Assembly: GCF_013410375.1 (NCBI RefSeq)
Contig: NZ_JACCFL010000001.1
Span: forward strand, 930,001 to 994,000
Length of the DNA stretch: 64,000 nucleotides
DNA from: Leifsonia shinshuensis
Lineage (GTDB): Bacteria; Actinomycetota; Actinomycetes; Actinomycetales; Microbacteriaceae
Direction of reading: 5' to 3'
Part shown: piece by piece, positions 1 through 64,000 of the stretch
How positions within the stretch are numbered: position 1 is the first letter of the stretch
Layout: the number at the start of each line of letters is the position of its first letter
The notes under the pieces: model-generated
Databases searched by the model: none
Told to the model about the DNA's origin: nothing
The model's input: only the letters and a program-made list of their open reading frames with translations
Translations under genes and position numbers: made by a program

Positions 1-1
1 C

Positions 2-142
2 GTCTTCGTCGACGGGAAGACCTACACCGGAGACCCCCGCACGATCGCGCTCGCCTCGCACGAGGACATCGACATCGTGGTGGCGAAGACGGGGACCACG
101 GTCTCCCCGCCCGCGGCATTCTCGTGGCCCGCGGGCTATTGA
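2..142 (+). CDS. C-terminal end of a secreted-type hypothetical protein (partial)
   Basis: Only the last 46 codons are inside the window; the gene begins upstream. The visible end reads VFVDGKTYTGDPRTIAL and finishes with a TGA at 140-142. A tail of this kind ('vdGk.y.GdPr.I.L..H..I.i.vg') is what I recall from a family of secreted actinobacterial proteins whose core carries histidine-rich H-x-H-D motifs. That core is not visible here, so the assignment rests on recollection of the tail only. Codon use is normal for the window. It converges on the next gene, with a 61-bp gap that shows no clear terminator. No function is proposed. Confidence 0.55.
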   Translation, partial: VFVDGKTYTGDPRTIALASHEDIDIVVAKTGTTVSPPAAFSWPAGY

Positions 143-203
143 CGGGCTCGTCGCGCCGACACCCGTGCTGATGGTCATCCCGTCGGGACTGCGCGGCTGA
201 GGG

Positions 204-2894
204 TCAGCCGCCGGAGTTGCGGAGCTCCACCGCCGCGACGTCCCACCGGTCCGTGGTCGGGGCGGTCGCACCGATCGTGACGACGCTGCCCGCGGCGCCC
301 GTCGCCTGGTTGGTGTACTCGGACCACATCGTGTCGCCGCTGCCGGTGTCCACCCACTGGTCGAGCGGCACGAGCCCGGTGGGCAGCGTGCGGGCGATCG
401 CGTTGTCCCAGTCCGCGCCGACGGCGAAGACGAGTGAGGTCGCGGCCACGGTGGTGACCTTCACCGACGGCGCGCCCGTGACCGCTGAGGCGGTCGCGGT
501 CGCGCCGGCGCCGGCCACGCCCTCCGTCGCGATGACCGTGAGCGACTGGTCGTAGCCCTGGGCGAGCGGGGTGGAGGTGATGGTCGCGCCGCTCAGGAGC
601 GCCGCGGCCGGAGCCGTCCAGATCTCGGCGTCGCCGGCCTGGCCGTTGGCTCGCGCGGCGAGCGTCCAGGTCAGGCCGCCTCCGGCGACCGTGACCTGCT
701 GGGAGCCGGCCGACGCCGGACCGTCCGACGCGACGAACGCGACCAGGAACTCCCCGGGGAGGGCGGTGGTCAGGCTCGGCGCCGAGACCGTCCCGGTGCC
801 GTGCACCGTCTTCTGCGCCTGCAGGACGAAGCAGGTCATCGGCGGCGCCGGGTTCTGCACGGTGACCGGGATCGGCGCGGCCGTCCCGTGGTTGCCGCTC
901 GTGTCGGTCGCGACGGCCCCGAGCGTGTGCGCTCCCGCGGCGGCGGTGGTGGTGTCCCACTGGACCGAGTAGGGCGGCGCCGTGACGGGCGCGCCCAGCG
1001 GGGCCCCGTCGAGGAGGAACTGGACCGACGCGACGGCGACGTTGTCGCTCGCGGTGGCCGCGACCGGGACCGTGCCGGAGACGGTCTGCCCTGGCGCCGG
1101 GTTCAGGATGGCGACGGTGGGCGGCACGGTGTCGGGAGGCGCCGGCGCCCCCGCGACGACCTCCGCCGCGGCGAGGTTCCACCGGTCCGCCGTGGGTGCG
1201 GTGTCGGCGATGGTGATGTGCGACCCGGCGGCGCCGCCGGCCGCCGTCGTCCCCTGTGTCCAGAAGGTGTCGCCGGTGCCGGGGTCCAGCCACTGCGACG
1301 TCACGAGCTGTCCGGCGACCGGGGTCCGCGCGGTCGCGGCGTCCCAGTCGTTGCCGACCCCGACGGCGAGGGAGCCGGCGGCCGTGGTGACGAGCGGCAC
1401 GCTCGGCGCGCCGCTCCCGGCGGAGGCGGAAGCCGCGGCTCCCGCACCGGCGGCGCCCGCGTAGGTGAGCACTGTGAGCTGCTGGTCGTAGCCCGCGACG
1501 CCGGGCACGGCGGTCACGCTGACCGCCGCCGGCGTTCCCGATGCGGTGGCCGTCCAGATCTCGCTGTCGCCGAACTGCGTGTCGGCGCGCGTCAGGCGCC
1601 GCCAGGTCAGCCCGCCGCCGCTCACGGTGGACGTCTGCGCGCCCGCGGTGGGCGGTCCGTCGGAACCCACGAGGGCGACGAAGACCTCCCCGGCCGCGCG
1701 CGGCGAGATCCCGGCCGCCGTCACCGAGCCGTGGCCTTGCGCGGTCACCGTCTGGTCCACCGCCAGCCCGCTGGGGAGCGGCGGCGGCGCGACCGTGATC
1801 GCGTCGACCGGGGCGGTGTCCATCAGGCCGGTCGTGTCCGTGACGCGCGCGCTCAGCCGATGCGGCCCCGGCGGCGTGCTGCCGACCGTCCACGAGAAGC
1901 CGAACGGCGCGGCGGTCAGTGCGGGCCCGAGCGGCGAGCCGTCGAGCAGGTACTGCACCGAGGCCACCGACGCCGGCGCGTTCGCGGTCGCGGTGACCGT
2001 GAGCGGCACCGTCCCGCTGACGGAGGAGCCGGCCGCCGGGGAGGTCACCCGCACGCTCGGCGGCACGGTCGCCGGCCGCGTCTGCGCGCCCACGGTGATG
2101 CTGGCGCCGGCGATGGTCAGCTTGGTCACGGTCACGTTGTTCGTCGCGTTGCTCTCGGTCAGCACGTGCTGCGGGTCGACTGTCGCGACGAGCGCGTAGG
2201 ACCCGTCCGGCACCCCGGTCAGGTCGATGGGCTGCCCCGAGTCGGTCTGGTCGTACTGGTCGCCCCAGCCGACGCTCCAGCCGAGCGGCAGGGTCGGGTC
2301 GCCGCAATTACTGGTCGACGGCGAGGACACGGCCGGCGTGTTCGGGACGTCCCCGACCCGGGTGTCACCGGTCATGCAGTAGTCGGTCTTGGGGCTCGTC
2401 GCGGCGACGGCGCCGATCGTCCCGTTCGCGAGGACGTGGTTCAGGGTGAACGAGGTGAGCGGGAACCGGAAATCGTCCGGCGCGACCCGGACGCCGTTCA
2501 CGGCCAGGGGAACGGTGTGGTCGGTGGTCCAGGTCCCCGGCGACGGGCTGTTGTAGATCCGCTGGACCCAGCTCGCGATCCCGGTCGTCGCGTCGTAGGA
2601 CGGATCGAGCTCGAACGGCCCGGTCCCGCTGTCCTCGGTGATGTGGGTGTACCGCAGCATCCGGTGCTGCGTGGCCGGGTCGATGCCGATGGAGATGAGC
2701 GAGGTGGGCACGTTGATGGTCATGTCCGGCAGCGTCACGGTCGCCGCGTGCGCGGGCAGCGAGACGCCGAGCGAGACGAGGCCGAGCGCGACCGTGCCGG
2801 CGATCGCGCGTCGGCGCGCTCGTCGCGATCCGGGTCGTCGTGGGGGACTGGTCGGGTCCGGAACGGTTCGATGGGAAGCGGTGTCATCGGGCAT
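204..2894 (-). CDS. Secreted lysyl-oxidase-like protein with duplicated Ig and C-terminal modules
   Basis: An 896-residue exported protein. The ATG at 2894 is chosen because GGAAGG lies just upstream and a classical signal peptide follows: an Arg-rich start, a hydrophobic stretch at about 30-48, and AHA at 48-50. Residues 53-263 resemble the lysyl-oxidase-like fold, with GWGDQYD near 209-215 followed by the 'D.TG.PDG.Y' and 'DP...L.ES...NN' signatures. The copper-binding WxxHxHxH stretch of true lysyl oxidases is not present; only LNHVL is seen. Residues 278-368 are a bacterial Ig domain, followed by a roughly 200-residue module of unknown function, then a second Ig domain and a second copy of that module ending the protein. 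The pairs are clearly tandem duplicates. A surface or extracellular binding role is more likely than oxidase activity. Confidence 0.8.
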   Translation of the reverse strand: MPDDTASHRTVPDPTSPPRRPGSRRARRRAIAGTVALGLVSLGVSLPAHAATVTLPDMTINVPTSLISIGIDPATQHRMLRYTHITEDSGTGPFELDPSYDATTGIASWVQRIYNSPSPGTWTTDHTVPLAVNGVRVAPDDFRFPLTSFTLNHVLANGTIGAVAATSPKTDYCMTGDTRVGDVPNTPAVSSPSTSNCGDPTLPLGWSVGWGDQYDQTDSGQPIDLTGVPDGSYALVATVDPQHVLTESNATNNVTVTKLTIAGASITVGAQTRPATVPPSVRVTSPAAGSSVSGTVPLTVTATANAPASVASVQYLLDGSPLGPALTAAPFGFSWTVGSTPPGPHRLSARVTDTTGLMDTAPVDAITVAPPPLPSGLAVDQTVTAQGHGSVTAAGISPRAAGEVFVALVGSDGPPTAGAQTSTVSGGGLTWRRLTRADTQFGDSEIWTATASGTPAAVSVTAVPGVAGYDQQLTVLTYAGAAGAGAAASASAGSGAPSVPLVTTAAGSLAVGVGNDWDAATARTPVAGQLVTSQWLDPGTGDTFWTQGTTAAGGAAGSHITIADTAPTADRWNLAAAEVVAGAPAPPDTVPPTVAILNPAPGQTVSGTVPVAATASDNVAVASVQFLLDGAPLGAPVTAPPYSVQWDTTTAAAGAHTLGAVATDTSGNHGTAAPIPVTVQNPAPPMTCFVLQAQKTVHGTGTVSAPSLTTALPGEFLVAFVASDGPASAGSQQVTVAGGGLTWTLAARANGQAGDAEIWTAPAAALLSGATITSTPLAQGYDQSLTVIATEGVAGAGATATASAVTGAPSVKVTTVAATSLVFAVGADWDNAIARTLPTGLVPLDQWVDTGSGDTMWSEYTNQATGAAGSVVTIGATAPTTDRWDVAAVELRNSGG

Positions 2895-3047
2895 GGCGAA
2901 CCTTCCGCCGTCGAACAGGATAGTGCTGCGGCGGCGGGATGGAAATGGTCGATTCCTCCGGGCCGGCACCGGCCGTCTTCCCCGGCGTGGCATGATGTGG
3001 ACTCCCCACCTCTCGATCAAGCCGGCTATCGACCAAGGAGCTATCGG

Positions 3048-3653
3048 ATGACCGCGTATCAGGGCGCTCGAACCACGGCACGTCCACGGTCCCTGCTCCA
3101 ACTCGCGCTGGGCACCGTGGCCGCAGGCGCGGTCGGCGCCCTCGTCGTCGTGGCGTTCTCGCCGTTCAGCGCGGCGACGGCCGCGTTCTCCCCTCCGCTG
3201 TACGCGCTGATCGCTGGCGCCTACAGTGTCGTGCCGTTCCTGGCGCGTCGTGTCCTCGACTACACGTGGGCGGCGACGACGGTCGGGGTCGTAGCCGCCG
3301 TGCTCGCCGCGCCGTTCAGCCCGATCGGCATCCTCATCGTCGTGCTGTTCGTCGGGGCGGGAGCCGCGTACGACTCCGTGCTCTGGTGCCTCACTCGGGG
3401 CCGGGCCGATCGCCGTGCGCCCGGGTGGGCGTATGCGGTCGCCGCGCTCGTCTCGGCTCTGGTCTTATTCCTCGTGTCCTATCCCGTCCTGTCGCCGGCT
3501 CACCGGGTCCCGCTCATCCTCGCGGCGACCTTCGGCGGCCGAGCGGCCGGGCAACTGGCGGCAGCGGGAGCGGGAGCCGCTATCCATCGGCTGCTGGCCC
3601 GGCGCCCGCTGGCCCGCGGCCCGCTGGGCCATAGGGGTCGCGCTCGCCGATGA
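3048..3653 (+). CDS. Multi-pass membrane protein, ECF-transporter S-component-like
   Basis: A 201-residue integral membrane protein. The ATG at 3048 is preceded by AAGGAG at 3035-3040, a good ribosome binding site. After a short basic N-terminus there are about five or six hydrophobic segments with small conserved-looking loops such as SPPLYALIAG. The pattern resembles the substrate-binding (S) subunits of energy-coupling-factor vitamin transporters (YkoE/MptD type). No ATPase or T-component gene lies nearby, so it would have to use shared ECF modules encoded elsewhere. It is divergent from the lysyl-oxidase-like gene across a 153-bp gap. Substrate is not deducible; the C-terminus is Arg-rich and cytosolic. 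Confidence 0.55.
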   Translation: MTAYQGARTTARPRSLLQLALGTVAAGAVGALVVVAFSPFSAATAAFSPPLYALIAGAYSVVPFLARRVLDYTWAATTVGVVAAVLAAPFSPIGILIVVLFVGAGAAYDSVLWCLTRGRADRRAPGWAYAVAALVSALVLFLVSYPVLSPAHRVPLILAATFGGRAAGQLAAAGAGAAIHRLLARRPLARGPLGHRGRARR

Positions 3654-3835
3654 TGCGCCGACCGGCGCCCGATCCGGTAGCGTGAGTCATCCGCATCGAT
3701 CATCGGCGACGGGCACTTCCCCGGTTGGCGCCGTGGATCCGTGCGCATCCGGGCGACACATCCGGGGCGGCCCTCGCCGAGTCGGGGGACGTCGTCGCCC
3801 GGTCGGTGATGTCCAGCACCCTTCCGGAGGCAATG

Positions 3836-5461
3836 GTGAGTGATCGGCACGACGATCTCGCTGACGATGTCGATGTCCACCGGGGTTCCGGGCCGGGGCT
3901 TCCGGACGAGGTCGACGACGCGGTCGCGGCACTGCCGTCGCTCATCTCGCGAGGCGATCTGGCGGCGGCGAACGCTCTGGTTCGCCGATTCTGGTTCGAA
4001 CTGCTTCGCTCGCACGGCGACGAGCTGAGGGTCGCGCTGGACGCGATCCCGGCCGCCGCGCTGCGCGACCACCCGCTGCTGACGATGATGCTGGGCATCT
4101 GCTACAACGGCGTTCCGCACAAGCGCGCCAGAGCGCTGCGCTACTTCGCCACCGCGGTGCGCGCCGCGCGCTCCGGCCGGCCGGCTCTCGACGCGGTGGA
4201 CCGTGCGCTGATCCTCGTCAGCGAGAGCGCCGTCTACCGGCTGGTCGGCCGTCCCGCGAGGGGGGTCAAGCCCGCGCACTCCGCGATCCGGATCCTCGAC
4301 GGGATGAGCTCCGCCGAGCTCGAAGCGGTCAGCTCGCTGCCGAGGGTCTACTCGCAGGCCGGTGTCAGCCTGTACTACGGCGGCGACCTGAACGGGGCCC
4401 TGGCCGCCTTCGAGTCGGGCTTGGCGGAGTCCATGGACAAGCGGTCCTCCGACGGATTCGGCAACCTCGCGATGCTCGCCGGCATCCGCGCCCTGCGCGG
4501 GGAGCTGCACGAGGCGCGGGTCTACATCGAGCTGGCGCACTCCCCGGAGTGGTCCGATGACCAGCGGTCGATGTACACCGGGACGTTCTATCGCATCGCC
4601 GAGGCGATCTCCGCCTTGGAGGAGTTCGACCCGGTCGCCGCCCGGGCTCACCTCTCCGCGATGGTCAACGACCCGCGCACGATCGAGCACTGGATCACGA
4701 TCGCCACGACCGAGGCCCTGGCCGCGCTGCTCTCCGGTCGCCCCGGCGAGGGGCTCTCGCGGCTGGACGCCGTCGCCGGCTCGCGCAGTGAGGGCCGGTC
4801 CGCGGCGGCGCGCGGGCGGCTCTCCGCGACGCGCGCGTTGCTCCAGCTGGCTCTGGGCGCGCGCGACGCAGCCGGCGTCATCCTCCACCGCGACGCGTCG
4901 CCCGGCCCGGACCGTCACATCGCGCAGGCGCGCGTCGAGCTCGTCGCGGGTCGAAGCGGGTCGGCCCTGCGGGAACTGGGCAAGATCGCCGGTGACGACC
5001 TCCCGCCGCGAGCCGTGGCGGAGGCCATGACGATCGAGGCTGCGGCACTGCTCCGGCTTCCTTCGAGCGTCCGGTCGACGGGAGTGGTCGAACATCTCGG
5101 TTCGCTGCTCGAGCACACCGGCCTGCGGATGCCGCTGGCGCTCGTCCCGCCTGCCGATTTCGGGCGACTCCGCGCGGCATTGGTCGAACAGGGGTTCGGC
5201 GGCGTGTTCGAGGGACGCGACATCCGGTCCGTCCTCGCCGAGACGACCCCGGCCACGATCCTCAGCGAACGCGAGCAGGTCGTGCTCGCGGCGCTCCTGC
5301 GGCACAGTTCGCCGACCGGGATCGCAGCGGAGCTGGTGGTCTCGGTGAACACGGTCAAGACGCAGTTGCGCAGCATCTACCGCAAGCTCGGCGTGTCGAG
5401 CAGGGACGAGGCGATCGCGGTCGCCCTCGACCGGCACCTGCTGGCGGATCGCGACGGCTGA
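3836..5461 (+). CDS. LuxR-family transcriptional regulator, large TPR-like type
   Basis: About 541 residues. The last 65 form a LuxR/GerE helix-turn-helix (LSEREQVVLAALLRHSS, then VSVNTVKTQLRSIYRKLGV). The preceding 450 residues are alpha-helical with TPR-like repeats, as in the C-terminal half of MalT/LAL regulators, but no Walker A ATPase domain is present. The GTG at 3836 is preferred because GGAGG at 3826-3830 lies 5 nt before it; an ATG at 3833 is only 2 nt away, and an in-frame upstream start at 3725 lacks a site. It lies directly upstream of, and co-oriented with, the giant DUF11 surface gene, so control of that gene is a reasonable inference. Confidence 0.85.
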   Translation: MSDRHDDLADDVDVHRGSGPGLPDEVDDAVAALPSLISRGDLAAANALVRRFWFELLRSHGDELRVALDAIPAAALRDHPLLTMMLGICYNGVPHKRARALRYFATAVRAARSGRPALDAVDRALILVSESAVYRLVGRPARGVKPAHSAIRILDGMSSAELEAVSSLPRVYSQAGVSLYYGGDLNGALAAFESGLAESMDKRSSDGFGNLAMLAGIRALRGELHEARVYIELAHSPEWSDDQRSMYTGTFYRIAEAISALEEFDPVAARAHLSAMVNDPRTIEHWITIATTEALAALLSGRPGEGLSRLDAVAGSRSEGRSAAARGRLSATRALLQLALGARDAAGVILHRDASPGPDRHIAQARVELVAGRSGSALRELGKIAGDDLPPRAVAEAMTIEAAALLRLPSSVRSTGVVEHLGSLLEHTGLRMPLALVPPADFGRLRAALVEQGFGGVFEGRDIRSVLAETTPATILSEREQVVLAALLRHSSPTGIAAELVVSVNTVKTQLRSIYRKLGVSSRDEAIAVALDRHLLADRDG

Positions 5462-5787
5462 CCCGGCCCGCCGGGTGATTCCAGGGTGAGCGGAGGCCGG
5501 CGCGGCTTCGGAGCTTGGTAGAAACGAACGCGTCGCGTGCTGCCCGAATCAGCATCGACGATCCGGCCGGGCCCGTCCGGCCCGCCACCCGAAGCGGGCC
5601 GACGGGCGCGGCCCGCGGAGGGTGGATCGGCCCGGCGGACTCCCGCTCGCCTCGCGCGGGGTGAACCCCGGGGTGATCTCGGGGTGAAACCGGTCAGGTC
5701 CGATGGCGCTGATGAGCACCCTTTCGCTTAGCTGAGAATCGGCCGTGCGCGAAGACGTCCGGAGACACCTGGGGGAAAGGAACCGCT
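5462..5787 (+). promoter_or_regulatory. 326-bp leader of the giant surface gene with phased GGGTGA repeats
   Basis: No gene is visible here. GGGTGA occurs at 5473-5478 and 5484-5489 (11 nt apart) and again at 5659-5664, 5671-5676 and 5682-5687 (12 and 11 nt apart); the last three are each GGGGTGA. Spacing close to one helical turn places the repeats on one face of the DNA, as expected for a cooperative activator or repressor. The adjacent LuxR-type regulator is the obvious candidate binder, but this is inference. The promoter of the downstream gene must lie between 5690 and 5775. Confidence 0.4.
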
Positions 5788-7971
5788 GTGACGCGTGGCA
5801 CCGCTGAGGGCACGACCGCGGGCCGACGGATCGGCCGGACGATCCGTTCGCTGTTCTGGTACCGCGACAGACCGGCCCGAGGGTTTCGTGTAGTCTCCGC
5901 GCTGCTCGCGATCGGCGTCGGCGCGGTCTCCGTCTTCGGCCTCGCCGGAGCCGCCACGGCGGCGACGACCGCCGTCCACGAGATCACGACGAACTGGGTG
6001 GGGAACCCGGCGTCGGCGGCGTACGGCACCGCGCTGACGAGCGAATGGCACGTCAACACGAACGATGCCACCAACCCGCAGGCGAATGCCCCGGTCGACA
6101 ATGTCCGCCTGACCCTCGTCGCCACCAACGGCGTGTTCGCCGGCATTCCCGCCGTGTGCCAGACCAAGGGCGTGACGCCGGCCTCCGCCATCTCCGCCAA
6201 CGGCACCACCCTGGTCTGCAACCTGGGCACGATCACCGAAGGAACGGCCTCGGTCGTCCAGGCGCCCGTGCGCGCGACAGGAGCTGTCGGTTCGAAGCTC
6301 TCGGTGTCGGGCACGGTGACCTCGGACTCCGCAGCCGCTCCGGCCGGGCCGACGGCGACGACGCCGCTCCCGATCACCGGCAGCCACGGCATGGATCTGG
6401 TGCTGAGCGCACCGAACCAGAACTACCAGCAGTCCACGATCCCGAGCCGCAGCGGCGGGAACCGTCCCTCCATCGTGGTCGACTACGGTGTCGCGATGAC
6501 GACCGGGAGCATCCCGGGGCCGTCGAGCTACTCCTTCACCGTGGACATCGCGGTGTCGGTCGCCGGACAGCTCCCGGGACTCCAGTGGGAAGGCTGCTCG
6601 CCGGTCGACGACTCCGCTCAGGCCACCGGGATCCCGTACTCGGCGACCAGCTACTCCAACCGCACCAACGCCCCGGCGTGCACCATCAGCGGCAGCGGCA
6701 CGCACTACACCGTCACCCTCAGCGGCCTGGACTACTCGCTGCAGCACGTGCCGACGACGGACAGCCTCGGCAACGCGATCCCCTCGACGAGCTCCTTCAT
6801 CGCAGCCGGCCAGCTCCACTTCAGCTACACGACCCCGATCACGGCCACCACCGGCGTGACGTTCACCGCCACCCCGACTCCCTTCACGTTCAGCGACGGC
6901 GTCACCCAGCCCGAGACCAACACCACGAACGACTCGTCCGGCACCACTCTGGTGACCCCGGGCGTGTTCTCCACCATCTGGATGGGCAGCCCGACCGCGG
7001 GCCGTTCCCCCTGGGATGCGAACCTCTGGGCGGCGCCCGGGGCGGCGAAGGACAAGACGTTCCCCTGGCCGGCTGCGGGGTCCTCGACGAACCCCGGCCC
7101 GTACACCCTTGCGGACCAGCCGCTGGGGATCCAGGCCGACAGCGTCACCTGGTCCACCTACAGCGGATCGGGCGGCGCGGACATGGCCGGCTCGTGCGTC
7201 ATGGTGCAGAACCCGGCCGACTTCACTCCGCGCTACGCGGACTTCCTGGCCGCGGACGGCGCCTCCTACTCCAACATGACCACCGCGCACCTCTGGTACC
7301 GCACCGATGCGCTGAACACCAAGACCGAGACCTGCGGTGAGCCGGTGGGTGTCGCCGGAAGCCCCTGGACATCGATCCCGCTGCCGGCCGGCTGCTCCAC
7401 CCAGACGGCGTCGATCTCGCCCGCCTACTCCGACGACAAGTGCATCGTGAGCCTGCCTGCCGGCGTCACCGCCGTGAAGATGACCTGGAACCCGGCCGTC
7501 GACAAGCAGTTCCACCACTTCCTGCGGGCCTGGGGATACGTCCCCACGACGGCGCCGATCGGATCCGAGTCGTGGGCGGTCGGCGCGTTCAACGCCCCCT
7601 ACAACACGGCGACGGTCTTCCCGGGCTACCCGACCCTCAACAACTACATCAACATCAGCACCAACCCGAACGTGACCGGCACCATCCCGGGCAGCACCTA
7701 CGGGCCGAACACCAACGGCATCCGGGACGCGATGCGGATCCAGGGCCCGACCGGCGCCATCACCAAGACGACCCCGAGCACGACCGCGCAGCCCGGCGTC
7801 CCGGTCAGCTACTCCCTCACGGCGGAGGCGGACCTCGCCGTCCAGAGCCCGCCCAACCAGACCTTCACCGTCACGGACACGCTGCCGACGGGCATGAGCT
7901 ACGTCGCCGGCTCGGGTACGCCGACGCCCGCGCTGTCGACGAACGGCTCCGGCCAGCAGGTGCTCACCTAA
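5788..7971 (+). CDS. Giant DUF11-repeat surface protein, N-terminal part (ends at premature TAA)
   Basis: A GTG at 5788 follows a GGGGGAAAGG ribosome binding site. The first about 60 residues form a long signal peptide (Arg-rich start, hydrophobic core, AATAA-like cleavage region). Residues 60-660 are beta-rich, Ser/Thr/Asn-rich extracellular sequence, and a DUF11-type domain begins near residue 665 (ITKTTPSTTAQPG). The reading frame stops at TAA 7969-7971, codon 728, in the middle of that domain. The same frame resumes at once (TFTNVPANTP) and stays open to 13050. The natural reading is VLTYTFTN with a Tyr codon (TAC or TAT) turned into TAA. A one-base nonsense mutation, sequencing error or programmed readthrough would all look like this. 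If it is real, this product is secreted but lacks the cell-wall anchor. Confidence 0.8.
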   Translation: MTRGTAEGTTAGRRIGRTIRSLFWYRDRPARGFRVVSALLAIGVGAVSVFGLAGAATAATTAVHEITTNWVGNPASAAYGTALTSEWHVNTNDATNPQANAPVDNVRLTLVATNGVFAGIPAVCQTKGVTPASAISANGTTLVCNLGTITEGTASVVQAPVRATGAVGSKLSVSGTVTSDSAAAPAGPTATTPLPITGSHGMDLVLSAPNQNYQQSTIPSRSGGNRPSIVVDYGVAMTTGSIPGPSSYSFTVDIAVSVAGQLPGLQWEGCSPVDDSAQATGIPYSATSYSNRTNAPACTISGSGTHYTVTLSGLDYSLQHVPTTDSLGNAIPSTSSFIAAGQLHFSYTTPITATTGVTFTATPTPFTFSDGVTQPETNTTNDSSGTTLVTPGVFSTIWMGSPTAGRSPWDANLWAAPGAAKDKTFPWPAAGSSTNPGPYTLADQPLGIQADSVTWSTYSGSGGADMAGSCVMVQNPADFTPRYADFLAADGASYSNMTTAHLWYRTDALNTKTETCGEPVGVAGSPWTSIPLPAGCSTQTASISPAYSDDKCIVSLPAGVTAVKMTWNPAVDKQFHHFLRAWGYVPTTAPIGSESWAVGAFNAPYNTATVFPGYPTLNNYINISTNPNVTGTIPGSTYGPNTNGIRDAMRIQGPTGAITKTTPSTTAQPGVPVSYSLTAEADLAVQSPPNQTFTVTDTLPTGMSYVAGSGTPTPALSTNGSGQQVLT
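7969..7971 (+). other. In-frame nonsense codon (TAA) interrupting the giant surface gene
   Basis: The codon sits between ...QQVLT and TFTNVPANT, at a position where DUF11 domains usually carry an aromatic residue (Y-T-F). One change in the third base of TAC or TAT gives TAA. Both flanks are in the same frame (5788 and 7984 differ by a multiple of three), so there is no frameshift. No ribosome binding site or credible start lies within 30 nt downstream. Confidence 0.9.
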
Positions 7972-7983
7972 ACGTTCACGAAC

Positions 7984-10900
7984 GTGCCGGCGAACACCCC
8001 CCAGCCCATCACGTATCAGGCTCAGATCCCGTCCGGGACGACGGTCGCGCCGGGTACCGCGTTGACGAACCTCGCTCAGATCGATGTCCCGGGCGACAAC
8101 CGTCCGGCGGCCGCGCGCCAGGCGACGGCCACCGTGACGGTCCCGAACAACGGCGCCACGACCCTCGGCAAGTCGGCCGAGGCGAACACGCTCTCGTTCT
8201 ACGGCGACTCCTCGGCGTGGGACCTCGTCGTGCGGTCGCAGGACCCGGTCAGCAACCCGTACACCGACACCATCGACATCCTCCCGAACAAGGCGGACGG
8301 CCGCGGCACCACGATCGACGGCACGTATTCCGTGACCGGCGTGACCGCACCGGCCGGTTCGACGGTGTACTACTCGACCGCGCCGATCGCCTCGCTGAGC
8401 AACGACCCGCGCGCCGCCTCCAACGGCGGAACGCCGGGCAGCACCACCGGCAACACGGTGGGCTGGTCGACCACGGCCGTGGCCCACCCGACCGCGGTGC
8501 GCGTGATCGGCCCGGCGCTCGCACCGGGCGGCTCCCAGACGATCCGGATCGCGTTCACGACCCCGGCCGGCTCGAGCTGCACGGCTCCGGCGGCGTCCGA
8601 CAACAAGCCAGGCCAGCTGCTGGTGAACTCGGCGAACTCGATCGCCGGGCACACCGCGCTGCCCATGCTGTCGTCGGCGACCACCGCGATCGGCGACTGC
8701 TACGCCCTCGACCTGAAGAAGTACGTGCTGGTGAAGGGCGGCAACCCCGCGAAGGCCGGCGACTGGCATGACGCGAACAGCGTCGCGGACTACCAGCAGT
8801 ACGCCGCCGGCGACACGGTTCCCTACAAGATCACCGTGACGAACAAGGGCACGGGCACGCTGACGAACATCCCGGTGACCGATTCGCTCGTCCCCGGCTG
8901 CGATTTCACCGTCGCCAGCCTCGCGGCGGGAGCGTCGGCGTCCAACACGTGCTCCAGCACCGCGGTCGTCGGCACCACGGTCAACGTCGCCTCCACGTCG
9001 GTGACGCCGCCGTCCGGACCGGTTCTGACCGCCACCGACCCGGCCGGCATCGTCGTGCCCGACCCGTACCGCGTGGTGAAGACGGCCAACCCGGCGCCGG
9101 GAACCGCGGTCGCCCCGGGCGGCACCGTGACCTACACGATCACGGTGTCGGAACCGGCGGGCAGCTCCGCGCCCTCGCTGAACCCCTCGCTGACGGACGA
9201 CCTGTCGAAGGTGCTGGACGACGCGACCTACAACGGCGACGTCACGGCGTCGGCCGGAACGGCGTCCGTCTCCGGGAAGACCCTGCAGTGGTCGGCCGCG
9301 TCGATCATGCCGGGGCAGACCATCACGATCACCTACTCGGTGAAGGTCAACAACCCCGACACCGGCGACAAGGTGCTGACCAACGTGGTCACCACCCCGT
9401 CCGGCGGGAACTGCGTGACCGGCAACACCGATCCCGCGTGCACGGTCACGACGAACGTGGAGTCGTTCACGGTGGCGAAGTCCGCCTCGGTCGCGCAGGC
9501 CGCCGAAGGCCAGACGGTGACCTACACGGTGACCGTCACGAACACCGGCACAGCCGCGTACACGGCGGCGCACCCGGCGTCGTTCACGGATTCCCTCGCG
9601 GGTGTGCTCGATGACGCCACGTACAACAACGACGCGAGCAACGGGGCGACGTACGCCGCCCCGACCGTGTCCTGGTCCGGCGCGCTCGCCGTCGGAGCCA
9701 CCACGACCGTCACCTACTCCGTGACGGTGAAGACGCCCGACGGCGGCGACCACGTGCTGAAGAACGCGGTCACGCCCACCGGCGACGGCGGCTCGTGCGC
9801 CACCGCGGGCGCCTGCGCGACGCGCACCCCGGTCGCGTCGTACACGGTCGCCAAGACCGCGTCGGCGGCGACGACCACTCCGGGCGGCGTCGTGGTCTAC
9901 ACCGTGACGGTGACCAACACGGGGCAGGTCGGATACACGGCGGCGAACCCCGCCTCCTTCACCGACAGCCTCGCCGGTGTGCTGGACGACGCGACCTACA
10001 ACGGCGACGCGAACAACGGCGCGACGTACGCCGCCCCGACCATCTCGTGGTCGGGTGCCCTCGCCATCGGAGCCACCAGGACGATCACGTACTCCGTCAC
10101 GGTCAACACCCCGGACGCAGGCGACCATCTGCTGAAGAACGCCGTCGTCCCGACCGGTTCGGGGGGAAGCTGCACGACGGCCGCGGACTGCTCGACCACG
10201 ACCGCGGTCGGAAGCTACACGGTCGCGAAGACCGCGTCGACGGCCTCCACCACTCCCGGTTCGACCGTGACCTACACGATCGTCGTCACCAACACCGGGC
10301 AGGTCGCCTACACCGCCGCCAAGCCCGCGACGATCACCGACAACCTCACCGGCGTGCTGGATGACGCGGTCTACAACAACGACGCCTCCAACGGCGCGAC
10401 CTACGCGGCGCCCACGCTCAGCTGGGCGGGCCCGCTCGCCATCGGGGCCACGCAGACGATCACCTACTCGGTGACGGTGCGGAACCCGGATCGCGGCGAC
10501 CACGTGCTGAAGAACACCGTGTCCACGCCGCCGGGCGTCGGAAACTGCGACGCGGGTTCCGCGGACCCCGCCTGCTCGACCGTGACGCCGGTCAAGTCCT
10601 ACCGGGTCGTCAAGACGAGCCCCGCCACCACGGTGACCCCGGGCCAGGTCGTCCCCTACACGATCACGATCACCAACACGGGGCAGGTCCCGTACACGGC
10701 CGCCGATCCCGCGGTGTTCACCGATGACCTCACGCGCGTCCTCGACGACGCCGTGTACAACGGGGACGCCACGAACGGCGCCACCCTCACCGGGAGCACC
10801 CTCTCCTGGTCGGGTGCGCTGGCCGTCGGAGCCACCGTGACGGTGACCTACTCGGTGACCGTGAACACGCCGGACGCCGGCGACCACGTCCTCGACAACG

Positions 10901-13050
10901 CCGTGGTCACCGGGGTGACCGGCAACTGCGCGCCGGGATCGACCGATCCCTCGTGCGCGGTGCAGATCCCGACCAAGGCGTTCCACGTCACGAAGTCGGC
11001 CTCGTCGTCCACCACGACTCCGGGCGCGACCGTGACCTACACGATCGTGGTGACCAACACGGGCCAGGTCGACTACCCGGCATCGGCCCCGGCGAGCTTC
11101 ACCGACGACCTCACGGCCGTGCTCGACGACGCGACGTACAACAACGACGCGACGAACGGGGCCGTCTACTCCGCGCCCACGCTGTCGTGGTCGGGCGCGC
11201 TCCCCGTCGGCGCCTCCCGGACGATCACGTACACGGTGACCGTGAAGGATCCCGACGCGGGTGACCACGTGCTCGACAACACCGTCGTCACCCCGCCCGG
11301 TCTCGGCGGCGACTGCACGGTCGACTCGACCGATCCGGACTGCTCGGTGAGGGTCCCCGTCCAGTCGTACACGGTCGCGAAGGCGGCATCCACGGCCACC
11401 ACGACCGAGGGCTCCCGCGTCACCTACACGGTGACGGTGACCAACACCGGCGCGGTCGACTACACCGCGGCAGCCCCGGCGACCTTCACCGACGACCTGA
11501 CGAAGGTGCTCGATGACGCCGTCTACAACAACGACGCCACGAACGGTGCGACCTACGCCGCGCCGACCCTGAGCTGGGCGGGCGCCCTCCCCGTCGGCGG
11601 CACGAAGACCATCAGCTATTCGGTGACGGTCGCGAGCCCCGACCACGGCGACCACTCGCTGAAGAACAGCGTGGCGCCCACGGCGGACGGCGGAAGCTGC
11701 GCCACGGCCGGAGGGTGCGCCACCACGACGCCCGTCCAGTCGTACTCGGTGGTGAAGACATCGTCCACCACGACCACGGAGCCCGGCGGCACGGTCTCGT
11801 ACACCATCACCGTGACGAACACCGGACAGGTCCCGTTCACCGCGGCGAACCCGGCCTCCTTCACGGACGACCTCACCAGCGTGCTCGACGACGCGACGTA
11901 CAACAACGACGCGACGAACGCGGCCGTCTACTCGGCCCCGGTGCTCTCCTGGTCCGGCGCCCTCGCGATCGGCGCCACGCACACCGTCACGTACTCGGTG
12001 ACGGTGAAGAGCCCGGACACCGGGGACAAGCTCCTCACCAACGCCGTCGTCACTCCCACTGGCCCCTGTGTGTCGGGATCGACCGATCCGGACTGCGTGG
12101 TCGTCGTGCCCGTGAAGTCGTACTCGACCGTGAAGACGGCCTCCGCGGTCGACACCACGCCGGGCGCGACCGTCACCTACACGATCGTGGTCACCAACAC
12201 CGGAGCCGTCCCGTACACCGCTGCGGCGCCGGCGACCTTCCGGGACGACCTCAGCCGGGTCCTCGATGACGCGACCTACAACAACGACGCCACCGGCGGA
12301 GCGGTGTACGCGGCTCCGACGCTGAGCTGGGCCGGGGCGCTCCCGGTCGGGGGGACGGCGACCATCACCTACTCGGTGACGGTGAAGTCTCCGGACACCG
12401 GCGATCACGTCCTCCGGAACGCGGTCGTCACCCCGACAGGACCGTGCGCGGCCGGCTCGACCGACTCCACGTGCACGACCACGGTCCCCGTGCGGTCGTA
12501 TCACGTCGCCAAGAAGTCGTCGGCGACCACGGTCGCTCCCGGCGGAGTCGTGACCTACACGATCACCGTCACCAACACCGGAGCCGTGCCGTTCACGAGC
12601 AGCGCGCCCGCGACCTTCACGGACGACCTGACCGACGTCCTCACCGGCGCCACCTACAACGCCGATGCGACGAGCGGCGCGACCTACACCGCGCCGACGC
12701 TCGCCTGGGCGGGCGCACTGGCGGTCGGCCAGACCGTCCACGTGACCTACAGCGTGAGACTCCTCGCCGCCGACCGTCCGGGCACCGTCCTGCACAATGT
12801 CGTCGCCACGCCGACCGACCCGGCGGGCGAGGTCTCGAACTGCCTGGCCGGAGACACCGACCCGGACTGCGCCGCGGATGTGACGGTCGACCCGCCGGGG
12901 GTGCCGCCGACGGACCCGCCGGCAGCGTCCACCCCGCTCGCCCGCACCGGCAGCGACCTCCTGCCGCCGTTCCTCTGGGGCGCTCTGCTCCTGCTGACCG
13001 GATTCGGACTGGTGCTCGGGGCACGGCTGCGACGTCGGCGCCGCAGCTGA
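7984..13050 (+). CDS. Giant DUF11-repeat surface protein, C-terminal part with LAxTG sorting signal
   Basis: About 1,688 residues, in the same frame as the upstream part and best viewed as the rest of one gene of about 2,420 codons. The GTG at 7984 is only the first possible start and has no ribosome binding site. It contains the end of one DUF11-type domain, a spacer, another DUF11-like domain (near ALDLKKYVLVKGGN) and then ten tandem modules of about 127 residues, each opening with a '[YF]xVxK' motif and containing 'YT[VI]xVTNTG' and 'LDDATYNNDATNGA'. It ends with a Pro-rich spacer, LARTG, a hydrophobic stretch and RLRRRRRS: a sortase sorting signal of the LAxTG kind typical of actinobacterial class E sortases. 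No sortase gene is in the window. Without readthrough or reversion this half is probably not made. Confidence 0.8.
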   Translation: MPANTPQPITYQAQIPSGTTVAPGTALTNLAQIDVPGDNRPAAARQATATVTVPNNGATTLGKSAEANTLSFYGDSSAWDLVVRSQDPVSNPYTDTIDILPNKADGRGTTIDGTYSVTGVTAPAGSTVYYSTAPIASLSNDPRAASNGGTPGSTTGNTVGWSTTAVAHPTAVRVIGPALAPGGSQTIRIAFTTPAGSSCTAPAASDNKPGQLLVNSANSIAGHTALPMLSSATTAIGDCYALDLKKYVLVKGGNPAKAGDWHDANSVADYQQYAAGDTVPYKITVTNKGTGTLTNIPVTDSLVPGCDFTVASLAAGASASNTCSSTAVVGTTVNVASTSVTPPSGPVLTATDPAGIVVPDPYRVVKTANPAPGTAVAPGGTVTYTITVSEPAGSSAPSLNPSLTDDLSKVLDDATYNGDVTASAGTASVSGKTLQWSAASIMPGQTITITYSVKVNNPDTGDKVLTNVVTTPSGGNCVTGNTDPACTVTTNVESFTVAKSASVAQAAEGQTVTYTVTVTNTGTAAYTAAHPASFTDSLAGVLDDATYNNDASNGATYAAPTVSWSGALAVGATTTVTYSVTVKTPDGGDHVLKNAVTPTGDGGSCATAGACATRTPVASYTVAKTASAATTTPGGVVVYTVTVTNTGQVGYTAANPASFTDSLAGVLDDATYNGDANNGATYAAPTISWSGALAIGATRTITYSVTVNTPDAGDHLLKNAVVPTGSGGSCTTAADCSTTTAVGSYTVAKTASTASTTPGSTVTYTIVVTNTGQVAYTAAKPATITDNLTGVLDDAVYNNDASNGATYAAPTLSWAGPLAIGATQTITYSVTVRNPDRGDHVLKNTVSTPPGVGNCDAGSADPACSTVTPVKSYRVVKTSPATTVTPGQVVPYTITITNTGQVPYTAADPAVFTDDLTRVLDDAVYNGDATNGATLTGSTLSWSGALAVGATVTVTYSVTVNTPDAGDHVLDNAVVTGVTGNCAPGSTDPSCAVQIPTKAFHVTKSASSSTTTPGATVTYTIVVTNTGQVDYPASAPASFTDDLTAVLDDATYNNDATNGAVYSAPTLSWSGALPVGASRTITYTVTVKDPDAGDHVLDNTVVTPPGLGGDCTVDSTDPDCSVRVPVQSYTVAKAASTATTTEGSRVTYTVTVTNTGAVDYTAAAPATFTDDLTKVLDDAVYNNDATNGATYAAPTLSWAGALPVGGTKTISYSVTVASPDHGDHSLKNSVAPTADGGSCATAGGCATTTPVQSYSVVKTSSTTTTEPGGTVSYTITVTNTGQVPFTAANPASFTDDLTSVLDDATYNNDATNAAVYSAPVLSWSGALAIGATHTVTYSVTVKSPDTGDKLLTNAVVTPTGPCVSGSTDPDCVVVVPVKSYSTVKTASAVDTTPGATVTYTIVVTNTGAVPYTAAAPATFRDDLSRVLDDATYNNDATGGAVYAAPTLSWAGALPVGGTATITYSVTVKSPDTGDHVLRNAVVTPTGPCAAGSTDSTCTTTVPVRSYHVAKKSSATTVAPGGVVTYTITVTNTGAVPFTSSAPATFTDDLTDVLTGATYNADATSGATYTAPTLAWAGALAVGQTVHVTYSVRLLAADRPGTVLHNVVATPTDPAGEVSNCLAGDTDPDCAADVTVDPPGVPPTDPPAASTPLARTGSDLLPPFLWGALLLLTGFGLVLGARLRRRRRS
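9067..12850 (+). repeat. Array of ten tandem about 381-bp DUF11-type coding repeats
   Basis: Modules start at the Tyr/Phe codon of motifs such as YRVVK (9067), FTVAK, YTVAK and YHVAK (12499). The average period is 381 nt (127 residues). Copies differ at many positions but share long near-identical blocks, notably around TFTDDLTxVLDDATYNNDATNGA. Copy-number change by recombination is expected in such an array, and it may also be hard to assemble from short reads. Confidence 0.85.
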
Positions 13051-13125
13051 CGGACGAGAACCGTGCTGCGCGCCCGCCCCACGCAGGGGCGGGCGCGTAG
13101 CGACCTCCACCACGAAAGCGCGCAC

Positions 13126-13785
13126 ATGAACACCCCGCACAACCGCAGGCCCACCCTCCGCCGATGGACCATCGTGGCGGCGGCGGCCCTCATCGGCAGC
13201 GTCCTCCTCTCCGCGCCTGCCGCGTCGGTAGCGGCCGCCCAGCCGGCTCCGGACGGGCTCTCGATCGCGATCACCGACGGGGCGGCGGAGACGACCTCCG
13301 GTGCGTCCTCGAACTACACCGTGACGGTCACGAACCGGGGGACGACGCCGGTGAGCGCGGAACTGGTCGTCGCTCTCCCGCCCTTCGCCGCCTTCTCGGA
13401 GGCGAAAGGCGCGCACGTGGAGAAGACGGAAGCCGCGTGGACGGTGACCGTCGCCCCCGGCTCGTCCGAGCGCCGTCACGCGACCGCCGACATCGGTCGC
13501 ATCCCCGCCGGCGAGGTCCGGGTCACGACGCTCGCGACGCTGTACGCGTCGGGGGACCGCTCGCGCATCCTCGTCCGCGCTGCCGACGCGAACGCCATCC
13601 AGGGGGTGCTCGACCCGGCGCACACCGTCGGGCAGAGTCCGGCGAAGGTCAGTGCCGCACCCGGAGACTCCGCTGTCATCGTCGTCGTCTCCGCCTGCGC
13701 TGTGCTTCTCGCGCTCGCCATCGTCGGGGTCGTCGTGTTCCGCCGTGTGCGCCGCCGCCGTCGCGGAGTGCGGGGGACCGCTTAA
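13126..13785 (+). CDS. Small membrane-anchored DUF11-domain protein
   Basis: 219 residues. The ATG at 13126 opens a signal peptide (Arg-rich start, hydrophobic core, ending near AAAQPAP). Residues 45-165 make a single DUF11-like beta domain (SNYTVTVTNRGTTPVSAELVV). Near residues 185-210 is one membrane helix followed by a basic tail (RRVRRRRRG), giving an N-out, C-in anchor without an LPxTG-like signal. It starts 76 bp after the giant DUF11 gene in the same orientation and is likely in the same transcription unit. It shares the domain type with the giant protein, so the two may interact at the surface; that is inference. Confidence 0.75.
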   Translation: MNTPHNRRPTLRRWTIVAAAALIGSVLLSAPAASVAAAQPAPDGLSIAITDGAAETTSGASSNYTVTVTNRGTTPVSAELVVALPPFAAFSEAKGAHVEKTEAAWTVTVAPGSSERRHATADIGRIPAGEVRVTTLATLYASGDRSRILVRAADANAIQGVLDPAHTVGQSPAKVSAAPGDSAVIVVVSACAVLLALAIVGVVVFRRVRRRRRGVRGTA

Positions 13786-13873
13786 CCTACGATCCGGGAC
13801 GGCGTATGTTCACGGCGAACGAGGCGAGTCGTTACGGGGAACAACGGACGCGTTCGCCGAGAGGGAGGATCTC

Positions 13874-14122
13874 ATGGGCATCGACGACAAGTTCGAGGCG
13901 AAGAGCGACAAGCTGAAGGGCAAGGTCGACGAGGTCATCGGCAAGGCCACCGATGACGAGTCGCGCGTCCTGAAGGGCAAGGCGGAGCAGGCGAAAGGCA
14001 GCGTCAAGGACGCGGTCGCCGACGTGAAAGCCCATCTGAAGGACAGTGCGGACAAGCGCGACGACCGCAAGGACGAGACGGATGTGCCGTACGACGGCGC
14101 CGACCGGGGCAACCTGGAGTAG
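13874..14122 (+). CDS. CsbD-family stress protein
   Basis: 82 residues, highly charged and predicted helical: MGIDDKFEAKSDKLKGKVDE followed by the usual 'GKAEQAKG..KDA' pattern of the CsbD family. CsbD proteins are small soluble proteins induced by general stress in many bacteria; their molecular role is not established. The ATG at 13874 has GGGAGGA just before it. The acidic C-terminus ends DRGNLE. It lies alone between the surface-protein locus and a convergent ligase gene. Confidence 0.9.
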   Translation: MGIDDKFEAKSDKLKGKVDEVIGKATDDESRVLKGKAEQAKGSVKDAVADVKAHLKDSADKRDDRKDETDVPYDGADRGNLE

Positions 14123-14137
14123 CCCGCGGTCCGTGGC

Positions 14138-15241
14138 TCATTCCCGGATCTCGGTCAGGCCCTGAGCCGCTCGATCGGAGCGGGTCGCCGCGTCGAGTAG
14201 CTCGGCCAGCGCGGGTGCGCCGCCGTCCCGATACGCCCGCCGCTGCCGCGTCGCGCCGTTGCCGTGCTCGAGGATCCCGTCGACGACGGACCCGACGCAT
14301 TCCACGTCGCCGTGGCGTTTCAGTCCGGGCCCGGCGGCGGCCAGGAGAGCGTGGACGACGTCGGCGGCGGGGCGCAGGCGTCCGGATCGAGGGTCGAACA
14401 GGTCTTGGTCGAGGCCGTAGCGCGCCGCGTGCCAGTATGCGGCGTCCAGGAGCTCGGCGTCATGGGCCGGCTCGTCGTGGCCGGCGTCGACCATCCCTCG
14501 TACGAGGACGGCGAGGGCGGTGCTGGTCCGCACGTCGAGCTGGGCGTCGAAGGCCCGCACCTCGAGCGTCGGGTACTTCTCGGACGGGCGGACGACCCAG
14601 TTGAGCGTTCCCGCGTCGGAGGTGCCCCCGATCCCGCCGAGCGCCGCGGTGCGCCGCGCATAGTCCTCGGGGTCCCGGAACGCGGGCGGGATGCCGTGCG
14701 TGGTCCAGCGGCGGCTGTGGATCGCGCGCCAGCTGTCGAACCCGGTGTCCGCGCCCTCCCAGAACGGGGAGTTGGCGGAGAGCGCCAGCAGCGTCGGCAG
14801 CCAGGGTCGCACCCGATTGAGGGCGCGGATGGCGCTGTCCCGGTCGCGCGTGCCGACGTGCACGTGCAGGCCGCTGATCTGGTGGTCGGCGGTGATCCGC
14901 CCGAAGTCGTTCGCGATGTCCCGATAGCGCGGGAGGTCGGTGACGCGGGCGCCGGCAGTCACATCGAACGGGACCCCGACTCCCGCGCCGATGACCCCGT
15001 GCTCACGCGCCCAGCCGGCGAGCTCGCCCCGGAACCCCGACAGCGACCGTCCGAGCTCTGCCGCCGTCGAGCAGACCGGCGAGGCGTATTCGAGCTGCGA
15101 GGGGAAGAACTCGGCCATCACCTCGCCGTCGCGGTCGGGATCGGCGAGCGCGGTCCGCGCTTCGGTCGCCCGTTCGACCGGGGTCAGCGAGATCGGGTCG
15201 AGAAGGATGAACTCCTCTTCCGCCCCGATCGTCGTCGCCAC
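14138..15241 (-). CDS. Carboxylate-amine ligase, glutamate-cysteine ligase type 2 (YbdK-like)
   Basis: 367 residues. The GTG at 15241 begins VATTIGAEEEF, the normal N-terminus of this family, with AGAAGGG 8 nt upstream; in-frame codons further upstream are not family-like. Visible motifs include GAEEEF, the 'HVHVG' metal/substrate loop (GLHVHVG), 'NSPFW' and 'R.....EVRAFDAQ'. Members ligate an amino group to glutamate's gamma-carboxyl using ATP. E. coli YbdK has weak glutamate-cysteine ligase activity, and actinobacteria also have EgtA paralogs of this fold. The true substrate here is unknown. It converges with CsbD and is divergent from the heme-oxygenase-fold gene. Confidence 0.85.
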   Translation of the reverse strand: MATTIGAEEEFILLDPISLTPVERATEARTALADPDRDGEVMAEFFPSQLEYASPVCSTAAELGRSLSGFRGELAGWAREHGVIGAGVGVPFDVTAGARVTDLPRYRDIANDFGRITADHQISGLHVHVGTRDRDSAIRALNRVRPWLPTLLALSANSPFWEGADTGFDSWRAIHSRRWTTHGIPPAFRDPEDYARRTAALGGIGGTSDAGTLNWVVRPSEKYPTLEVRAFDAQLDVRTSTALAVLVRGMVDAGHDEPAHDAELLDAAYWHAARYGLDQDLFDPRSGRLRPAADVVHALLAAAGPGLKRHGDVECVGSVVDGILEHGNGATRQRRAYRDGGAPALAELLDAATRSDRAAQGLTEIRE

Positions 15242-15344
15242 CCACGCATCCCTTCTGCTCCCGCTGCTCCCGCGAACGTAGCGGGGCAGAACCGGATGTT
15301 CAACGGGCTTGACGCCGCGTCCTCTTCGTCCGACTGTTCGGTGC

Positions 15345-16382
15345 ATGACCGTATCGATCCGTCCGCGCGGACCCGTGAGCGCGCAGTTCCTGGAAGCGCT
15401 GGGCGCGCCGGCCGAGCGCGAGTCGCCGGCGATGGCGAAAGCGCTCGACCTCGCCGAGAGTGCCCTCCGAAGCGAGCCGGACGTCCTGTACGACGACGAC
15501 CTCCAGCTCACTCTGCTGCTGAGCTACGGTCTCTCCTACGGCGGCGTGACCGAGAGCGACGGCCGCTGGGAGTGGAACCCCGTCCAGGTCGCGGTGCGCA
15601 CCGCGATCGAGGAGCGGTTCGAGCGCCGGCTGCGCGAGCTCGTCGGCGACGTCGTGCTCCCGGAGCCCGAGGCCGACGCGGTGGCGTCGTATCTCTTCGC
15701 CCTGACCTCCGAGGACAGCGGGCCGAGCCTCTCCCGGTATGTGGCGAAGAAGGCGACCCGCGATCAGGCGATCGAGTTCGTCATCCACCGGTCGATCTAC
15801 ACGCTGAAGGAAGCCGACCCGCACTCGTGGGCCATTCCGCGGCTGACCGGCCGGGCCAAAGCCGCGCTGGTCGAGGTCCAGTCCGACGAGTACGGCGGCG
15901 GCCGGCCGCATCGCATCCACGCGGCGATCTTCGCCCGGACGATGCGGGGCGTCGGGTTGGACGATCGTTACGGCGTCTACCTGGACCGGGTGCCGGCGAT
16001 CACGCTGGCGTCCTTCAACATGATGTCCATGTTCGGGCTGAACGGGCGGCTCCGCGGAGCCATCGCCGGCCACCTGGCGGCGTTCGAGATGACGTCGTCG
16101 GTGCCGAACCGCCTCTACGGCAACGGATTCCGCCGGCTGGGGTTCGGCGAGGACGTGACCGAGTACTACGACGAGCACGTGGAAGCGGACGCCGTGCACG
16201 AGCAGATCGCCGGGCGCGACCTCGCCGGCGGCCTGGCCGAGCAGCATCCGGAGCTGCTGGAGGACATCGTCTTCGGAGCACGGTGCTGCCTCGTGGTGGA
16301 CGGCCTCGTCGGCGAGCACCTGCTGGCGAGCTGGCAGGCGGGACGCAGTTCGCTGCGTGCGGAGACGGGCGTCGCTGCATGA
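15345..16382 (+). CDS. Iron-containing redox enzyme, heme-oxygenase-like fold (PF14518 type)
   Basis: 345 residues from ATG 15345; no clear ribosome binding site, and a GACTGT 7 nt upstream could make the mRNA leaderless. The middle carries the signature of this family: DPHSWAIPRLTG, then ALVEVQSDEYGGG and RIHAAIFA, which supply Glu, Asp and His residues suited to a diiron site. Related enzymes are non-heme diiron oxidases or oxygenases. The stop overlaps the start of the CDGSH gene (ATGA), so the two are translationally coupled, and the iron-sulfur protein may be its electron donor (inference). Substrate unknown. Confidence 0.75.
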   Translation: MTVSIRPRGPVSAQFLEALGAPAERESPAMAKALDLAESALRSEPDVLYDDDLQLTLLLSYGLSYGGVTESDGRWEWNPVQVAVRTAIEERFERRLRELVGDVVLPEPEADAVASYLFALTSEDSGPSLSRYVAKKATRDQAIEFVIHRSIYTLKEADPHSWAIPRLTGRAKAALVEVQSDEYGGGRPHRIHAAIFARTMRGVGLDDRYGVYLDRVPAITLASFNMMSMFGLNGRLRGAIAGHLAAFEMTSSVPNRLYGNGFRRLGFGEDVTEYYDEHVEADAVHEQIAGRDLAGGLAEQHPELLEDIVFGARCCLVVDGLVGEHLLASWQAGRSSLRAETGVAA

Positions 16383-16606
16383 GCGGGCACCCGGACGGCG
16401 AGGTGACGATCGTCGCCTGCCCGGACGGTCCTCTGCTGGTCCGCGGGCCGGTCGCGATCGTGGACACCGAAGGCGAGCCGATCGAGCAGCGCCGCCGGAC
16501 CATCGCGCTGTGCCGCTGCGGCGTGTCGACGATCAAGCCGTACTGCGACGGAACCCACAAACTCACCGGCTTCCGCACGGAGCCGCCGGCCCCGGGCGAG
16601 GAGTAG
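16379..16606 (+). CDS. CDGSH-type iron-sulfur protein
   Basis: 75 residues with the complete 2Fe-2S ligand set of the CDGSH (mitoNEET) family: Cys45, Cys47, Cys56 and His60 in CRCGVSTIKPYCDGTH. There is no membrane segment, so it is a small soluble electron-transfer or sensor protein. Its ATG overlaps the preceding stop by 4 nt, implying coupled synthesis with the iron-dependent oxidase-like protein. The NRAMP-like gene follows after 2 nt, so the three probably form one operon. Confidence 0.9.
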   Translation: MSGHPDGEVTIVACPDGPLLVRGPVAIVDTEGEPIEQRRRTIALCRCGVSTIKPYCDGTHKLTGFRTEPPAPGEE

Positions 16607-16608
16607 GA

Positions 16609-17994
16609 ATGGGCAACGGTCCGTTCATGCAGGAACAGCCGCCGCAGGAGGTGCCGCCCGAACTCGACGCGGGAACCTCCGACCAACCGGGCCAGGAACG
16701 GACACGACGCGGTCCCCTGGCCCGGTTCTTCGGTGTCCTCGGTCCGGGTCTGGTGACAGGCGCTGCCGACGACGACCCCTCGGGCATCGCCACGTACTCG
16801 CAGGCCGGCGCGATGTACGGCAACAGCATGCTGTGGACGGTCCCGCTCACCCTTCCGCTGATGATGGCGGTGCAGGAGATCTGCGACCGGATGGCGCTCG
16901 CCTCCGGCGACAGCCTAGGGCGACTGATCCGCCGCCACTTCAGCCGCGGATTCCGGGTGGCCATCGGGGTGCTGCTCGTGTTCCTGATCGTGGCGAACGT
17001 CCTCAACATCGCCGCCGACCTGAACGCCATCGGCGAGGGGATGTACCTGCTCCACCTCGGGCCGGCCGTGATGTGGAGCGCGATCGCGGGCATCGTGATC
17101 GCGGTGGCGATCACCGGCGGATCCTTCGCGATGATCGGCCGCGTCTTCAAGTGGCTGTGCCTGGTGCTGCTGGTCTACATCGCCGTGCTGTTCGTCTCGC
17201 ACGTGAACTGGGCGGACGTGGGCCGCGGGCTCGTGGGCGTGGGGATGAAGCCGACGCCCGCCTTCCTCGGGCTGGTGGTCGGCGTGCTGGGCACGACGAT
17301 CAGCCCGTACATGTTCTTCTGGCAGTCGGCGCAGCGCGTCGAGGAGCTGCGCGCCGAGGAACGCGGCGGCGATCGGGCGCCCGCGCTCGAGGACCGCCCA
17401 CGATCCGAGGCACGGCGCAGGCTCCGCAACGGCCGGCTGGACGTCTTCACCGGCATGGCCTTCAGCGTGCTCATCATGTTCGCGATCATCGCCTCCTCCG
17501 CGGCCACGCTCGGCGCCCACCACACGGCGATCACGAGCGCCGCGGACGCCGCGAAGGCGCTTCAGCCGATCGCCGGGAGCTACGCGGGGATGCTCTTCGC
17601 GCTGGGCTTCATCGGCTCGGGCGTGCTGGCGGTGCCGGTGCTGGCCGCGTCCGGTGCGGCCGGGATGGCCGGTCTGCTGAACAAGGACTGGGGCCTGGAC
17701 CGCGGCGCGCGTCGGGCGCCCCTGTTCTACATCCTCCTGGCGCTCGGAATCATCGTGGGGACGATCCTCGCCGTCGCCGACAAGAACCCGATCGACCTGC
17801 TGGTGTTCTCGGCGATCGTGAACGGCATCGCCGCGGGGCCGTTCCTCATCGTCCTGATGCTGATCGCCCGCAGCCGGACGATCATGGGGGAGCACGTGAA
17901 CGGCCGACTGGCCAACGCGATGGGATGGATCGCCACCGCGGTCATGTGCGTCGCCGGCGCCTACGGGACGTGGTTCACGCTCGCGGGAGGATAG
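16609..17994 (+). CDS. NRAMP-superfamily divalent metal transporter, DPSG variant
   Basis: 461 residues with about 11 membrane helices. In canonical NRAMP Mn/Fe transporters helix 1 carries DPGN and helix 6 carries MPHN. Here helix 1 reads DDDPSG (residues 54-59) and helix 6 reads SPYM (about 232-235), so the helix-6 methionine that selects transition metals is missing. This resembles the divergent NRAMP-related branch, which includes magnesium transporters; calling it a Mn transporter would be unsafe. A hydrophilic Arg/Glu-rich insert lies in a cytosolic loop near 245-275. The gene starts 2 nt after the CDGSH stop. Confidence 0.8.
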   Translation: MGNGPFMQEQPPQEVPPELDAGTSDQPGQERTRRGPLARFFGVLGPGLVTGAADDDPSGIATYSQAGAMYGNSMLWTVPLTLPLMMAVQEICDRMALASGDSLGRLIRRHFSRGFRVAIGVLLVFLIVANVLNIAADLNAIGEGMYLLHLGPAVMWSAIAGIVIAVAITGGSFAMIGRVFKWLCLVLLVYIAVLFVSHVNWADVGRGLVGVGMKPTPAFLGLVVGVLGTTISPYMFFWQSAQRVEELRAEERGGDRAPALEDRPRSEARRRLRNGRLDVFTGMAFSVLIMFAIIASSAATLGAHHTAITSAADAAKALQPIAGSYAGMLFALGFIGSGVLAVPVLAASGAAGMAGLLNKDWGLDRGARRAPLFYILLALGIIVGTILAVADKNPIDLLVFSAIVNGIAAGPFLIVLMLIARSRTIMGEHVNGRLANAMGWIATAVMCVAGAYGTWFTLAGG

Positions 17995-18010
17995 GACGGG
18001 ACGAGCAGGC

Positions 18011-18898
18011 ATGTTCGAGGGATTCGTCGAGGAGGACATCGACGTCGGCGACGCGGTCATCCATGTGCGGCACGGCGGCGACGGGCCGCCCGTCGTCCTG
18101 CTGCACGGACACCCGCGGACGGGCGCGACCTGGCATCGCGTCGCGCCGCTGCTCGTCCGGCGGGGCTACCGGGTGGTCGTGCCGGATCTGCGCGGCTACG
18201 GCCGTTCGACGGCCCCTGAGCCGCGACCGGATCACGCGCAGGCCTCGAAGCGGGCGATGGCGGAGGACGTCGTCGCCCTGATGCGGGAGCTCGGCCACGA
18301 GCGGTTCCTGCTGGCCGGCCACGACCGCGGCAGCTATGTCGCGTTCCGGCTGGCCATGGACCACCCGGAGGCCGTTCCCGCGGTCGCACTGCTCGACTGC
18401 ATCCCGATCGTGGAGCACCTGGAGCGGATCACGCCCGCGTTCGCGACCGCCTGGTACCACTGGTTCTTCTTCGCCCAGCCGGACCTGCCGGAGCGCGTCA
18501 TCTCGGCCGACCCGGACGCCTGGTACGGCGGCGATCCGGTTCTGATGGGTGCGGAGAACTTCGCGGAGCGACGCCGGGCGATCCACGATCCGCGGGTGGT
18601 GCGCGCGATGCTCGAGGACTACCGCGCCGGGCTCGGCGTCGACCGGCTCGCCGAGGAGGCCGACCGCGCGGCCGGCCGCCGACTCCGGATGCCGCTGCTC
18701 GTGCTCTGGTCGAGCCGGGACGACCTGGAGGAGCTGTTCGGCGACCCCCTGGCGATCTGGCGCGACTGGGCCGTACAGGTCTCAGGCCGTCCGATCGAGT
18801 CGGGGCATCACCTGGCGGAGGAAGCGCCGGTCGAGCTGACGGACGCCCTGGCCGGCTTTTTCGAGGGCGCGGGCGTCAGGGGTGCAGCACGACCTTGA
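18011..18898 (+). CDS. Alpha/beta hydrolase, haloacetate-dehalogenase-like
   Basis: 295 residues. Motifs: HGHPRTG oxyanion loop (32-38), nucleophile Asp105 in GHDRG, and a late GHHLAEE histidine. An Asp nucleophile separates dehalogenases and epoxide hydrolases from Ser esterases. WYHWFF matches the His/Trp halide pocket of fluoroacetate dehalogenases, but the second substrate-carboxylate Arg of that family (DRxxR) is replaced by Tyr109. A different acid or epoxide substrate is therefore possible. It lies 16 nt after the NRAMP-like gene, probably in the same operon, and its 3' end overlaps the convergent dehydrogenase remnant. Confidence 0.75.
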   Translation: MFEGFVEEDIDVGDAVIHVRHGGDGPPVVLLHGHPRTGATWHRVAPLLVRRGYRVVVPDLRGYGRSTAPEPRPDHAQASKRAMAEDVVALMRELGHERFLLAGHDRGSYVAFRLAMDHPEAVPAVALLDCIPIVEHLERITPAFATAWYHWFFFAQPDLPERVISADPDAWYGGDPVLMGAENFAERRRAIHDPRVVRAMLEDYRAGLGVDRLAEEADRAAGRRLRMPLLVLWSSRDDLEELFGDPLAIWRDWAVQVSGRPIESGHHLAEEAPVELTDALAGFFEGAGVRGAARP

Positions 18899-19052
18899 CG
18901 CAGCCGTCCTTCTTGTCGCGGAACAGCTCGTACAGCTCCGGCGCCTTCTCGAGGTCCGCCGACCAGATGCCGGCCGCGAAATCGTAGCCGCGGACGAGCA
19001 GCGCGAGAGAGTCGTCGAGTCCGCGGCGGCCGGTGTCGCGTGCTGTCATCAT
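18876..19052 (-). pseudogene. Orphan C-terminal piece of a zinc alcohol dehydrogenase
   Basis: A 58-residue reading frame whose last half (PELYELFRDKKDGCVKVVLHP) matches the C-terminal end of medium-chain zinc alcohol/formaldehyde dehydrogenases, while the catalytic and most of the NAD-binding domain are missing. Its ATGATG start overlaps the stop of the preceding small gene (TGA at 19049-19051), and its end overlaps the convergent hydrolase by 23 nt. Most likely a deletion remnant; translation by coupling cannot be excluded. Confidence 0.5.
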
Positions 19053-19309
19053 TCCGCGGAGAGGCCGTCGCGCACGTCGGTGGCCACGAGGGCGAGCGCG
19101 GCCGCGAGGCAGTCCGCCCGTCGGGTCTCCGCATGTCCGCCGCGCAGCAGCATCACCTCGAACCCGGCGGCGTCCTGCTCGATGTAGGCGAGGGTGTCCG
19201 GCGAGCCGGAACCCGGGAAACGGTTGCCGCAGACGCGCCAGGTGCGGTCGGTCAGCGCGACGAAGTCGAGCTCGTCCGGGATGGGAGTCCCTTCGTAGGA
19301 CATCAACAT
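19049..19309 (-). CDS. Small hypothetical protein
   Basis: 86 residues starting MLMSYEGTP. The ATG at 19309 has GAAGGGAG upstream. Sequence is soluble and mixed alpha/beta, with a central GNRFPGSGSPDTLAYIEQ and FEVMLLRGG, and a helical C-terminus that includes RRADCLAAALALVATDV. I do not recognise a domain. Its stop overlaps the start of the dehydrogenase remnant. Confidence 0.6.
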   Translation of the reverse strand: MLMSYEGTPIPDELDFVALTDRTWRVCGNRFPGSGSPDTLAYIEQDAAGFEVMLLRGGHAETRRADCLAAALALVATDVRDGLSAE

Positions 19310-19437
19310 GGTGCGACTCCCTTCGTCGCCGTTCCTGCCCCCACTGAAGTCGCGCCCGCGGTTGTCGGGCAGGGGTTGACACGGAGGAGCCGCGGGGCCG
19401 AGGTTCGTTTCCGGTGGAAGAATCCCGGAGGGAGCCG

Positions 19438-20199
19438 ATGGTGACGGTGGAGTCGGCGCGCGGGCGTTCCCGTCCGGCTCCCACGATGGTCGTGACGTTC
19501 GACAACGGCCACGGAGGCGGTTCGGCGGACACTGTTCTCCTGCTGCACGGCATCGGCGTCAGCTCGCGGTACTTCCACCGGCTCGCGCTCGAGCTCGCCA
19601 AGGGCCGCCGCGTGATCGCCGTGGACCTGCCCGGCTTCGGGCGCGCCCCGAAGCCGGGGCGTCCCCTGACCGTGGAGGACTTCGCCGGAGTGGTGGCGTC
19701 GTTCCTCGACGCCGAAGACATCGGTCCTGTCGTGGTCGTGGGCCACTCCATGGGCGCCCAGATCGCCACGCGGCTGGCACGGAGCCGCACCGACCTCGTG
19801 ACCGCGGTCGTGCTGCTCGGGCCGGTGATGCCGCCCGCGGACGCGACGCCGGTCCGTGCGGCGGCCCGGCTGCTGATCGACACGCTCCGGGAGAGCCCGC
19901 ACAGCAACGCGCTCGTGTTCACCGACTACCTCCGGTGCGGACCGCGCTGGTATCTGGCGGTGCTCCCCTCGATGCTCGCCTACCGCGTCGAGGACGACCT
20001 GCCGGCGCTGGAGGTGCCGGTCACGGTGGCCCGCGGTGAGCGCGACCCGATCGCACGCGCCGGCTGGGCGCGCGCGATCGCCTCCCTGGCCCCGGCCGGC
20101 CGCCTCCTGGAGGTGCCGCGCGCCCCGCATGTGGTCATGCTCAGTCATCCCCGCGCGATCGCCCGGGAGATCCGTCGCCTGCGCCCTCCCGGAGCGTGA
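19438..20199 (+). CDS. Alpha/beta hydrolase (serine type)
   Basis: 253 residues with HGIG (37-40), the nucleophile elbow GHSMGAQ (Ser104) and a late APHVV histidine. This is the general esterase/lipase/C-C hydrolase fold, and the substrate is not deducible. The ATG at 19438 follows CGGAGGGAG closely and is preferred over the in-frame GTG at 19414. The last 59 nt overlap the convergent YihY gene, where both frames remain open. Confidence 0.8.
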   Translation: MVTVESARGRSRPAPTMVVTFDNGHGGGSADTVLLLHGIGVSSRYFHRLALELAKGRRVIAVDLPGFGRAPKPGRPLTVEDFAGVVASFLDAEDIGPVVVVGHSMGAQIATRLARSRTDLVTAVVLLGPVMPPADATPVRAAARLLIDTLRESPHSNALVFTDYLRCGPRWYLAVLPSMLAYRVEDDLPALEVPVTVARGERDPIARAGWARAIASLAPAGRLLEVPRAPHVVMLSHPRAIAREIRRLRPPGA

Positions 20200-21226
20200 C
20201 CGACTCGGCGATCAGCGCCTGCTCCTTCCTGAGCGACTTCTCGCTCAGGCGGGTGTCGCGGGGCGGCAGCTGGATGGTCTCCTCGGCCGCCATCCCGGCC
20301 TGCAGCTGGCGGCCGCGCTCGGTCTCCGCGTCCAGCTCGGCGCCGAACAGGAGGGCGATGTTGGCGATCCACACCCAGAGCAGGAAGACGATCACGCCCG
20401 CGAGCGGGCCGTACACCCGGGAGTAGTTGGCGAACGTCGCCACGTACAGCCCGAACAGCAACGTGGCGATCGCAAGGATGAGGATCGCGACGATCGCCCC
20501 CATGCTGATCCAGCGGAACTTCGGCTGCCGCGTGTTCGGCGCGAAGTAGTACAGCACCGCGATGATGACGATGACGACGACGAGCATCACCGGCCACTTG
20601 ACGATCTCCCACACCGTCTGCGGCGTCGAGCCGAGGCCCAACGCGCCCCCGACCGCTTTCGTGACGGGGCCGGAGACGACGAGCATGAGCGTCACGATCG
20701 CCACGAGGACCAGCGAGATCACGGTGACCAGCAGCTGCTGCGGCTTCAGCTTCCAGAACGGCCGGCCCTCGTCGATCTCGTAGATGCGGTTCATCGCGCG
20801 GGAGAACGCTCCGATGTAGCCCGACGCCGACCAGATCGCGAGGACGACGCCGGCCACGAGCGCGATGCCGGAGGCGGGCGAGTGCGCGGCGTTCTGGAGC
20901 GGGCCCTGCAGCAGCGTGGCGGTATCGCCCGGTGCGACCTGCTTCAGGATGTCGACGAGCTGGGTCGTCGCGGACTTCCCCTGGCCGAGGACGCCCAGCA
21001 ACGACACGAGCGCCAGGAGGCCGGGAAAGAGCGAGAGGACGGCGTAGTAGGTGAGGGACGCGGCGATGTCGGTGCACTTGTCGTTGCTGAACTCGCGCAG
21101 CGTCCGCTTGAACACGATCCTCCAGGAGCTGCGGTGCAGCTTCGGCGGGCTGTCGGGCTTGCGGGGGTCGTCGGGGGAGGGGGCGTCGGCCAGGCGCTGG
21201 CTGGCTCCGATGTCGTCGTCGCTCAT
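20141..21226 (-). CDS. YihY/BrkB-family inner-membrane protein
   Basis: 361 residues with six hydrophobic segments. A typical core is CTDIAASLTYYAVLSLFPGLLAL near 50-72, and RVYGPLAGVIVFLLWVW lies before the last helix. The hydrophilic C-terminal tail carries RDTRLSEKSLRKEQAL. YihY proteins are widespread membrane proteins without a settled biochemical role, although once annotated as ribonuclease BN. The ATG at 21226 follows AAGGAG. Direct repeats lie in its leader. Confidence 0.9.
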   Translation of the reverse strand: MSDDDIGASQRLADAPSPDDPRKPDSPPKLHRSSWRIVFKRTLREFSNDKCTDIAASLTYYAVLSLFPGLLALVSLLGVLGQGKSATTQLVDILKQVAPGDTATLLQGPLQNAAHSPASGIALVAGVVLAIWSASGYIGAFSRAMNRIYEIDEGRPFWKLKPQQLLVTVISLVLVAIVTLMLVVSGPVTKAVGGALGLGSTPQTVWEIVKWPVMLVVVIVIIAVLYYFAPNTRQPKFRWISMGAIVAILILAIATLLFGLYVATFANYSRVYGPLAGVIVFLLWVWIANIALLFGAELDAETERGRQLQAGMAAEETIQLPPRDTRLSEKSLRKEQALIAESVTLREGAGDGSPGRSRGDD

Positions 21227-21239
21227 CAGGTCGCTCCTT

Positions 21240-21271
21240 ATGTGTTCGTGTTGTCATGTGTTCGTGTCGTC
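21240..21271 (-). repeat. Two 16-bp direct repeats in the yihY leader
   Basis: ATGTGTTCGTGTTGTC (21240-21255) is followed immediately by ATGTGTTCGTGTCGTC (21256-21271), one mismatch, as read on the + strand. They end 13 nt upstream of the yihY start and straddle the region where its promoter or 5' leader should be. Confidence 0.7.
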
Positions 21272-21299
21272 GATGGGGGGTTCGGGTCCCCGTCGGGGA

Positions 21300-21341
21300 A
21301 TAAGAACGGCGCGGCGCCGGCCGAAGCCCGCGCCGCGCCGT
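21300..21341 (-). terminator. Rho-independent terminator of the DUF3618/Holin-X operon
   Basis: A perfect 12-bp GC stem (21306-21317 with 21330-21341) has a 12-nt loop and, on the minus strand, runs into TTCTTA. It lies 14 nt after the stop of the last gene of the minus-strand operon and before yihY. Confidence 0.8.
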
Positions 21342-21355
21342 CGTCCTGACCTCGG

Positions 21356-21967
21356 TCAGGCGTCCTGCACGCGCTGCCCCGCGTCCTGGGCGTCGTCCGC
21401 GACGTCGGCGGCCCGGTCGGCTGCCTCGGCCCTGACCGTCTCGACCGACTCCTGCGCAGTCTGCTTCACGGCCTCCACCGCCTCCTGTGCCGGCTCCTTG
21501 AGGTCGTTCGCGATCTCCTTGCCGACGTCCGCGGCCTCCTGAAGCAGCGGCTGCGCGGCGTCCTTGGCCTTCGCGGCGAGCTCCTGCTCCTTCTCGCTGG
21601 CGGGGATCAGGGAGGCCGCGAGCAGGCCGACGCCGAAGGCGATCAGCCCGACCGCGACCGGGCTGCCCTGCGCCTTGGCGACGACGCGGCGGCCGGCCTC
21701 GGCAGTGGCGTCCTTCGCGTCATCGAGGGCGTCGCCGGCCCGGGAGGCGACGGAGGCGTCCGAACGCCCGTAGTAGGAGTACTCGTCCTCCTCGTCGGAC
21801 CCCATGATGTGCTGGGTGAAGGAGCGAAACGCGCCCTTCACCTTGCGCTTCTGCCGGTCGGCGATCTTGCTCGGGGTGACCTTGTCGGCCAGGGCGTCGA
21901 CGTCGCCGCTGAGGTTGCGGCGGGTGTTCTCGATCTCGGCGCGGATCACGTCGGGGTTGTCGGTCAT
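21356..21967 (-). CDS. DUF3618-domain membrane-associated protein
   Basis: 203 residues. The N-terminus TDNPDVIRAEIENTRRNLSGDVDAL is the DUF3618 signature. A hydrophobic helix (GLIAFGVGLLAASL) near 105-125 is followed by a long Ala/Glu/Lys-rich coiled coil. The role of the domain is unknown; it recurs beside Holin-X genes in actinobacteria. The ATG overlaps the preceding stop (ATGA), so the gene is coupled to it. Confidence 0.85.
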   Translation of the reverse strand: MTDNPDVIRAEIENTRRNLSGDVDALADKVTPSKIADRQKRKVKGAFRSFTQHIMGSDEEDEYSYYGRSDASVASRAGDALDDAKDATAEAGRRVVAKAQGSPVAVGLIAFGVGLLAASLIPASEKEQELAAKAKDAAQPLLQEAADVGKEIANDLKEPAQEAVEAVKQTAQESVETVRAEAADRAADVADDAQDAGQRVQDA

Positions 21968-22380
21968 CGGTTCTCTCCGTTTCGCTTCAGAGTCTCGGGG
22001 AACTCTTTGACCGTCTCGACGGTCTGCGGCATCCCCTTCACCGCCTTGAGCTGATTGCGGCCGACCAGGTACAGGATCAGCGCGACGACGGCCCAGATGA
22101 TCGCCACGACGACTCCGGACCAGGCGTTGCCCATCAGGTAGCCCAGCGCCCACCAGAGCGCGATGGACAGGAAGAGCACCGCCATCAGGGCGGCGTATCC
22201 GGCGCCGCCGAGCAGGCCGGCGCCCTTCCCGGTGCGGGTGGCGGTCTCCTTCAGCTCGGCCTTGGCGAGCTCGACCTCCTGCCGGACGAGCGTGGACAGG
22301 TCGCGGCTCACCTCGGCGAGCAGGTCGCCCAGCGATTCCCGTTCCGCCCGCCGCTCCGAGGGAGTGGGTTGGTCGGTCAC
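21964..22380 (-). CDS. Phage-holin-3-like (Holin-X) membrane protein
   Basis: 138 residues from GTG 22380, which overlaps the upstream TGA (GTGA) and has GGGAGG before it. After a hydrophilic helix (LGDLLAEVSRDLSTLVRQEVELAKAEL) come two membrane helices with the pattern of actinobacterial 'holin superfamily III' proteins. Despite the name these are chromosomal envelope proteins, not lysis genes; no phage genes are nearby. Confidence 0.8.
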   Translation of the reverse strand: MTDQPTPSERRAERESLGDLLAEVSRDLSTLVRQEVELAKAELKETATRTGKGAGLLGGAGYAALMAVLFLSIALWWALGYLMGNAWSGVVVAIIWAVVALILYLVGRNQLKAVKGMPQTVETVKEFPETLKRNGENR

Positions 22381-23159
22381 AGCGAGCCTCCCGGGCGGGG
22401 GCCGCCGGTGGAGTCGCCCGGGGCGGTCCCACCGAGGGCTCCGCCCATCGTGCCGCCCGGGATGGCGCTGCCGGCGGCCGGCAGACCAGTGGTGGGGGCG
22501 CCGGCAGCCGGCGCTCCCGACGATCCCACCGAGTGCGCACCCGCCCCCTGCTGGTCGTCCCCGGACGCGAGAGCCCGGGTCAGCCGGCCGGCGAGCACAC
22601 CGGTCAGGGCGGCCGCGGCGATGAAGGTCCCCGGGTTGCGGCGGGCGTACGACTTTACCTCCCGCAGCAGCGAGCCCGGATCGCGCTCGCCGAGCCAGCG
22701 AGCGACCGAGTGCGTGCGCTCCGCCGCCTGTCCGACGATGTCGCTGGCGACGCCCTGCTGCTGCGACGCGGACGACATCTGCGCCAGCTCGTCGCCGATG
22801 CTCCGGAGGCCGTCGGCGACCCGCTGCTGCTGGATCGCGGCCTGCTCGCGCAGTTCCTGCTGGGTCTGGCGGTAGAGGTCCTGCGCTTGCGCCTTCGTCT
22901 CGTGCGCGACCTCCCGCGCCTCGTCCTTCGCGACGCCCGCGACGTCCGCGGCCGCGTCCTTGGCCGAGTCGGCGACCCGTGCCGCCTCCTCCTTGGCGAC
23001 GTCGGTCTTGCCCGCGCCGGCGTCGCCCGGTGCGGTGGCCGTTCCCATGGCCGCCGTGCCCGGAGCGGCGGGGCCGCGATACGTCGCGGGCGCGCTGGTG
23101 GTCTGGCGTGTGCTGTCGAACACCGGCGTTCCGCCGTATTCGTCCTCCGAGTTCGTCAT
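22377..23159 (-). CDS. Coiled-coil membrane protein, first gene of the envelope-stress operon
   Basis: 260 residues from ATG 23159 with AAAGGGAG upstream; an upstream ATG at 23201 is less likely. Residues 45-165 are a long Ala/Lys/Glu/Gln coiled coil (DSAKDAAADVAGVAKDEARE), followed by 'ER....WLGERDPGSLLREVKSYARRNPGTF', one membrane helix and a Gly/Pro/Ala-rich disordered tail. No catalytic motif is visible. It overlaps the Holin-X gene by 4 nt. Confidence 0.7.
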   Translation of the reverse strand: MTNSEDEYGGTPVFDSTRQTTSAPATYRGPAAPGTAAMGTATAPGDAGAGKTDVAKEEAARVADSAKDAAADVAGVAKDEAREVAHETKAQAQDLYRQTQQELREQAAIQQQRVADGLRSIGDELAQMSSASQQQGVASDIVGQAAERTHSVARWLGERDPGSLLREVKSYARRNPGTFIAAAALTGVLAGRLTRALASGDDQQGAGAHSVGSSGAPAAGAPTTGLPAAGSAIPGGTMGGALGGTAPGDSTGGPRPGGSL

Positions 23160-23274
23160 CCTCGGCTCTCCCTTTCGCTCGTCGAGTGTGGTGGCGTCCA
23201 TACATCCACGCGAGGCGAAAGGGTTTCAGTGGATTGACACGACCCCGCGGCCGGAGGATACGCGCGGGACCCGG

Positions 23275-24441
23275 TCACCGCTCGGTCCGCGGTTCGTCCT
23301 CCGCTTCCGCCTCGGCGGCTCGCGGCGCGGCCCCGCGCGAGACCCGGACCATCGCCGAGATCATCGCGTTCCCGACGGCGATCAGGGGCACGGCGAAGAG
23401 CGCGCCGGGCACTCCGGCCAGGCCGGTGCCCGCCGCGACACCGACGACGACCGCGAGCGGATGGACCTTGACCGCGCCGCCGACCAGCAGGGGCTGCATG
23501 ACGTGGGCCTCCAGGAGATGCACCACGAGCACGCCGGCGAGCATGATCAGTGCCTGGACGGGCCCGGCGAAGACCAGGGCAATGGCCACGGCGATGATGC
23601 CGGAGACGATCGCGCCGATGACCGGGATGAACGAGAACAGCAGCACGATGACGCCGATCGGGATCGCGAGCGGCAGGCCCAGGAAGAACGCCACGAGTCC
23701 GATCCCGACGCCGTTCACCGCCGCGACCAGGATCTGCACGCGCACGAAGCTCGTGAGGGTGCGCCACCCGGCGGCCCCTCCCGCCTGCAGGGCCGGCTGG
23801 CCGCCGCGGGGGAGGAGCCCGGTGATCCACCGCCAGATGCCGGCGCCGTCGATCAGGATGAAGATGGTCGCGAACAGGGCGATCAGCGCGTCGGCGAGGA
23901 TGCGTCCGGTGGTGGAGCCGACCCGCAGAGCGCCGCCGATCAGCGCTCCGCTGTCCTTCTGCGCGTAGACGCCGGCGTCGTGGAGGTAACCGGCGAACTG
24001 CGTGTCGCTGATGTTCCACGGCGGTTGGCGCAGCGCGTCCCGAGCCCGGTTGTAGGCGGCGACCGATTCCTGCTCGAGGTGCGGCAGGCCCGCGCGCACC
24101 TGCCACGTCACCAGAGCGATGAGGCCGGCGACGATTCCGGCGAACGCGAGCAGGCACACGAGGATCGCCGCCCACGTGGGCCACCGATGCCGGATCAGCC
24201 CGGCGACCGCCGGCTGGAGGAGCGCGGCCACGAGGAGCGCGACCAGCACCGGGACCACGATCTCGTGGAACGTGAACACCAGGTAGACGACGACCCCGGC
24301 GAGCGCGAGGATGGCGAGCAGCCGCCAGGACCACTCGGAGGCGGTGCGGACGCCCGACGGGACGGACGACGCGCGAACCGGGCGGGACGTGCGATCCCTG
24401 CGGGACGTGCGATCCGTGTGGGACGTCTCTGGGGAGTCCAC
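23275..24441 (-). CDS. AI-2E-family (PerM) transporter
   Basis: About 388 residues from GTG 24441, with eight hydrophobic helices and the family's signature block: LLFSFIPVIGAIVSGIIAV, then HLLEAHVMQPLLVG. Members export small molecules or sodium; the AI-2 link is shown only for a few. The start is uncertain because an in-frame ORF extends to 24552. The GTG lies 4 nt after the stop of a small upstream frame, which would allow coupling. The N-terminal hydrophilic tail contains six-residue repeats (TDRTSR, RDRTSR). Confidence 0.8.
   Translation of the reverse strand: MDSPETSHTDRTSRRDRTSRPVRASSVPSGVRTASEWSWRLLAILALAGVVVYLVFTFHEIVVPVLVALLVAALLQPAVAGLIRHRWPTWAAILVCLLAFAGIVAGLIALVTWQVRAGLPHLEQESVAAYNRARDALRQPPWNISDTQFAGYLHDAGVYAQKDSGALIGGALRVGSTTGRILADALIALFATIFILIDGAGIWRWITGLLPRGGQPALQAGGAAGWRTLTSFVRVQILVAAVNGVGIGLVAFFLGLPLAIPIGVIVLLFSFIPVIGAIVSGIIAVAIALVFAGPVQALIMLAGVLVVHLLEAHVMQPLLVGGAVKVHPLAVVVGVAAGTGLAGVPGALFAVPLIAVGNAMISAMVRVSRGAAPRAAEAEAEDEPRTER
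24382..24435. repeat. 18-bp tandem repeat in the 5' part of the AI-2E-family gene
   Basis: Units at 24382-24399 and 24400-24417 (GCGGGACGTGCGATCC plus two bases) differ at one base, and a third, degenerate unit follows at 24418-24435. The period keeps frame and encodes hexapeptides (T/R)DRTSR in the cytosolic tail. Confidence 0.7.
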
Positions 24442-24445
24442 CTTG

Positions 24446-24640
24446 TCACCCGTCTTCCCGGGGCGAGCCGAACACGACCGCGAGGGTCGCTCCCGGGCTG
24501 GGGGACATGCACGGCGTGCCGGACAGCAGTCCGCGCGCGCTGGACGCAGCAACGACGATCGGCGGGATCACGGCGGCGTCGGCGCCGGCTGCCGCAGATC
24601 CACCGCGCTTCGTGGGTCGGTGAAGCACTGAAAGTGTCAT
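24446..24640 (-). CDS. Possible small protein upstream of the AI-2E-family gene
   Basis: 64 residues (MTLSVLHRPTKRGG...). An ATG at 24640 is preceded by GGAATCGGGAA. It ends 4 nt before the AI-2E GTG, which suits translational coupling. There are no recognisable domains; composition is Ala/Gly/Pro-rich with a moderately hydrophobic centre. It could equally be an untranslated leader. Confidence 0.25.
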   Translation of the reverse strand: MTLSVLHRPTKRGGSAAAGADAAVIPPIVVAASSARGLLSGTPCMSPSPGATLAVVFGSPREDG

Positions 24641-24667
24641 GTTCCCGATTCCAAGCGCTCGCCGGGC

Positions 24668-24868
24668 TCAGCTCAACCCCCTTGCGCACGCGGTGCACCG
24701 GTGACGGCGGTGCGTCCCCGTCAGCCCGTCCCTCGGGATGCGGCTGGTTCCCCGGCCCGCGTCAACCGCCGGTCGCGGGCGATCAGCAGGGTTCTGCCGC
24801 CCCTTCGCGTCGGCCGCCGGTTTCTCGTTGTCGTCGTTCCGGGGCGTGGTGGTGGTGCCGGTCACCAT
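24668..24868 (-). CDS. Possible small hydrophilic protein
   Basis: 66 residues starting MVTGTTTTPRNDD, with AAGGAG 6 nt before the ATG at 24868. Sequence is disordered, rich in Asp, Arg, Pro and Thr, and ends HRCTACARGLS. The rest of the 600-bp interval between the AI-2E gene and dps shows no gene. The good ribosome binding site is the main support. Confidence 0.4.
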   Translation of the reverse strand: MVTGTTTTPRNDDNEKPAADAKGRQNPADRPRPAVDAGRGTSRIPRDGLTGTHRRHRCTACARGLS

Positions 24869-25042
24869 GCCGGACTCCTTCGTCTTCACCGTCCCCCTGG
24901 GACTGTGCCGCCCCCGAAAGGGAAGCATCGATGAGAATACGCGCGCCCGCGGGCCTGGGGAAGGCGGTCGCACCCGGGACGGAGCAGGCCTACCGTGCAG
25001 CACGCAGAGCCATCCGGACCGGGACTCGGAAAGAGGGAAGAC

Positions 25043-25588
25043 GTGGCGACCACGAACACCGACACGAAGACGAAAACAGACGCCGCGCGCGGGGAGCACG
25101 AGACTCGGCGGGAGAACGCGGAGAACGGCTTCGTCGCCTCCGAGGCGCTCGCCGGCGACCTCCAGCGGGTGCAGGTCGACCTGATCGAGCTGTCGCTGCA
25201 GGGCAAGCAGGCGCACTGGAACATCGTCGGACGCAACTTCCGCGACCTCCACCTGCAGCTGGACGAGATCGTCGCGGCCGCACGCGAGTTCAGCGACGCG
25301 GTCGGCGAGCGGTTGCGCGCCCTGCACGCGACGACCGACGGTCGGTCGCGGACGGTGGCGGAGGCGACGTCGCTCGCCGAGTTCCCCGGCGGTGAGGTCG
25401 ACACCTCCGAGGCCGTCGATCTCATCACCGAGAGGCTGGAGGCGGTCGTCCGCACGATGCGCTCGGTGCACGACGAGGTGGACGAGGAGGACCCGACGTC
25501 GGCCGATCTCCTCCACCAGATCATCGAACGACTGGAGCAGCTCGCCTGGATGGTGAGCGCGGAGAACCGCCGGCCGGCCACGCGCTGA
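25043..25588 (+). CDS. dps: Dps-family DNA-binding ferritin-like protein
   Basis: 181 residues from GTG 25043 with GAGGGAAG upstream. After a Lys/Thr/Glu-rich N-terminal tail of about 45 residues, which may bind DNA, comes the Dps core: LQGKQAHWNIVGRNFRDLHLQLDEI supplies the His, Asp and Glu of the intersubunit ferroxidase centre. Dps dodecamers store iron and protect DNA from peroxide. A TACCGT about 45 nt upstream may be its -10 box. It stands alone. Confidence 0.9.
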   Translation: MATTNTDTKTKTDAARGEHETRRENAENGFVASEALAGDLQRVQVDLIELSLQGKQAHWNIVGRNFRDLHLQLDEIVAAAREFSDAVGERLRALHATTDGRSRTVAEATSLAEFPGGEVDTSEAVDLITERLEAVVRTMRSVHDEVDEEDPTSADLLHQIIERLEQLAWMVSAENRRPATR

Positions 25589-25655
25589 CGTGGGGTGACG
25601 GCGATGGGGGCGCGTCCGTGCTGGACGTGCCCCATCCGTTCTCGTTGCGCTCTGC

Positions 25656-26297
25656 TCAGGCGGCCTCGGGGTGCAGCAGGACCTTGGTCCAGCCGTCGTC
25701 GCGGGCGTCGAAGTGCGCGAAGGCGTCCGGGGCCTCGTCGAGCGGCAGCTCGTGGGAGACGATCGCGCTCGGGGTGGCCTTGCCGCGGATGATCAGGTCG
25801 CGCAGTTCGCGGTTGTAGCGCTTGACCGGGCACTGGCCGGTGCCGGACGCGATGCCCTTCTTCCAGGCGGCGCCGAAGTCCCAGGGGATGCGACCCTCCT
25901 TCGCCCCTTCGTCGGACGCTCCCGGGTCCTCCGGGACGTAGACGCCGACGATGCCGATGCCGCCGGTGGCGCGCACTACGCTCACGAGGTTGTCGAGCGC
26001 AAGCTCGGGGTGCTCGTGCCCCGAGGCGTCGTGGGCCTGGTAGCCGACGGCTTCCACGCCGCGGTCGACGCCGAAGCCGTCGGTCGCGTCCATGATCGCC
26101 TCGACCGGGTCGCCGTCGGCGAGCGAGACGGCCGTCGCGCCGGCGGTTCCGATGTCGTCAGGCTCCACGCGATCGGGGCGGACGGCAACGACGTCGACGC
26201 GAGCTTCCTGCTGAACAGCTCGACTGCTCTGATGGTGGAGTCGGCCTCCACCGAAGCGACAGAGCCCGACAACCGCATCGAGGCCGGCTATCTGCAA
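25656..26297 (-). pseudogene. Truncated zinc-dependent formaldehyde/alcohol dehydrogenase (C-terminal half)
   Basis: The frame encodes the NAD-binding and C-terminal part of a glutathione-independent formaldehyde-dehydrogenase-like protein: GDPVEAIMDATDGFGVDRGVEAVGYQ, then ATGGIGIVGVYVPEDPG, GTGQCPVKRYNRELRDLI and SHELPLDEAPDAF. Family members are about 390 residues, and the N-terminal zinc-binding domain and start of the Rossmann fold are missing. Recognisable similarity fades upstream of about 26200 (VDVVAVRPDRV), so sequence from there to the nominal ATG at 26297 is unlikely to belong to the original gene. Probably a non-functional remnant. Confidence 0.65.
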
Positions 26298-26357
26298 GAA
26301 AGGATCGAGGACCTCACGCAGGCATTCGGACTTCCGTCCGAAGGTCCCTCGCTGTGA
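26157..26357 (+). other. Orphan + strand reading frame next to the dehydrogenase remnant
   Basis: A frame ending TGA 26355-26357 reads ...LLNSSTALMVESASTEATEP followed by NRIEAGYLQERIEDLTQAF, with strongly G/C-biased third positions, more coding-like than the opposite strand here. There is no start or ribosome binding site, so it looks like the 3' end of another gene joined to the dehydrogenase fragment. I do not recognise the family. Confidence 0.25.
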
Positions 26358-26376
26358 TCGTCTGAAGCTCCTGGGC

Positions 26377-27702
26377 TCACACGGCGGACAGCTGGACGAT
26401 CCGATTGCCGCCGGCGTTCTTGGCCGTGTACATCGCGTGGTCGGCCAGGCGGATCAACCCGTCGGGGTTCCAGCCGCGGTCGCGGTCCCCGGCCACCGCC
26501 AAGCCGATGCTCGCGCGGATGGGGAGGGTAGGCGGCAGACCCGCGAACGGCTGGTCGATCGCCGTCCTGATCCGCTCCGCGATGTCGTGCGCCGACCCCG
26601 AGTCGGGGACTTCGCAGACGACGACGAACTCGTCGCCGCCGTACCTGCTGACGAAGTCCTGCTGCCGGACCGCGTGGCGGATCCGTACGCCGACTTCGTT
26701 CAGAAGCTGGTCGCCGGCGTGGTGGCCGTATTCGTCGTTGACGGTCTTGAACCCGTCCAGGTCGATGAACAGGGCGGCGATCGCCGAGCCGCCGCGGTCG
26801 AGGTCGACCTCCGTCGGATACTCGAGCAGGTGCGCCTCCAGCCGGCGGCGGTTCGGGAGGCCGGTCACCTCGTCGTGCATCGCGGCCTGCTCGAGCTGAT
26901 GCTGGAGCCGCAGGGACGTGGCGATCTGCGCCGCCTGGCCCGCGAGCGCGTCGGCGAGTGGGGCCGCCTCGCTGTCGAACTGGCGGGGGTGGAGGAAGTA
27001 GCAGACGAAGACGCCGAATCGGACATCGTCGTGCCGGATGGGCGCGACCAGGATCGAGTGCACGCCACCCGCGACGAAGGCGTCCGCGAGCGCGGGGGAG
27101 ATCGCGCGGGCGGCTCCGACGCCGCTGACGGTCTGCACGCGCCCGGTGTCGGCGAACCGTGAGAGGACGGCCTGGGTGTCGATCGCGCCCTGCAGCGGGT
27201 CGGTTCCGGCCACGAGCCGGAAGGCGTCCTGCTCGTCGCGGAGGAAGACGGCCGACTGCTCGGCCTGATAGGCGCGAGCGGTCGTGCCGGCGAGGATCCG
27301 GGAGAGGTCGGCCTCGCTGCTGGCGGCCGAGAAGGCGATCGACGCCTCGATCACGAGCTCCAGCCGGACGCGCGTGCGTTCCTGGAGCGCCCAGGACTGG
27401 GTGAGCTCGCCCTCGTACGCGGCCCGGGCGCTGGCGTCCATCAGCGCGACCAGCTCTCCGTCCGCGGAACGCGAACGGGTGACCAGCACATGACGACGGG
27501 ATCCGTCGGTGTGGCGGAGCACGCCCAGGTCCGAACCGTCCCATGTGGATGCGTCGACGAACGCGGCCGCGGGCCGGCCGGGCAGGCTCTCCCGATCGAG
27601 GCCCGTCCACGCGAGGAACAGCTCGTTCGCCTCGAGAAGGTTCCCGGCGGCATCGAGCCGCGCCAGGGCGCACGGGAACTCGTCGGCGGGGACAGCTCGC
27701 AC
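26377..27702 (-). CDS. PAS-GAF-GGDEF diguanylate cyclase
   Basis: 441 residues from GTG 27702, with AAGGAG 6 nt upstream. Residues 1-100 are PAS-like (ALARLDAAGNLLEANELFLAW), about 120-265 GAF-like, and about 275-441 a GGDEF domain. The active site RYGGDEF is intact and the inhibitory I-site RxxD (RQQD) lies five residues before it, so it should make cyclic di-GMP with product inhibition. There are no membrane segments; it is a cytosolic sensor. It is divergent from an EAL gene across 177 bp. Confidence 0.9.
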   Translation of the reverse strand: MRAVPADEFPCALARLDAAGNLLEANELFLAWTGLDRESLPGRPAAAFVDASTWDGSDLGVLRHTDGSRRHVLVTRSRSADGELVALMDASARAAYEGELTQSWALQERTRVRLELVIEASIAFSAASSEADLSRILAGTTARAYQAEQSAVFLRDEQDAFRLVAGTDPLQGAIDTQAVLSRFADTGRVQTVSGVGAARAISPALADAFVAGGVHSILVAPIRHDDVRFGVFVCYFLHPRQFDSEAAPLADALAGQAAQIATSLRLQHQLEQAAMHDEVTGLPNRRRLEAHLLEYPTEVDLDRGGSAIAALFIDLDGFKTVNDEYGHHAGDQLLNEVGVRIRHAVRQQDFVSRYGGDEFVVVCEVPDSGSAHDIAERIRTAIDQPFAGLPPTLPIRASIGLAVAGDRDRGWNPDGLIRLADHAMYTAKNAGGNRIVQLSAV

Positions 27703-27879
27703 GGCGCACTCCTTCGCTCGCTCAGGCCGCGCGAGGACGCGCGTGTGATGAAACCTACTCCCCACTGTGCCACGTCCGGATCGGATACCGGACATCGCGA
27801 CGCGAAGCCGGGCAGGACCGTTGACACATTCCGCGGAAGAGGCGATCATCGCGGGAGTGACTTTTCCGGGAGGTGACCG

Positions 27880-28641
27880 ATGACGACGTGCGATGCCGTC
27901 GCCCACGACCTCGCGGACGCGATCGCGGAGGACAGGCTCCGGATCGTGTTCCAGCCGCAGATCGACCTGCGCACCGGCGACGTGGTCGCCCTCGAAGGCC
28001 TCTGCCGCTGGACTCATGAGACGCTCGGCCCGATCCCGCCGTCGGAGTTCGTCGAGCTCGCCGAGTCGACGGGCGCCATCCACGAACTCGGCCGGTTCGC
28101 CCTCGCGGAGTGCTGCCGTTACGCCGCGACCTGGCACGATCGCGGGGAGGACGTCGCAGTCGCCGTGAACGTGTCGCCCCTTCAACTGGCCACCAGCGCC
28201 TTCTTCGACGAGCTCGAACGCGAGATCGCCGACTCCGGCGTCCCGGCGGAGAACCTGATCCTGGAGGTCACCGAGGCGGAGAAGCTGGCCGATCCGGGAG
28301 TGCTCGCGGCGCGGCTCGACATCGTGCGCGAGTGGGGCGTCGCGGTCTCCATCGACGACTTCGGCACCGGGCACTCGTCGATGGATCGTGCCCTGTCGCT
28401 TCGCGCCGGCGAATTGAAGCTCGATCGCAGCCTGGTGGCCCGGGCCGACCGCGCCGCCATCGCGACCGTCGTGAGCGACGCGCATCGCGCAGGGATGAGG
28501 ATCGTCGCCGAAGGGGTGGAGACACGCGGGCAGCTCGATCTCGTTCGCGAGGCGGGCTGCGACCGCGCCCAGGGCTACTACATCGCCCGACCCGCTGCCC
28601 AGGGCGAGCTCGACGCCTGGATGGCCGCCAGAGCACGCTGA
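27880..28641 (+). CDS. EAL-domain cyclic-di-GMP phosphodiesterase
   Basis: 253 residues, a stand-alone EAL domain. The EAL motif is EGL (residues 39-41), which keeps the catalytic Glu. Other catalytic positions are present: NVSP, ILEVTE, the IDDFGTGHSS loop, LKLDRSLV and EGVET. It is therefore likely active, hydrolysing c-di-GMP to pGpG. It has no sensor domain. The ATG at 27880 follows GGGAGG. Pairing with the divergent cyclase suggests local control of c-di-GMP. Confidence 0.9.
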   Translation: MTTCDAVAHDLADAIAEDRLRIVFQPQIDLRTGDVVALEGLCRWTHETLGPIPPSEFVELAESTGAIHELGRFALAECCRYAATWHDRGEDVAVAVNVSPLQLATSAFFDELEREIADSGVPAENLILEVTEAEKLADPGVLAARLDIVREWGVAVSIDDFGTGHSSMDRALSLRAGELKLDRSLVARADRAAIATVVSDAHRAGMRIVAEGVETRGQLDLVREAGCDRAQGYYIARPAAQGELDAWMAARAR

Positions 28642-28672
28642 CGGCGACCTGGGGTCGCCCGTGCCGTTCCGG

Positions 28673-28936
28673 CTACAGGTCGAAGCCGTCCAGGCCGGGC
28701 AGGTTCAGGGTGTGCGGCTCCTCGACGGGCGGTGAGTCCGGGATCTCCATCCGGACCCACGTCACGGGCATGCCGGGGGAGAACAGGATGTCGAGCCCCG
28801 TCCCGCCGCGCAGGCCGGGGATGTTGACGTAGTCGCCGCCGCTCTTGACCGCCTCCAGGATGCGTCGACGGAGGTCGTCGACGGGGTCGGGCAGGAAGTA
28901 GTCTTTGCCGTCTACGGTCAGCCTGTTCACGATCAT
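28673..28936 (-). CDS. Small hypothetical protein
   Basis: 87 residues: MIVNRLTVDGKDYFLPDPVDDLRRR at the N-terminus, a middle GGDYVNIPGLRGGTGLDILFSPG, and an acidic, Pro-rich end. It looks like a small compact beta protein of a kind common in Microbacteriaceae; no function known to me. It is convergent with the EAL gene. GAGGAA lies upstream of the ATG at rather long spacing. Confidence 0.6.
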   Translation of the reverse strand: MIVNRLTVDGKDYFLPDPVDDLRRRILEAVKSGGDYVNIPGLRGGTGLDILFSPGMPVTWVRMEIPDSPPVEEPHTLNLPGLDGFDL

Positions 28937-29033
28937 TCCGGGGCGCGTTCCTCACTGTCGGCGTGGATGCATCGTCGCGTACAGTACTCCGACTCCCCGG
29001 GCGTGAGTATCCCGCGACCGCACCTGCGCGCGC

Positions 29034-29906
29034 TCACGCGGGCTCGAGCTCCCGGTCCGCGCGCAGGGCTTCCCGTGCGGCGGTCGCGACGTCCGCAGCG
29101 GACGGCCGCCGCGATGCGTCGGCGAGCGTCATCGACTGGATGAGCGCGCGCCAGCGCGGGGGGACGACCTCGGGCGTCTCGGGGTCGCGGTCCAGCCGGG
29201 AGAGCGCGGATTCCACCGGCGTCCCCGGGAACGTGACGGTCCTCGTGAAGCACTCCAGCAGGACGAGACCGAGTGAGTAGATGTCCGACGCCGGCGTGAG
29301 GGTCTCGCTCCGCACCTGCTCGGGGCTCAGGTAGGCGGCCGTTCCGAACGTCCCCTCCGCGAACTCCTGCGGGTGCGTCGCGTGGATGGCGATGCCGAAG
29401 TCCGTCAGCCTCGCCCGCGGACGCGAGAACCGCGTGCCGTAGTCGACGACCATGATGTTCGCGGGGGTGACGTCGCGATGGATGACGCCGCGCGCGTGCA
29501 CGTATTCGAGCGCCTCGGCGACCTCGAACGCGAGCTCACCGATCTGCCGGGTCGTCAGCGGACCGGCGTCGAGCACCGCGCGGAGCGTGTCGCCGTCGAC
29601 CAGCTCGATGACCAGGAACGGGCGAGGGTCCTTGGGCGACGAGTCGTCGACGCCGGCGTCGAGGATCGACACGACGCCGTGGTGGCGGAGGCCGGCCAGC
29701 ACGCCCACCTCGGCACGGAACCGCGCGACGTCGGCGTGCCCTCCCGAGGAGAACAGCTTGACGGCGACGTCGCGACCGAGGTTCTCGTCGCGGGCACGGA
29801 AGACCATCGAGGTGCCGCCACGCGCGAGAAGCCGCTTCGGCCGGTACCTCCCGAGCAGGAGCGGAACCGGGGGCGCGGGTTTGCTCACCTGGATATCTTC
29901 CGGCAT
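29034..29906 (-). CDS. Soluble Ser/Thr protein kinase
   Basis: 290 residues, essentially one Hanks-type kinase domain. Gly-rich loop LLARGGTSMVF (27-37), Lys50 in VAVK, catalytic loop HRDVTPAN (143-150) and DFG (169-171), then FGTAAYLSPEQ. The Lys usually found two residues after the catalytic Asp (HRDxKPxN) is Thr147. No membrane helix or PASTA repeats are present, unlike PknB. It is divergent from the NCS1 permease gene. Confidence 0.9.
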   Translation of the reverse strand: MPEDIQVSKPAPPVPLLLGRYRPKRLLARGGTSMVFRARDENLGRDVAVKLFSSGGHADVARFRAEVGVLAGLRHHGVVSILDAGVDDSSPKDPRPFLVIELVDGDTLRAVLDAGPLTTRQIGELAFEVAEALEYVHARGVIHRDVTPANIMVVDYGTRFSRPRARLTDFGIAIHATHPQEFAEGTFGTAAYLSPEQVRSETLTPASDIYSLGLVLLECFTRTVTFPGTPVESALSRLDRDPETPEVVPPRWRALIQSMTLADASRRPSAADVATAAREALRADRELEPA

Positions 29907-30035
29907 TCCCGGTTTCGCCGCCCCCGGTGGACCGCGTCGCCGACCTGGGGTATAGGAGAGCGCGCCGCGGGTCTACGATCGCGATGTCCGCGGCGAGGGC
30001 CGCCGCGCCGCAGCCGTCCGAGCGAAGGAGCACCG

Positions 30036-31499
30036 ATGAGCACCTCAGCCGCCACCACCTCCCGCGGACTGGAGGTCCGCTCGATCGACTACGTCCCGCT
30101 GAGCGAGCGCCACGGCAAGGTCTCGCACATCGGTCCGCTGTGGTTCATGAGCAACGCGCAGATCGCGACCCTCGCCACCGGCCTCATCAGCATCACGAGC
30201 GGCGGCAACCTGATCTGGTCCTTCATCGCGATCGTGCTGGGTATCCTCATCGGCACGTTCTTCATGGCCGCGCACTCCTCGCAGGGCCCCCGCCTGGGCC
30301 TGCCGCAGATGATCCAGTCGCGGCCGCAGTTCGGGTACGTCGGCGCGCTGCTGGTGTGGCTGTTCGCCTACATCCAGTACGCCGGCTTCAACATCTTCAA
30401 CTCGGTGCTCGCGGGGGAGGCCGTCGGCGGCGCGATCAGCAAGGAGCAGTCCAGCAACCCGCTCTGGATCTGGGTGGTCACCATCGTCGCCGTCGTCATC
30501 GCCCTCGTCGGCTACGACCTCATCCACACCTTCGAGCGCTACCTCATGTACGTCACGGTCGCCATGCTGATCCTCCTCACGATCTCGGCGGTCGTGAACA
30601 TCCACATCCCGGCCTCGCAGTTCGACCTGTCGCACTTCAACGCGGTGGCCTTCTTCGGCCAGCTCGGTGTGGCCGCCGGCTACCAGATCTCCTGGGCGAT
30701 CTACGTGTCCGACTACTCCCGCTACCTGCCGCCGACGACCTCCACCAACAGCACGTTCCAGTGGACCTTCTGGGGCAGCGCCCTCGGCGGCATCTGGGTC
30801 ATGTTCCTCGGCTCGTGGGTCGCGGTCTCCGCCAAGGACATCGGCACGAACACGGTCGAGGATCTCAAGCACGTGGCCGACCTGCTGTTCCCCGGGTTCG
30901 GCATCATCGCGCTGATCGTCGCCGCGCTGGGGCTCGTGTCCGTCACCGCGCTGAACATGTACGGCGGGTCGCTCACGCTCATCTCGTCGATCGACAGCTT
31001 CGTGAAGGTGCGGCCCACGCTCGGCATCCGGATCGTCACGCTCGTGGTGACCGCCGCGATCTCGCTCCTCTTCGCCCTGTTCGCGACCGCGAACTTCCTC
31101 GGGGACTTCAACGCCTTCCTGCTGCTGATCCTGTATCTGTTCATCCCGTGGACCGCGGTGAACCTGACCGACTTCTTCATCGTCCGCAAGGGTCACTACG
31201 CGATCGCGGAGATCTTCGACCCGAAGGGCATCTACAAGCGCTGGGGCTGGCCCGGGATCACGGCCTACCTCCTCGGGTTCGTCGTGATGATCCCGTTCTT
31301 CGACGTCGCCGGCTTCTACGAGGGCCCCGTCTCGAAGGCCCTCGGCGGTGTCGACATCTCCCTGTTCATCGGCCTGCCGGTGGCCGCGGTCGCCTACTGG
31401 CTGATGACCCGGCACATCGACGTCGCCGCCGAGCAGGAGCTGGCCCACCGGCAGGCGCGCGAGATCGAGGAGGCGGCGGCGGCGCACGAGCTGCCGTGA
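30036..31499 (+). CDS. NCS1-family nucleobase/cytosine permease
   Basis: 487 residues and about 12 membrane helices. The N-terminus has the NCS1 pattern (IDYVPLSERHGKVSHIGPLWF), with PLWFM before helix 1, and the mid-protein SWAIYVSDYSRYLP motif is typical of cytosine/purine permeases. Such proteins import nucleobases or related compounds with H+ or Na+. GAAGGAG precedes the ATG. No catabolic gene is adjacent, so the substrate is open. Confidence 0.88.
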   Translation: MSTSAATTSRGLEVRSIDYVPLSERHGKVSHIGPLWFMSNAQIATLATGLISITSGGNLIWSFIAIVLGILIGTFFMAAHSSQGPRLGLPQMIQSRPQFGYVGALLVWLFAYIQYAGFNIFNSVLAGEAVGGAISKEQSSNPLWIWVVTIVAVVIALVGYDLIHTFERYLMYVTVAMLILLTISAVVNIHIPASQFDLSHFNAVAFFGQLGVAAGYQISWAIYVSDYSRYLPPTTSTNSTFQWTFWGSALGGIWVMFLGSWVAVSAKDIGTNTVEDLKHVADLLFPGFGIIALIVAALGLVSVTALNMYGGSLTLISSIDSFVKVRPTLGIRIVTLVVTAAISLLFALFATANFLGDFNAFLLLILYLFIPWTAVNLTDFFIVRKGHYAIAEIFDPKGIYKRWGWPGITAYLLGFVVMIPFFDVAGFYEGPVSKALGGVDISLFIGLPVAAVAYWLMTRHIDVAAEQELAHRQAREIEEAAAAHELP

Positions 31500-31512
31500 G
31501 GACGCGCTGAGG

Positions 31513-32709
31513 TCAGCGACTCGGCCAGTGCCAGGGCGGACGGTCGAGCAGGCCCTCCTGTCCCTCGACGCGGGTCTCGCCGAACTGCTTCTCGAGAGCG
31601 ACGTGTTCGATCTGCTCCGTCACGTCGCGCCGCTCAGCGGCCGCGGTGATCGCGTTCCGCAACTCGAGAGCGTGGGTCACCACGACGATCTGCGCGGTCT
31701 GGGCCGCCCCGACGATCAGCGAGCCGAGGGCGGGGAGCAGCGCGGGGTGGAGGCTGGTCTCCGGCTCGTTGATCACGAGCAGCTCAGGCGGCCGCGGTGA
31801 GAGCAGCGCGGCAGCCCACAGCACGAAGCGCAGAGTGCCGTCCGAGAGCTCCGACGCCAGGAGCGGCCGGAGCAATCCATGCTGGTGGACGGTGAGCGAG
31901 AACTGCGTGCCGGTGACGACGATCTCGATCCGGCTGCCCGGAAAAGCCTCGGCGATGGCCTCGTCGAACTCCGCCCCGCGGCCCATCTCGTGGATCGTCT
32001 GCACCGCCGCGGCGATGTCGGCTCCGTCCGCCGAGAGCACGGGAGTCCGCGTGCCGATGCGAGGAAGCCGCGCGGGGGAGTCCGCGTCGGTCCGGAAGTG
32101 GTCGTAGAACCGCCACGAGCGAAGGCGCTCGCGCATCTGCAGGACCTCGGGCGCCCGGATCGGGTCCACGACCTCGGTGAGCATGCTCTCGAAGGCCCGG
32201 AGCGGCCGCCCCAGGTCCACCCAGCCGCCATCGTCGCTTCGAACGCGGACGTGACCGCCGCGTCGCTCCGCCGCGATGCTCGCGGGCCGCGGAGCGCTGC
32301 CCGTCCACACGGTCTCCGCCTTGAACTCAGGGTCCAGGCCGAACGCGGAGCCGCCCGGCGTAGGCAGGCCGAGATCCAACGCGTAGCCCAGATCGGGATC
32401 GTCGGCGAGCTGGACTCCGAGCCGAAGCGCGACAGGTCCTCGCCGCATGGTTCCCTGAACGACATGCTCGCCGTGACGCACGCTGCGACCGACGGTCTCG
32501 GGCCCGGCCCACAGCGTCGAATGGAGGCCGCCCTCACGGGCGAGCACCGCGACCACTTCGTCGGTCCCGCACCCGGCGAGAAGCCGGAGCGCGCGATACA
32601 GCGAGGACTTGCCCGCACCGTTCGCGCCCGTGACGACGGTCAGCCGCCCGAGGGGCAGGACCACGTCACGCAATGAGCGGTAACCCGCGACAGCAATGGT
32701 GGAGATCAC
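31513..32709 (-). CDS. AAA-family ATPase, RecF/OLD-like, stand-alone
   Basis: 398 residues from GTG 32709, six bases after a TACGAT box, so probably leaderless. Walker A is GANGAGKSS (28-36); the signature-like SDGTLRF and Walker B LLVINEPETSLHP follow near 290-320, then a sensor region VVVTHALEL. This is the ABC/SMC-like head fold shared by RecF and OLD proteins. No TOPRIM or partner nuclease is encoded. Function unknown; related lone ATPases act in DNA repair or phage defence. Confidence 0.8.
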   Translation of the reverse strand: MISTIAVAGYRSLRDVVLPLGRLTVVTGANGAGKSSLYRALRLLAGCGTDEVVAVLAREGGLHSTLWAGPETVGRSVRHGEHVVQGTMRRGPVALRLGVQLADDPDLGYALDLGLPTPGGSAFGLDPEFKAETVWTGSAPRPASIAAERRGGHVRVRSDDGGWVDLGRPLRAFESMLTEVVDPIRAPEVLQMRERLRSWRFYDHFRTDADSPARLPRIGTRTPVLSADGADIAAAVQTIHEMGRGAEFDEAIAEAFPGSRIEIVVTGTQFSLTVHQHGLLRPLLASELSDGTLRFVLWAAALLSPRPPELLVINEPETSLHPALLPALGSLIVGAAQTAQIVVVTHALELRNAITAAAERRDVTEQIEHVALEKQFGETRVEGQEGLLDRPPWHWPSR

Positions 32710-32715
32710 TCGCGG

Positions 32716-32721
32716 ATCGTA
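32716..32721 (-). promoter_or_regulatory. -10 box (TACGAT) for leaderless AAA ATPase mRNA
   Basis: TACGAT on the minus strand is followed by exactly six bases and the GTG at 32709, placing the transcript start at or beside the start codon. Confidence 0.55.
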
Positions 32722-32774
32722 TCGGGAGCCGCGGACGTCCCAGAGCAGCTCCCGTGCGGCTCGCGAGGCAAACG

Positions 32775-32810
32775 AAAAACCCCCGGATCCGCACAGGACC
32801 GGGGGTTTTC
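32775..32810 (-). terminator. Rho-independent terminator after the tRNA cluster
   Basis: ACCCCCGG and CCGGGGGT arms flank a short loop, with A-runs on one side and T-runs on the other, so it can work in both directions. It lies just beyond the 3' end of tRNA-Phe. Confidence 0.8.
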
Positions 32811-32815
32811 TTCAG

Positions 32816-32888
32816 TGGCTCCGACCGGCATCGATCCGGTGACCTTTCGATTTTCAGTCGAACGCTCTACCAACTGAGCTACAGAGCC
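32816..32888 (-). tRNA. tRNA-Phe (GAA)
   Basis: 73 nt cloverleaf on the minus strand. The acceptor stem GGCTCTG pairs with CGGAGCC, and the anticodon loop ACTGAAAAT gives GAA. The 3' CCA is not encoded. Last gene of a Glu-Asp-Phe cluster. Confidence 0.95.
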
Positions 32889-32953
32889 GGGAAGGACTGA
32901 GAGTCAGTCCCTACCTAGACGGAAGCCCTTCCATCCGGAAGGGCTTGTCGCCG

Positions 32954-33030
32954 TGGCGACCCTGACGGGACTTGAACCCGCGACCTCCGCCGTGACAGGG
33001 CGGCACGCTAACCAACTGCGCTACAGGGCC
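32954..33030 (-). tRNA. tRNA-Asp (GTC)
   Basis: Cloverleaf with acceptor GGCCCTG/CAGGGTC (one G-T pair) and anticodon GTC in CCTGTCACG; discriminator G at 32957 followed by an encoded CCA (32954-32956). It lies between tRNA-Glu and tRNA-Phe. Confidence 0.95.
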
Positions 33031-33070
33031 TAACAGTGTTGTTGCTATTGAATTGTAAAGGATGCCATCG

Positions 33071-33143
33071 TGACCCCAACGGGATTCGAACCCGTGCTAC
33101 CGCCGTGAAAGGGCGGCGTCCTAGGCCACTAAACGATGGGGCC
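33071..33143 (-). tRNA. tRNA-Glu (TTC)
   Basis: 73 nt cloverleaf starting GGCCCCATCG, with anticodon loop CCTTTCACG giving TTC and the T-loop GGTTCGAATCC. CCA is not encoded. First gene of the cluster on the minus strand. Confidence 0.95.
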
Positions 33144-33486
33144 GGATCGTCTCGAATCGCTTTCGCTTTTCGATGACCACCGACGCATAAGCATACGGAA
33201 GTCCCCGCAGGAAAGCGAATCGGGCCTGCAGCCCGGGCGGGTCGATCCGCATGGGTTCGCGCCACGCCCCGGTGAAATGCCCGGTGAGAACCGATGCGCC
33301 CGGGTAGATTGCGAGCGACGGCCCCCCTGTCGTCCGTGCGCGCCGCACGTGGTCTCGATCGAGCACCGCCGCCCTTCCGACCCGGGCGGCGGCCGACCGT
33401 TGTTGCTAAAGTTGCTTCCGGTGATGACGAGACCCGTGTGACTCGTGTGACAGCTGATGCTCCATCCGACGGGTTCTGAGGTGACG
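33144..33486 (+). other. 343-bp interval before the cell-wall hydrolase pair
   Basis: No gene is supported. It must contain divergent promoters for the tRNA cluster and for the M23 gene. The last 100 bp have short direct repeats (GTGTGACTCGTGTGAC near 33437-33452). I looked for a c-di-AMP (ydaO) riboswitch, which often precedes such genes in actinobacteria, and could not recognise its conserved segments. Confidence 0.4.
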
Positions 33487-34746
33487 ATGAGATACGCGAC
33501 CGGAGACGTGACGCAGCGGCGGGGGCCCCGCCACGCGGTGCTGCGCGTCCTCGCCGTCGGCGCCGTCGCCCTCGCCGGCGTCGTCGGATCGATCGCCGCG
33601 CCGGCGTACGCCGACCAGTACCCCAGCTGGCAGGACGTCCAGAACGCCAAAGCCAACGAGGCGGCAGCGTCCGCCCAGGTCACGCGCATCACGAGCCTGA
33701 TCGCCCAGCTCGACCAGGAGGTCTCCGACACCCAGGCCGCCGCGGTCAAACGCGGCGAGGAGTTGCAGGCGGCGGTCGCGGCGTTCGACGAGGCCGACAT
33801 GAAGGCGCGGGACCTGGAGGCCCAGACCGCCGCCAGCCAGGCGAAGGCCGACGCCGCGGGCGCCCAGGCCGGCAAGCTCGCCGCCCAGCTCTACCGCACC
33901 GGTGGACGCAACCTCACCGCCAACATCCTCCTCAGCGGCAACGGGGCCGGCGGCACGAGCCCGGAGACCTTGCTGACCAACCTGGGCAGCATGTCCAAGC
34001 TGGCCGAGCAGTCCGACCGGGTCTACACCGACGCCACGGTCGCGCAGAACACGGCGAAGGCGCTGGCGGCGCAGGCGGAGGCCGCCAAGGCCGTGCGCGA
34101 GAAGCTGCGCGTCACCGCCACGGCCGCCCTCCAGGCCGCGGTCGCCGCCGCCAAGGCCGCGCAGGACAAGCTCGCCGAGCAGCAGAAGCAGATCGTCGTC
34201 ATGCAGGCGCAGCTCGCCGCCCTCCGCGACGTCACCGCCAAGGAGGTCGCCGGCTACGAGGCCGGCGTCGCCGCCGAAGCCGCGGCCGCCGCAGCGCGCG
34301 GCTCCGGCGGCCTCCCCGGCGGCTACGTCGGCCCGCAGGGCTGGGCGGTCCCCGCCGCCGGCCCGATCACCGACGGGTTCGGCCCGCGGCCGTCGCCCGG
34401 CGGCATCGGCAGCACGTACCACATGGGCATCGACATCGGGGCCTCCTGCAACGCGCCCATCTACGCGGCGTACGGCGGCACCGTCGTCTACGCGGGGCCC
34501 GACGGGACCCACGGCAACTACGTGCTGCTCGACAACGGCGGCGGCATCCAGACCGGCTACGCGCACATCCGCAACGGCGGCATCCTGGTCGGCATCGGCC
34601 AGCGCGTCAGCGCCGGTCAGCCGATCGCCCACGTCGGCAGCACCGGAGCGTCCACCGGCTGCCACCTGCACTACGAGGTGCTGGTGAACGGCCAGAAGAT
34701 CGACGGAATCCCCTTCATGAGAGCAAGGCAGGCACCCCTTGGCTAG
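33487..34746 (+). CDS. Secreted M23 (LytM-type) peptidoglycan endopeptidase with coiled coil
   Basis: 419 residues from ATG 33487, preferred over ATG 33457 because GAGGTGACG lies directly before it. A signal peptide ends near AYADQYPSW, then a long Ala/Lys/Gln coiled coil (about 55-270) and a C-terminal M23 domain. Zinc ligands are present: His312 and Asp316 in HMGID, and HLH (393-395). Such EnvC/NlpD-like proteins cleave peptide cross-links or activate other hydrolases; here the ligands are intact, so activity is likely. The end overlaps the next gene by 8 nt. Confidence 0.88.
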   Translation: MRYATGDVTQRRGPRHAVLRVLAVGAVALAGVVGSIAAPAYADQYPSWQDVQNAKANEAAASAQVTRITSLIAQLDQEVSDTQAAAVKRGEELQAAVAAFDEADMKARDLEAQTAASQAKADAAGAQAGKLAAQLYRTGGRNLTANILLSGNGAGGTSPETLLTNLGSMSKLAEQSDRVYTDATVAQNTAKALAAQAEAAKAVREKLRVTATAALQAAVAAAKAAQDKLAEQQKQIVVMQAQLAALRDVTAKEVAGYEAGVAAEAAAAAARGSGGLPGGYVGPQGWAVPAAGPITDGFGPRPSPGGIGSTYHMGIDIGASCNAPIYAAYGGTVVYAGPDGTHGNYVLLDNGGGIQTGYAHIRNGGILVGIGQRVSAGQPIAHVGSTGASTGCHLHYEVLVNGQKIDGIPFMRARQAPLG

Positions 34747-36094
34747 CGACACTTCGAAGAACTCCCGCGCCCGCACCGGGCTGGCGATCGGCGCCGGCGT
34801 GATGGGAGCCGTCACGGCCTCCATCGGCATCGTCGCCCCCGCCCAGGCGGTCGACTACCCGTCCTGGAACGACGTGCAGCAGGCGAAGGACAACGTCGCC
34901 AACCAGCAGGCGATGATCGCCAACATCACCACTCTGATCGGCAACCTGCAGACCAGTGTGGACGCGGCGCGGGTCGCGTCCGAGAAGGCGGCGGAGGCCT
35001 ACTTCCAGGCGAAGGACGCCCTCGCCGCCGCGACCTCGAAGCAGGCCGACCTCGAGAAGCAGTCGGCCGAGGCCGCGGCCAAGGCGAAGACCTCCCAGAT
35101 GCGCGCGGGACTCCTCGCCTCGCACCTGGCCAAGTCCGGCGGCGGCACGGACGTCAGCACCGAGCTCCTGCTGAAGGGCGGCGGCAGCGGTGCGGGCGCC
35201 GACAAGCTGCTGTTCCAGCTCGGCACCATGAGCAAGCTGACCGAGCAGTCCAAGGCGGTCTACGACCAGGCCACCAAGGACAAGAACACCGCGGAGTCGC
35301 TGAACGCCCAGGCGAAGGCGGCCAAGACCGAACGCGAGAAGCTGGCGGTCCAGGCCGACCAGGCGCTCGCCGCCGCCAAGGACGCGCAGTCGGCGGCCCA
35401 GGCGGCGCTCGCCGAGCAGCAGAGCAAGTCCACCGAGCTCGTCGCGCAGCTGGCGACCCTCAAGAACACCTCGACCCAGGTGGAGGCGGCCTACCTGCAG
35501 GGGCAGCAGATCAAGGCGCAGCAGGAGGCGGCCGCCGCGGCAGCAGCCGCCGCGGCCGAGGCCCAGCGCCGCCAGCAGCAACAACAACAACAACAGCAAC
35601 AGCAGCAGCAGCAGAACGGCGGCGGATCCTCCGGCGGTTCGTCCGGCGGGTCCTCCGGCGGTGGCGGCCAAACCGGCGGCGGCGGAGGTGGCGGCGGCCC
35701 GGTTGCCCCGCCGAACGGCAACGTCGTCCAGACCGCGATCTCCTACGCGATGGCGCAGCTCGGCAAGCCGTACATCTTCGGCGGGGAGGGCCCGGTCGGC
35801 TACGACTGCTCCGGCCTCACGATGAAGGCGTACGCCTACGCCGGCGTGTGGATCGGCTCGCACTCGGTCAACAACCAGTACTACACGGCGCTCGGCCGCG
35901 GCCAGATCGTGCCGTACAGCCAGCGCCAGCCCGGCGACCTCATCTTCTGGGGCGACTCTCCCGGCAACTTCTACCACGTGGGCATCTACATCGGCGGCGG
36001 CAAGATGATCGCCGCGCCCACCGAGGGCGATGTCGTCAAGATCCAGTCCGTCTGGGGCTCCCCCTGGGGCCAGGTAGCCCGCCCCTCCGCCTAA
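34739..36094 (+). CDS. Secreted NlpC/P60 peptidoglycan hydrolase with coiled coil and poly-Gln linker
   Basis: 451 residues from TTG 34739, which overlaps the end of the M23 gene by 8 nt; no other in-frame start precedes the signal peptide (ends near PAQAVDYPSW). The same DYPSWNDVQ-type start and coiled coil as the M23 protein show that the two share ancestry outside the catalytic domains. A linker follows with 14 glutamines (279-292) and Ser/Gly repeats, then the NlpC/P60 domain with Cys357 (YDCSGL) and His413 (YHVGIYIG). It cleaves cell-wall stem peptides, probably at daughter-cell separation as in RipA-like proteins. Confidence 0.9.
   Translation: MASDTSKNSRARTGLAIGAGVMGAVTASIGIVAPAQAVDYPSWNDVQQAKDNVANQQAMIANITTLIGNLQTSVDAARVASEKAAEAYFQAKDALAAATSKQADLEKQSAEAAAKAKTSQMRAGLLASHLAKSGGGTDVSTELLLKGGGSGAGADKLLFQLGTMSKLTEQSKAVYDQATKDKNTAESLNAQAKAAKTEREKLAVQADQALAAAKDAQSAAQAALAEQQSKSTELVAQLATLKNTSTQVEAAYLQGQQIKAQQEAAAAAAAAAAEAQRRQQQQQQQQQQQQQQNGGGSSGGSSGGSSGGGGQTGGGGGGGGPVAPPNGNVVQTAISYAMAQLGKPYIFGGEGPVGYDCSGLTMKAYAYAGVWIGSHSVNNQYYTALGRGQIVPYSQRQPGDLIFWGDSPGNFYHVGIYIGGGKMIAAPTEGDVVKIQSVWGSPWGQVARPSA
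35573..35614 (+). repeat. CAG/CAA trinucleotide tract (14 glutamines)
   Basis: Fourteen consecutive Gln codons, a mix of CAG and CAA with a run of five CAA. It sits in the linker between coiled coil and catalytic domain. CAA is rare elsewhere in this GC-rich window. Confidence 0.9.
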
Positions 36095-36114
36095 CCGGTC
36101 GCTCGCCTAACAGC

Positions 36115-36177
36115 CGAGTACGCGATAAATCAACAGAAAACCGCCGAGTACGCAGAGAGTCTGCGTACTCGGCGGTT
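36115..36177. terminator. 63-bp repeat copy 1 with bidirectional terminator
   Basis: CGAGTACGCG (36115-36124), 14 nt of A-rich spacer, then a perfect 18-bp hairpin (36139-36156 with 36160-36177, loop GAG) whose arm is AACCGCCGAGTACGCAGA. It lies between the convergent NlpC and ppa genes. An equally long copy is at 56207-56269. Confidence 0.85.
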
Positions 36178-36193
36178 GCTGTCTGAGCGAGGG

Positions 36194-36685
36194 TCAGTGG
36201 CCCTCGGCCGCGAGCTTGACGAAGCCCGCCTCGACGATGGCCTCGGCCTCCGCGGCGTCGCCCCAGCCCTCGATGTTGACGAACTTGCCCGGCTCCAGGT
36301 CCTTGTAGCGGGCGAAGAAGTGCTCGATCTCCTTGCGGGTCTGCTCCGGGATGTCGTTCACGTCCTGGATGTGCAGCCAGCGCGGGTCCTTGTAGGGGAC
36401 GGCGATCACCTTGGCGTCGCTGCCGGCCTCGTCGGACATGTTCAGCACGCCGACCGGGCGCACCTTGACGCCGACGCCCGGGAAGACCGGGTACTCGAGC
36501 AGCACCAGCGCGTCGACCGGGTCGCCGTCGAGGCCGAGCGTGTTCTCGAAGTATCCGTAGTCGGTCGGGTACACGAAGCTGGTGAACAGCACGCGGTCCA
36601 GGTAGACGCGGCCGGTCTCGTGGTCCACCTCGTACTTGTTGCGGCTCCCCTTCGGGATCTCGATGACGACGTCGTATTCGGCCAT
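36194..36685 (-). CDS. ppa: Inorganic pyrophosphatase, soluble family I
   Basis: 163 residues with the complete active site of family I enzymes: [17 protein letters not shown] and the signature [10 protein letters not shown], then [12 protein letters not shown]. It hydrolyses pyrophosphate released by biosynthesis and uses Mg2+. GAAGGAG precedes the ATG. Divergent from tilS across 44 bp. Confidence 0.97.
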
Positions 36686-36717
36686 GCCGGTGCTCCTTCG
36701 GTGTTGGAAATCTGCAC

Positions 36718-36723
36718 TAACGT
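36718..36723 (+). promoter_or_regulatory. -10 box (TAACGT) for leaderless tilS mRNA
   Basis: TAACGT, six bases, then the ATG at 36730. No ribosome binding site is present. Confidence 0.55.
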
Positions 36724-36729
36724 TACTGG

Positions 36730-37845
36730 ATGCGCCTCAACGGGTCCTCGGGTGAAGCGGCCGGTGAAGCGGCGGCCGGAGCGGCGGCCGGCGGCCCGCG
36801 GCGCCCCCGTCTGACGCCGCCGATCGCCGACGCGCGCCGCGCCGTCCGGGAGGCCCTGGCCGCAGCGGCGGCCCTCCCCGCCGTCGACCCGGACGACCAT
36901 CACGGCCCGGCCGGCCCCGCGCCGCTCGCCGCGGGCTCGCTGGTCCTCGTCGGGCTGAGCGGGGGAGCGGACTCGCTCGCCCTCGCGGCGGCGACCGCGT
37001 TCGAGGCGCCCCGCCGCGGCTACCGGGCCGGCGCGATCGTCGTCGACCACGGCCTCCAGCCCGGCTCCGCCGAAGTCGCCGAGACCGCGGCGTCCCAGGC
37101 GCGCGAGCTCGGCCTCGACCCCGTGCTGGTGGAGCGCGTCACGGTCCCCGAAGGAGCTTCCGGGCCGGAGGGGGAGGCCCGCGCCGCCCGCCACGCCGCC
37201 TTCGACCGTGCCCGCGCCGCCACCGGCGCCGCTCGCATCCTCCTGGCGCACACGCTCGACGACCAGGCCGAGACGGTGCTCCTCGGCCTGGCCCGCGGCT
37301 CCGGCCCGTCCAGCCTGCAGGGGATGCGCCCCGACACCGGCACCCTGCTGCGCCCCTTCCTGGGCCTCCGCCGCCGGACGACGCGCGCTTTCTGCGCCGA
37401 CAGCGGGCTCAGCCCCTGGGACGACCCGCACAACGACGACCCCGCGTACGCGCGCGTCCGGGTGCGCACCCGGCTGCTGCCCGCGCTCGAGGACGCGCTC
37501 GGCCCCGGCGTCGCCGAGGCGCTCGCGCGCACGGCGGAGCAGCTCCGCGAGGACGACGACGCGCTCGACGGCCTCGCCCTGGAGTGGGCGCAGGAGCTGG
37601 TCAGCCAGACCGAGGACGGCGCGGTCGCGCTCGACGTGCGCGGCCTGGCCGCGGACCCGGCTGCGCTCCGCCAGCGGATCATCCGGCTGGTCGTCTCGGC
37701 CGAGTTCGGGGTGTCCCTCAGCAGGGCGCACACCCTCGCCGTCGCGGAGCTGATCACGGGGTGGCACGGCCAGGGACCGCTCAGCCTGCCAGGCGTTAGA
37801 GTTGTCAGGCAGAACGGCCTGCTCACGTTTCACCCCGACAGCTAA
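36730..37845 (+). CDS. tilS: tRNA(Ile)-lysidine synthase
   Basis: 371 residues. After an Ala/Gly-rich N-terminal extension, the PP-loop SGGADS is at 77-82, followed by [20 protein letters not shown] and the [17 protein letters not shown] motif of TilS. The enzyme converts the wobble C of tRNA-Ile(CAU) to lysidine so it reads AUA. It precedes hpt by 16 nt, the usual actinobacterial order tilS-hpt-ftsH-folE. Confidence 0.93.
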
Positions 37846-37861
37846 GGACAGCGCCTCCCCC

Positions 37862-38413
37862 ATGGAACTCACGGACGTTCACGACGACCTGACCGAGATT
37901 CTGATCACCGAGGAGCAGATCCGCTCCCGCATCGCCGAGCTGAGCCGGACGGTGGAGGCCGACTACGCGGGCAAGGACGTCCTGCTGGTCGGCGTGCTCA
38001 AGGGCGCCGTCATGGTGATGGCCGACCTGTCCCGCGAGCTGCGCATCCCGGTCACGATGGACTGGATGGCGGTCAGCTCCTACGGCAGCGGCACCGCGTC
38101 GAGCGGCGTCGTGCGCATCCTCAAGGACCTGGACACCGACCTCAGCGGCAAGACCGTGCTGATCGTCGAGGACATCATCGACTCCGGGCTCACGCTCTCG
38201 TGGCTGCTCGCGAACCTGCGCAGCCGCGGCCCGGAGTCGATCGAGATCTTCACGCTGCTGCGCAAGCCGGAGGCGGCCCGCGTCGAGATCGACGTGAAGT
38301 ACGTCGGCTTCGACATCCCCAACCAGTTCGTCGTCGGCTACGGCCTCGACTACGCCGAGCGCTACCGCAACCTCCGCGGCGTCGGCATCCTGGCCCCGGC
38401 CGTCTACAGCTGA
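37862..38413 (+). CDS. hpt: Hypoxanthine phosphoribosyltransferase
   Basis: 183 residues. PRPP-binding motif VLIVEDIIDSGLTLS, the flexible-loop segment SSYGSGTASSG, and C-terminal DIPNQFVVGYGLDYAERYRNL. It salvages hypoxanthine (and usually guanine) to nucleotides. Part of the tilS-hpt-ftsH-fol cluster. Confidence 0.95.
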   Translation: MELTDVHDDLTEILITEEQIRSRIAELSRTVEADYAGKDVLLVGVLKGAVMVMADLSRELRIPVTMDWMAVSSYGSGTASSGVVRILKDLDTDLSGKTVLIVEDIIDSGLTLSWLLANLRSRGPESIEIFTLLRKPEAARVEIDVKYVGFDIPNQFVVGYGLDYAERYRNLRGVGILAPAVYS

Positions 38414-38472
38414 GGCGGTCCGACCACCCGGCTCGACTTGCGCCGCCGCCCGCGGAGTGGTCCGATGACCCC

Positions 38473-38823
38473 ATGCCGTACGAACCCACCGAGCTCTACC
38501 GACGCTGGCTGGCCGCCTGGAGCGACAGGCATGCGTCCTTGGAGCCGATCATCGCGGAGGACGCCGTCGGGCACTGGCCGGAGGGCGACGTCACCGGGCC
38601 GCGCGGGTTCGCGCGGGCCATCGCCGAGACCGTCGACGAGTTCGACGAGGTCGGGTTCGAGGTGCAGGCGGGGCCCCTGGCCGGTGACGGCTTCGTCGCC
38701 GCGCGCTGGGTGATGACCTGCCGGCTGGGCGACGAGACCATGTCCTTCGCCGGGCACGACTTCATGCGGGTGGAGAACGGTGTGATCGCCGAGTACTGGC
38801 CCGCCATCCTCCCGGCCTCGTGA
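38473..38823 (+). CDS. SnoaL/NTF2-like protein
   Basis: 116 residues: ELYRRWLAAWSDRHASLEPIIAEDAVGHW, then FEVQAGPLAGDGFVAARWVMTCRL and FMRVENGVIAEYW. This is the pattern of polyketide-cyclase-like SnoaL proteins, small cone-shaped alpha+beta barrels. Whether it is an enzyme is unclear. It interrupts the usual hpt-ftsH adjacency, which suggests a local insertion. Confidence 0.75.
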   Translation: MPYEPTELYRRWLAAWSDRHASLEPIIAEDAVGHWPEGDVTGPRGFARAIAETVDEFDEVGFEVQAGPLAGDGFVAARWVMTCRLGDETMSFAGHDFMRVENGVIAEYWPAILPAS

Positions 38824-38918
38824 CGCGGCACGACGGGCGCGTCGCCCGGCGCGAACGCGGGTCCGGGCGGTAAGCGCGCCCAGAGCGAACACGCAGCCGA
38901 CCCACAGCGCCCAGGCGG

Positions 38919-38924
38919 TACTGT
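38919..38924 (+). promoter_or_regulatory. -10 box (TACTGT) of ftsH
   Basis: TACTGT ends 9 nt before the ATG at 38934, predicting a transcript start with only about 3 nt of leader. Confidence 0.5.
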
Positions 38925-38933
38925 GGTCGCACC

Positions 38934-40937
38934 ATGAACCTCAAGAAGATCTTCCGCGGCCCGATCCTGTACGTCGTGCTCGCGATCATCGCGGTGTGGA
39001 TCGGCTCCAGTCTGATCACCATGTCGGGCTTCAAGTCCGTCACCACGCAGGAGGGGCTCAACCTCCTGCAGCAGGACAAGGTGTCGAGCGCGAAGATCGT
39101 CGACGGCGAGAACCGCGTCGACCTCACGCTCAAGCAGGCCGACGGCGCTAACGGCACGCAGGTGCAGTTCTACTACGTCACCCCGCGCGGGCAGGACGTG
39201 GTCAAGGCGATCGACGACGCCAACCTGCCCAAGGGCTACGACGACGAGGTCCCGCAGCCCAACTGGATCGTCAACATCCTCGGCTTCCTCATCCCGGCGC
39301 TGCTCATCGGCGTGTTCTTCTGGATCATGATCTCGGGCATGCAGGGCGGCGGCAACAAGGTCATGCAGTTCGGCAAGTCGCGGGCGAAGCTCGTCACCAA
39401 GGAGACGCCGAAGGTCACCTTCGACGACGTCGCCGGGTCCGACGAGGCCATCGAGGAGCTGCAGGAGATCAAGGACTTCCTCAAGGAGCCCGCCAAGTTC
39501 CAGGCGGTCGGCGCGCGCATCCCCAAGGGCGTGCTGCTGTACGGCCCTCCCGGCACCGGCAAGACGCTGCTGGCCCGCGCCGTCGCGGGTGAGGCGGGCG
39601 TCCCCTTCTACTCCATCTCCGGTTCGGACTTCGTGGAGATGTTCGTCGGCGTCGGCGCCAGCCGTGTCCGCGACCTGTTCCAGCAGGCCAAGGAGAACTC
39701 GCCGGCCATCATCTTCATCGACGAGATCGACGCGGTCGGCCGTCACCGCGGCGCCGGTCTCGGCGGCGGGCACGACGAGCGCGAGCAGACCCTCAACCAG
39801 CTCCTGGTGGAGATGGACGGCTTCGACCCGAAGACCAACGTCATCCTGATCGCGGCGACCAACCGTCCCGACATCCTCGACCCCGCGCTGCTGCGCCCAG
39901 GCCGCTTCGACCGGCAGATCGGCGTCGACGCGCCGGACCTGCTCGGCCGCAAGAAGATCCTGGAGGTGCACGGCCGCGGCAAGCCGCTGGCGGCCTCCGT
40001 CGACCTCGAGGTGCTCGCCCGCAAGACGCCGGGCTTCACCGGCGCCGACCTGGCCAACGTGCTCAACGAGGCCGCGCTGCTGACGGCCCGCTCCAACGCG
40101 CAGCTGATCGACAACCGCGCCCTCGACGAGGCCGTGGACCGCGTCATCGCCGGACCGCAGAAGCGCACCCGGGTCATGAAGGACCAGGAGAAGCTGATCA
40201 CCGCGTACCACGAGGGCGGCCACGCCCTCGCAGCCGCGGCGATGCGTCACACCGACCCGGTGACCAAGATCACCATCCTCCCGCGCGGCCGCGCCCTCGG
40301 CTACACGATGGTCATGCCGCTGGAGGACAAGTACTCGGTGACCCGCAACGAGCTGCTCGACCAGCTCGCCTACGCGATGGGCGGCCGTGTCGCCGAGGAG
40401 ATCGTCTTCCACGACCCGACCACCGGCGCCTCCAACGACATCGAGAAGGCGACCTCCATCGCCCGCAAGATGGTCACCGAGTACGGCATGAGCGCCGACA
40501 TCGGCTCGGTCAAGCTGGGCCAGGCGAACGGCGAGATGTTCCTCGGCCGCGACATGGGCCACCAGCGCGACTACTCCGAGCGGATCGCCGAGCGCGTCGA
40601 CGCCGAGGTGCGCGCGCTGATCGAGAAGGCGCACGACGAGGCGTGGGAGGTCATCAACGACAACCGCGCTGTGCTCGACCGCCTCGCCGCCGCGCTGCTG
40701 GAGCACGAGACGCTCGACCACAACCAGATCGCGGAGATCTTCGCGGACGTGAAGAAGCTGCCGGAGCGCCCGCAGTGGCTCTCCAGCGACAAGCGGCCGA
40801 TCTCCGACCTGCCTCCCATCGAGTTCCCGAAGGCGCCGATCGACGCCGGCGCCGTGGACGGCGGCGTCGACTCCGAGCCGCCGTCGTCGAAGCCGAAGCG
40901 TTCCCCCGCCATCAAGCCGCGGCCGGCGACGGCCTAG
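38934..40937 (+). CDS. ftsH: ATP-dependent zinc metalloprotease FtsH
   Basis: 667 residues. Two membrane helices (about 8-26 and 115-138) flank a small extracytoplasmic domain, then an AAA+ module ([19 protein letters not shown], second region of homology with [20 protein letters not shown]) and an M41 protease with zinc site HEGGH (426-430; many FtsH have HEAGH). It degrades misassembled membrane proteins and selected regulators. The C-terminus is a Pro/Ser-rich tail. Confidence 0.97.
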
Positions 40938-40949
40938 GCCGCGCACCGC

Positions 40950-41525
40950 ATGACCGGATTCGATCGCGCACGCATCGAGGCGGCCGTCGCCGAGATCCTC
41001 GCCGCCATCGGCGAGGATCCGTCGCGTCCGGGCCTGACGGACACGCCGTCGCGCGTCGCCGACGCCTACGCCGAGTTCTTCTCCGGCGTGGGCGTCGACG
41101 CGCGTCAGCAGCTCGGTGAGCCGGTGCCGCTGGAGAACGTGCGCGCCGAGACCGTGATCCTGCGGGACATCGCGTTCCGGTCGGTGTGCGAGCACCACCT
41201 GCTGCCGTTCCTCGGCGTCGCGCACGTGGCCTACCTGCCGGGGGAGGCCGTGATCGGCCTGGGCCGCATCCCGCGCGTCATCGAGACGCTCTCCGCCCGG
41301 CCGCAGCTGCAGGAGCGCCTCACCGAGCAGATCGCGGACACCATCGAGGACGGCGCGAACGCGCGCGGAGTCCTGGTGGTGCTGGACGCCGCCCACGAGT
41401 GCGTCACCACCCGCGGCGCCCGGCAGACCCGCGCCACCACCGTGACGATCGCCGCGCGCGGCGCCTTCAGCGAGCCGGCCTCCCGCGCCGAGCTGATCGC
41501 GCTCATCGGCGGAGGCGCCGAATGA
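40950..41525 (+). CDS. folE: GTP cyclohydrolase I
   Basis: 191 residues with SVCEHHLLPF, GLGRIPRVIETLSARPQLQERLT and ARGVLVVLDAAHECVTTRG, covering the zinc and GTP-binding residues. It makes 7,8-dihydroneopterin triphosphate, the first folate intermediate. It lies 12 nt after ftsH and starts the folate operon folE-folP-folB-folK. Confidence 0.97.
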   Translation: MTGFDRARIEAAVAEILAAIGEDPSRPGLTDTPSRVADAYAEFFSGVGVDARQQLGEPVPLENVRAETVILRDIAFRSVCEHHLLPFLGVAHVAYLPGEAVIGLGRIPRVIETLSARPQLQERLTEQIADTIEDGANARGVLVVLDAAHECVTTRGARQTRATTVTIAARGAFSEPASRAELIALIGGGAE

Positions 41526-41528
41526 CTC

Positions 41529-41584
41529 CGACATTCGTGCCGAATGTCGACTTTCGCGCCGGGAAACGCGACATTCGTGCCGAA
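41529..41584. repeat. CGACATTCGTGCCGAA repeats and palindrome between folE and folP
   Basis: CGACATTCG-TGC-CGAATGTCG (41529-41549) is a perfect 9-bp inverted repeat. The segment CGACATTCGTGCCGAA recurs at 41569-41584. The 79-bp folE-folP gap is almost filled by them; they could be an operator, an RNA hairpin or a dispersed intergenic repeat. Confidence 0.7.
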
Positions 41585-41604
41585 GCGCGGACGGGCTGCC
41601 GCTC

Positions 41605-42408
41605 GTGACCCTCATCATGGGCGTCCTCAACGTGACGCCCGATTCCTTCAGCGACGGCGGCCTGTGGCTCGAGCCGGAGGCGGCGGTCGCCCACGCGCTC
41701 GACCTCGTCGCGCAGGGCGCCGACCTGATCGACGTGGGCGGCGAGTCCACCCGCCCCGGCGCTCTGCGCGTGGACCCGGAGGAGGAGCGCGCCCGCGTCG
41801 TCCCCGTCATCCGGTCGCTCGCCGAGCACGGCGTGACCGTCAGCGTCGACACCCTCAACGCCTCCACCGCGCGCGCCGCCGCCGACGCGGGAGCAGCGAT
41901 CATCAACGACGTCTCCGGCGGCCTCGCGGACGCGACGATGCCGGACGCGGTGCTCGACACCGGCCTCCAGTACGTCGTCATGCACTGGCGCGGGCGGCTC
42001 GACGCCGCCGACTCGCGGGCCGTCTACACCGACACCGTCCGGGAGGTGCGCTCCGAGCTGTCCGCCCGGGTCACCAGCCTCCTCGACCACGGTATCGACC
42101 CCGCCAAGCTGATCCTCGACCCCGGGCTCGGCTTCTCCAAGAACGCCCACCACAACTGGCAGGTGCTGGCCGGCCTCCACGAGTTCGAGACGCTCGGCTA
42201 CCCGGTGCTCATCGGCGCCTCCCGCAAGCGGTTCCTCGGCACGCTGCTCGGTGACGGCGCCACCGTCGAAGACCGCGACGCGCCGACGGCCGTCATCTCC
42301 GCGCTCGCCGCGCAGGCCGGCGCCTGGGCCGTGCGCGTGCACGACGTGGCGTCGACGCGGATGGCCCTGGATGTCGTGCAGGCGTGGCAAGCTGGACGCG
42401 ATGACTGA
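41605..42408 (+). CDS. folP: Dihydropteroate synthase
   Basis: 267 residues from GTG 41605. Signature MGVLNVTPDSFSDGG, DVGGESTRPGA, SVDTLNA, LILDPGLGFSKNAHHNW and the SRKRFLG loop. It condenses p-aminobenzoate with hydroxymethyldihydropterin pyrophosphate; sulfonamides target it. It overlaps folB by 8 nt. Confidence 0.97.
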   Translation: MTLIMGVLNVTPDSFSDGGLWLEPEAAVAHALDLVAQGADLIDVGGESTRPGALRVDPEEERARVVPVIRSLAEHGVTVSVDTLNASTARAAADAGAAIINDVSGGLADATMPDAVLDTGLQYVVMHWRGRLDAADSRAVYTDTVREVRSELSARVTSLLDHGIDPAKLILDPGLGFSKNAHHNWQVLAGLHEFETLGYPVLIGASRKRFLGTLLGDGATVEDRDAPTAVISALAAQAGAWAVRVHDVASTRMALDVVQAWQAGRDD

Positions 42409-42799
42409 TTCCGCTGCCGTGTCCGCCTCGCCCCGGCCGTCGGACGCCATCGTGCTGACGGGACTGCGCGTGCGGGCTCACCACGGGGTGTTCGACTTCG
42501 AGCGCGAGAACGGCCAGGATTTCGTCGTGGACGTGACCGCGCACCTCGACCTGTCGCCGTCCGCGGCCTCCGACGACCTCGCCCGCACCGTCCACTACGG
42601 CGAACTGGCGACGGAGATCGCCGACGCCGTGCGCCGCGACCCCGTCGACCTGATCGAGACCGTCGCCGAGCGCGTGGCCGGGGTGGTCCTCGCGCATGAG
42701 CCGGTGCACTCGGTGGAGGTCACGGTCCACAAGCCGGACGCCCCGATCGACGTGCCCTTCGGCGACGTCGCCGTGCGCATCGTGCGGGGCCGGCCATGA
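42401..42799 (+). CDS. folB: Dihydroneopterin aldolase
   Basis: 132 residues with LTGLRVRAHHGVFDFERENGQ and DLARTVHYGELA, and DLIETVAERVA. It makes 6-hydroxymethyl-7,8-dihydropterin. It overlaps folP by 8 nt and folK by 4 nt. Confidence 0.95.
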   Translation: MTDSAAVSASPRPSDAIVLTGLRVRAHHGVFDFERENGQDFVVDVTAHLDLSPSAASDDLARTVHYGELATEIADAVRRDPVDLIETVAERVAGVVLAHEPVHSVEVTVHKPDAPIDVPFGDVAVRIVRGRP

Positions 42800-43365
42800 G
42801 GCCGCGGCCCGAGCGCCTGCGCGTGGGCGTGCCCGCCGTGCTGGCCTTCGGCAGCAACCTGGGCGACCGCGTCGCCACGATCCGGGAGGCGCTGCGCCTG
42901 CTCGCCGACGACCCCGGCCTGCGCGTGGAGGCGGTCTCCCGCCTGTACGAGACGCCGGCGCTCAAGCCGGAGGGCATCGACGAGGAGGCGCCCGCCTACC
43001 TCAACGCCGTCGCCCTGGTGAACACGATCCTCGACCCGCTCGCGCTGCTGGCCGCGGTGAACCAGGTGGAGGACGCCCTCGGCCGGGTGCGCGAGGAGCG
43101 CTGGGGCGATCGCACCATCGACATCGACATCGTCGACTACCAGGGCATCGTCGCCGACGACGACCCGCGCATCGTCCTGCCGCATCCGCGCGCGCACGAG
43201 CGCGCCTTCGTGCTGGTGCCGTGGCTCGACGTGGACCCGGACGCCGTGCTTCCCGGCTACGGACCGGTGGCCGCGCTGGCCGCCGAGGCGACCGACCCGG
43301 TGACGCTGTACGAGCCGGGGGACGGGAACGCCGACGCCGGCGCGGACGAGGACGGCGACGCATGA
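42796..43365 (+). CDS. folK: 2-amino-4-hydroxy-6-hydroxymethyldihydropteridine pyrophosphokinase
   Basis: 189 residues. AFGSNLGDR, SRLYETPAL, RWGDRTIDIDIVDY and LPHPRAHERAFVLVPW are the conserved blocks. It supplies the pyrophosphorylated pterin for FolP. The acidic C-terminal tail is Asp/Ala/Gly-rich. Its ATG overlaps the folB stop. Confidence 0.96.
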   Translation: MRPRPERLRVGVPAVLAFGSNLGDRVATIREALRLLADDPGLRVEAVSRLYETPALKPEGIDEEAPAYLNAVALVNTILDPLALLAAVNQVEDALGRVREERWGDRTIDIDIVDYQGIVADDDPRIVLPHPRAHERAFVLVPWLDVDPDAVLPGYGPVAALAAEATDPVTLYEPGDGNADAGADEDGDA

Positions 43366-43838
43366 AGCGCACCCGCCCCACCTCGCTCATCGGCCTCGGG
43401 GTGCTCGGACTGGTCGTGGGCTTCCTCGGCGAGCTCGCGGCCGCGGGCACCGGCCTCGCCGTCTTCATCCCGCCGCTGACCCTGCCGATCACCCTGGTCG
43501 CGGTCGCCATCATCGTGGTGGCGTTCGCAATCCCGATCCGGCGGGCGGTGCGCGGCCGCAGTTCGCGGCGGATCGACCCGTTCCAGGCGATGCGGATCGT
43601 GGTGTTCGCCAAGGCGTGCAGCCTGAGCGGCGCACTGCTCACGGGCGCCGGCATCGGCATCCTGGTGTACGTCCTCACCCGGGACGTCCTGCCCTCCTCC
43701 AACGCGATCCTGATGACCGCGCTGGGCACGGCGGGCGCCGTGATCCTGCTCATCGCGGGCCTGGTCGCCGAGTTCTTCTGCACCCTCCCGCCGGACGATG
43801 ACGACGACGTGGAGACCGCCCGTGCCCGCTCGCATTGA
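43362..43838 (+). CDS. DUF3180 four-helix membrane protein
   Basis: 158 residues, four hydrophobic helices, beginning MKRTRPTSLIGLGVLGLVVG; the loop RRIDPFQAMRIVVFAKAC is typical of DUF3180, which follows folK in actinobacteria. Function unknown. It overlaps folK by 4 nt and the next PH gene by 17 nt. Confidence 0.85.
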   Translation: MKRTRPTSLIGLGVLGLVVGFLGELAAAGTGLAVFIPPLTLPITLVAVAIIVVAFAIPIRRAVRGRSSRRIDPFQAMRIVVFAKACSLSGALLTGAGIGILVYVLTRDVLPSSNAILMTALGTAGAVILLIAGLVAEFFCTLPPDDDDDVETARARSH

Positions 43839-44307
43839 CCTCTCCGTCGGGGAGTGGAACCGGGTGTCGCCCAAGTACGTGGTCGTGGTCGTGGTCAGCA
43901 CGCTGCTGAGCGGGCTGGTCCTCAGCGCGGCGACGGTGTTCCTCTGGCTGGTCGCCGGCTGGTCGTGGGCGTGGATCCCGCTGATTGTCGTCGTGGTCGC
44001 GACGCTGATCGGGCTGTTCATCGCGAACCGGCGCACCCGGTCGATCGGCTACATCCTGCGGGAGGACGACCTGCTGTTCCGGCGCGGGATCATGTTCCAG
44101 CGCTTCGTGTCCGTCCCGTACGGCCGGATGCAGCTCATCGACATCACGCGCGGGCCGGTCGGGCGGATGCTGGGCCTCGCCGACCTGAAGTTCGTCACCG
44201 CCGCCGCGTCGACCGGGGTCGTCGTCCCCGGCCTGCCCGAGCCGGAGGCCGCCGGGCTGCGCGACCGCCTGGTGGAGCTGGCGGAGAGCCGCCGGGCGGG
44301 ACTGTGA
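43822..44307 (+). CDS. PH-domain membrane protein (YdbS-like)
   Basis: 161 residues from GTG 43822 (GGAG 8 nt upstream); an ATG at 43798 is the alternative. Two membrane helices are followed by a bacterial PH (bPH_2) domain: IGYILREDDLLFRRGIMFQRFVSVPYGRMQ. YdbS/YdbT pairs are membrane proteins of unsettled role. It overlaps the next gene by 4 nt (GTGA). Confidence 0.8.
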   Translation: MPARIDLSVGEWNRVSPKYVVVVVVSTLLSGLVLSAATVFLWLVAGWSWAWIPLIVVVVATLIGLFIANRRTRSIGYILREDDLLFRRGIMFQRFVSVPYGRMQLIDITRGPVGRMLGLADLKFVTAAASTGVVVPGLPEPEAAGLRDRLVELAESRRAGL

Positions 44308-45923
44308 CCGTCCCGCAGCCCGGCGCGCCGCTCCCGGGCGGCCCGCTGAGCGCGGCGGAACGCGCCGCGGAGCGCTTCACCGACGGTGAGTGGCACCGGC
44401 TCCACCCCGCGACACCGCTGCTGCGCGGCGGGATCGTGTTCATCGCAGTGCTCGGCTTCGTGCTGTCCAACCTGCGCGAGCGGCTGGTGAGCTTCTTCGT
44501 CGGGGCGCCCGACCTCGGCGGCGACCCGATCGACGCGATCTACACCCACGGCTGGGAGGGCTGGGCCCTGCTCGGCGTCGCGGTCGTGCTGCTCGGCTGC
44601 CTGGCCGCGTTCTACGTGTCCTGGCGCATGCACAGCTTCCGGATCACCGACGACGCCGTGGAGGTGCGCAGCGGCATCCTGTTCCGCACGCAGCGGAAGG
44701 CCCGGCTCGACCGCATCCAGGGGATCAACGTGCACCGGCCGCTGCTCGCCCGCATCTTCGGCGCGGCGAAGCTGGAGATCTCCGTGGCCGGGCATGACGC
44801 GAACGTGACGCTGGCGTACCTCGGCTCGGTGCTCGCCGACGGGCTGCGGTCGGACGTGCTGCGGCTCGCGTCCGGGGTGCGGGAGGCCGAGGCCGCCGCG
44901 CCGGCCGCGACCGGCGCCCCCGCCTCCCGCGCCGCACAGGTCGGCGACTTCGTCAGCCGCCGCATCGACGACTTCCTCGCGCCGGAGCTCGACCCGAACG
45001 CGGCGCCGCCGGAGTCGGTCGTGAAGATCCCGCCGCTCCGGCTGGCCGGCTCGCTCGTGCTGAGCGGGTTCACGATGTTCGTCATCGCCGTGATCGTGCT
45101 GCTGGTGATCGGCTCGGCGGGAGGCGCGCCCTGGCTGCTGATCGTCGTGCTCCCCGGCCTGCTCGGCTCGGCGAGCTTCTACATCAACCGGTTCACCAAG
45201 TCGCTGCGGTACTCGATCGCGGGCACCCCCGACGGCGTCCGGGTCGGCTTCGGCCTGCTCACGACGAGCAACGAGACGCTGCCGCCCGGCCGCATCCACG
45301 CCGTCGAGGTGCTGCAGCCGCTGCTGTGGCGCCCGTTCGGCTGGTGGCAGATCCGCATCGACACGGCGGGCCACACCCGCGAGAAGGGCGCGGCGGGCCA
45401 GCCGAACACCACGATGCTGCCGGTCGGCGACCAAGCCGACGTGGCGAAGGTGCTGTCGCTGGTGCTCCCGGACTTCACCGCGGAGCACGACGCGGCGATC
45501 CTGCAGGGCATGACCTCCCGCGGCCGCGACGCCTTCACCGGCAGCCCGCGCCGCGCGATCTGGCTGCGGCCGCTGTCGTGGCAGCGCACCGGCTTCCGGA
45601 TGGTCGACGGCGCCGTGCTGTTGCGCCGCGGGTTCGTCTGGCGCAGCCTCGCCGTGGTCCCGCTGGCCCGGCTGCAGAGCCTGGAGCTCCAGCAGGGCCC
45701 GCTCGACCGGCTGCTGGGCCTCGCGGAGGCGCGCTTCCACACGGTGTCCGGCCCGGTCCATCCCCGGCTGGGCGCGATGGACGCGGCCGCCGGCGAGCGG
45801 CTCTTCGAGACGGTCGCGGCGCGGGCGGTGGCGGCCGCGACCGCCGACCGCAGCCACCGCTGGCGCGCCGAGCCCACCTCCGACTCCACCACCGAACAGC
45901 GACCACCAGGGGAGGACGCATGA
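44304..45923 (+). CDS. Multi-PH-domain membrane protein (YdbT-like)
   Basis: 539 residues from GTG 44304. It carries two pairs of membrane helices (about 35-105 and 250-300) and three bPH_2-like segments: SFRITDDAVEVRSGILFRTQRKARLDRIQ, LRYSIAGTPDGVRVGFGLL and FRMVDGAVLLRRGFVWRSLAVVPLARLQ. It partners the preceding YdbS-like protein. Likely an envelope or membrane-organising role; unproven. Confidence 0.8.
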   Translation: MTVPQPGAPLPGGPLSAAERAAERFTDGEWHRLHPATPLLRGGIVFIAVLGFVLSNLRERLVSFFVGAPDLGGDPIDAIYTHGWEGWALLGVAVVLLGCLAAFYVSWRMHSFRITDDAVEVRSGILFRTQRKARLDRIQGINVHRPLLARIFGAAKLEISVAGHDANVTLAYLGSVLADGLRSDVLRLASGVREAEAAAPAATGAPASRAAQVGDFVSRRIDDFLAPELDPNAAPPESVVKIPPLRLAGSLVLSGFTMFVIAVIVLLVIGSAGGAPWLLIVVLPGLLGSASFYINRFTKSLRYSIAGTPDGVRVGFGLLTTSNETLPPGRIHAVEVLQPLLWRPFGWWQIRIDTAGHTREKGAAGQPNTTMLPVGDQADVAKVLSLVLPDFTAEHDAAILQGMTSRGRDAFTGSPRRAIWLRPLSWQRTGFRMVDGAVLLRRGFVWRSLAVVPLARLQSLELQQGPLDRLLGLAEARFHTVSGPVHPRLGAMDAAAGERLFETVAARAVAAATADRSHRWRAEPTSDSTTEQRPPGEDA

Positions 45924-46738
45924 ACGACACCACCCGCCGCTCCGGCCGCCTCGGCCTCGGCATCATCGGCGCAGGACGCGTCGGCCCGGTCCTCGGCGCC
46001 GCGCTCGCCGGAGCGGGCCACGCGATCGTGGGCATCTCCGCGGTCTCCGCCGAGAGCCGCGAGCGCGCGCAGGCGATGCTGCCGCAGGCGCCGATCCTGG
46101 AGGTCCCGACCCTGGTCGAGCGCAGCGAGCTCGTCATCCTCGCCGTGCCGGACCGGGAGCTGCCCGGCCTCGTCGGCGGCCTGGCCGCGACCGGCACTTG
46201 GCAGCCGGGCCAGCTCGTCCTGCACACCGCCCCCGGGTACGGCGTCGGGGTGCTGCGCCCGGCGGCGGAGTCCGGGGCCATCCCGCTCGCGGTGCACCCG
46301 GCGCTGGAGTTCACCGGCACCAGCCTCGACCTCGCCCGGCTCGCGGAGAGCTGGTTCGCCGTCACCGCGCCGGCGCCGGTGCTGCCGATCGCACAGGCCC
46401 TCGTCGTCGAGATGGGCGGCGAGCCGGTCGTGATCGCCGAGGAGGACCGGGCCGCGTACGCGGAGGCCATCGCCACCGCCACGGCGTTCTCCCGCTCCAT
46501 CGTGGAGCAGTCCACCGGCATCCTCGCGGGGATCGGCGTGGAGAACCCCGGATCCTTCCTCAGCTCGCTGCTCCGCTCTGCCGTCGACAACGCCCTGACC
46601 CGCGCGGGGGCGCCCACCGCGCTCGACGTCGGCGACGTGCTCGGCGCGCTCGGCGACGCCGGCCGCGGACCGGCGGAGGCGCCGGGCGACGGCGACCCCG
46701 GCGACGACGGTCGCGGCTGGTTCCTCCGCGGCGAGTAG
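45920..46738 (+). CDS. Rossmann-fold DUF2520 protein
   Basis: 272 residues. The N-terminus GLGIIGAGRVGPVLGAALAGAG is an NAD(P)-binding fold, and the C-terminal half is the all-helical DUF2520 domain, as in 6-phosphogluconate-dehydrogenase-like proteins. In actinobacteria it sits directly before panC, as here, so a link to pantothenate synthesis (a ketopantoate-reductase-like step) is suggested by context only. Its ATG overlaps the YdbT stop. Confidence 0.85.
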   Translation: MNDTTRRSGRLGLGIIGAGRVGPVLGAALAGAGHAIVGISAVSAESRERAQAMLPQAPILEVPTLVERSELVILAVPDRELPGLVGGLAATGTWQPGQLVLHTAPGYGVGVLRPAAESGAIPLAVHPALEFTGTSLDLARLAESWFAVTAPAPVLPIAQALVVEMGGEPVVIAEEDRAAYAEAIATATAFSRSIVEQSTGILAGIGVENPGSFLSSLLRSAVDNALTRAGAPTALDVGDVLGALGDAGRGPAEAPGDGDPGDDGRGWFLRGE

Positions 46739-46802
46739 CCTGGATGCGGCCGCCGCACGGCCGACCGGCCCAGCGCCGGCAGCAACGCACGAGAGGACCG
46801 TC

Positions 46803-47678
46803 ATGCCCGACGTCGTGACCACCATCGCCGGACTGCGGGAGCGCGTGGCGCAGGCCCGGCGGGAGGCCGCGCTCGACGGCCCGGCGGACGCCCCGGCCGG
46901 ACGGGTCGTCCTCGTCCCGACGATGGGCGCCCTCCACCGCGGGCACCTGCGCCTGGTGAGCCGGGCCCGCGACCTCGGCGGGATCGTCGTGGTGTCGATC
47001 TTCGTCAACCCGCTGCAGTTCGGGCCGGGGGAGGACCTGGACCGCTACCCGCGCACGCTGGACGCCGACGTCGCCGCGCTGGACGGCCTCGCCGACCTGG
47101 TGTTCGCGCCGTCGCCCGCCGAGATGTATCCGGGCGGCCCCAGCTCGACCCGGGTCACCGCGGGGGAGGTCGGACGGCTGTACGAGGGCGCCTCGCGTCC
47201 CGGCCACTTCGACGGGATGCTGACGGTCGTCGCCAAGCTGCTCAACATCGTGCAGCCCGACGTCGCCGTGTTCGGCCAGAAGGACGCCCAGCAGGTGCAC
47301 CTGGTCGGGCGCATGGTCGACGACCTCGACCTCCCCGTCACCATCGCCGTGGTGGACACGGTGCGCGAGGACGACGGCCTCGCCCTCTCCAGCCGCAACA
47401 GCTACCTCGACGCCGAGCAGCGCACGGCCGCCGTCGCGCTGTCGCAGGCGCTCGCCGCCGGAGCGGCCGCTGCGTCCGGGGGAGTGGCGGCCGCGCTCGC
47501 CGCGGCGAACGCGCGCGTGGAGGCCGAGCCGGTCGTTAAACTGGACTATCTCGCGATCGTCGATCAGGACACCTTCCTCGAGGCCGGCGCGGACCACCGC
47601 GGTCCCGCGCTCCTGCTGATCGCCGCGCGCGTCGGCTCCACCCGCCTGATCGACAACGCGCGGATCACGGTCGGCTGA
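46803..47678 (+). CDS. panC: Pantoate-beta-alanine ligase
   Basis: 291 residues. [15 protein letters not shown] (HIGH-like), [30 protein letters not shown] and LSSRNSYL are the ATP and pantoate binding motifs. It makes pantothenate. The usual partners panD and coaX do not follow; lysS does. Confidence 0.96.
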
Positions 47679-47734
47679 GCCCCGAGAACCGCACGCCCTC
47701 CACCGCACCAGAACCGCCGGAACGGAAAGACACG

Positions 47735-49261
47735 ATGACCGAAGCGCCCGCCACCGACCTCAGCGACGACGGCGGCCTCACCGCCGACGAGATCAGCGAG
47801 CAGAAGGCCGTCCGCCTGGCCAAGCGCGAGCGCCTGATCGCCGAGGCCGGCGACGCGGGCGGCGGCGCCTACCCGGTGCAGGTCCCCGTGACGACCACCA
47901 TCCCCGAGGTGCGGGCGGCCTGGGGTCACCTGGAGGCCGACCAGGCCTCCGGCGAGACCGTCGGCCTCGCCGGGCGCGTCGTCCACCAGCGCAACACCGG
48001 CAAGCTCTGCTTCGCCGTGCTGCAGGCGGGCGACGGCTCGCGCATCCAGGCGATGGTCTCCCTCGCCGAGGTGGGCGAGGAGTCGCTGGCGCGCTGGAAG
48101 GAGCTGGTCGACCTCGGCGACCACGTCTTCGTGTCCGGCGAGGTCATCTCCAGCCGCCGCGGCGAGCTGTCGATCATGGTCAGCGGCTGGATGATCGCGT
48201 CCAAGGCCATTCAGCCGCTGCCGAACCTGCACAACGAGCTCAACGAGGAGACCCGGGTCCGCTCGCGCTACCTCGACCTGATCGCGCGCGAGCAGGCCCG
48301 CCGCAACGTGCTCGACCGCGCCGCGGCCGTCGCGAGCCTCCGCAGCACCTTCGCGGGCCAGGGCTTCGTGGAGGTCGAGACGCCGATGTTGCAGGTGATG
48401 CACGGCGGCGCCTCCGCCCGGCCGTTCGTCACGCACTCCAACGCGTTCGACACCGAGCTGTACCTGCGCATCGCTCCGGAGCTGTACCTCAAGCGCGCCG
48501 TCGTCGGCGGCATCGACCGGGTGTTCGAGATCAACCGCAACTTCCGCAACGAGGGCGCGGACTCCACGCACTCGCCCGAGTTCGCGATGCTGGAGGCCTA
48601 CCAGGCGTATGGCGACTACAACTCGATCGCCGACCTGACTCAGCAGCTCATCCAGGACGCGGCGCTCGCCGTCTCAGGCTCGCACGTGGTCACCTGGGCG
48701 GACGGCACCGAGTACGACCTCGGCGGCCAGTGGGATCGCATCCGCATGTACGACAGCCTCTCGGAGGCGATCGGCGAGGAGATCACGCCGGAGACCCCGA
48801 TGTCGCGGCTGCGCGAGCTCGCGGCCGAGGCCGGCATCGAGGTGCCGCACCCGCTGCCCGGCAAGTACGTCGAGGAGCTGTGGGAGCACCACGTGAAGTC
48901 CGGGCTCGTGCGGCCGACCTTCGTCATGGACTTCCCGGTCGACACCAGCCCGCTCGTGCGCGCGCACCGCTCGCGCGACGGCGTGGTGGAGAAGTGGGAC
49001 CTCTACACGCGCGGCTTCGAGCTGGCGACCGGCTACTCCGAGCTGATCGACCCGGTCGTCCAGCGCGAGCGCTTCGTGGAGCAGGCGCGCCTGGCGGCCG
49101 CCGGCGACGACGAGGCGATGCGCCTGGACGAGGAGTTCCTGCGCGCGCTCGAGTTCGGCATGCCGCCGACCGGCGGCATGGGCATGGGCATCGACCGCCT
49201 GCTCATGGCGCTCACCGGCCTCGGCATCCGAGAAACCATCCTCTTCCCCCTGGTCAAGTAG
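47735..49261 (+). CDS. lysS: Lysyl-tRNA synthetase, class II
   Basis: 508 residues. OB-fold anticodon-binding domain ([18 protein letters not shown]), class II motif 1 region ([11 protein letters not shown]), motif 2 ([21 protein letters not shown]) and motif 3 ([14 protein letters not shown]). The N-terminal stretch of about 40 residues is acidic/Lys-rich. Confidence 0.97.
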
Positions 49262-49289
49262 CCCGCAGCCCGCCGAGGGGCGGCGGGGT

Positions 49290-50114
49290 TCAGCCGCGCT
49301 GGTGGAGGTGCGCCTGCGTGAGCGCCTCCATCTCCTCGTCGCTGAGCTCGTCCAGCTTCTTGCCCTCGCGGCGGTCCAGGCGCATCCACCGGATGAACAG
49401 GATGATAAGGATCGGGATGTCCGCGACCTCGGCGATGAACCAGAGGAAGTCGCCGGAGAGATGCTGGTCGTGCAGCGCGCTCGGGAACCACAGCGGCAGC
49501 GGGCCCACGATCGCCGGCGCGTGGTCGAGCACCGTGTCGTTGAGCCGCAGCAGCAGCCCCGGGATCGCGTCCAGCAGCAGCGCGACGAACGCCAGCAGGA
49601 ACTCCACCGTGATGAAGAAGCTGGTGTGCATCACGGAGTGCGCCGCGATCGGCAGCACCATGAGCAGGCCCGCGAGCGGCACCAGCACCGAGATGGTCCA
49701 CTCCGACCACGGCGAGTCCCGGAGGACGGCGGCGACCGGCGTCAGGAAGATCATGAACGCCGCGCAGGCGAAGACCGTCGCGAAGATCGCGTTGCCGAAC
49801 AGCTTCACCGCGCGCGACTGCAAGAACCGGTCGGTGCGGGCCTGACCGGTCGGGCCCAGCGCCACGCGCGCGAGCGCGATCGGCCGGCCGAGGCTCACGA
49901 GGGCGGGGACCACGAACAGCAGCAGCGCGATTCGCGTCGTGAAGGCCCAGCGCAGCTCCCGGCTCTCGGCGCCGAGGAAGCCGAACGAGATGACCGCGTA
50001 CGACCCCAGCCCCAGCAGGAAGTACATCCACGTCAGCCGCGCCGGCCAGTGGTGGCCGCGCCGCCGCAGCGACAGCACCCCGCCCAGGTAGAGAGCGGCC
50101 GCCGCGACGAGCAT
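49290..50114 (-). CDS. CtaG-like cytochrome c oxidase assembly membrane protein
   Basis: 274 residues from ATG 50114 and about seven membrane helices: TWMYFLLGLGSYAVISF, PIALARVALGPTG, HSVMHTSFFITVEFLLAF and a Met/His-bearing core, as in the actinobacterial CtaG/copper-handling family (PF09678). The in-frame codons directly upstream encode FLVFLTTWSFDPAAAV, which fits the family's first helix, yet no ATG, GTG or TTG occurs before a stop at 50228. The annotated start may therefore truncate helix 1, or a frameshift lies upstream. Confidence 0.75.
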   Translation of the reverse strand: MLVAAAALYLGGVLSLRRRGHHWPARLTWMYFLLGLGSYAVISFGFLGAESRELRWAFTTRIALLLFVVPALVSLGRPIALARVALGPTGQARTDRFLQSRAVKLFGNAIFATVFACAAFMIFLTPVAAVLRDSPWSEWTISVLVPLAGLLMVLPIAAHSVMHTSFFITVEFLLAFVALLLDAIPGLLLRLNDTVLDHAPAIVGPLPLWFPSALHDQHLSGDFLWFIAEVADIPILIILFIRWMRLDRREGKKLDELSDEEMEALTQAHLHQRG

Positions 50115-50215
50115 GACCGCGGCCGCCGGGTCGAACGACCAGGTGGTGAGGAAGACGAGGAAGGGAGGCGTGGTGCTGCTTTCCGGGTGACGACGTTCAC
50201 ATGTGCGGGAGGTAC

Positions 50216-50221
50216 CATTAT
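50216..50221 (+). promoter_or_regulatory. -10-like box (CATTAT) for a leaderless small gene
   Basis: CATTAT, six bases, then ATG 50228. A GGGAGG at 50207-50212 is too far from the ATG to serve as ribosome binding site. Confidence 0.4.
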
Positions 50222-50227
50222 CCCGCT

Positions 50228-50401
50228 ATGGGAGACATCATCGGTGGAATCGTCTGGTCGCTGGCCCCGACCGTGCTCGTCGGCCTGCTGTTCTGGCTGA
50301 TCATGCGCGCCATCGTCCGGGCCGACCGCACCGAGCGCAAGGTCTACTCCCGCATGGAGAACGAGGAGCGCGCCCGCCGCGGTCTCGCTCCCAAGTCGTA
50401 G
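50228..50401 (+). CDS. Small single-pass membrane protein
   Basis: 57 residues: GDIIGGIVWSLAPTVLVGLLFWLIMRAIV forms one helix, followed by RADRTERKVYSRMENEERARRG, a charged cytosolic tail. It is a typical short membrane protein of Microbacteriaceae without known role. It is followed after 67 bp by cardiolipin synthase. Confidence 0.7.
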   Translation: MGDIIGGIVWSLAPTVLVGLLFWLIMRAIVRADRTERKVYSRMENEERARRGLAPKS

Positions 50402-50468
50402 CGCCCACTACGGTTAGCGGAGAGGGCGTACATCCCGGTCCTCGACGCCTGACGCCGGAGGGGGCCGA

Positions 50469-51947
50469 ATGGATGCGGGTTTCCTGACCACGACGATCGT
50501 CGTGCTCGCGCTCCTCCTCGACTTCGTCATCCGCGTCATCGCGATCATCGTGGTCCCGCGCAACCGCAAGCCCACCTCCGCGACCGCGTGGCTGCTCGCC
50601 ATCTTCCTGATCCCGTACATCGGCGTGCTGTTCTTCCTGCTGATCGGCAGCTACAAGCTCCCGAAGAAGCGCCGGGAGAAGCAGGACGAGATCAACCGCT
50701 TCATCATCGACAGCACCGAGGGCATCGAGCGGGTGCGCCGCGACCACCCGTGGCCGCCGTGGCTGGAGTCGGTGGTCGAGCTCAACCGCAACCTCGGCGC
50801 GATGCCGCTCGTCGGCGGCAACCGGGCCACGCTCAACGGGCACTACGAGGAGTCGCTCGCCGCGATGACCGCGGCGATCGCCGCCGCGAAGCGGTATGTC
50901 CACGTCGAGTTCTACATCCTCACGCTCGACAAGACGACGGCTCCGTTCTTCGAGGCGATGGAGGCCGCGGTCGCGCGCGGCGTCGTCGTGCGCGTGCTGC
51001 TCGACCACATCGCCTCGGTCCGGACCCCCGACTACAAGGCCACCATCAAGCGCCTGACGGCGATGGGCGCGAAGTGGCACCTGATGCTGCCCGTGCAGCC
51101 GTTCAAGGGCAAGTACCAGCGGCCCGACCTCCGCAACCACCGCAAGCTGCTCATCGTGGACGGCCGGGTGGCGTTCATGGGGTCCCAGAACGTCATCGAC
51201 CGCAGCTACAACAAGAAGTCGAACATCAAGCGCGGCCTCAAGTGGAAAGAGCTCATCGTCCGGCTCGAGGGGCCGATCGTCGCCGGTCTGAACGCGATCT
51301 TTATCACCGACTGGTACAGCGAGACCGACGAGCTGCTCCGCCGCGAGACGGAGCCGATCACCGACGAGGACGTCCAGAACGCCAACGACCCCGAGGAGCT
51401 GGACGCCCAGGTCGTCCCGTCCGGCCCCGGATTCGCGGGCGAGAACAACCTCCGGCTCTTCCTCGCGCTGCTGTACTACGCGCAGGAGCGCATCGTCATC
51501 ACGTCGCCGTACTTCGTGCCGGACGAGGCGATGCTCACGGCCATCACGACCGCCACTCAGCGCGGCATCGCCGTCGACCTGTTCGTCTCCGAGATCGGCG
51601 ACCAGGCGCTTGTGTACCACGCCCAGCGCTCCTACTACGAGGCGCTGCTGCGCGCCGGCGTGCGGATCTGGATGTACAAGGCGCCGTACATCCTGCACGC
51701 CAAGCACTTCACGATCGACGACGATGTGGCCGTGATCGGGTCGAGCAACATGGACATGCGCTCCTTCCTGCTCAACATGGAGGTCTCGCTGATGGTCCGC
51801 GGGCGTCCGTTCGTGGAGCAGATGCGCGAGGTGGAGGACGGCTACCGCCGCGACAGCCGCGAGCTGACCCTCGACGAGTGGATGAAGCAGCCCCTCCGCT
51901 CCACCGTGCTCGACAACCTGGCCCGGCTCACCTCCGCCCTGCAGTAG
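50469..51947 (+). CDS. cls: Cardiolipin synthase
   Basis: 492 residues. Two N-terminal membrane helices and two phospholipase-D HKD motifs: NHRKLLIVDGRVAFMGSQN and HAKHFTIDDDVAVIGSSN. It joins phosphatidylglycerol units into cardiolipin. The second motif lacks the usual extra Lys spacing change and looks complete (H, K, D all present). Confidence 0.95.
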   Translation: MDAGFLTTTIVVLALLLDFVIRVIAIIVVPRNRKPTSATAWLLAIFLIPYIGVLFFLLIGSYKLPKKRREKQDEINRFIIDSTEGIERVRRDHPWPPWLESVVELNRNLGAMPLVGGNRATLNGHYEESLAAMTAAIAAAKRYVHVEFYILTLDKTTAPFFEAMEAAVARGVVVRVLLDHIASVRTPDYKATIKRLTAMGAKWHLMLPVQPFKGKYQRPDLRNHRKLLIVDGRVAFMGSQNVIDRSYNKKSNIKRGLKWKELIVRLEGPIVAGLNAIFITDWYSETDELLRRETEPITDEDVQNANDPEELDAQVVPSGPGFAGENNLRLFLALLYYAQERIVITSPYFVPDEAMLTAITTATQRGIAVDLFVSEIGDQALVYHAQRSYYEALLRAGVRIWMYKAPYILHAKHFTIDDDVAVIGSSNMDMRSFLLNMEVSLMVRGRPFVEQMREVEDGYRRDSRELTLDEWMKQPLRSTVLDNLARLTSALQ

Positions 51948-51966
51948 CGCGCCGACCGCCGTTGCC

Positions 51967-52050
51967 AACGGAGGAGATCGCGCCTCCGTTGCTGCTGGAG
52001 TCCTCCGCAGACCGTCGCGCGGCGGCGTGTCGGGGCGGATCTCCTCCGTT
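51967..52050. repeat. 84-bp inverted-repeat-ended element, copy A
   Basis: Ends are AACGGAGGAGATC (51967-51979) and its exact reverse complement GATCTCCTCCGTT (52038-52050). The interior matches copy B (59144-59227) in patches such as CGTCGCGCGG and GTGTCGG. The right end supplies the TAA stop of the pirin gene. Confidence 0.85.
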
Positions 52051-53032
52051 ACCCCCGCGGCTTCAGCCGCACCGTCGGAAGCGCCGGCGCCGGCAGCGCC
52101 CCGCCCTCATACCCGCGCACGGTCCCGAAGCGGCCGTCCGGGTCCTCCCCGTCGATCACGTCGCGCTGCCACTCCGCCCGCGCGGCCACGACGTCTTCGT
52201 GGCTGCGGCCGATGAAGTTCCACCACATCACGATCTCCTCGCCCAGCGGCTCGCCGCCCAGCAGCAGCAGCCGCGCCGGGCCGGCCTCCCCGGCCACCAC
52301 TTCCACGCTGTCGCGTCCGGGGCACAGGTACGCCAGGTGGCTGAGCGGGACGGGCGACCCGGCCACGGAGACATCGCCGGCGTCGACCAGGATCCCGTGC
52401 TCGAACGCGGGGTCGAGCGGCACCGTCACCCGCGCACCCGCGGGCACGGCGAGCTCGGCGCCGACCAGCGGCGAGAACACGGTGGCGTCCGTCCCGCTCC
52501 CGGCCAGCGCGCCGACGAAGGTGCGCACCGTCGCGTCCCCGAGCGGAGCCGGAGACGGGACGTGGTGCTCGAAGAAGGGGGCGACGTCTTTCGACGCGCT
52601 CGGCAGCGCGACCCAGAGCTGGACGCCGTGCAGCCGCTGCGTCCCCGGCGTCGACACCTCCGAGTGGCTGATCCCGCGCCCCGCCGTCATCAGGTTGAGC
52701 TCGCCCGGCCGCACCAGCGCGTGGCTGCCGACGCTGTCGCGGTGGTCGATCTCGCCCTCGAACAGCCAGCTCACCGTCTGCAGCCCGGTGTGCGGATGCG
52801 GGGGCACCTGCATCCCACCGGTCAGCGAGACGTCGTCCGGGCCGTAGTGGTCGACGAAGCACCAGCCGCCGATCAGCGAGCGCCTGCGCTGCGGGAGGGT
52901 GCGCCGCACCGTCATCGCCCGCGGTCCGCCCAGCGGGACCTCGCGCGGCTCCAGGATCTCCACCCCCGCGTCCGCGACGACCGCGTCGTCGCCCGCGAGG
53001 ACCTCCACCGGGTCGCGCTCGAGGTTGCTCAT
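52049..53032 (-). CDS. Pirin-family cupin protein
   Basis: 327 residues. Cupin motif VPPHPHTGLQTVSWLFEGEI, then HRDSVGSHALVRPGELNLMTAGRGISHSE, the metal-binding His set of pirins. Some pirins are quercetinases or redox regulators; the role here is unknown. The ATG at 53032 is six bases after TAGGAT. The TAA stop lies within the 84-bp repeat. Confidence 0.92.
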   Translation of the reverse strand: MSNLERDPVEVLAGDDAVVADAGVEILEPREVPLGGPRAMTVRRTLPQRRRSLIGGWCFVDHYGPDDVSLTGGMQVPPHPHTGLQTVSWLFEGEIDHRDSVGSHALVRPGELNLMTAGRGISHSEVSTPGTQRLHGVQLWVALPSASKDVAPFFEHHVPSPAPLGDATVRTFVGALAGSGTDATVFSPLVGAELAVPAGARVTVPLDPAFEHGILVDAGDVSVAGSPVPLSHLAYLCPGRDSVEVVAGEAGPARLLLLGGEPLGEEIVMWWNFIGRSHEDVVAARAEWQRDVIDGEDPDGRFGTVRGYEGGALPAPALPTVRLKPRG

Positions 53033-53038
53033 AGCGGC

Positions 53039-53044
53039 ATCCTA
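53039..53044 (-). promoter_or_regulatory. -10 box (TAGGAT) for leaderless pirin mRNA
   Basis: TAGGAT on the minus strand, six bases, then ATG 53032. Confidence 0.55.
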
Positions 53045-53130
53045 GGCTCCCGGGACGCCGTCCGGGTCGTCCAGGGACCGCCGGGCGCCTGCCGTAACGA
53101 CACTCCTGCCGCGGCCCAGGAGGCCGCCCC

Positions 53131-53136
53131 TAGAAT
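53131..53136 (+). promoter_or_regulatory. -10 box (TAGAAT) for a leaderless lipoprotein mRNA
   Basis: TAGAAT, six bases, then GTG 53143. An AGGAGG further upstream would fall outside such a transcript. Confidence 0.55.
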
Positions 53137-53142
53137 GAGCGC

Positions 53143-53574
53143 GTGAACCGTGCAGCGCGCCCCCGGACCCCCGTCGCCGCCACCGCCGTCCTCGTCGCTG
53201 CCGCCCTGCTCCTCGCGGGATGCACGAGCACGCAGGTGAAACCCGCGAAGGACTACGCGGGCGAGCCGCAGGGCGTCCAGCCCCCGGCCAGCAGCGCGGG
53301 CGGCGCCTCCTGGGCGACCTGGCTGCAGAACGGCAAGCAGTTCGGGATCGTGCTCAACGGCAGCTCCACCTGCCCGCCCACCGTGCAGTCGGTGAAGGTC
53401 GTGGCGTCCAACCAGCTGGAGGCCACGCTCGCCCCGGTGTCGGGCGGCGTCTGCACGCACGACATCGTCCCGCACACCACCGTGTTCGACACCCCGAGCG
53501 GTCTCACGACGTCGTCGGACGTCACCGTCAAGCTCCCCGACACCACCCTCACGATCGCCGCGCTGCGCGGCTGA
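53143..53574 (+). CDS. Secreted lipoprotein of unknown function
   Basis: 143 residues from GTG 53143. Lipobox LLLAGC places the lipid-bearing Cys at 27. The mature part is a small beta protein (WATWLQNGKQFGIVLNGSSTCPPTVQSV) with further Cys residues in STCPP and GGVCTH that may form a disulfide. It precedes clpC but is separated by a promoter region. Confidence 0.8.
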   Translation: MNRAARPRTPVAATAVLVAAALLLAGCTSTQVKPAKDYAGEPQGVQPPASSAGGASWATWLQNGKQFGIVLNGSSTCPPTVQSVKVVASNQLEATLAPVSGGVCTHDIVPHTTVFDTPSGLTTSSDVTVKLPDTTLTIAALRG

Positions 53575-53584
53575 CACGTCGTAA

Positions 53585-53598
53585 CGCCTCCAGCGAAC
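53585..53598 (+). promoter_or_regulatory. ClgR-type operator upstream of clpC
   Basis: CGCCTCCAGCGAAC reads GTTCGCTGGAGGCG on the other strand, matching the GTTCGC-N5-GCG pattern of ClgR boxes known before clp genes in actinobacteria. It lies about 80 bp before the clpC ATG; TACTCT near 53625 is a candidate -10. The clgR gene is not in the window. Confidence 0.55.
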
Positions 53599-53677
53599 AT
53601 GCCTCCGCAGCACGGGATGCCGCGGTTACTCTCGATGTATCGGCGCCGACCCTGCAACGGCGTCGCGAGGAGTAGAC

Positions 53678-56200
53678 ATGTTCGAGAGATTCACCGACCG
53701 CGCTCGGCGCGTCGTCGTCCTGGCCCAGGAAGAGGCCAAGATGCTCAACCACAACTACATCGGGACGGAGCACATCCTGCTCGGCCTGATCCACGAGGGT
53801 GAGGGTGTCGCCGCAAAGGCTCTGGAATCGCTCGGTATCTCGCTGGACGCCGTCCGCGAGCAGGTCCAGGACATCATCGGCCAGGGTCAGCAGCAGCCGA
53901 CCGGCCACATCCCGTTCACGCCGCGCGCCAAGAAGGTCCTCGAGCTCAGCTTGCGCGAGGCCCTCCAGCTCGGCCACAACTACATCGGCACCGAGCACAT
54001 CCTGCTCGGCCTGATCCGCGAGGGCGAGGGCGTCGCCGCCCAGGTGCTCGTCAAGCTGGGCGCCGACCTCAACCGCGTGCGCCAGCAGGTCATCCAGCTG
54101 CTCTCCGGCTACCAGGGCAAGGAGCAGGTCCAGGTGGGCGGCAACGATCAGGCGACCGCGCAGGCCGGCAGCCAGATCCTCGACCAGTTCGGCCGCAACC
54201 TCACGCAGGCCGCGCGCGACAACAAGCTCGACCCGGTGATCGGGCGCGAGAAGGAGATCGAGCGCGTCATGCAGATCCTGTCGCGCCGCTCCAAGAACAA
54301 CCCTGTGCTGATCGGCGAGCCCGGCGTCGGCAAGACCGCCGTCGTGGAGGGCCTCGCCCAGGCGATCGTCCGCGGCGACGTGCCGGAGACGCTGAAGGAC
54401 AAGCAGCTCTACACGCTCGACCTCGGCTCGCTCATCGCCGGCTCCCGCTACCGCGGCGACTTCGAGGAGCGCCTGAAGAAGGTCACCAAGGAGATCCGCA
54501 CCCGCGGCGACATCATCACCTTCATCGACGAGATCCACACCCTCGTCGGCGCGGGCGCCGCGGAGGGCGCGATCGACGCCGCCAGCATCCTCAAGCCGCT
54601 GCTGGCCCGCGGCGAGCTGCAGACCATCGGCGCGACCACGCTCGACGAGTACCGCAAGCACTTCGAGAAGGACGCCGCGCTCGAGCGCCGGTTCCAGCCC
54701 ATCCAGGTGGCCGAGCCGTCGCTGCCGCACGCGATCAACATCCTCAAGGGGCTGCGCGACCGCTACGAGGCGCACCACAAGGTGTCCATCACCGACGGCG
54801 CCATCGTCGCCGCGGCGAACCTCGCCGACCGCTACATCCAGGACCGCTTCCTCCCGGACAAGGCCATCGACCTGATCGACGAGGCCGGCGCCCGTCTGCG
54901 CCTGTCGATCCTGTCGGCCCCGCCGGAGTTGCGCGAGTTCGACGACAAGATCGCCGCCGTCCGGTCCCAGAAGGAGGCCGCGATCGAGGACCAGGACTTC
55001 GAGAAGGCCGCATCGCTGCGTGACGAGGAGAAGAACCTCCTCGGCGAGCGGCTGCGCCTGGAGAAGCAGTGGCGCTCGGGCGACGTCAAGACGACGGCCG
55101 AGGTCGACGAGGGCCTGATCGCGGAGGTGCTGGCGCAGGCCACCGGCATCCCGGTGTTCAAGCTCACCGAGGAGGAGTCGGCCCGCCTGGTCTACATGGA
55201 GAAGGCGCTGCACCAGCGCGTCATCGGCCAGGAGGAGGCCATCGCGGCCCTCTCGCGGACGATCCGCCGCACGCGTGCCGGCCTGAAGGACCCGAAGCGT
55301 CCCTCCGGCTCGTTCATCTTCGCCGGCCCCACCGGTGTCGGTAAGACGGAGCTGGCCAAGGCGCTCGCCGAGTTCCTGTTCGACGACGAGTCGGCGATGA
55401 TCTCGCTCGACATGTCGGAGTACGGCGAGAAGCACACGGTCTCCCGGCTGTTCGGCGCCCCTCCCGGGTTCGTCGGCTTCGAGGAGGGCGGCCAGCTCAC
55501 CGAGAAGGTCCGCCGCAAGCCGTTCAGCGTCGTGCTGTTCGACGAGATCGAGAAGGCGCACCCGGACATCTTCAACTCGCTGCTCCAGATCCTGGAGGAG
55601 GGACGTCTGACGGACGGTCAGGGTCGCGTCGTCGACTTCAAGAACACCGTGATCATCATGACCACGAACCTCGGCACGAAGGACATCTCCGGCGGCCCTG
55701 TCGGCTTCCAGATCGAGGGCGACCCGACCACCGGCTACGACCGGATGCGCGGCAAGGTCTACGAGGAGCTCAAGAAGAACTTCAAGCCGGAGTTCCTCAA
55801 CCGTGTCGACGAGATCATCGTGTTCCCGCAGCTCAACAAGGCGGAGCTGCTGCAGATCGTGGACCTGTTCATCAAGCGCCTCTCCGACCGGCTGCTCGAC
55901 CGCGACATGACGATCGAGCTCGCGGTCCCCGCCAAGGAGCGCCTGATCGAGGTCGGCTTCGACCCGACGCTGGGAGCCCGGCCGCTGCGCCGCGCCGTCC
56001 AGCACGAGATCGAGGACAGGCTGAGCGAGAAGATCCTCCACGGCGAGCTGAACGCGGGCGACCACGTGCACGTCGACTTCCAGAACGGCGAGTTCGTCTT
56101 CACGACGACCGCCCGCCAGGAGTCCGTCGGCGCCGGCGTCAACGCCGCCGCCGCGATCGGCACCGGCCCGGCCACCCCGGACCTCGCCGCGAACGACTGA
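53678..56200 (+). CDS. clpC: ATP-dependent Clp protease ATPase subunit ClpC
   Basis: 840 residues: two Clp-N repeats (1-145, [30 protein letters not shown]), AAA1 with GEPGVGKT, a UVR/coiled middle region ([28 protein letters not shown]), AAA2 with GPTGVGKT, and a disordered tail. It unfolds substrates for ClpP. GAGGAG precedes the ATG. Confidence 0.97.
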
Positions 56201-56206
56201 AACGGT

Positions 56207-56275
56207 CGAGTACGCGAATAATCCGCTGAGAACCGCCGAGTACGCAGACAATCTGCGTACTCGGCGGTTTTTTCG
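56207..56275 (+). terminator. 63-bp repeat copy 2 with clpC terminator
   Basis: CGAGTACGCG (56207-56216), a 14-nt spacer, and a perfect 18-bp hairpin (56231-56248 with 56252-56269, loop CAA) followed by six T. Same 63-bp layout and arm sequence as 36115-36177. It sits directly after clpC. Confidence 0.88.
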
Positions 56276-56293
56276 TGCGGGGGGAGGGGTCGG

Positions 56294-56299
56294 TAGGGT
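56294..56299 (+). promoter_or_regulatory. -10 box (TAGGGT) for leaderless acetyltransferase mRNA
   Basis: TAGGGT, six bases, then GTG 56306; no ribosome binding site at usual spacing. Confidence 0.5.
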
Positions 56300-56305
56300 T
56301 GTGGG

Positions 56306-56821
56306 GTGAGTTCTGAGGGCAGCGCGTATGTGGTTCGGAGGGCGCGGACCAGCGACGTGCCCGGCATCCAGGAGCTCGTGGAGCCGCTCGTCCAGCGACG
56401 CATCCTGCTCGGCAAGGAGGCGGTGACCTTCTACGAGTCGGTGCAGGAGTTCCGCGTCGCCGAGACCGAGGACGGCCAGCTGATCGGCTGCGGCGCCCTC
56501 CACGTCATGTGGAGCGACCTCGCCGAGGTGCGCACGCTCGCGGTCGCGGACCCCTGGCTCGGGCGCGGTGTCGGCCGTGCCCTGCTGGCCCGGCTGGAGG
56601 ACGATGCCAGGGACCTCGGCCTCAGCCGGCTGTTCTGCCTGACCTTCGAGGTCGGCTTCTTCGAGCGCAACGGGTTCGAGGACATGGGCTCGGAGACTGT
56701 GGATCCCGCCCTCTATGCCGAGCTCGTCCGCTCCCGCGACGAGGGTGTCGCCGAGTTCCTCGACCTGGCCCGCGTGAAGCCCAACACCCTGGGAAACACG
56801 CGCATGTTGAAGCACCTCTGA
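56306..56821 (+). CDS. Amino-acid N-acetyltransferase (GNAT), ArgA-like
   Basis: 171 residues. GNAT acetyl-CoA site: EVRTLAVADPWLGRGVGRALL. The N-terminal VRRARTSDVPGIQELVEPLVQRRILLGK and C-terminal MLKHL-type end fit the short actinobacterial N-acetylglutamate synthases placed in arginine synthesis. No other arg genes are near. Confidence 0.8.
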   Translation: MSSEGSAYVVRRARTSDVPGIQELVEPLVQRRILLGKEAVTFYESVQEFRVAETEDGQLIGCGALHVMWSDLAEVRTLAVADPWLGRGVGRALLARLEDDARDLGLSRLFCLTFEVGFFERNGFEDMGSETVDPALYAELVRSRDEGVAEFLDLARVKPNTLGNTRMLKHL

Positions 56822-56854
56822 GCGCGCCTGCGTCGGCGTGTCGCGGGTCGGCGC

Positions 56855-56860
56855 TAACCT
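56855..56860 (+). promoter_or_regulatory. -10 box (TAACCT) for a leaderless mRNA
   Basis: TAACCT, six bases, then ATG 56867. Confidence 0.5.
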
Positions 56861-56866
56861 TCGGGC

Positions 56867-57508
56867 ATGTCGACGTTCAAGCATCCAGTCGGCCCGCAGC
56901 CGAGCGGCGTGTATTGGCGCCGTCGGCTCATCGTCCTGATCGGCCTCATCGCGGTCGTGGTGGTCATCGTCCTGATCGTGGTCCGTCCCGGCGCGTCGAG
57001 CGGGGAGCCCGCCAAGGCTCCCGTCACGACGAATACCCCCGCGCCGACGGCCGCGCGCGCCGCGTCGACGAGCATCCCGACCTCCAGCGCCAGCGCGAGC
57101 GGCCAGCCGTGCAAGCCCGCCGACGTCAAGGTGGAGGCCGTGACCGACGCCGACAACTACGCCGCGGGCCAACTGCCGCAGCTCTCGGTGGCCCTCACCA
57201 ACACGGGGTCGAACGCCTGCGTCATCGACGCCGGGACCGCCCAGCAGGTGTTCACGATCACCAGCGGCTCCGAGGTCTACTGGAAGTCGACCGACTGCCA
57301 GAGCTCGAAGGTCGACGCCCAGGTGCTGCTGCAGCCGGGCAAGACCATCTCGTCGCAGACGCCGATCACCTGGGACCGCACCCGCTCCGACCCCTCGACC
57401 TGCCAGGCGCAGCGGGCGCAGGTCCCGGCCGGCGGCGCGTCGTACCACCTGCAGGTGTCGGTGGCGGGGATCACCTCGGCCACGACGAAGCAGTTCGCGC
57501 TGCGCTGA
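56867..57508 (+). CDS. Membrane-anchored DUF4232-like protein
   Basis: 213 residues: one N-terminal membrane helix (RLIVLIGLIAVVVVIVLIVV), a Pro/Thr/Ser/Ala-rich linker (about 45-80) and a beta domain with four Cys (PCKPADV, NACVID, DCQSSK, TCQAQR). The Cys-rich extracellular fold resembles DUF4232. Role unknown. Confidence 0.65.
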   Translation: MSTFKHPVGPQPSGVYWRRRLIVLIGLIAVVVVIVLIVVRPGASSGEPAKAPVTTNTPAPTAARAASTSIPTSSASASGQPCKPADVKVEAVTDADNYAAGQLPQLSVALTNTGSNACVIDAGTAQQVFTITSGSEVYWKSTDCQSSKVDAQVLLQPGKTISSQTPITWDRTRSDPSTCQAQRAQVPAGGASYHLQVSVAGITSATTKQFALR

Positions 57509-57634
57509 CGCTGTTCTGTTGGTGTCGGTTCTCCTCCACAGGTCGGGTGGGGAGCCGACTCCTCCACGACTTCCGCGATCCTCCCGCCGATGACGGTGGC
57601 CGACCGTAGTGTGGAGCGCGACTGAGGAGGTTCC

Positions 57635-58996
57635 GTGGCAAAAGCCGCTGTGACGTATCGCTGCACCGAGTGCGGCTGGACGACGGTCAAGTGGGCGGGT
57701 CGGTGCGGCGAGTGCCAGGAGTGGGGCACGGTCACGGAGGCGTCGGCGCCCACGGGCGTGCTGCGAGCGTTGAAGCCGGTCGTCGTCGGCGCTGACCGGG
57801 CCGCGCGCGCGATCACGTCGATCGGCACGGAGGCGGCGGAGCGCCGCGCGAGCGGGATCGGCGAGTTCGACCGCGTGCTCGGCGGCGGGATCGTGCCGGG
57901 TGCGGCCATCCTGCTGAGCGGTGAGCCGGGCGTCGGCAAGTCCACGCTGCTGCTGGAGGTGGCCTCCCGTGCCGCCGCCGAGGGCCGGCCGGTGCTGTAT
58001 GTGAGCGCCGAGGAGTCGGTGAGCCAGGTGCGGATGCGCGCCGAGCGCACCGGGGCGCTGCACGACCAGCTGTTCCTGGCATCCGAGACGGACCTGGCGA
58101 CCATCGTCGGGCAGATCGACGCCGTGCGGCCGTCGCTCGTCATCGTGGACTCGGTGCAGACCGTGTCGAGCGGGTCGACGGAGGGCATCGCCGGCGGCCC
58201 GAGCCAGGTCCGCGAGGTCGCCAGCACGCTGATCCGGGTGGCCAAGGAGCGCGATCTCCCGGTGCTGATCGTCGGGCACGTCACCAAGGACGGCTCGATC
58301 GCCGGGCCGCGGCTGCTCGAGCACCTGGTGGACGTGGTCTGCCAGTTCGAGGGCGACCGCCAGACCTCGCTGCGGTTCGTGCGTGCCCTCAAGAACCGGT
58401 TCGGCCCGACCGACGAGGTCGGCTGCTTCGAGATGGCCGGCGACGGCATCGCCGAGGTCCCCGACCCGAGCGGCCTCTTCCTCAGCCGCACGACCACCCC
58501 GGTGTCCGGCACGTGCGTCACCGTCGCGATGGAGGGCCGCCGCCCGCTGCCGGTGGAGGTCCAGGCGCTCGTCGTGGCGACCACGGCCCCCAACCCGCGC
58601 CGCGTGACCAACGGCGTCGACTCCTCCCGGGTCGCCATGCTGCTCGCGGTCCTGGAGCGCCGCGCCGGCATCCGGCTCGGCGACAAGGATGTCTACGTGT
58701 CCACGGTCGGCGGCGTCCGGCTGGCCGAGCCCGGAGCCGACCTCGCCATCGCGCTGGCCGTGGCCTCCGCCGCGACCGACCGGGCCATCCCGCACACGCT
58801 CGCGGCGTTCGGCGAGATCAGTCTGGCCGGCGAGATCCGCCCCGTGACGAGCGGCAAGCAGCGGGCGACCGAGGCCTCGCGCCTGGGCTTCGCGACCCGG
58901 ATCGACGAACGGAGCGCGACCGTCCGCGAGGCGCTGCGGGTGGCCTTCTCCGCCGCGGCCACGCCGCGCGAGCGCGAACTCGACGCGGCGTTCTGA
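57635..58996 (+). CDS. radA: DNA repair protein RadA
   Basis: 453 residues. N-terminal zinc ribbon (CTECGW ... CGECQEW), Walker A GEPGVGKST, KNRFG motif (LKNRFGPTDEVG) and C-terminal Lon-like domain. RadA is a branch-migration helicase in recombination. GTG start with GAGGAGG upstream. Confidence 0.96.
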   Translation: MAKAAVTYRCTECGWTTVKWAGRCGECQEWGTVTEASAPTGVLRALKPVVVGADRAARAITSIGTEAAERRASGIGEFDRVLGGGIVPGAAILLSGEPGVGKSTLLLEVASRAAAEGRPVLYVSAEESVSQVRMRAERTGALHDQLFLASETDLATIVGQIDAVRPSLVIVDSVQTVSSGSTEGIAGGPSQVREVASTLIRVAKERDLPVLIVGHVTKDGSIAGPRLLEHLVDVVCQFEGDRQTSLRFVRALKNRFGPTDEVGCFEMAGDGIAEVPDPSGLFLSRTTTPVSGTCVTVAMEGRRPLPVEVQALVVATTAPNPRRVTNGVDSSRVAMLLAVLERRAGIRLGDKDVYVSTVGGVRLAEPGADLAIALAVASAATDRAIPHTLAAFGEISLAGEIRPVTSGKQRATEASRLGFATRIDERSATVREALRVAFSAAATPRERELDAAF

Positions 58997-59057
58997 CGTC
59001 GGGCGCTGACGCTGCTCGCGGAGGAGACCCGTCCGCTTCGCCCTTCGGATCGCAGTC

Positions 59058-59100
59058 AACGGAGGAGATCGCCCGTCGCACGCTGCCCCGTTCCTCCGCT
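59058..59100. repeat. Partial copy of the 84-bp repeat element
   Basis: AACGGAGGAGATC (59058-59070) is followed by CGTCGCACGC and ends in TTCCTCCGCT, a decayed or truncated version of the element found whole 44 bp further on. Confidence 0.55.
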
Positions 59101-59143
59101 GCCCACCCTCCGGAGTCTTTCGCGCACGTTGTCCACAGCGCCT

Positions 59144-59227
59144 AACGGAGGAGATCGCGTGGCCTACGGGCCGCAACTCCTCCGCCGGCCGCCGTCGCGC
59201 GGTGTGTCGGACCGGATCTCCTCCGTT
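59144..59227. repeat. 84-bp inverted-repeat-ended element, copy B
   Basis: AACGGAGGAGATC (59144-59156) and GATCTCCTCCGTT (59215-59227) are perfect terminal inverted repeats; total length is 84 bp, exactly that of copy A. It occupies much of the radA-hydrolase gap (58997-59284), which holds no gene. Confidence 0.85.
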
Positions 59228-59284
59228 GCCGCCCGCACGATCCCGGGGTTCTCGCCGTCGGGGGTGCGGAGCACAATGGGCCGC

Positions 59285-60226
59285 ATGGCCAACCTGACGT
59301 TCACCCTCCGTTCGGGCCGACGTGTCGGCGTGACCACGCTGGGCGACCCGGTCGCCGAACGTGTCATCGTGTTCTGCCATCCGGCTCCGGGCTCCTCGGT
59401 CTTCGACCCCGACCCCGACGCGTCGGCGAACCGCGGCGTTCACATCGTGTCGCTGGATCGGCCGGGCTACGGCTCCAGCGACCCGTGGCCGGCCGGCTCC
59501 TGGCCGAGCATCGTGGGCGCCGCCGACGACATCGCCGAGTACATCCGCGAGATGAAGCGGCTGGAGTCTCCGATCGGGGTGAACCGGCCCCCGACGATCG
59601 GCATCGCCGGCTGGTCGGCCGGCGGCCGGGTGGCCCTGGCCTTCGCCGCGCGGCATCCCGAGCTCGTCGACCGCGTCGCGGTGGTGGCGACGCCCGCCCC
59701 GAACGAGTACGTGCCGTGGATCCCGCCGGAACTGCAGAAGCAGTCCGACGAGCTGGGCCGCCTCTCGCCCGACGAGGCGCGGAGCCGGCTGTCGGCCATG
59801 CTCCAGGGCCAGTCCGACGCGATGCGGGCCGCCGACCTGGAGAGCGGCGTCCCCCTCGACGCGCTCGGCGTCGGACCGGTGGACGCCCAGGTGCTCGCCC
59901 GCCGCGGCCTGGAGGACCGGCTCGGCCGGATGCTGAAGGACGCCTACCGCCAGGGTCCCGGCGGCGTCGCGGCCGACATCCTCAGCTACACCGCCCGCCC
60001 GTGGGGCTTCGACCCGTCGGCGGTGCGGGCGAAGACGCTCATCATCGGCGGCGAGGCGGACCCGATCGCCGGCCACCCGCACGCCGCCTGGTATGAGCGG
60101 GTCCTCCCGGACTCCCGCATGGAGATGTTCCCGGGGGTCGGCCACCTCGTCATCGCACCGGCGTGGGAGCGGGTGCTGTCGTTCCTGGCCCCGCACCCCG
60201 AGCCGCTGCACGACTCGGGGAACTAG
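59285..60226 (+). CDS. Alpha/beta hydrolase (serine type)
   Basis: 313 residues from ATG 59285, 7 nt after CACAAT (possible -10); ATG 59276 would add three residues. HPAPGSS oxyanion region, nucleophile elbow GWSAGGRVA, late acid in GGEADPIAG and His in GVGHLV. General esterase/peptidase fold; substrate unknown. It shares 4 nt with the convergent SGNH gene. Confidence 0.8.
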   Translation: MANLTFTLRSGRRVGVTTLGDPVAERVIVFCHPAPGSSVFDPDPDASANRGVHIVSLDRPGYGSSDPWPAGSWPSIVGAADDIAEYIREMKRLESPIGVNRPPTIGIAGWSAGGRVALAFAARHPELVDRVAVVATPAPNEYVPWIPPELQKQSDELGRLSPDEARSRLSAMLQGQSDAMRAADLESGVPLDALGVGPVDAQVLARRGLEDRLGRMLKDAYRQGPGGVAADILSYTARPWGFDPSAVRAKTLIIGGEADPIAGHPHAAWYERVLPDSRMEMFPGVGHLVIAPAWERVLSFLAPHPEPLHDSGN

Positions 60227-60990
60227 GCGGCGGTCCGCCGCGGGAACTTCGCGTTCGCCCGCTCGATGACGGCGGGGAGGAACGCGGACGCCCACACCCG
60301 GTAGCCGTGGTCGTTGGGGTGGAACCAGTCGTCGGCGAACTGGTGCAGCATCCCGCGCCAGCCTTCCCGCCGCATCGCCTCGTGGAGCGGCGCGACCGTG
60401 AGCCCGCGCTCGGCGGCCGCGGCTCGCAGGATCCCGTTCGCGACGGCCACTTTGCGCTCGTTGCGCGGCAGGTAGAAGCAGGGCAGGTCTGCCACGATCG
60501 CGTCGGCCGGCAGCGCAGCGAGCACGCGCGCGATGCCCTCCCGGAACCGCTCGGCGTCGAAGTCCCCGATGTCGTTGGCGCCGATGGACACGGTGACGAT
60601 GTCGGGCCGCAGGTCGGCGAGCCGCGGCAGCTGGTCGGCGACGGCCAGCGCGACGGTCGCCCCGGACACGGACAGGTTGACGACCCGCACGCTCCGCCCG
60701 GTCGCCGAGCGGATGTGGTCGGCGATCACGCCGACGTAGCTGTTGCGCGGCGCGGTGGCGCCGATCCCCTGCGCGGCGCTGTCCCCGATGGCGACGTAGA
60801 GGATCTCGCCCTCGGCCTTGGCGTGGTCGCGCCACCACGCGGAGTGGACGGGCAGGGTCTGGTTGATCCGTTCCTTCCCCGCGACGATCGAGGCGCGCTG
60901 CCGCCGCACCCACGCGCGCCCGGCGAGCGCGCCGGCGGCGGCGACGACAGCGCCGCCCCCCACCCAGAGCGACGGCTTCAGGTACCCCAT
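60223..60990 (-). CDS. SGNH-family lipase/esterase with N-terminal membrane anchor
   Basis: 255 residues. N-terminal helix (about 8-27), then block I YVAIGDSAAQGIG (Ser71), block III SIGANDIGDF and block V DWFHPNDHGY. All SGNH catalytic blocks are present, so it is an active esterase on the outer face of the membrane. ATG 60990 lies six bases after TACGCT. Confidence 0.9.
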   Translation of the reverse strand: MGYLKPSLWVGGGAVVAAAGALAGRAWVRRQRASIVAGKERINQTLPVHSAWWRDHAKAEGEILYVAIGDSAAQGIGATAPRNSYVGVIADHIRSATGRSVRVVNLSVSGATVALAVADQLPRLADLRPDIVTVSIGANDIGDFDAERFREGIARVLAALPADAIVADLPCFYLPRNERKVAVANGILRAAAAERGLTVAPLHEAMRREGWRGMLHQFADDWFHPNDHGYRVWASAFLPAVIERANAKFPRRTAA

Positions 60991-60996
60991 CCCGGC

Positions 60997-61002
60997 AGCG
61001 TA
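60997..61002 (-). promoter_or_regulatory. -10 box (TACGCT) for leaderless SGNH hydrolase mRNA
   Basis: TACGCT on the minus strand, six bases, then ATG 60990. Confidence 0.5.
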
Positions 61003-61094
61003 CAACGCGCTCCTGCGACAACCGTGGACACGGGACGCGCCCGGCCACGGCCTCCGATTCGCGGTGCTCGCGCGCTTCCAGTAAACTCGTCCGC

Positions 61095-61184
61095 GGTACC
61101 GTGTCCGAGCGGCCGAAGGTGCAACTCTCGAAAAGTTGTGTGGGTGAAAGCCCACCGTGGGTTCAAATCCCACCGGTACCGCCA
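61095..61184 (+). tRNA. tRNA-Ser (CGA)
   Basis: Class II tRNA with long variable arm. Acceptor GGTACCG/CGGTACC, anticodon stem CAACT/AGTTG with loop CTCGAAA giving CGA (reads UCG), T-loop GGTTCAAATCC, discriminator G and encoded CCA. Confidence 0.95.
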
Positions 61185-61189
61185 CGCAG

Positions 61190-61233
61190 ACGCCCCGGAA
61201 TCCCTTGAAACACAGGGATCCGGGGCGTTTTTC
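61190..61233 (+). terminator. Rho-independent terminator after tRNA-Ser
   Basis: ACGCCCCGG and CCGGGGCGT arms, with AATCCCT/AGGGAT extending the stem, followed by TTTTTCTT. Six bases after the tRNA CCA. Confidence 0.85.
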
Positions 61234-61237
61234 TTGG

Positions 61238-61253
61238 AGACGAACGTTCGTCT
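61238..61253. promoter_or_regulatory. 16-bp perfect palindrome AGACGAACGTTCGTCT
   Basis: A perfect palindrome without spacer in the gap between the tRNA terminator and the GNAT gene. It resembles operators of TetR-like dimers. It is not a LexA box, which needs four bases between GAAC and GTTC. Confidence 0.45.
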
Positions 61254-61359
61254 GATTACATGTTGACTGCATGCCGCCCCGCACGATGGGGGCCGCTCGC
61301 GCGTAATGCGCTGTCACGTCGTGAAGGACATCACTGTCTCGGTGACGATACTGGGCAGC

Positions 61360-61872
61360 ATGACGGAGGCGCGCAGCGTGTGGAGGATCGAGAAGGTCGA
61401 CTGGGCCGACGAGCGGGCGGTCGGATTGCGCGCTGCGATGGATGCCGAGATCGGCCCCCGTTACGCCGAGACCTTTGCCGCGTTCGATGACGAGACCGCA
61501 GCGGCTCTCACAGAGGACTTCGCCGTGGACCCGTCGACGATCGTCGAGGTCGTCCTTGTGCTCGACGACGCGGGCGAGGCGGTCGGGCACGCGGCCCTCC
61601 GCGCCCTCGGCGACGAGCTCGAGGTCAAGCGCGTCTACGTCGATCCTCGCGCGCGCGGGCGCGGAGCGAGTCGGACGCTCATGGCCGAGCTGGAGCGGCT
61701 CGCAGCCGTGCGCGGCGCAAGCCGGCTCATCCTGCAGACCGGCGACCGCCAACCCGAGGCGATCGCGCTCTACGAGCGCATCGGCTACCGGGCGATTCCG
61801 ATCTTCCCGCCGTACGTGCGTTTCAGCGCATCGCGCTGCTTCGCTAAGACGCTCGTCACGGTCGCCGGATGA
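61360..61872 (+). CDS. GNAT-family N-acetyltransferase
   Basis: 170 residues. VKRVYVDPRARGRGASRTLMAELE is the acetyl-CoA binding motif; LYERIGYRAIP is the usual C-terminal motif. Substrate unknown. It overlaps the flavoprotein gene by 4 nt (ATGA), so they are coupled. The start codon is not well supported; ATG 61360 is the best choice. Confidence 0.8.
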   Translation: MTEARSVWRIEKVDWADERAVGLRAAMDAEIGPRYAETFAAFDDETAAALTEDFAVDPSTIVEVVLVLDDAGEAVGHAALRALGDELEVKRVYVDPRARGRGASRTLMAELERLAAVRGASRLILQTGDRQPEAIALYERIGYRAIPIFPPYVRFSASRCFAKTLVTVAG

Positions 61873-62966
61873 GCGCGCGGACCGTCGACGTCGCTGTGGT
61901 CGGCGCCGGCGCGATGGGGGCGGCCACGGCGTGGCACCTCGCGCGGGGTGGTCGCGATGTCGCGGTGTTCGAGCAGTTCGAGCCGGGCCACGCTCGGGGC
62001 GCCTCGCATGGCGCCTCCCGCAACTTCAACGTCGCATACACCGAGCCCGAGTATCTCGCCTGGCTCCGTGACGCCCGAGTGCTCTGGGGCGAGCTGGAGG
62101 CGGAGTCGCAGGTCGCGCTCTTGGAGCCGACCGGCATCGTCACGCACGGGCGGGGCCGGGATCTCGAGGCCGCGCGGGTCGCGATTTCCGAGGGCGGTTT
62201 CGAGGCGGAACTGCTCGACGCCTCCGCCGCCGAGGCACGCTGGCCGGGCCTCCGTTTCGATGGTCCGGTGCTCCACAACCCCGGTGCCGGCCGCCTGCAC
62301 GCCGACGCCTCCGTCCGAGCGTTCCTGAGCGGAGCCGCGGCATCCGGAGCGGAACTGGTCTGGCGTACGGCGGTCGCGGATATCGAGATACACGGTGACG
62401 ACGACGTGCGCTTCACCGTGACGGATTCGGACGGGAGTCATCGGGTCCACGCGCGACGACTCGTCTGCACGGCCGGCGCGTGGACCGTGAAGGCGCTCGC
62501 CGGGGTGAAGGGGGTGACTCTCCCCGCGCTGCGGGTGACGCAGGAGCAGCCCGCGCACTTCCGCCCCCGCGATGCTTCGGCATCCTGGCCCGGGTTCAAC
62601 CACCATCCCGCTGGCGACGACCCCGCGACGGCCTGGTTCCCCGCCCCGGTGTACGGCATGCTGACCCCGGGAGAGGGAGTCAAGGCCGGCTGGCACGCGG
62701 CCGGACCCCAAGTCGATCCCGACCGCCGCAGCTACGTTCCCGACCCCGCGCGGACCGCGGCGCTCGTCCGGTACGCACAGGAGTGGCTTCCCGGCGTGGA
62801 TGCCACGGCGTTCACCGAGATCACGTGCACCTACACCTCGACCGTCGACGCCCGCTTCGTGCTCGACCGCACGGGGCCGGTGGTCGTGGGCGCCGGCTTC
62901 TCCGGACACGGCTTCAAGTTCACGCCCGTGATCGGGCGGACGCTCGCGGCACTCGCCTCGAGGTGA
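61869..62966 (+). CDS. FAD-dependent amine oxidase, monomeric-sarcosine-oxidase-like
   Basis: 365 residues. N-terminal Rossmann VVGAGAMGAATAWHLARGG, then FEPGHARGASHGASRNF as in SoxA/N-methyltryptophan oxidases. ITCTYTSTVDARFVLD keeps the Cys that binds FAD covalently in these enzymes, and GFSGHGFKFTPVIG closes the FAD site. It likely oxidises an N-methyl or secondary amino acid. Confidence 0.88.
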   Translation: MSARTVDVAVVGAGAMGAATAWHLARGGRDVAVFEQFEPGHARGASHGASRNFNVAYTEPEYLAWLRDARVLWGELEAESQVALLEPTGIVTHGRGRDLEAARVAISEGGFEAELLDASAAEARWPGLRFDGPVLHNPGAGRLHADASVRAFLSGAAASGAELVWRTAVADIEIHGDDDVRFTVTDSDGSHRVHARRLVCTAGAWTVKALAGVKGVTLPALRVTQEQPAHFRPRDASASWPGFNHHPAGDDPATAWFPAPVYGMLTPGEGVKAGWHAAGPQVDPDRRSYVPDPARTAALVRYAQEWLPGVDATAFTEITCTYTSTVDARFVLDRTGPVVVGAGFSGHGFKFTPVIGRTLAALASR

Positions 62967-63079
62967 CATGTTTCCACTGAGCCGATCTGCGGTAGCGCGT
63001 CGGTGGGTCCCGCGCCGAGGCTCGGTCGTACGCGACGGGTTTCGACCGGGCGGCGTCTCTCCGCACCCGGCCAACAGCT

Positions 63080-63442
63080 TCACTCGGGTCCTCGGGGAGC
63101 CGCTTCTTGGAAGTCGGTGATCGCCGGGCCGTATTCGCGTGCCCATCGGGTGAGTGCTTCGATCGGTTCGTCCAGGGTGCGACCGAGTTCGGTGAGGGTG
63201 TAGTCCACGTGCCGACCGTTCAGGGGCACGCGCTCGACGAGTCCATAGCTCTGGAGTCGTCGCACTGTCTGGGTGAGGACCTTGCGTGAGACCCCGCCGA
63301 TCAGCTCGATGAGTTCGGTGTGTCTGCGCGGTCGGTCGCGCAGCGCGTGGAGTACGAGTACGGCCCATTTATCGGACAGTATCTCGATGGCCAGCCGCGT
63401 GGGGCAATCGGCGAGGAACACGGAGCCGGCCTGATCGAGCAT
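63080..63442 (-). CDS. HxlR-family transcriptional regulator
   Basis: 120 residues with the winged helix of HxlR: CPTRLAIEILSDKWAVLVLHALRD, RRHTELIELIGGVSRKVLTQT, LERDGL-like YGLVERVPLN and VDYTLTELG. HxlR members often sense electrophiles or quinones and control a divergent reductase, as found here. ATG 63442 is six bases after TAACGT. Confidence 0.92.
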   Translation of the reverse strand: MLDQAGSVFLADCPTRLAIEILSDKWAVLVLHALRDRPRRHTELIELIGGVSRKVLTQTVRRLQSYGLVERVPLNGRHVDYTLTELGRTLDEPIEALTRWAREYGPAITDFQEAAPRGPE

Positions 63443-63448
63443 GGCCCC

Positions 63449-63454
63449 ACGTTA
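63449..63454 (-). promoter_or_regulatory. -10 box (TAACGT) for leaderless hxlR-like mRNA
   Basis: TAACGT on the minus strand, six bases, then ATG 63442. It overlaps the inverted repeat at 63451-63466. Confidence 0.55.
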
Positions 63455-63466
63455 CCTCTCGGTAAC
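63451..63466. promoter_or_regulatory. Probable HxlR operator GTTACC-TCTC-GGTAAC
   Basis: Perfect 6-bp inverted repeat with a 4-bp spacer in the 83-bp divergent promoter region, covering the regulator's own -10. This fits autoregulation plus control of the oxidoreductase. Confidence 0.6.
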
Positions 63467-63525
63467 CGTCGCGTTCGTAGTGTGGAAGACGGCTGGGGGC
63501 ACGTCCTGGCGGGAGAGGAGTTCAC

Positions 63526-64000
63526 ATGTCGCGCGTCGTCGTCTTCGACCGGTTCGGAGGGCCGGAGGTTTTGCAGGTGGTGGAGGAGGAGGCGCCGGAA
63601 CCGTCTCCGGGGGACGTCAGGGTGAGGATCGAGGCGACCGCGGTCAATCCGATCGATGCGATGATGCGCGCCGGAACGTCGCCGGCGCCGGTGCCCCTTC
63701 CGGGCGCCCGGTTGGGTGTGGAGGCGACGGGGATCGTGGAGGCGGTCGGAGACGGAGTCGGAGGTGTCTCGGTGAGCGACGCGGTGATTGTCACGGCCAT
63801 CCCTGATGCGCACCTCCGGGGCAGTTATGCGGATCGCATCACGATTGCTGCGACCTCCGTCATCCCTCGTCCCGCCGGACTCACTGTTCCGGAGGCTGCG
63901 GCCGTCTGGGTGGCCTTCTCGACGGCGTTCGGTGCGCTGGTGGAAGTCGCGGGGATGCGGCCGGGGGACCGGGTGGTGATCTCTGGCGCATCGGGGAGCG
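63526..64000 (+). CDS. Zinc-independent quinone oxidoreductase-like MDR protein (partial)
   Basis: The first 158 codons of a medium-chain dehydrogenase/reductase, cut by the window end. VVVFDRFGGPEVLQVVEE, then VRIEATAVNPIDAMMRAG, GVEATGIVEAVGDGV and the start of the nucleotide site GDRVVISGASGS. No zinc ligands are seen, as in NADPH:quinone reductases. GAGAGGAG precedes the ATG. Likely controlled by the divergent HxlR protein. Confidence 0.88.
   Translation, partial: MSRVVVFDRFGGPEVLQVVEEEAPEPSPGDVRVRIEATAVNPIDAMMRAGTSPAPVPLPGARLGVEATGIVEAVGDGVGGVSVSDAVIVTAIPDAHLRGSYADRITIAATSVIPRPAGLTVPEAAAVWVAFSTAFGALVEVAGMRPGDRVVISGASGS

Follow-up and report, generated by a model that had tools for sequence, protein, structure and literature searches.

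An in-frame TAA, probably a recent nonsense mutation, cuts an otherwise intact fibrillar-adhesin-like gene in Leifsonia shinshuensis

Fibrillar adhesins with isopeptide-bonded stalks, whose stalk domains include DUF11 (CLIPPER), DUF7507 (CLIPPER_2) and DUF7927 (PMC12617251, PMC9210967), are the closest described counterparts of the locus analysed here. As presented in the parts of those papers available to us, they share with it an N-terminal head, a tandem stalk of Ig-like domains carrying a Lys-Asp-Asn triad, and a C-terminal LAxTG signal. In DUF7927 the Lys, Asp and Asn are the predicted isopeptide bond residues (PMC12617251), and a sortase motif no more than 50 residues from the end is a feature used for fibrillar adhesins (PMC9210967). 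The locus differs from these systems in two respects: by sequence its head matches neither a named domain nor a solved structure, and its copy of the gene is cut by a stop codon. A second point of comparison is provided by class E sortases, which use LAXTG signals (Streptomyces SrtE1; from the available part of PMC5148588). Our locus resembles the substrates of SrtE1 in its LARTG tail and in that its genome also encodes a class E sortase; in contrast to those substrates, however, its sorting signal comes only after the stop, and the sortase would thus meet it only on a read-through product. The third comparison is with bacterial in-frame stops, which Belinky et al. 2021, in the portion of the paper we could draw on, describe as widespread, associated with dN/dS <1 and mostly of brief persistence (PMC7918605). 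Here too there is a single in-frame stop, constraint on both sides of it, and an apparently short life on the scale of species; but whereas the large-scale part of that work used stops common to at least two species, the present stop occurs in no aligned relative.

The window – the whole stretch of DNA analysed, 64,000 nucleotides long – comprises positions 930001-994000 of NZ_JACCFL010000001.1, from the single-contig genome of L. shinshuensis (GCF_013410375.1; 4,418,190 bases). Reading of open frames and codons gives one plus-strand frame from GTG 5788 to TGA 13048-13050, with the TAA as its sole internal stop (Table 1). The original prediction, that a single frame lies on both sides of this codon and is broken nowhere else, therefore stands. 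In our judgement an otherwise intact, accessory gene for a fibrillar-adhesin-like protein has probably been cut by a nonsense mutation that is both real and recent. Translation of the window's gene ends at codon 728. The first piece had been described as an N-terminal half: it does end at the TAA, but with 727 of about 2,420 residues it amounts to ~30% of the full-length protein, not half. Head and anchor form one translated chain in several intact relatives whose tail is of the sortase type; this is not so in the window, where the TAA intervenes.

A long open frame was rejected as evidence for the gene, the antisense strand being open across the same region: an ORF of 2631 aa (5728-13623, minus strand) spans the whole gene without a stop. 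This openness is a composition effect of high GC3 and would mislead arguments based on ORF length. Open length is uninformative in this GC-rich DNA; what identifies the gene is homology before as well as after the stop.

Table 1. Features of the interrupted gene and its neighbours (positions are those of the window).
Feature	Position	Strand	Remarks
LuxR/GerE-type regulator gene, directly upstream	3725..5461	+	Pfam GerE, E=2e-10
N piece of surface-protein gene	5788..7971	+	GTG start, 727 aa, ends at in-frame TAA
Invariant Lys codon, interrupted domain (predicted isopeptide triad)	7765..7767	+	Lys in 36/36 rows
Invariant Asp codon, interrupted domain (predicted isopeptide triad)	7876..7878	+	Asp in 36/36 rows
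In-frame TAA	7969..7971	+	Aligned relatives carry Tyr or Trp there
C piece	7972..13050	+	1692 codons, ends TGA, 0 further stops; remainder of interrupted domain, DUF7507/DUF11, ten DUF7927, sorting signal
Gene-caller downstream ORF	7984..13050	+	GTG start, 1688 aa; equals database protein P0003 except that its start residue is written M
Invariant Asn codon, interrupted domain, lost from N piece	8068..8070	+	Asn in 36/36 rows
Ten tandem DUF7927 stalk repeats	9067..12873 (ends approximate)	+	Pfam; each retains the published isopeptide triad (Lys, Asp, Asn)
LARTG sorting signal	12937..12951	+	Followed by hydrophobic stretch and Arg-rich tail
Small gene for a secreted, membrane-anchored partner	13063..13785	+	Likely start ATG 13126, 219 aa; secreted and anchored as assessed by eye

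The N piece starts with a signal peptide (judged by eye in the translation) and matches no Pfam family. Its head, which thus belongs to no named family, gave no meaningful match in a profile search against solved chains (one chance-level match, E 0.77); near-full-length homologues of the head are 43-89% identical. Residues 660-711 of the N piece show a weak match to a DUF11-type repeat (19.6 bits, below the curated cut-off of 24). In the C piece, Pfam models – which overlap one another – mark 10 DUF7927, 11 DUF11 and 2 DUF7507 stretches, and NCBIfam profiles find TIGR04226 isopeptide domains. The ten tandem repeats noticed originally correspond to the ten DUF7927 stretches, all of which retain the Lys-Asp-Asn triad. 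The LAxTG sorting signal, also noticed, is intact: LARTG starts 38 codons before the end of the gene (stop counted) and so lies within the last 50 residues. Tandem stalk domains, sortase motif and head together suggest that the gene encodes a fibrillar-adhesin-like surface protein. The class E sortase gene elsewhere in the genome (L027) scores 238.8 bits against a cut-off of 160. A second sortase-like protein of 414 aa (L028 883-2127, plus strand) matches Pfam Sortase and falls below every NCBIfam class cut-off.

The TAA sits between the invariant Asp and the invariant Asn of an Ig-like domain of DUF11/D2 type. In this domain Lys, Asp and Asn would be expected to form an isopeptide bond; the N piece keeps the Lys and the Asp, and is without the Asn and the final strands. 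Since the stop separates Asp from Asn in the predicted cross-link, the released piece cannot close the domain, and the released head, its last domain being without the predicted isopeptide Asn, may be unstable. In the copies from Rudaea (see below) the residues equivalent to the stop, 823 and 723, fall within the best TIGR04226 stretches, 753-861 and 653-762 respectively; no single TIGR04226 stretch at this site reaches threshold alone.

Tyrosine had been predicted at the stop codon, and relatives bear this out, with Trp as a second common residue. A simple codon comparison with 12 named relatives found Tyr in ten and Trp in one, while L026 was not cleanly aligned at the codon. In a multiple alignment of 36 rows, Tyr occurs 16 times, Trp 20 times and a stop in none. 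The alignment combines 11 of the 12 named loci with 25 of 126 database proteins picked for spread; it omits the Pseudolysinimonas kribbensis locus (L025) because of its frame breaks, and L021 and P0025 are identical, which leaves 35 distinct rows. A motif search at the site matched 52 of the 126 database proteins (25 Tyr, 25 Trp and 2 Phe). The equivalent frame is open in close relatives, and several Leifsonia species are among the nearest named relatives for this gene. Similarity to two of them forms a mosaic: the N piece is nearer to Leifsonia sp. TF02-11 (L020; 89%) than to L. shinshuensis DP-L11 (L019; 78%), while at the beginning of the C piece (first 330 residues) DP-L11 is slightly nearer (91%) than TF02-11 (89%).

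Constraint was assessed from branch-private changes, counted in the window and in two intact relatives only, TF02-11 and DP-L11. In the C piece the nonsynonymous to synonymous count is 67:204 on the window branch, as compared to 56:172 and 43:121 in the intact relatives, where neutral drift would give a ratio of 1.8-2.6. For assumed neutral ratios of 1.5, 2.0 and 2.7, no more than 9%, 7% and 5% of the window branch could have been neutral (97.5th percentile, rounded). The corresponding counts for the N piece (rounded) are 27:74 for the window, 29:56 for TF02-11 and 116:102 for DP-L11, and the yardstick that the two relatives provide here is not uniform. Pairwise dN/dS between the window and TF02-11 and DP-L11 is 0.14 and 0.24 before the stop, and 0.13 and 0.14 after it. 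These values indicate purifying selection before as well as after the stop, and they fit a young stop equally well. A degraded pseudogene, with decay downstream, was rejected: there is one lesion, the C-piece ratio is that of the intact branches, and ten of ten stalk triads are kept along with the sorting signal. The original view that the later domains are intact and the lesion recent agrees with these data. A constrained C piece implies that the stop is young, or that the downstream part is still used; continued translation of that part would equally predict an absence of decay. In DP-L11 itself the head branch (L019 8001-10172) stands at 116:102 and its stalk at 43:121, which may reflect replacement or diversification of the head.

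If the stop were an error of sequencing or assembly – a possibility raised at the outset – the gene would be intact in the cell. That a single base is concerned, with no other lesion and no decay downstream, is what such an error would produce. Substitution errors in finished genomes are rare. A search with the first 330 C-piece residues against 5.8 billion proteins, which scored the 7991 candidates with most words in common, returned as top match (best 120 of 193 matches) a protein, P0003, that is exactly the 1688-aa ORF beginning after the stop. Its cluster has four members on three contigs (1688 aa being the length of the representative), the longest of 4,495,986 bases, whereas the contig from which the window comes has 4,418,190; the cluster of the neighbouring LuxR regulator has three members on three contigs and the same longest contig. 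The matches that follow P0003 are longer proteins of at most 91% identity, some from other Leifsonia, and no longer copy above 91% is among the best 120 of the 193. The simplest reading, we infer, is that at least one other chromosome of the same species carries the truncated gene, though the contigs may not be independent strains; by the same reading, the searched protein database would hold no intact same-species copy. The 727-aa N piece, searched with itself, is not among the proteins matched (its best match, P0006, is 89% identical), and may be hidden in a cluster represented by a longer protein; because it is missing as a database protein, the case for the same stop on the other contigs is weakened. 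With the fragment predicted as a protein on another chromosome-sized contig, an error seems to us improbable. The C fragment now stored as a database protein calls for caution in annotation, as it is unlikely to exist alone.

If the stop is real, the gene product could still be completed or put to use, and four such possibilities were weighed. Low-rate readthrough would yield a little full-length, wall-anchored adhesin and let selection keep the downstream part. Downstream constraint and ten intact triads are consistent with it, as are the breadth of bacterial in-frame stops with dN/dS <1 (in the available part of PMC7918605) and the finding in E. coli that TAA ends 6 of 15 native genes with detected read-through (from the part of PMC11126739 at hand). 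Yet in the E. coli reporters of that study TAA is the tightest stop, with a mean signal of about 0.01-0.05% of wild type. No dedicated suppressor was found either: all 45 tRNAs found carry sense anticodons, none of them reading ochre, which led us to reject recoding by tRNA as far as these 45 are concerned; and the 100 bases after the stop show no RNA structure (z +1.0; 170 of 200 shuffles fold equally well or better). The stop is absent from every aligned relative, so that readthrough cannot be argued from conservation, and the youth of the stop explains the constraint equally well. Tolerance through readthrough, part of the original prediction, thus found no positive support and is unlikely. 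Separate production of the downstream ORF by re-initiation at GTG 7984, an in-frame codon only 12 bases past the stop, is very improbable indeed: no Shine-Dalgarno-like sequence precedes it (by eye), nearly all compared relatives simply use the codon for an internal Val, and the product would have no signal peptide and be unable to reach the sortase. Truncation might itself have been selected, the soluble head being released as a decoy or by adhesin shedding and the stop being fixed in the species. Such fixation fits the presence of the truncated fragment, and of the neighbour gene, on three contigs each, perhaps every sequenced member of the species, as well as an N piece more constrained on the window branch than in either intact relative. 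A head ending in a domain without its predicted isopeptide Asn is, however, a poor design for a stable product, and decay downstream, expected after long fixation, shows no sign of having begun; we regard selected truncation as quite unlikely. We also think it doubtful, to much the same degree, that the stop is both fixed and functional, giving a released head plus traces of full-length, wall-anchored protein by failure of termination, although a fixed stop with trace full-length protein would explain the constraint on 1692 downstream codons and their ten triads.

A recent nonsense mutation remains the preferred explanation; genes are commonly lost in this way, and no new mechanism is called for. 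The protein of intact relatives would be exported, isopeptide bonds would lock its stalk domains, and a class E sortase would attach it to the wall by the LAxTG tail, so that the N-terminal head is held off the cell. In the window strain translation would stop at codon 728; the cell would export, and possibly release, at most a head of fewer than 730 residues with its last domain unfinished and no anchor, and the ten-repeat stalk would not be made in quantity. The probable product is thus just the detached front part of the protein, secreted as a soluble head that has no wall anchor, as the anatomy of the gene suggests, and the adhesin function would be lost. The locus offers a clean example of a giant adhesin gene either very early in its loss or subject to an on/off polymorphism, with one stop, no decay, and a lesion that separates two partners of a predicted covalent cross-link. 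Should the stop prove common to several strains that still retain the downstream part, the locus would become a testable case of a tolerated in-frame stop in a high-GC actinobacterium.

Distribution of the gene is patchy. Any match is found in 9 of 28 genomes of the genus (own included), nearly the whole head at at least 79% identity in 4 of the 28 (own included), and a match in 25 of 398 genomes of the family, a sample drawn from a larger group, with the best two candidates per genome scored. Where the head match is near-full-length the open frame is 1709-3543 aa, as against 751 in the window; in one genome (G040) the head is in pieces, with open frames of 1362 and 391. The gene is accessory, so that its loss is plausible. 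A replacing second copy was considered and rejected: a search of the genome with the N piece gives one place only, and a search for DUF7927 gives one other, weak place below the cut-off. Among the listed papers on Leifsonia with adhesins or pseudogenes, no title or abstract opening mentions this gene; the term DUF7927 occurs in one paper.

Both flanking genes tend to accompany the adhesin. The LuxR regulator is syntenic in TF02-11 and DP-L11, where it is 79-80% identical and lies beside the orthologous adhesin; in its database cluster (P0130) the start is placed 36 codons later, giving 542 aa. A homologue of the small gene downstream occurs near the orthologous adhesin in five loci (L019, L020, L016, L022 and L025), and its product may be a conserved partner of the adhesin; it matches no Pfam or NCBIfam family. 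The copy in P. kribbensis (L025 7977-17023) contains several changes of reading frame, which represent either decay or indel errors of assembly.

The same head, at 75-81% identity, is also present in Rudaea (Gammaproteobacteria), on contigs of >1 Mb (L086 2565-14366 and L087 2679-16349, both minus strand; also L018 and L024). There it is joined to different and much longer DUF11 stalks, in proteins of 3933 and 4556 aa, and the C-terminus has a short motif, a hydrophobic stretch and an Arg/Lys tail in place of LAxTG. These comparisons suggest that a single head serves in more than one phylum, combined with anchors that can be exchanged.
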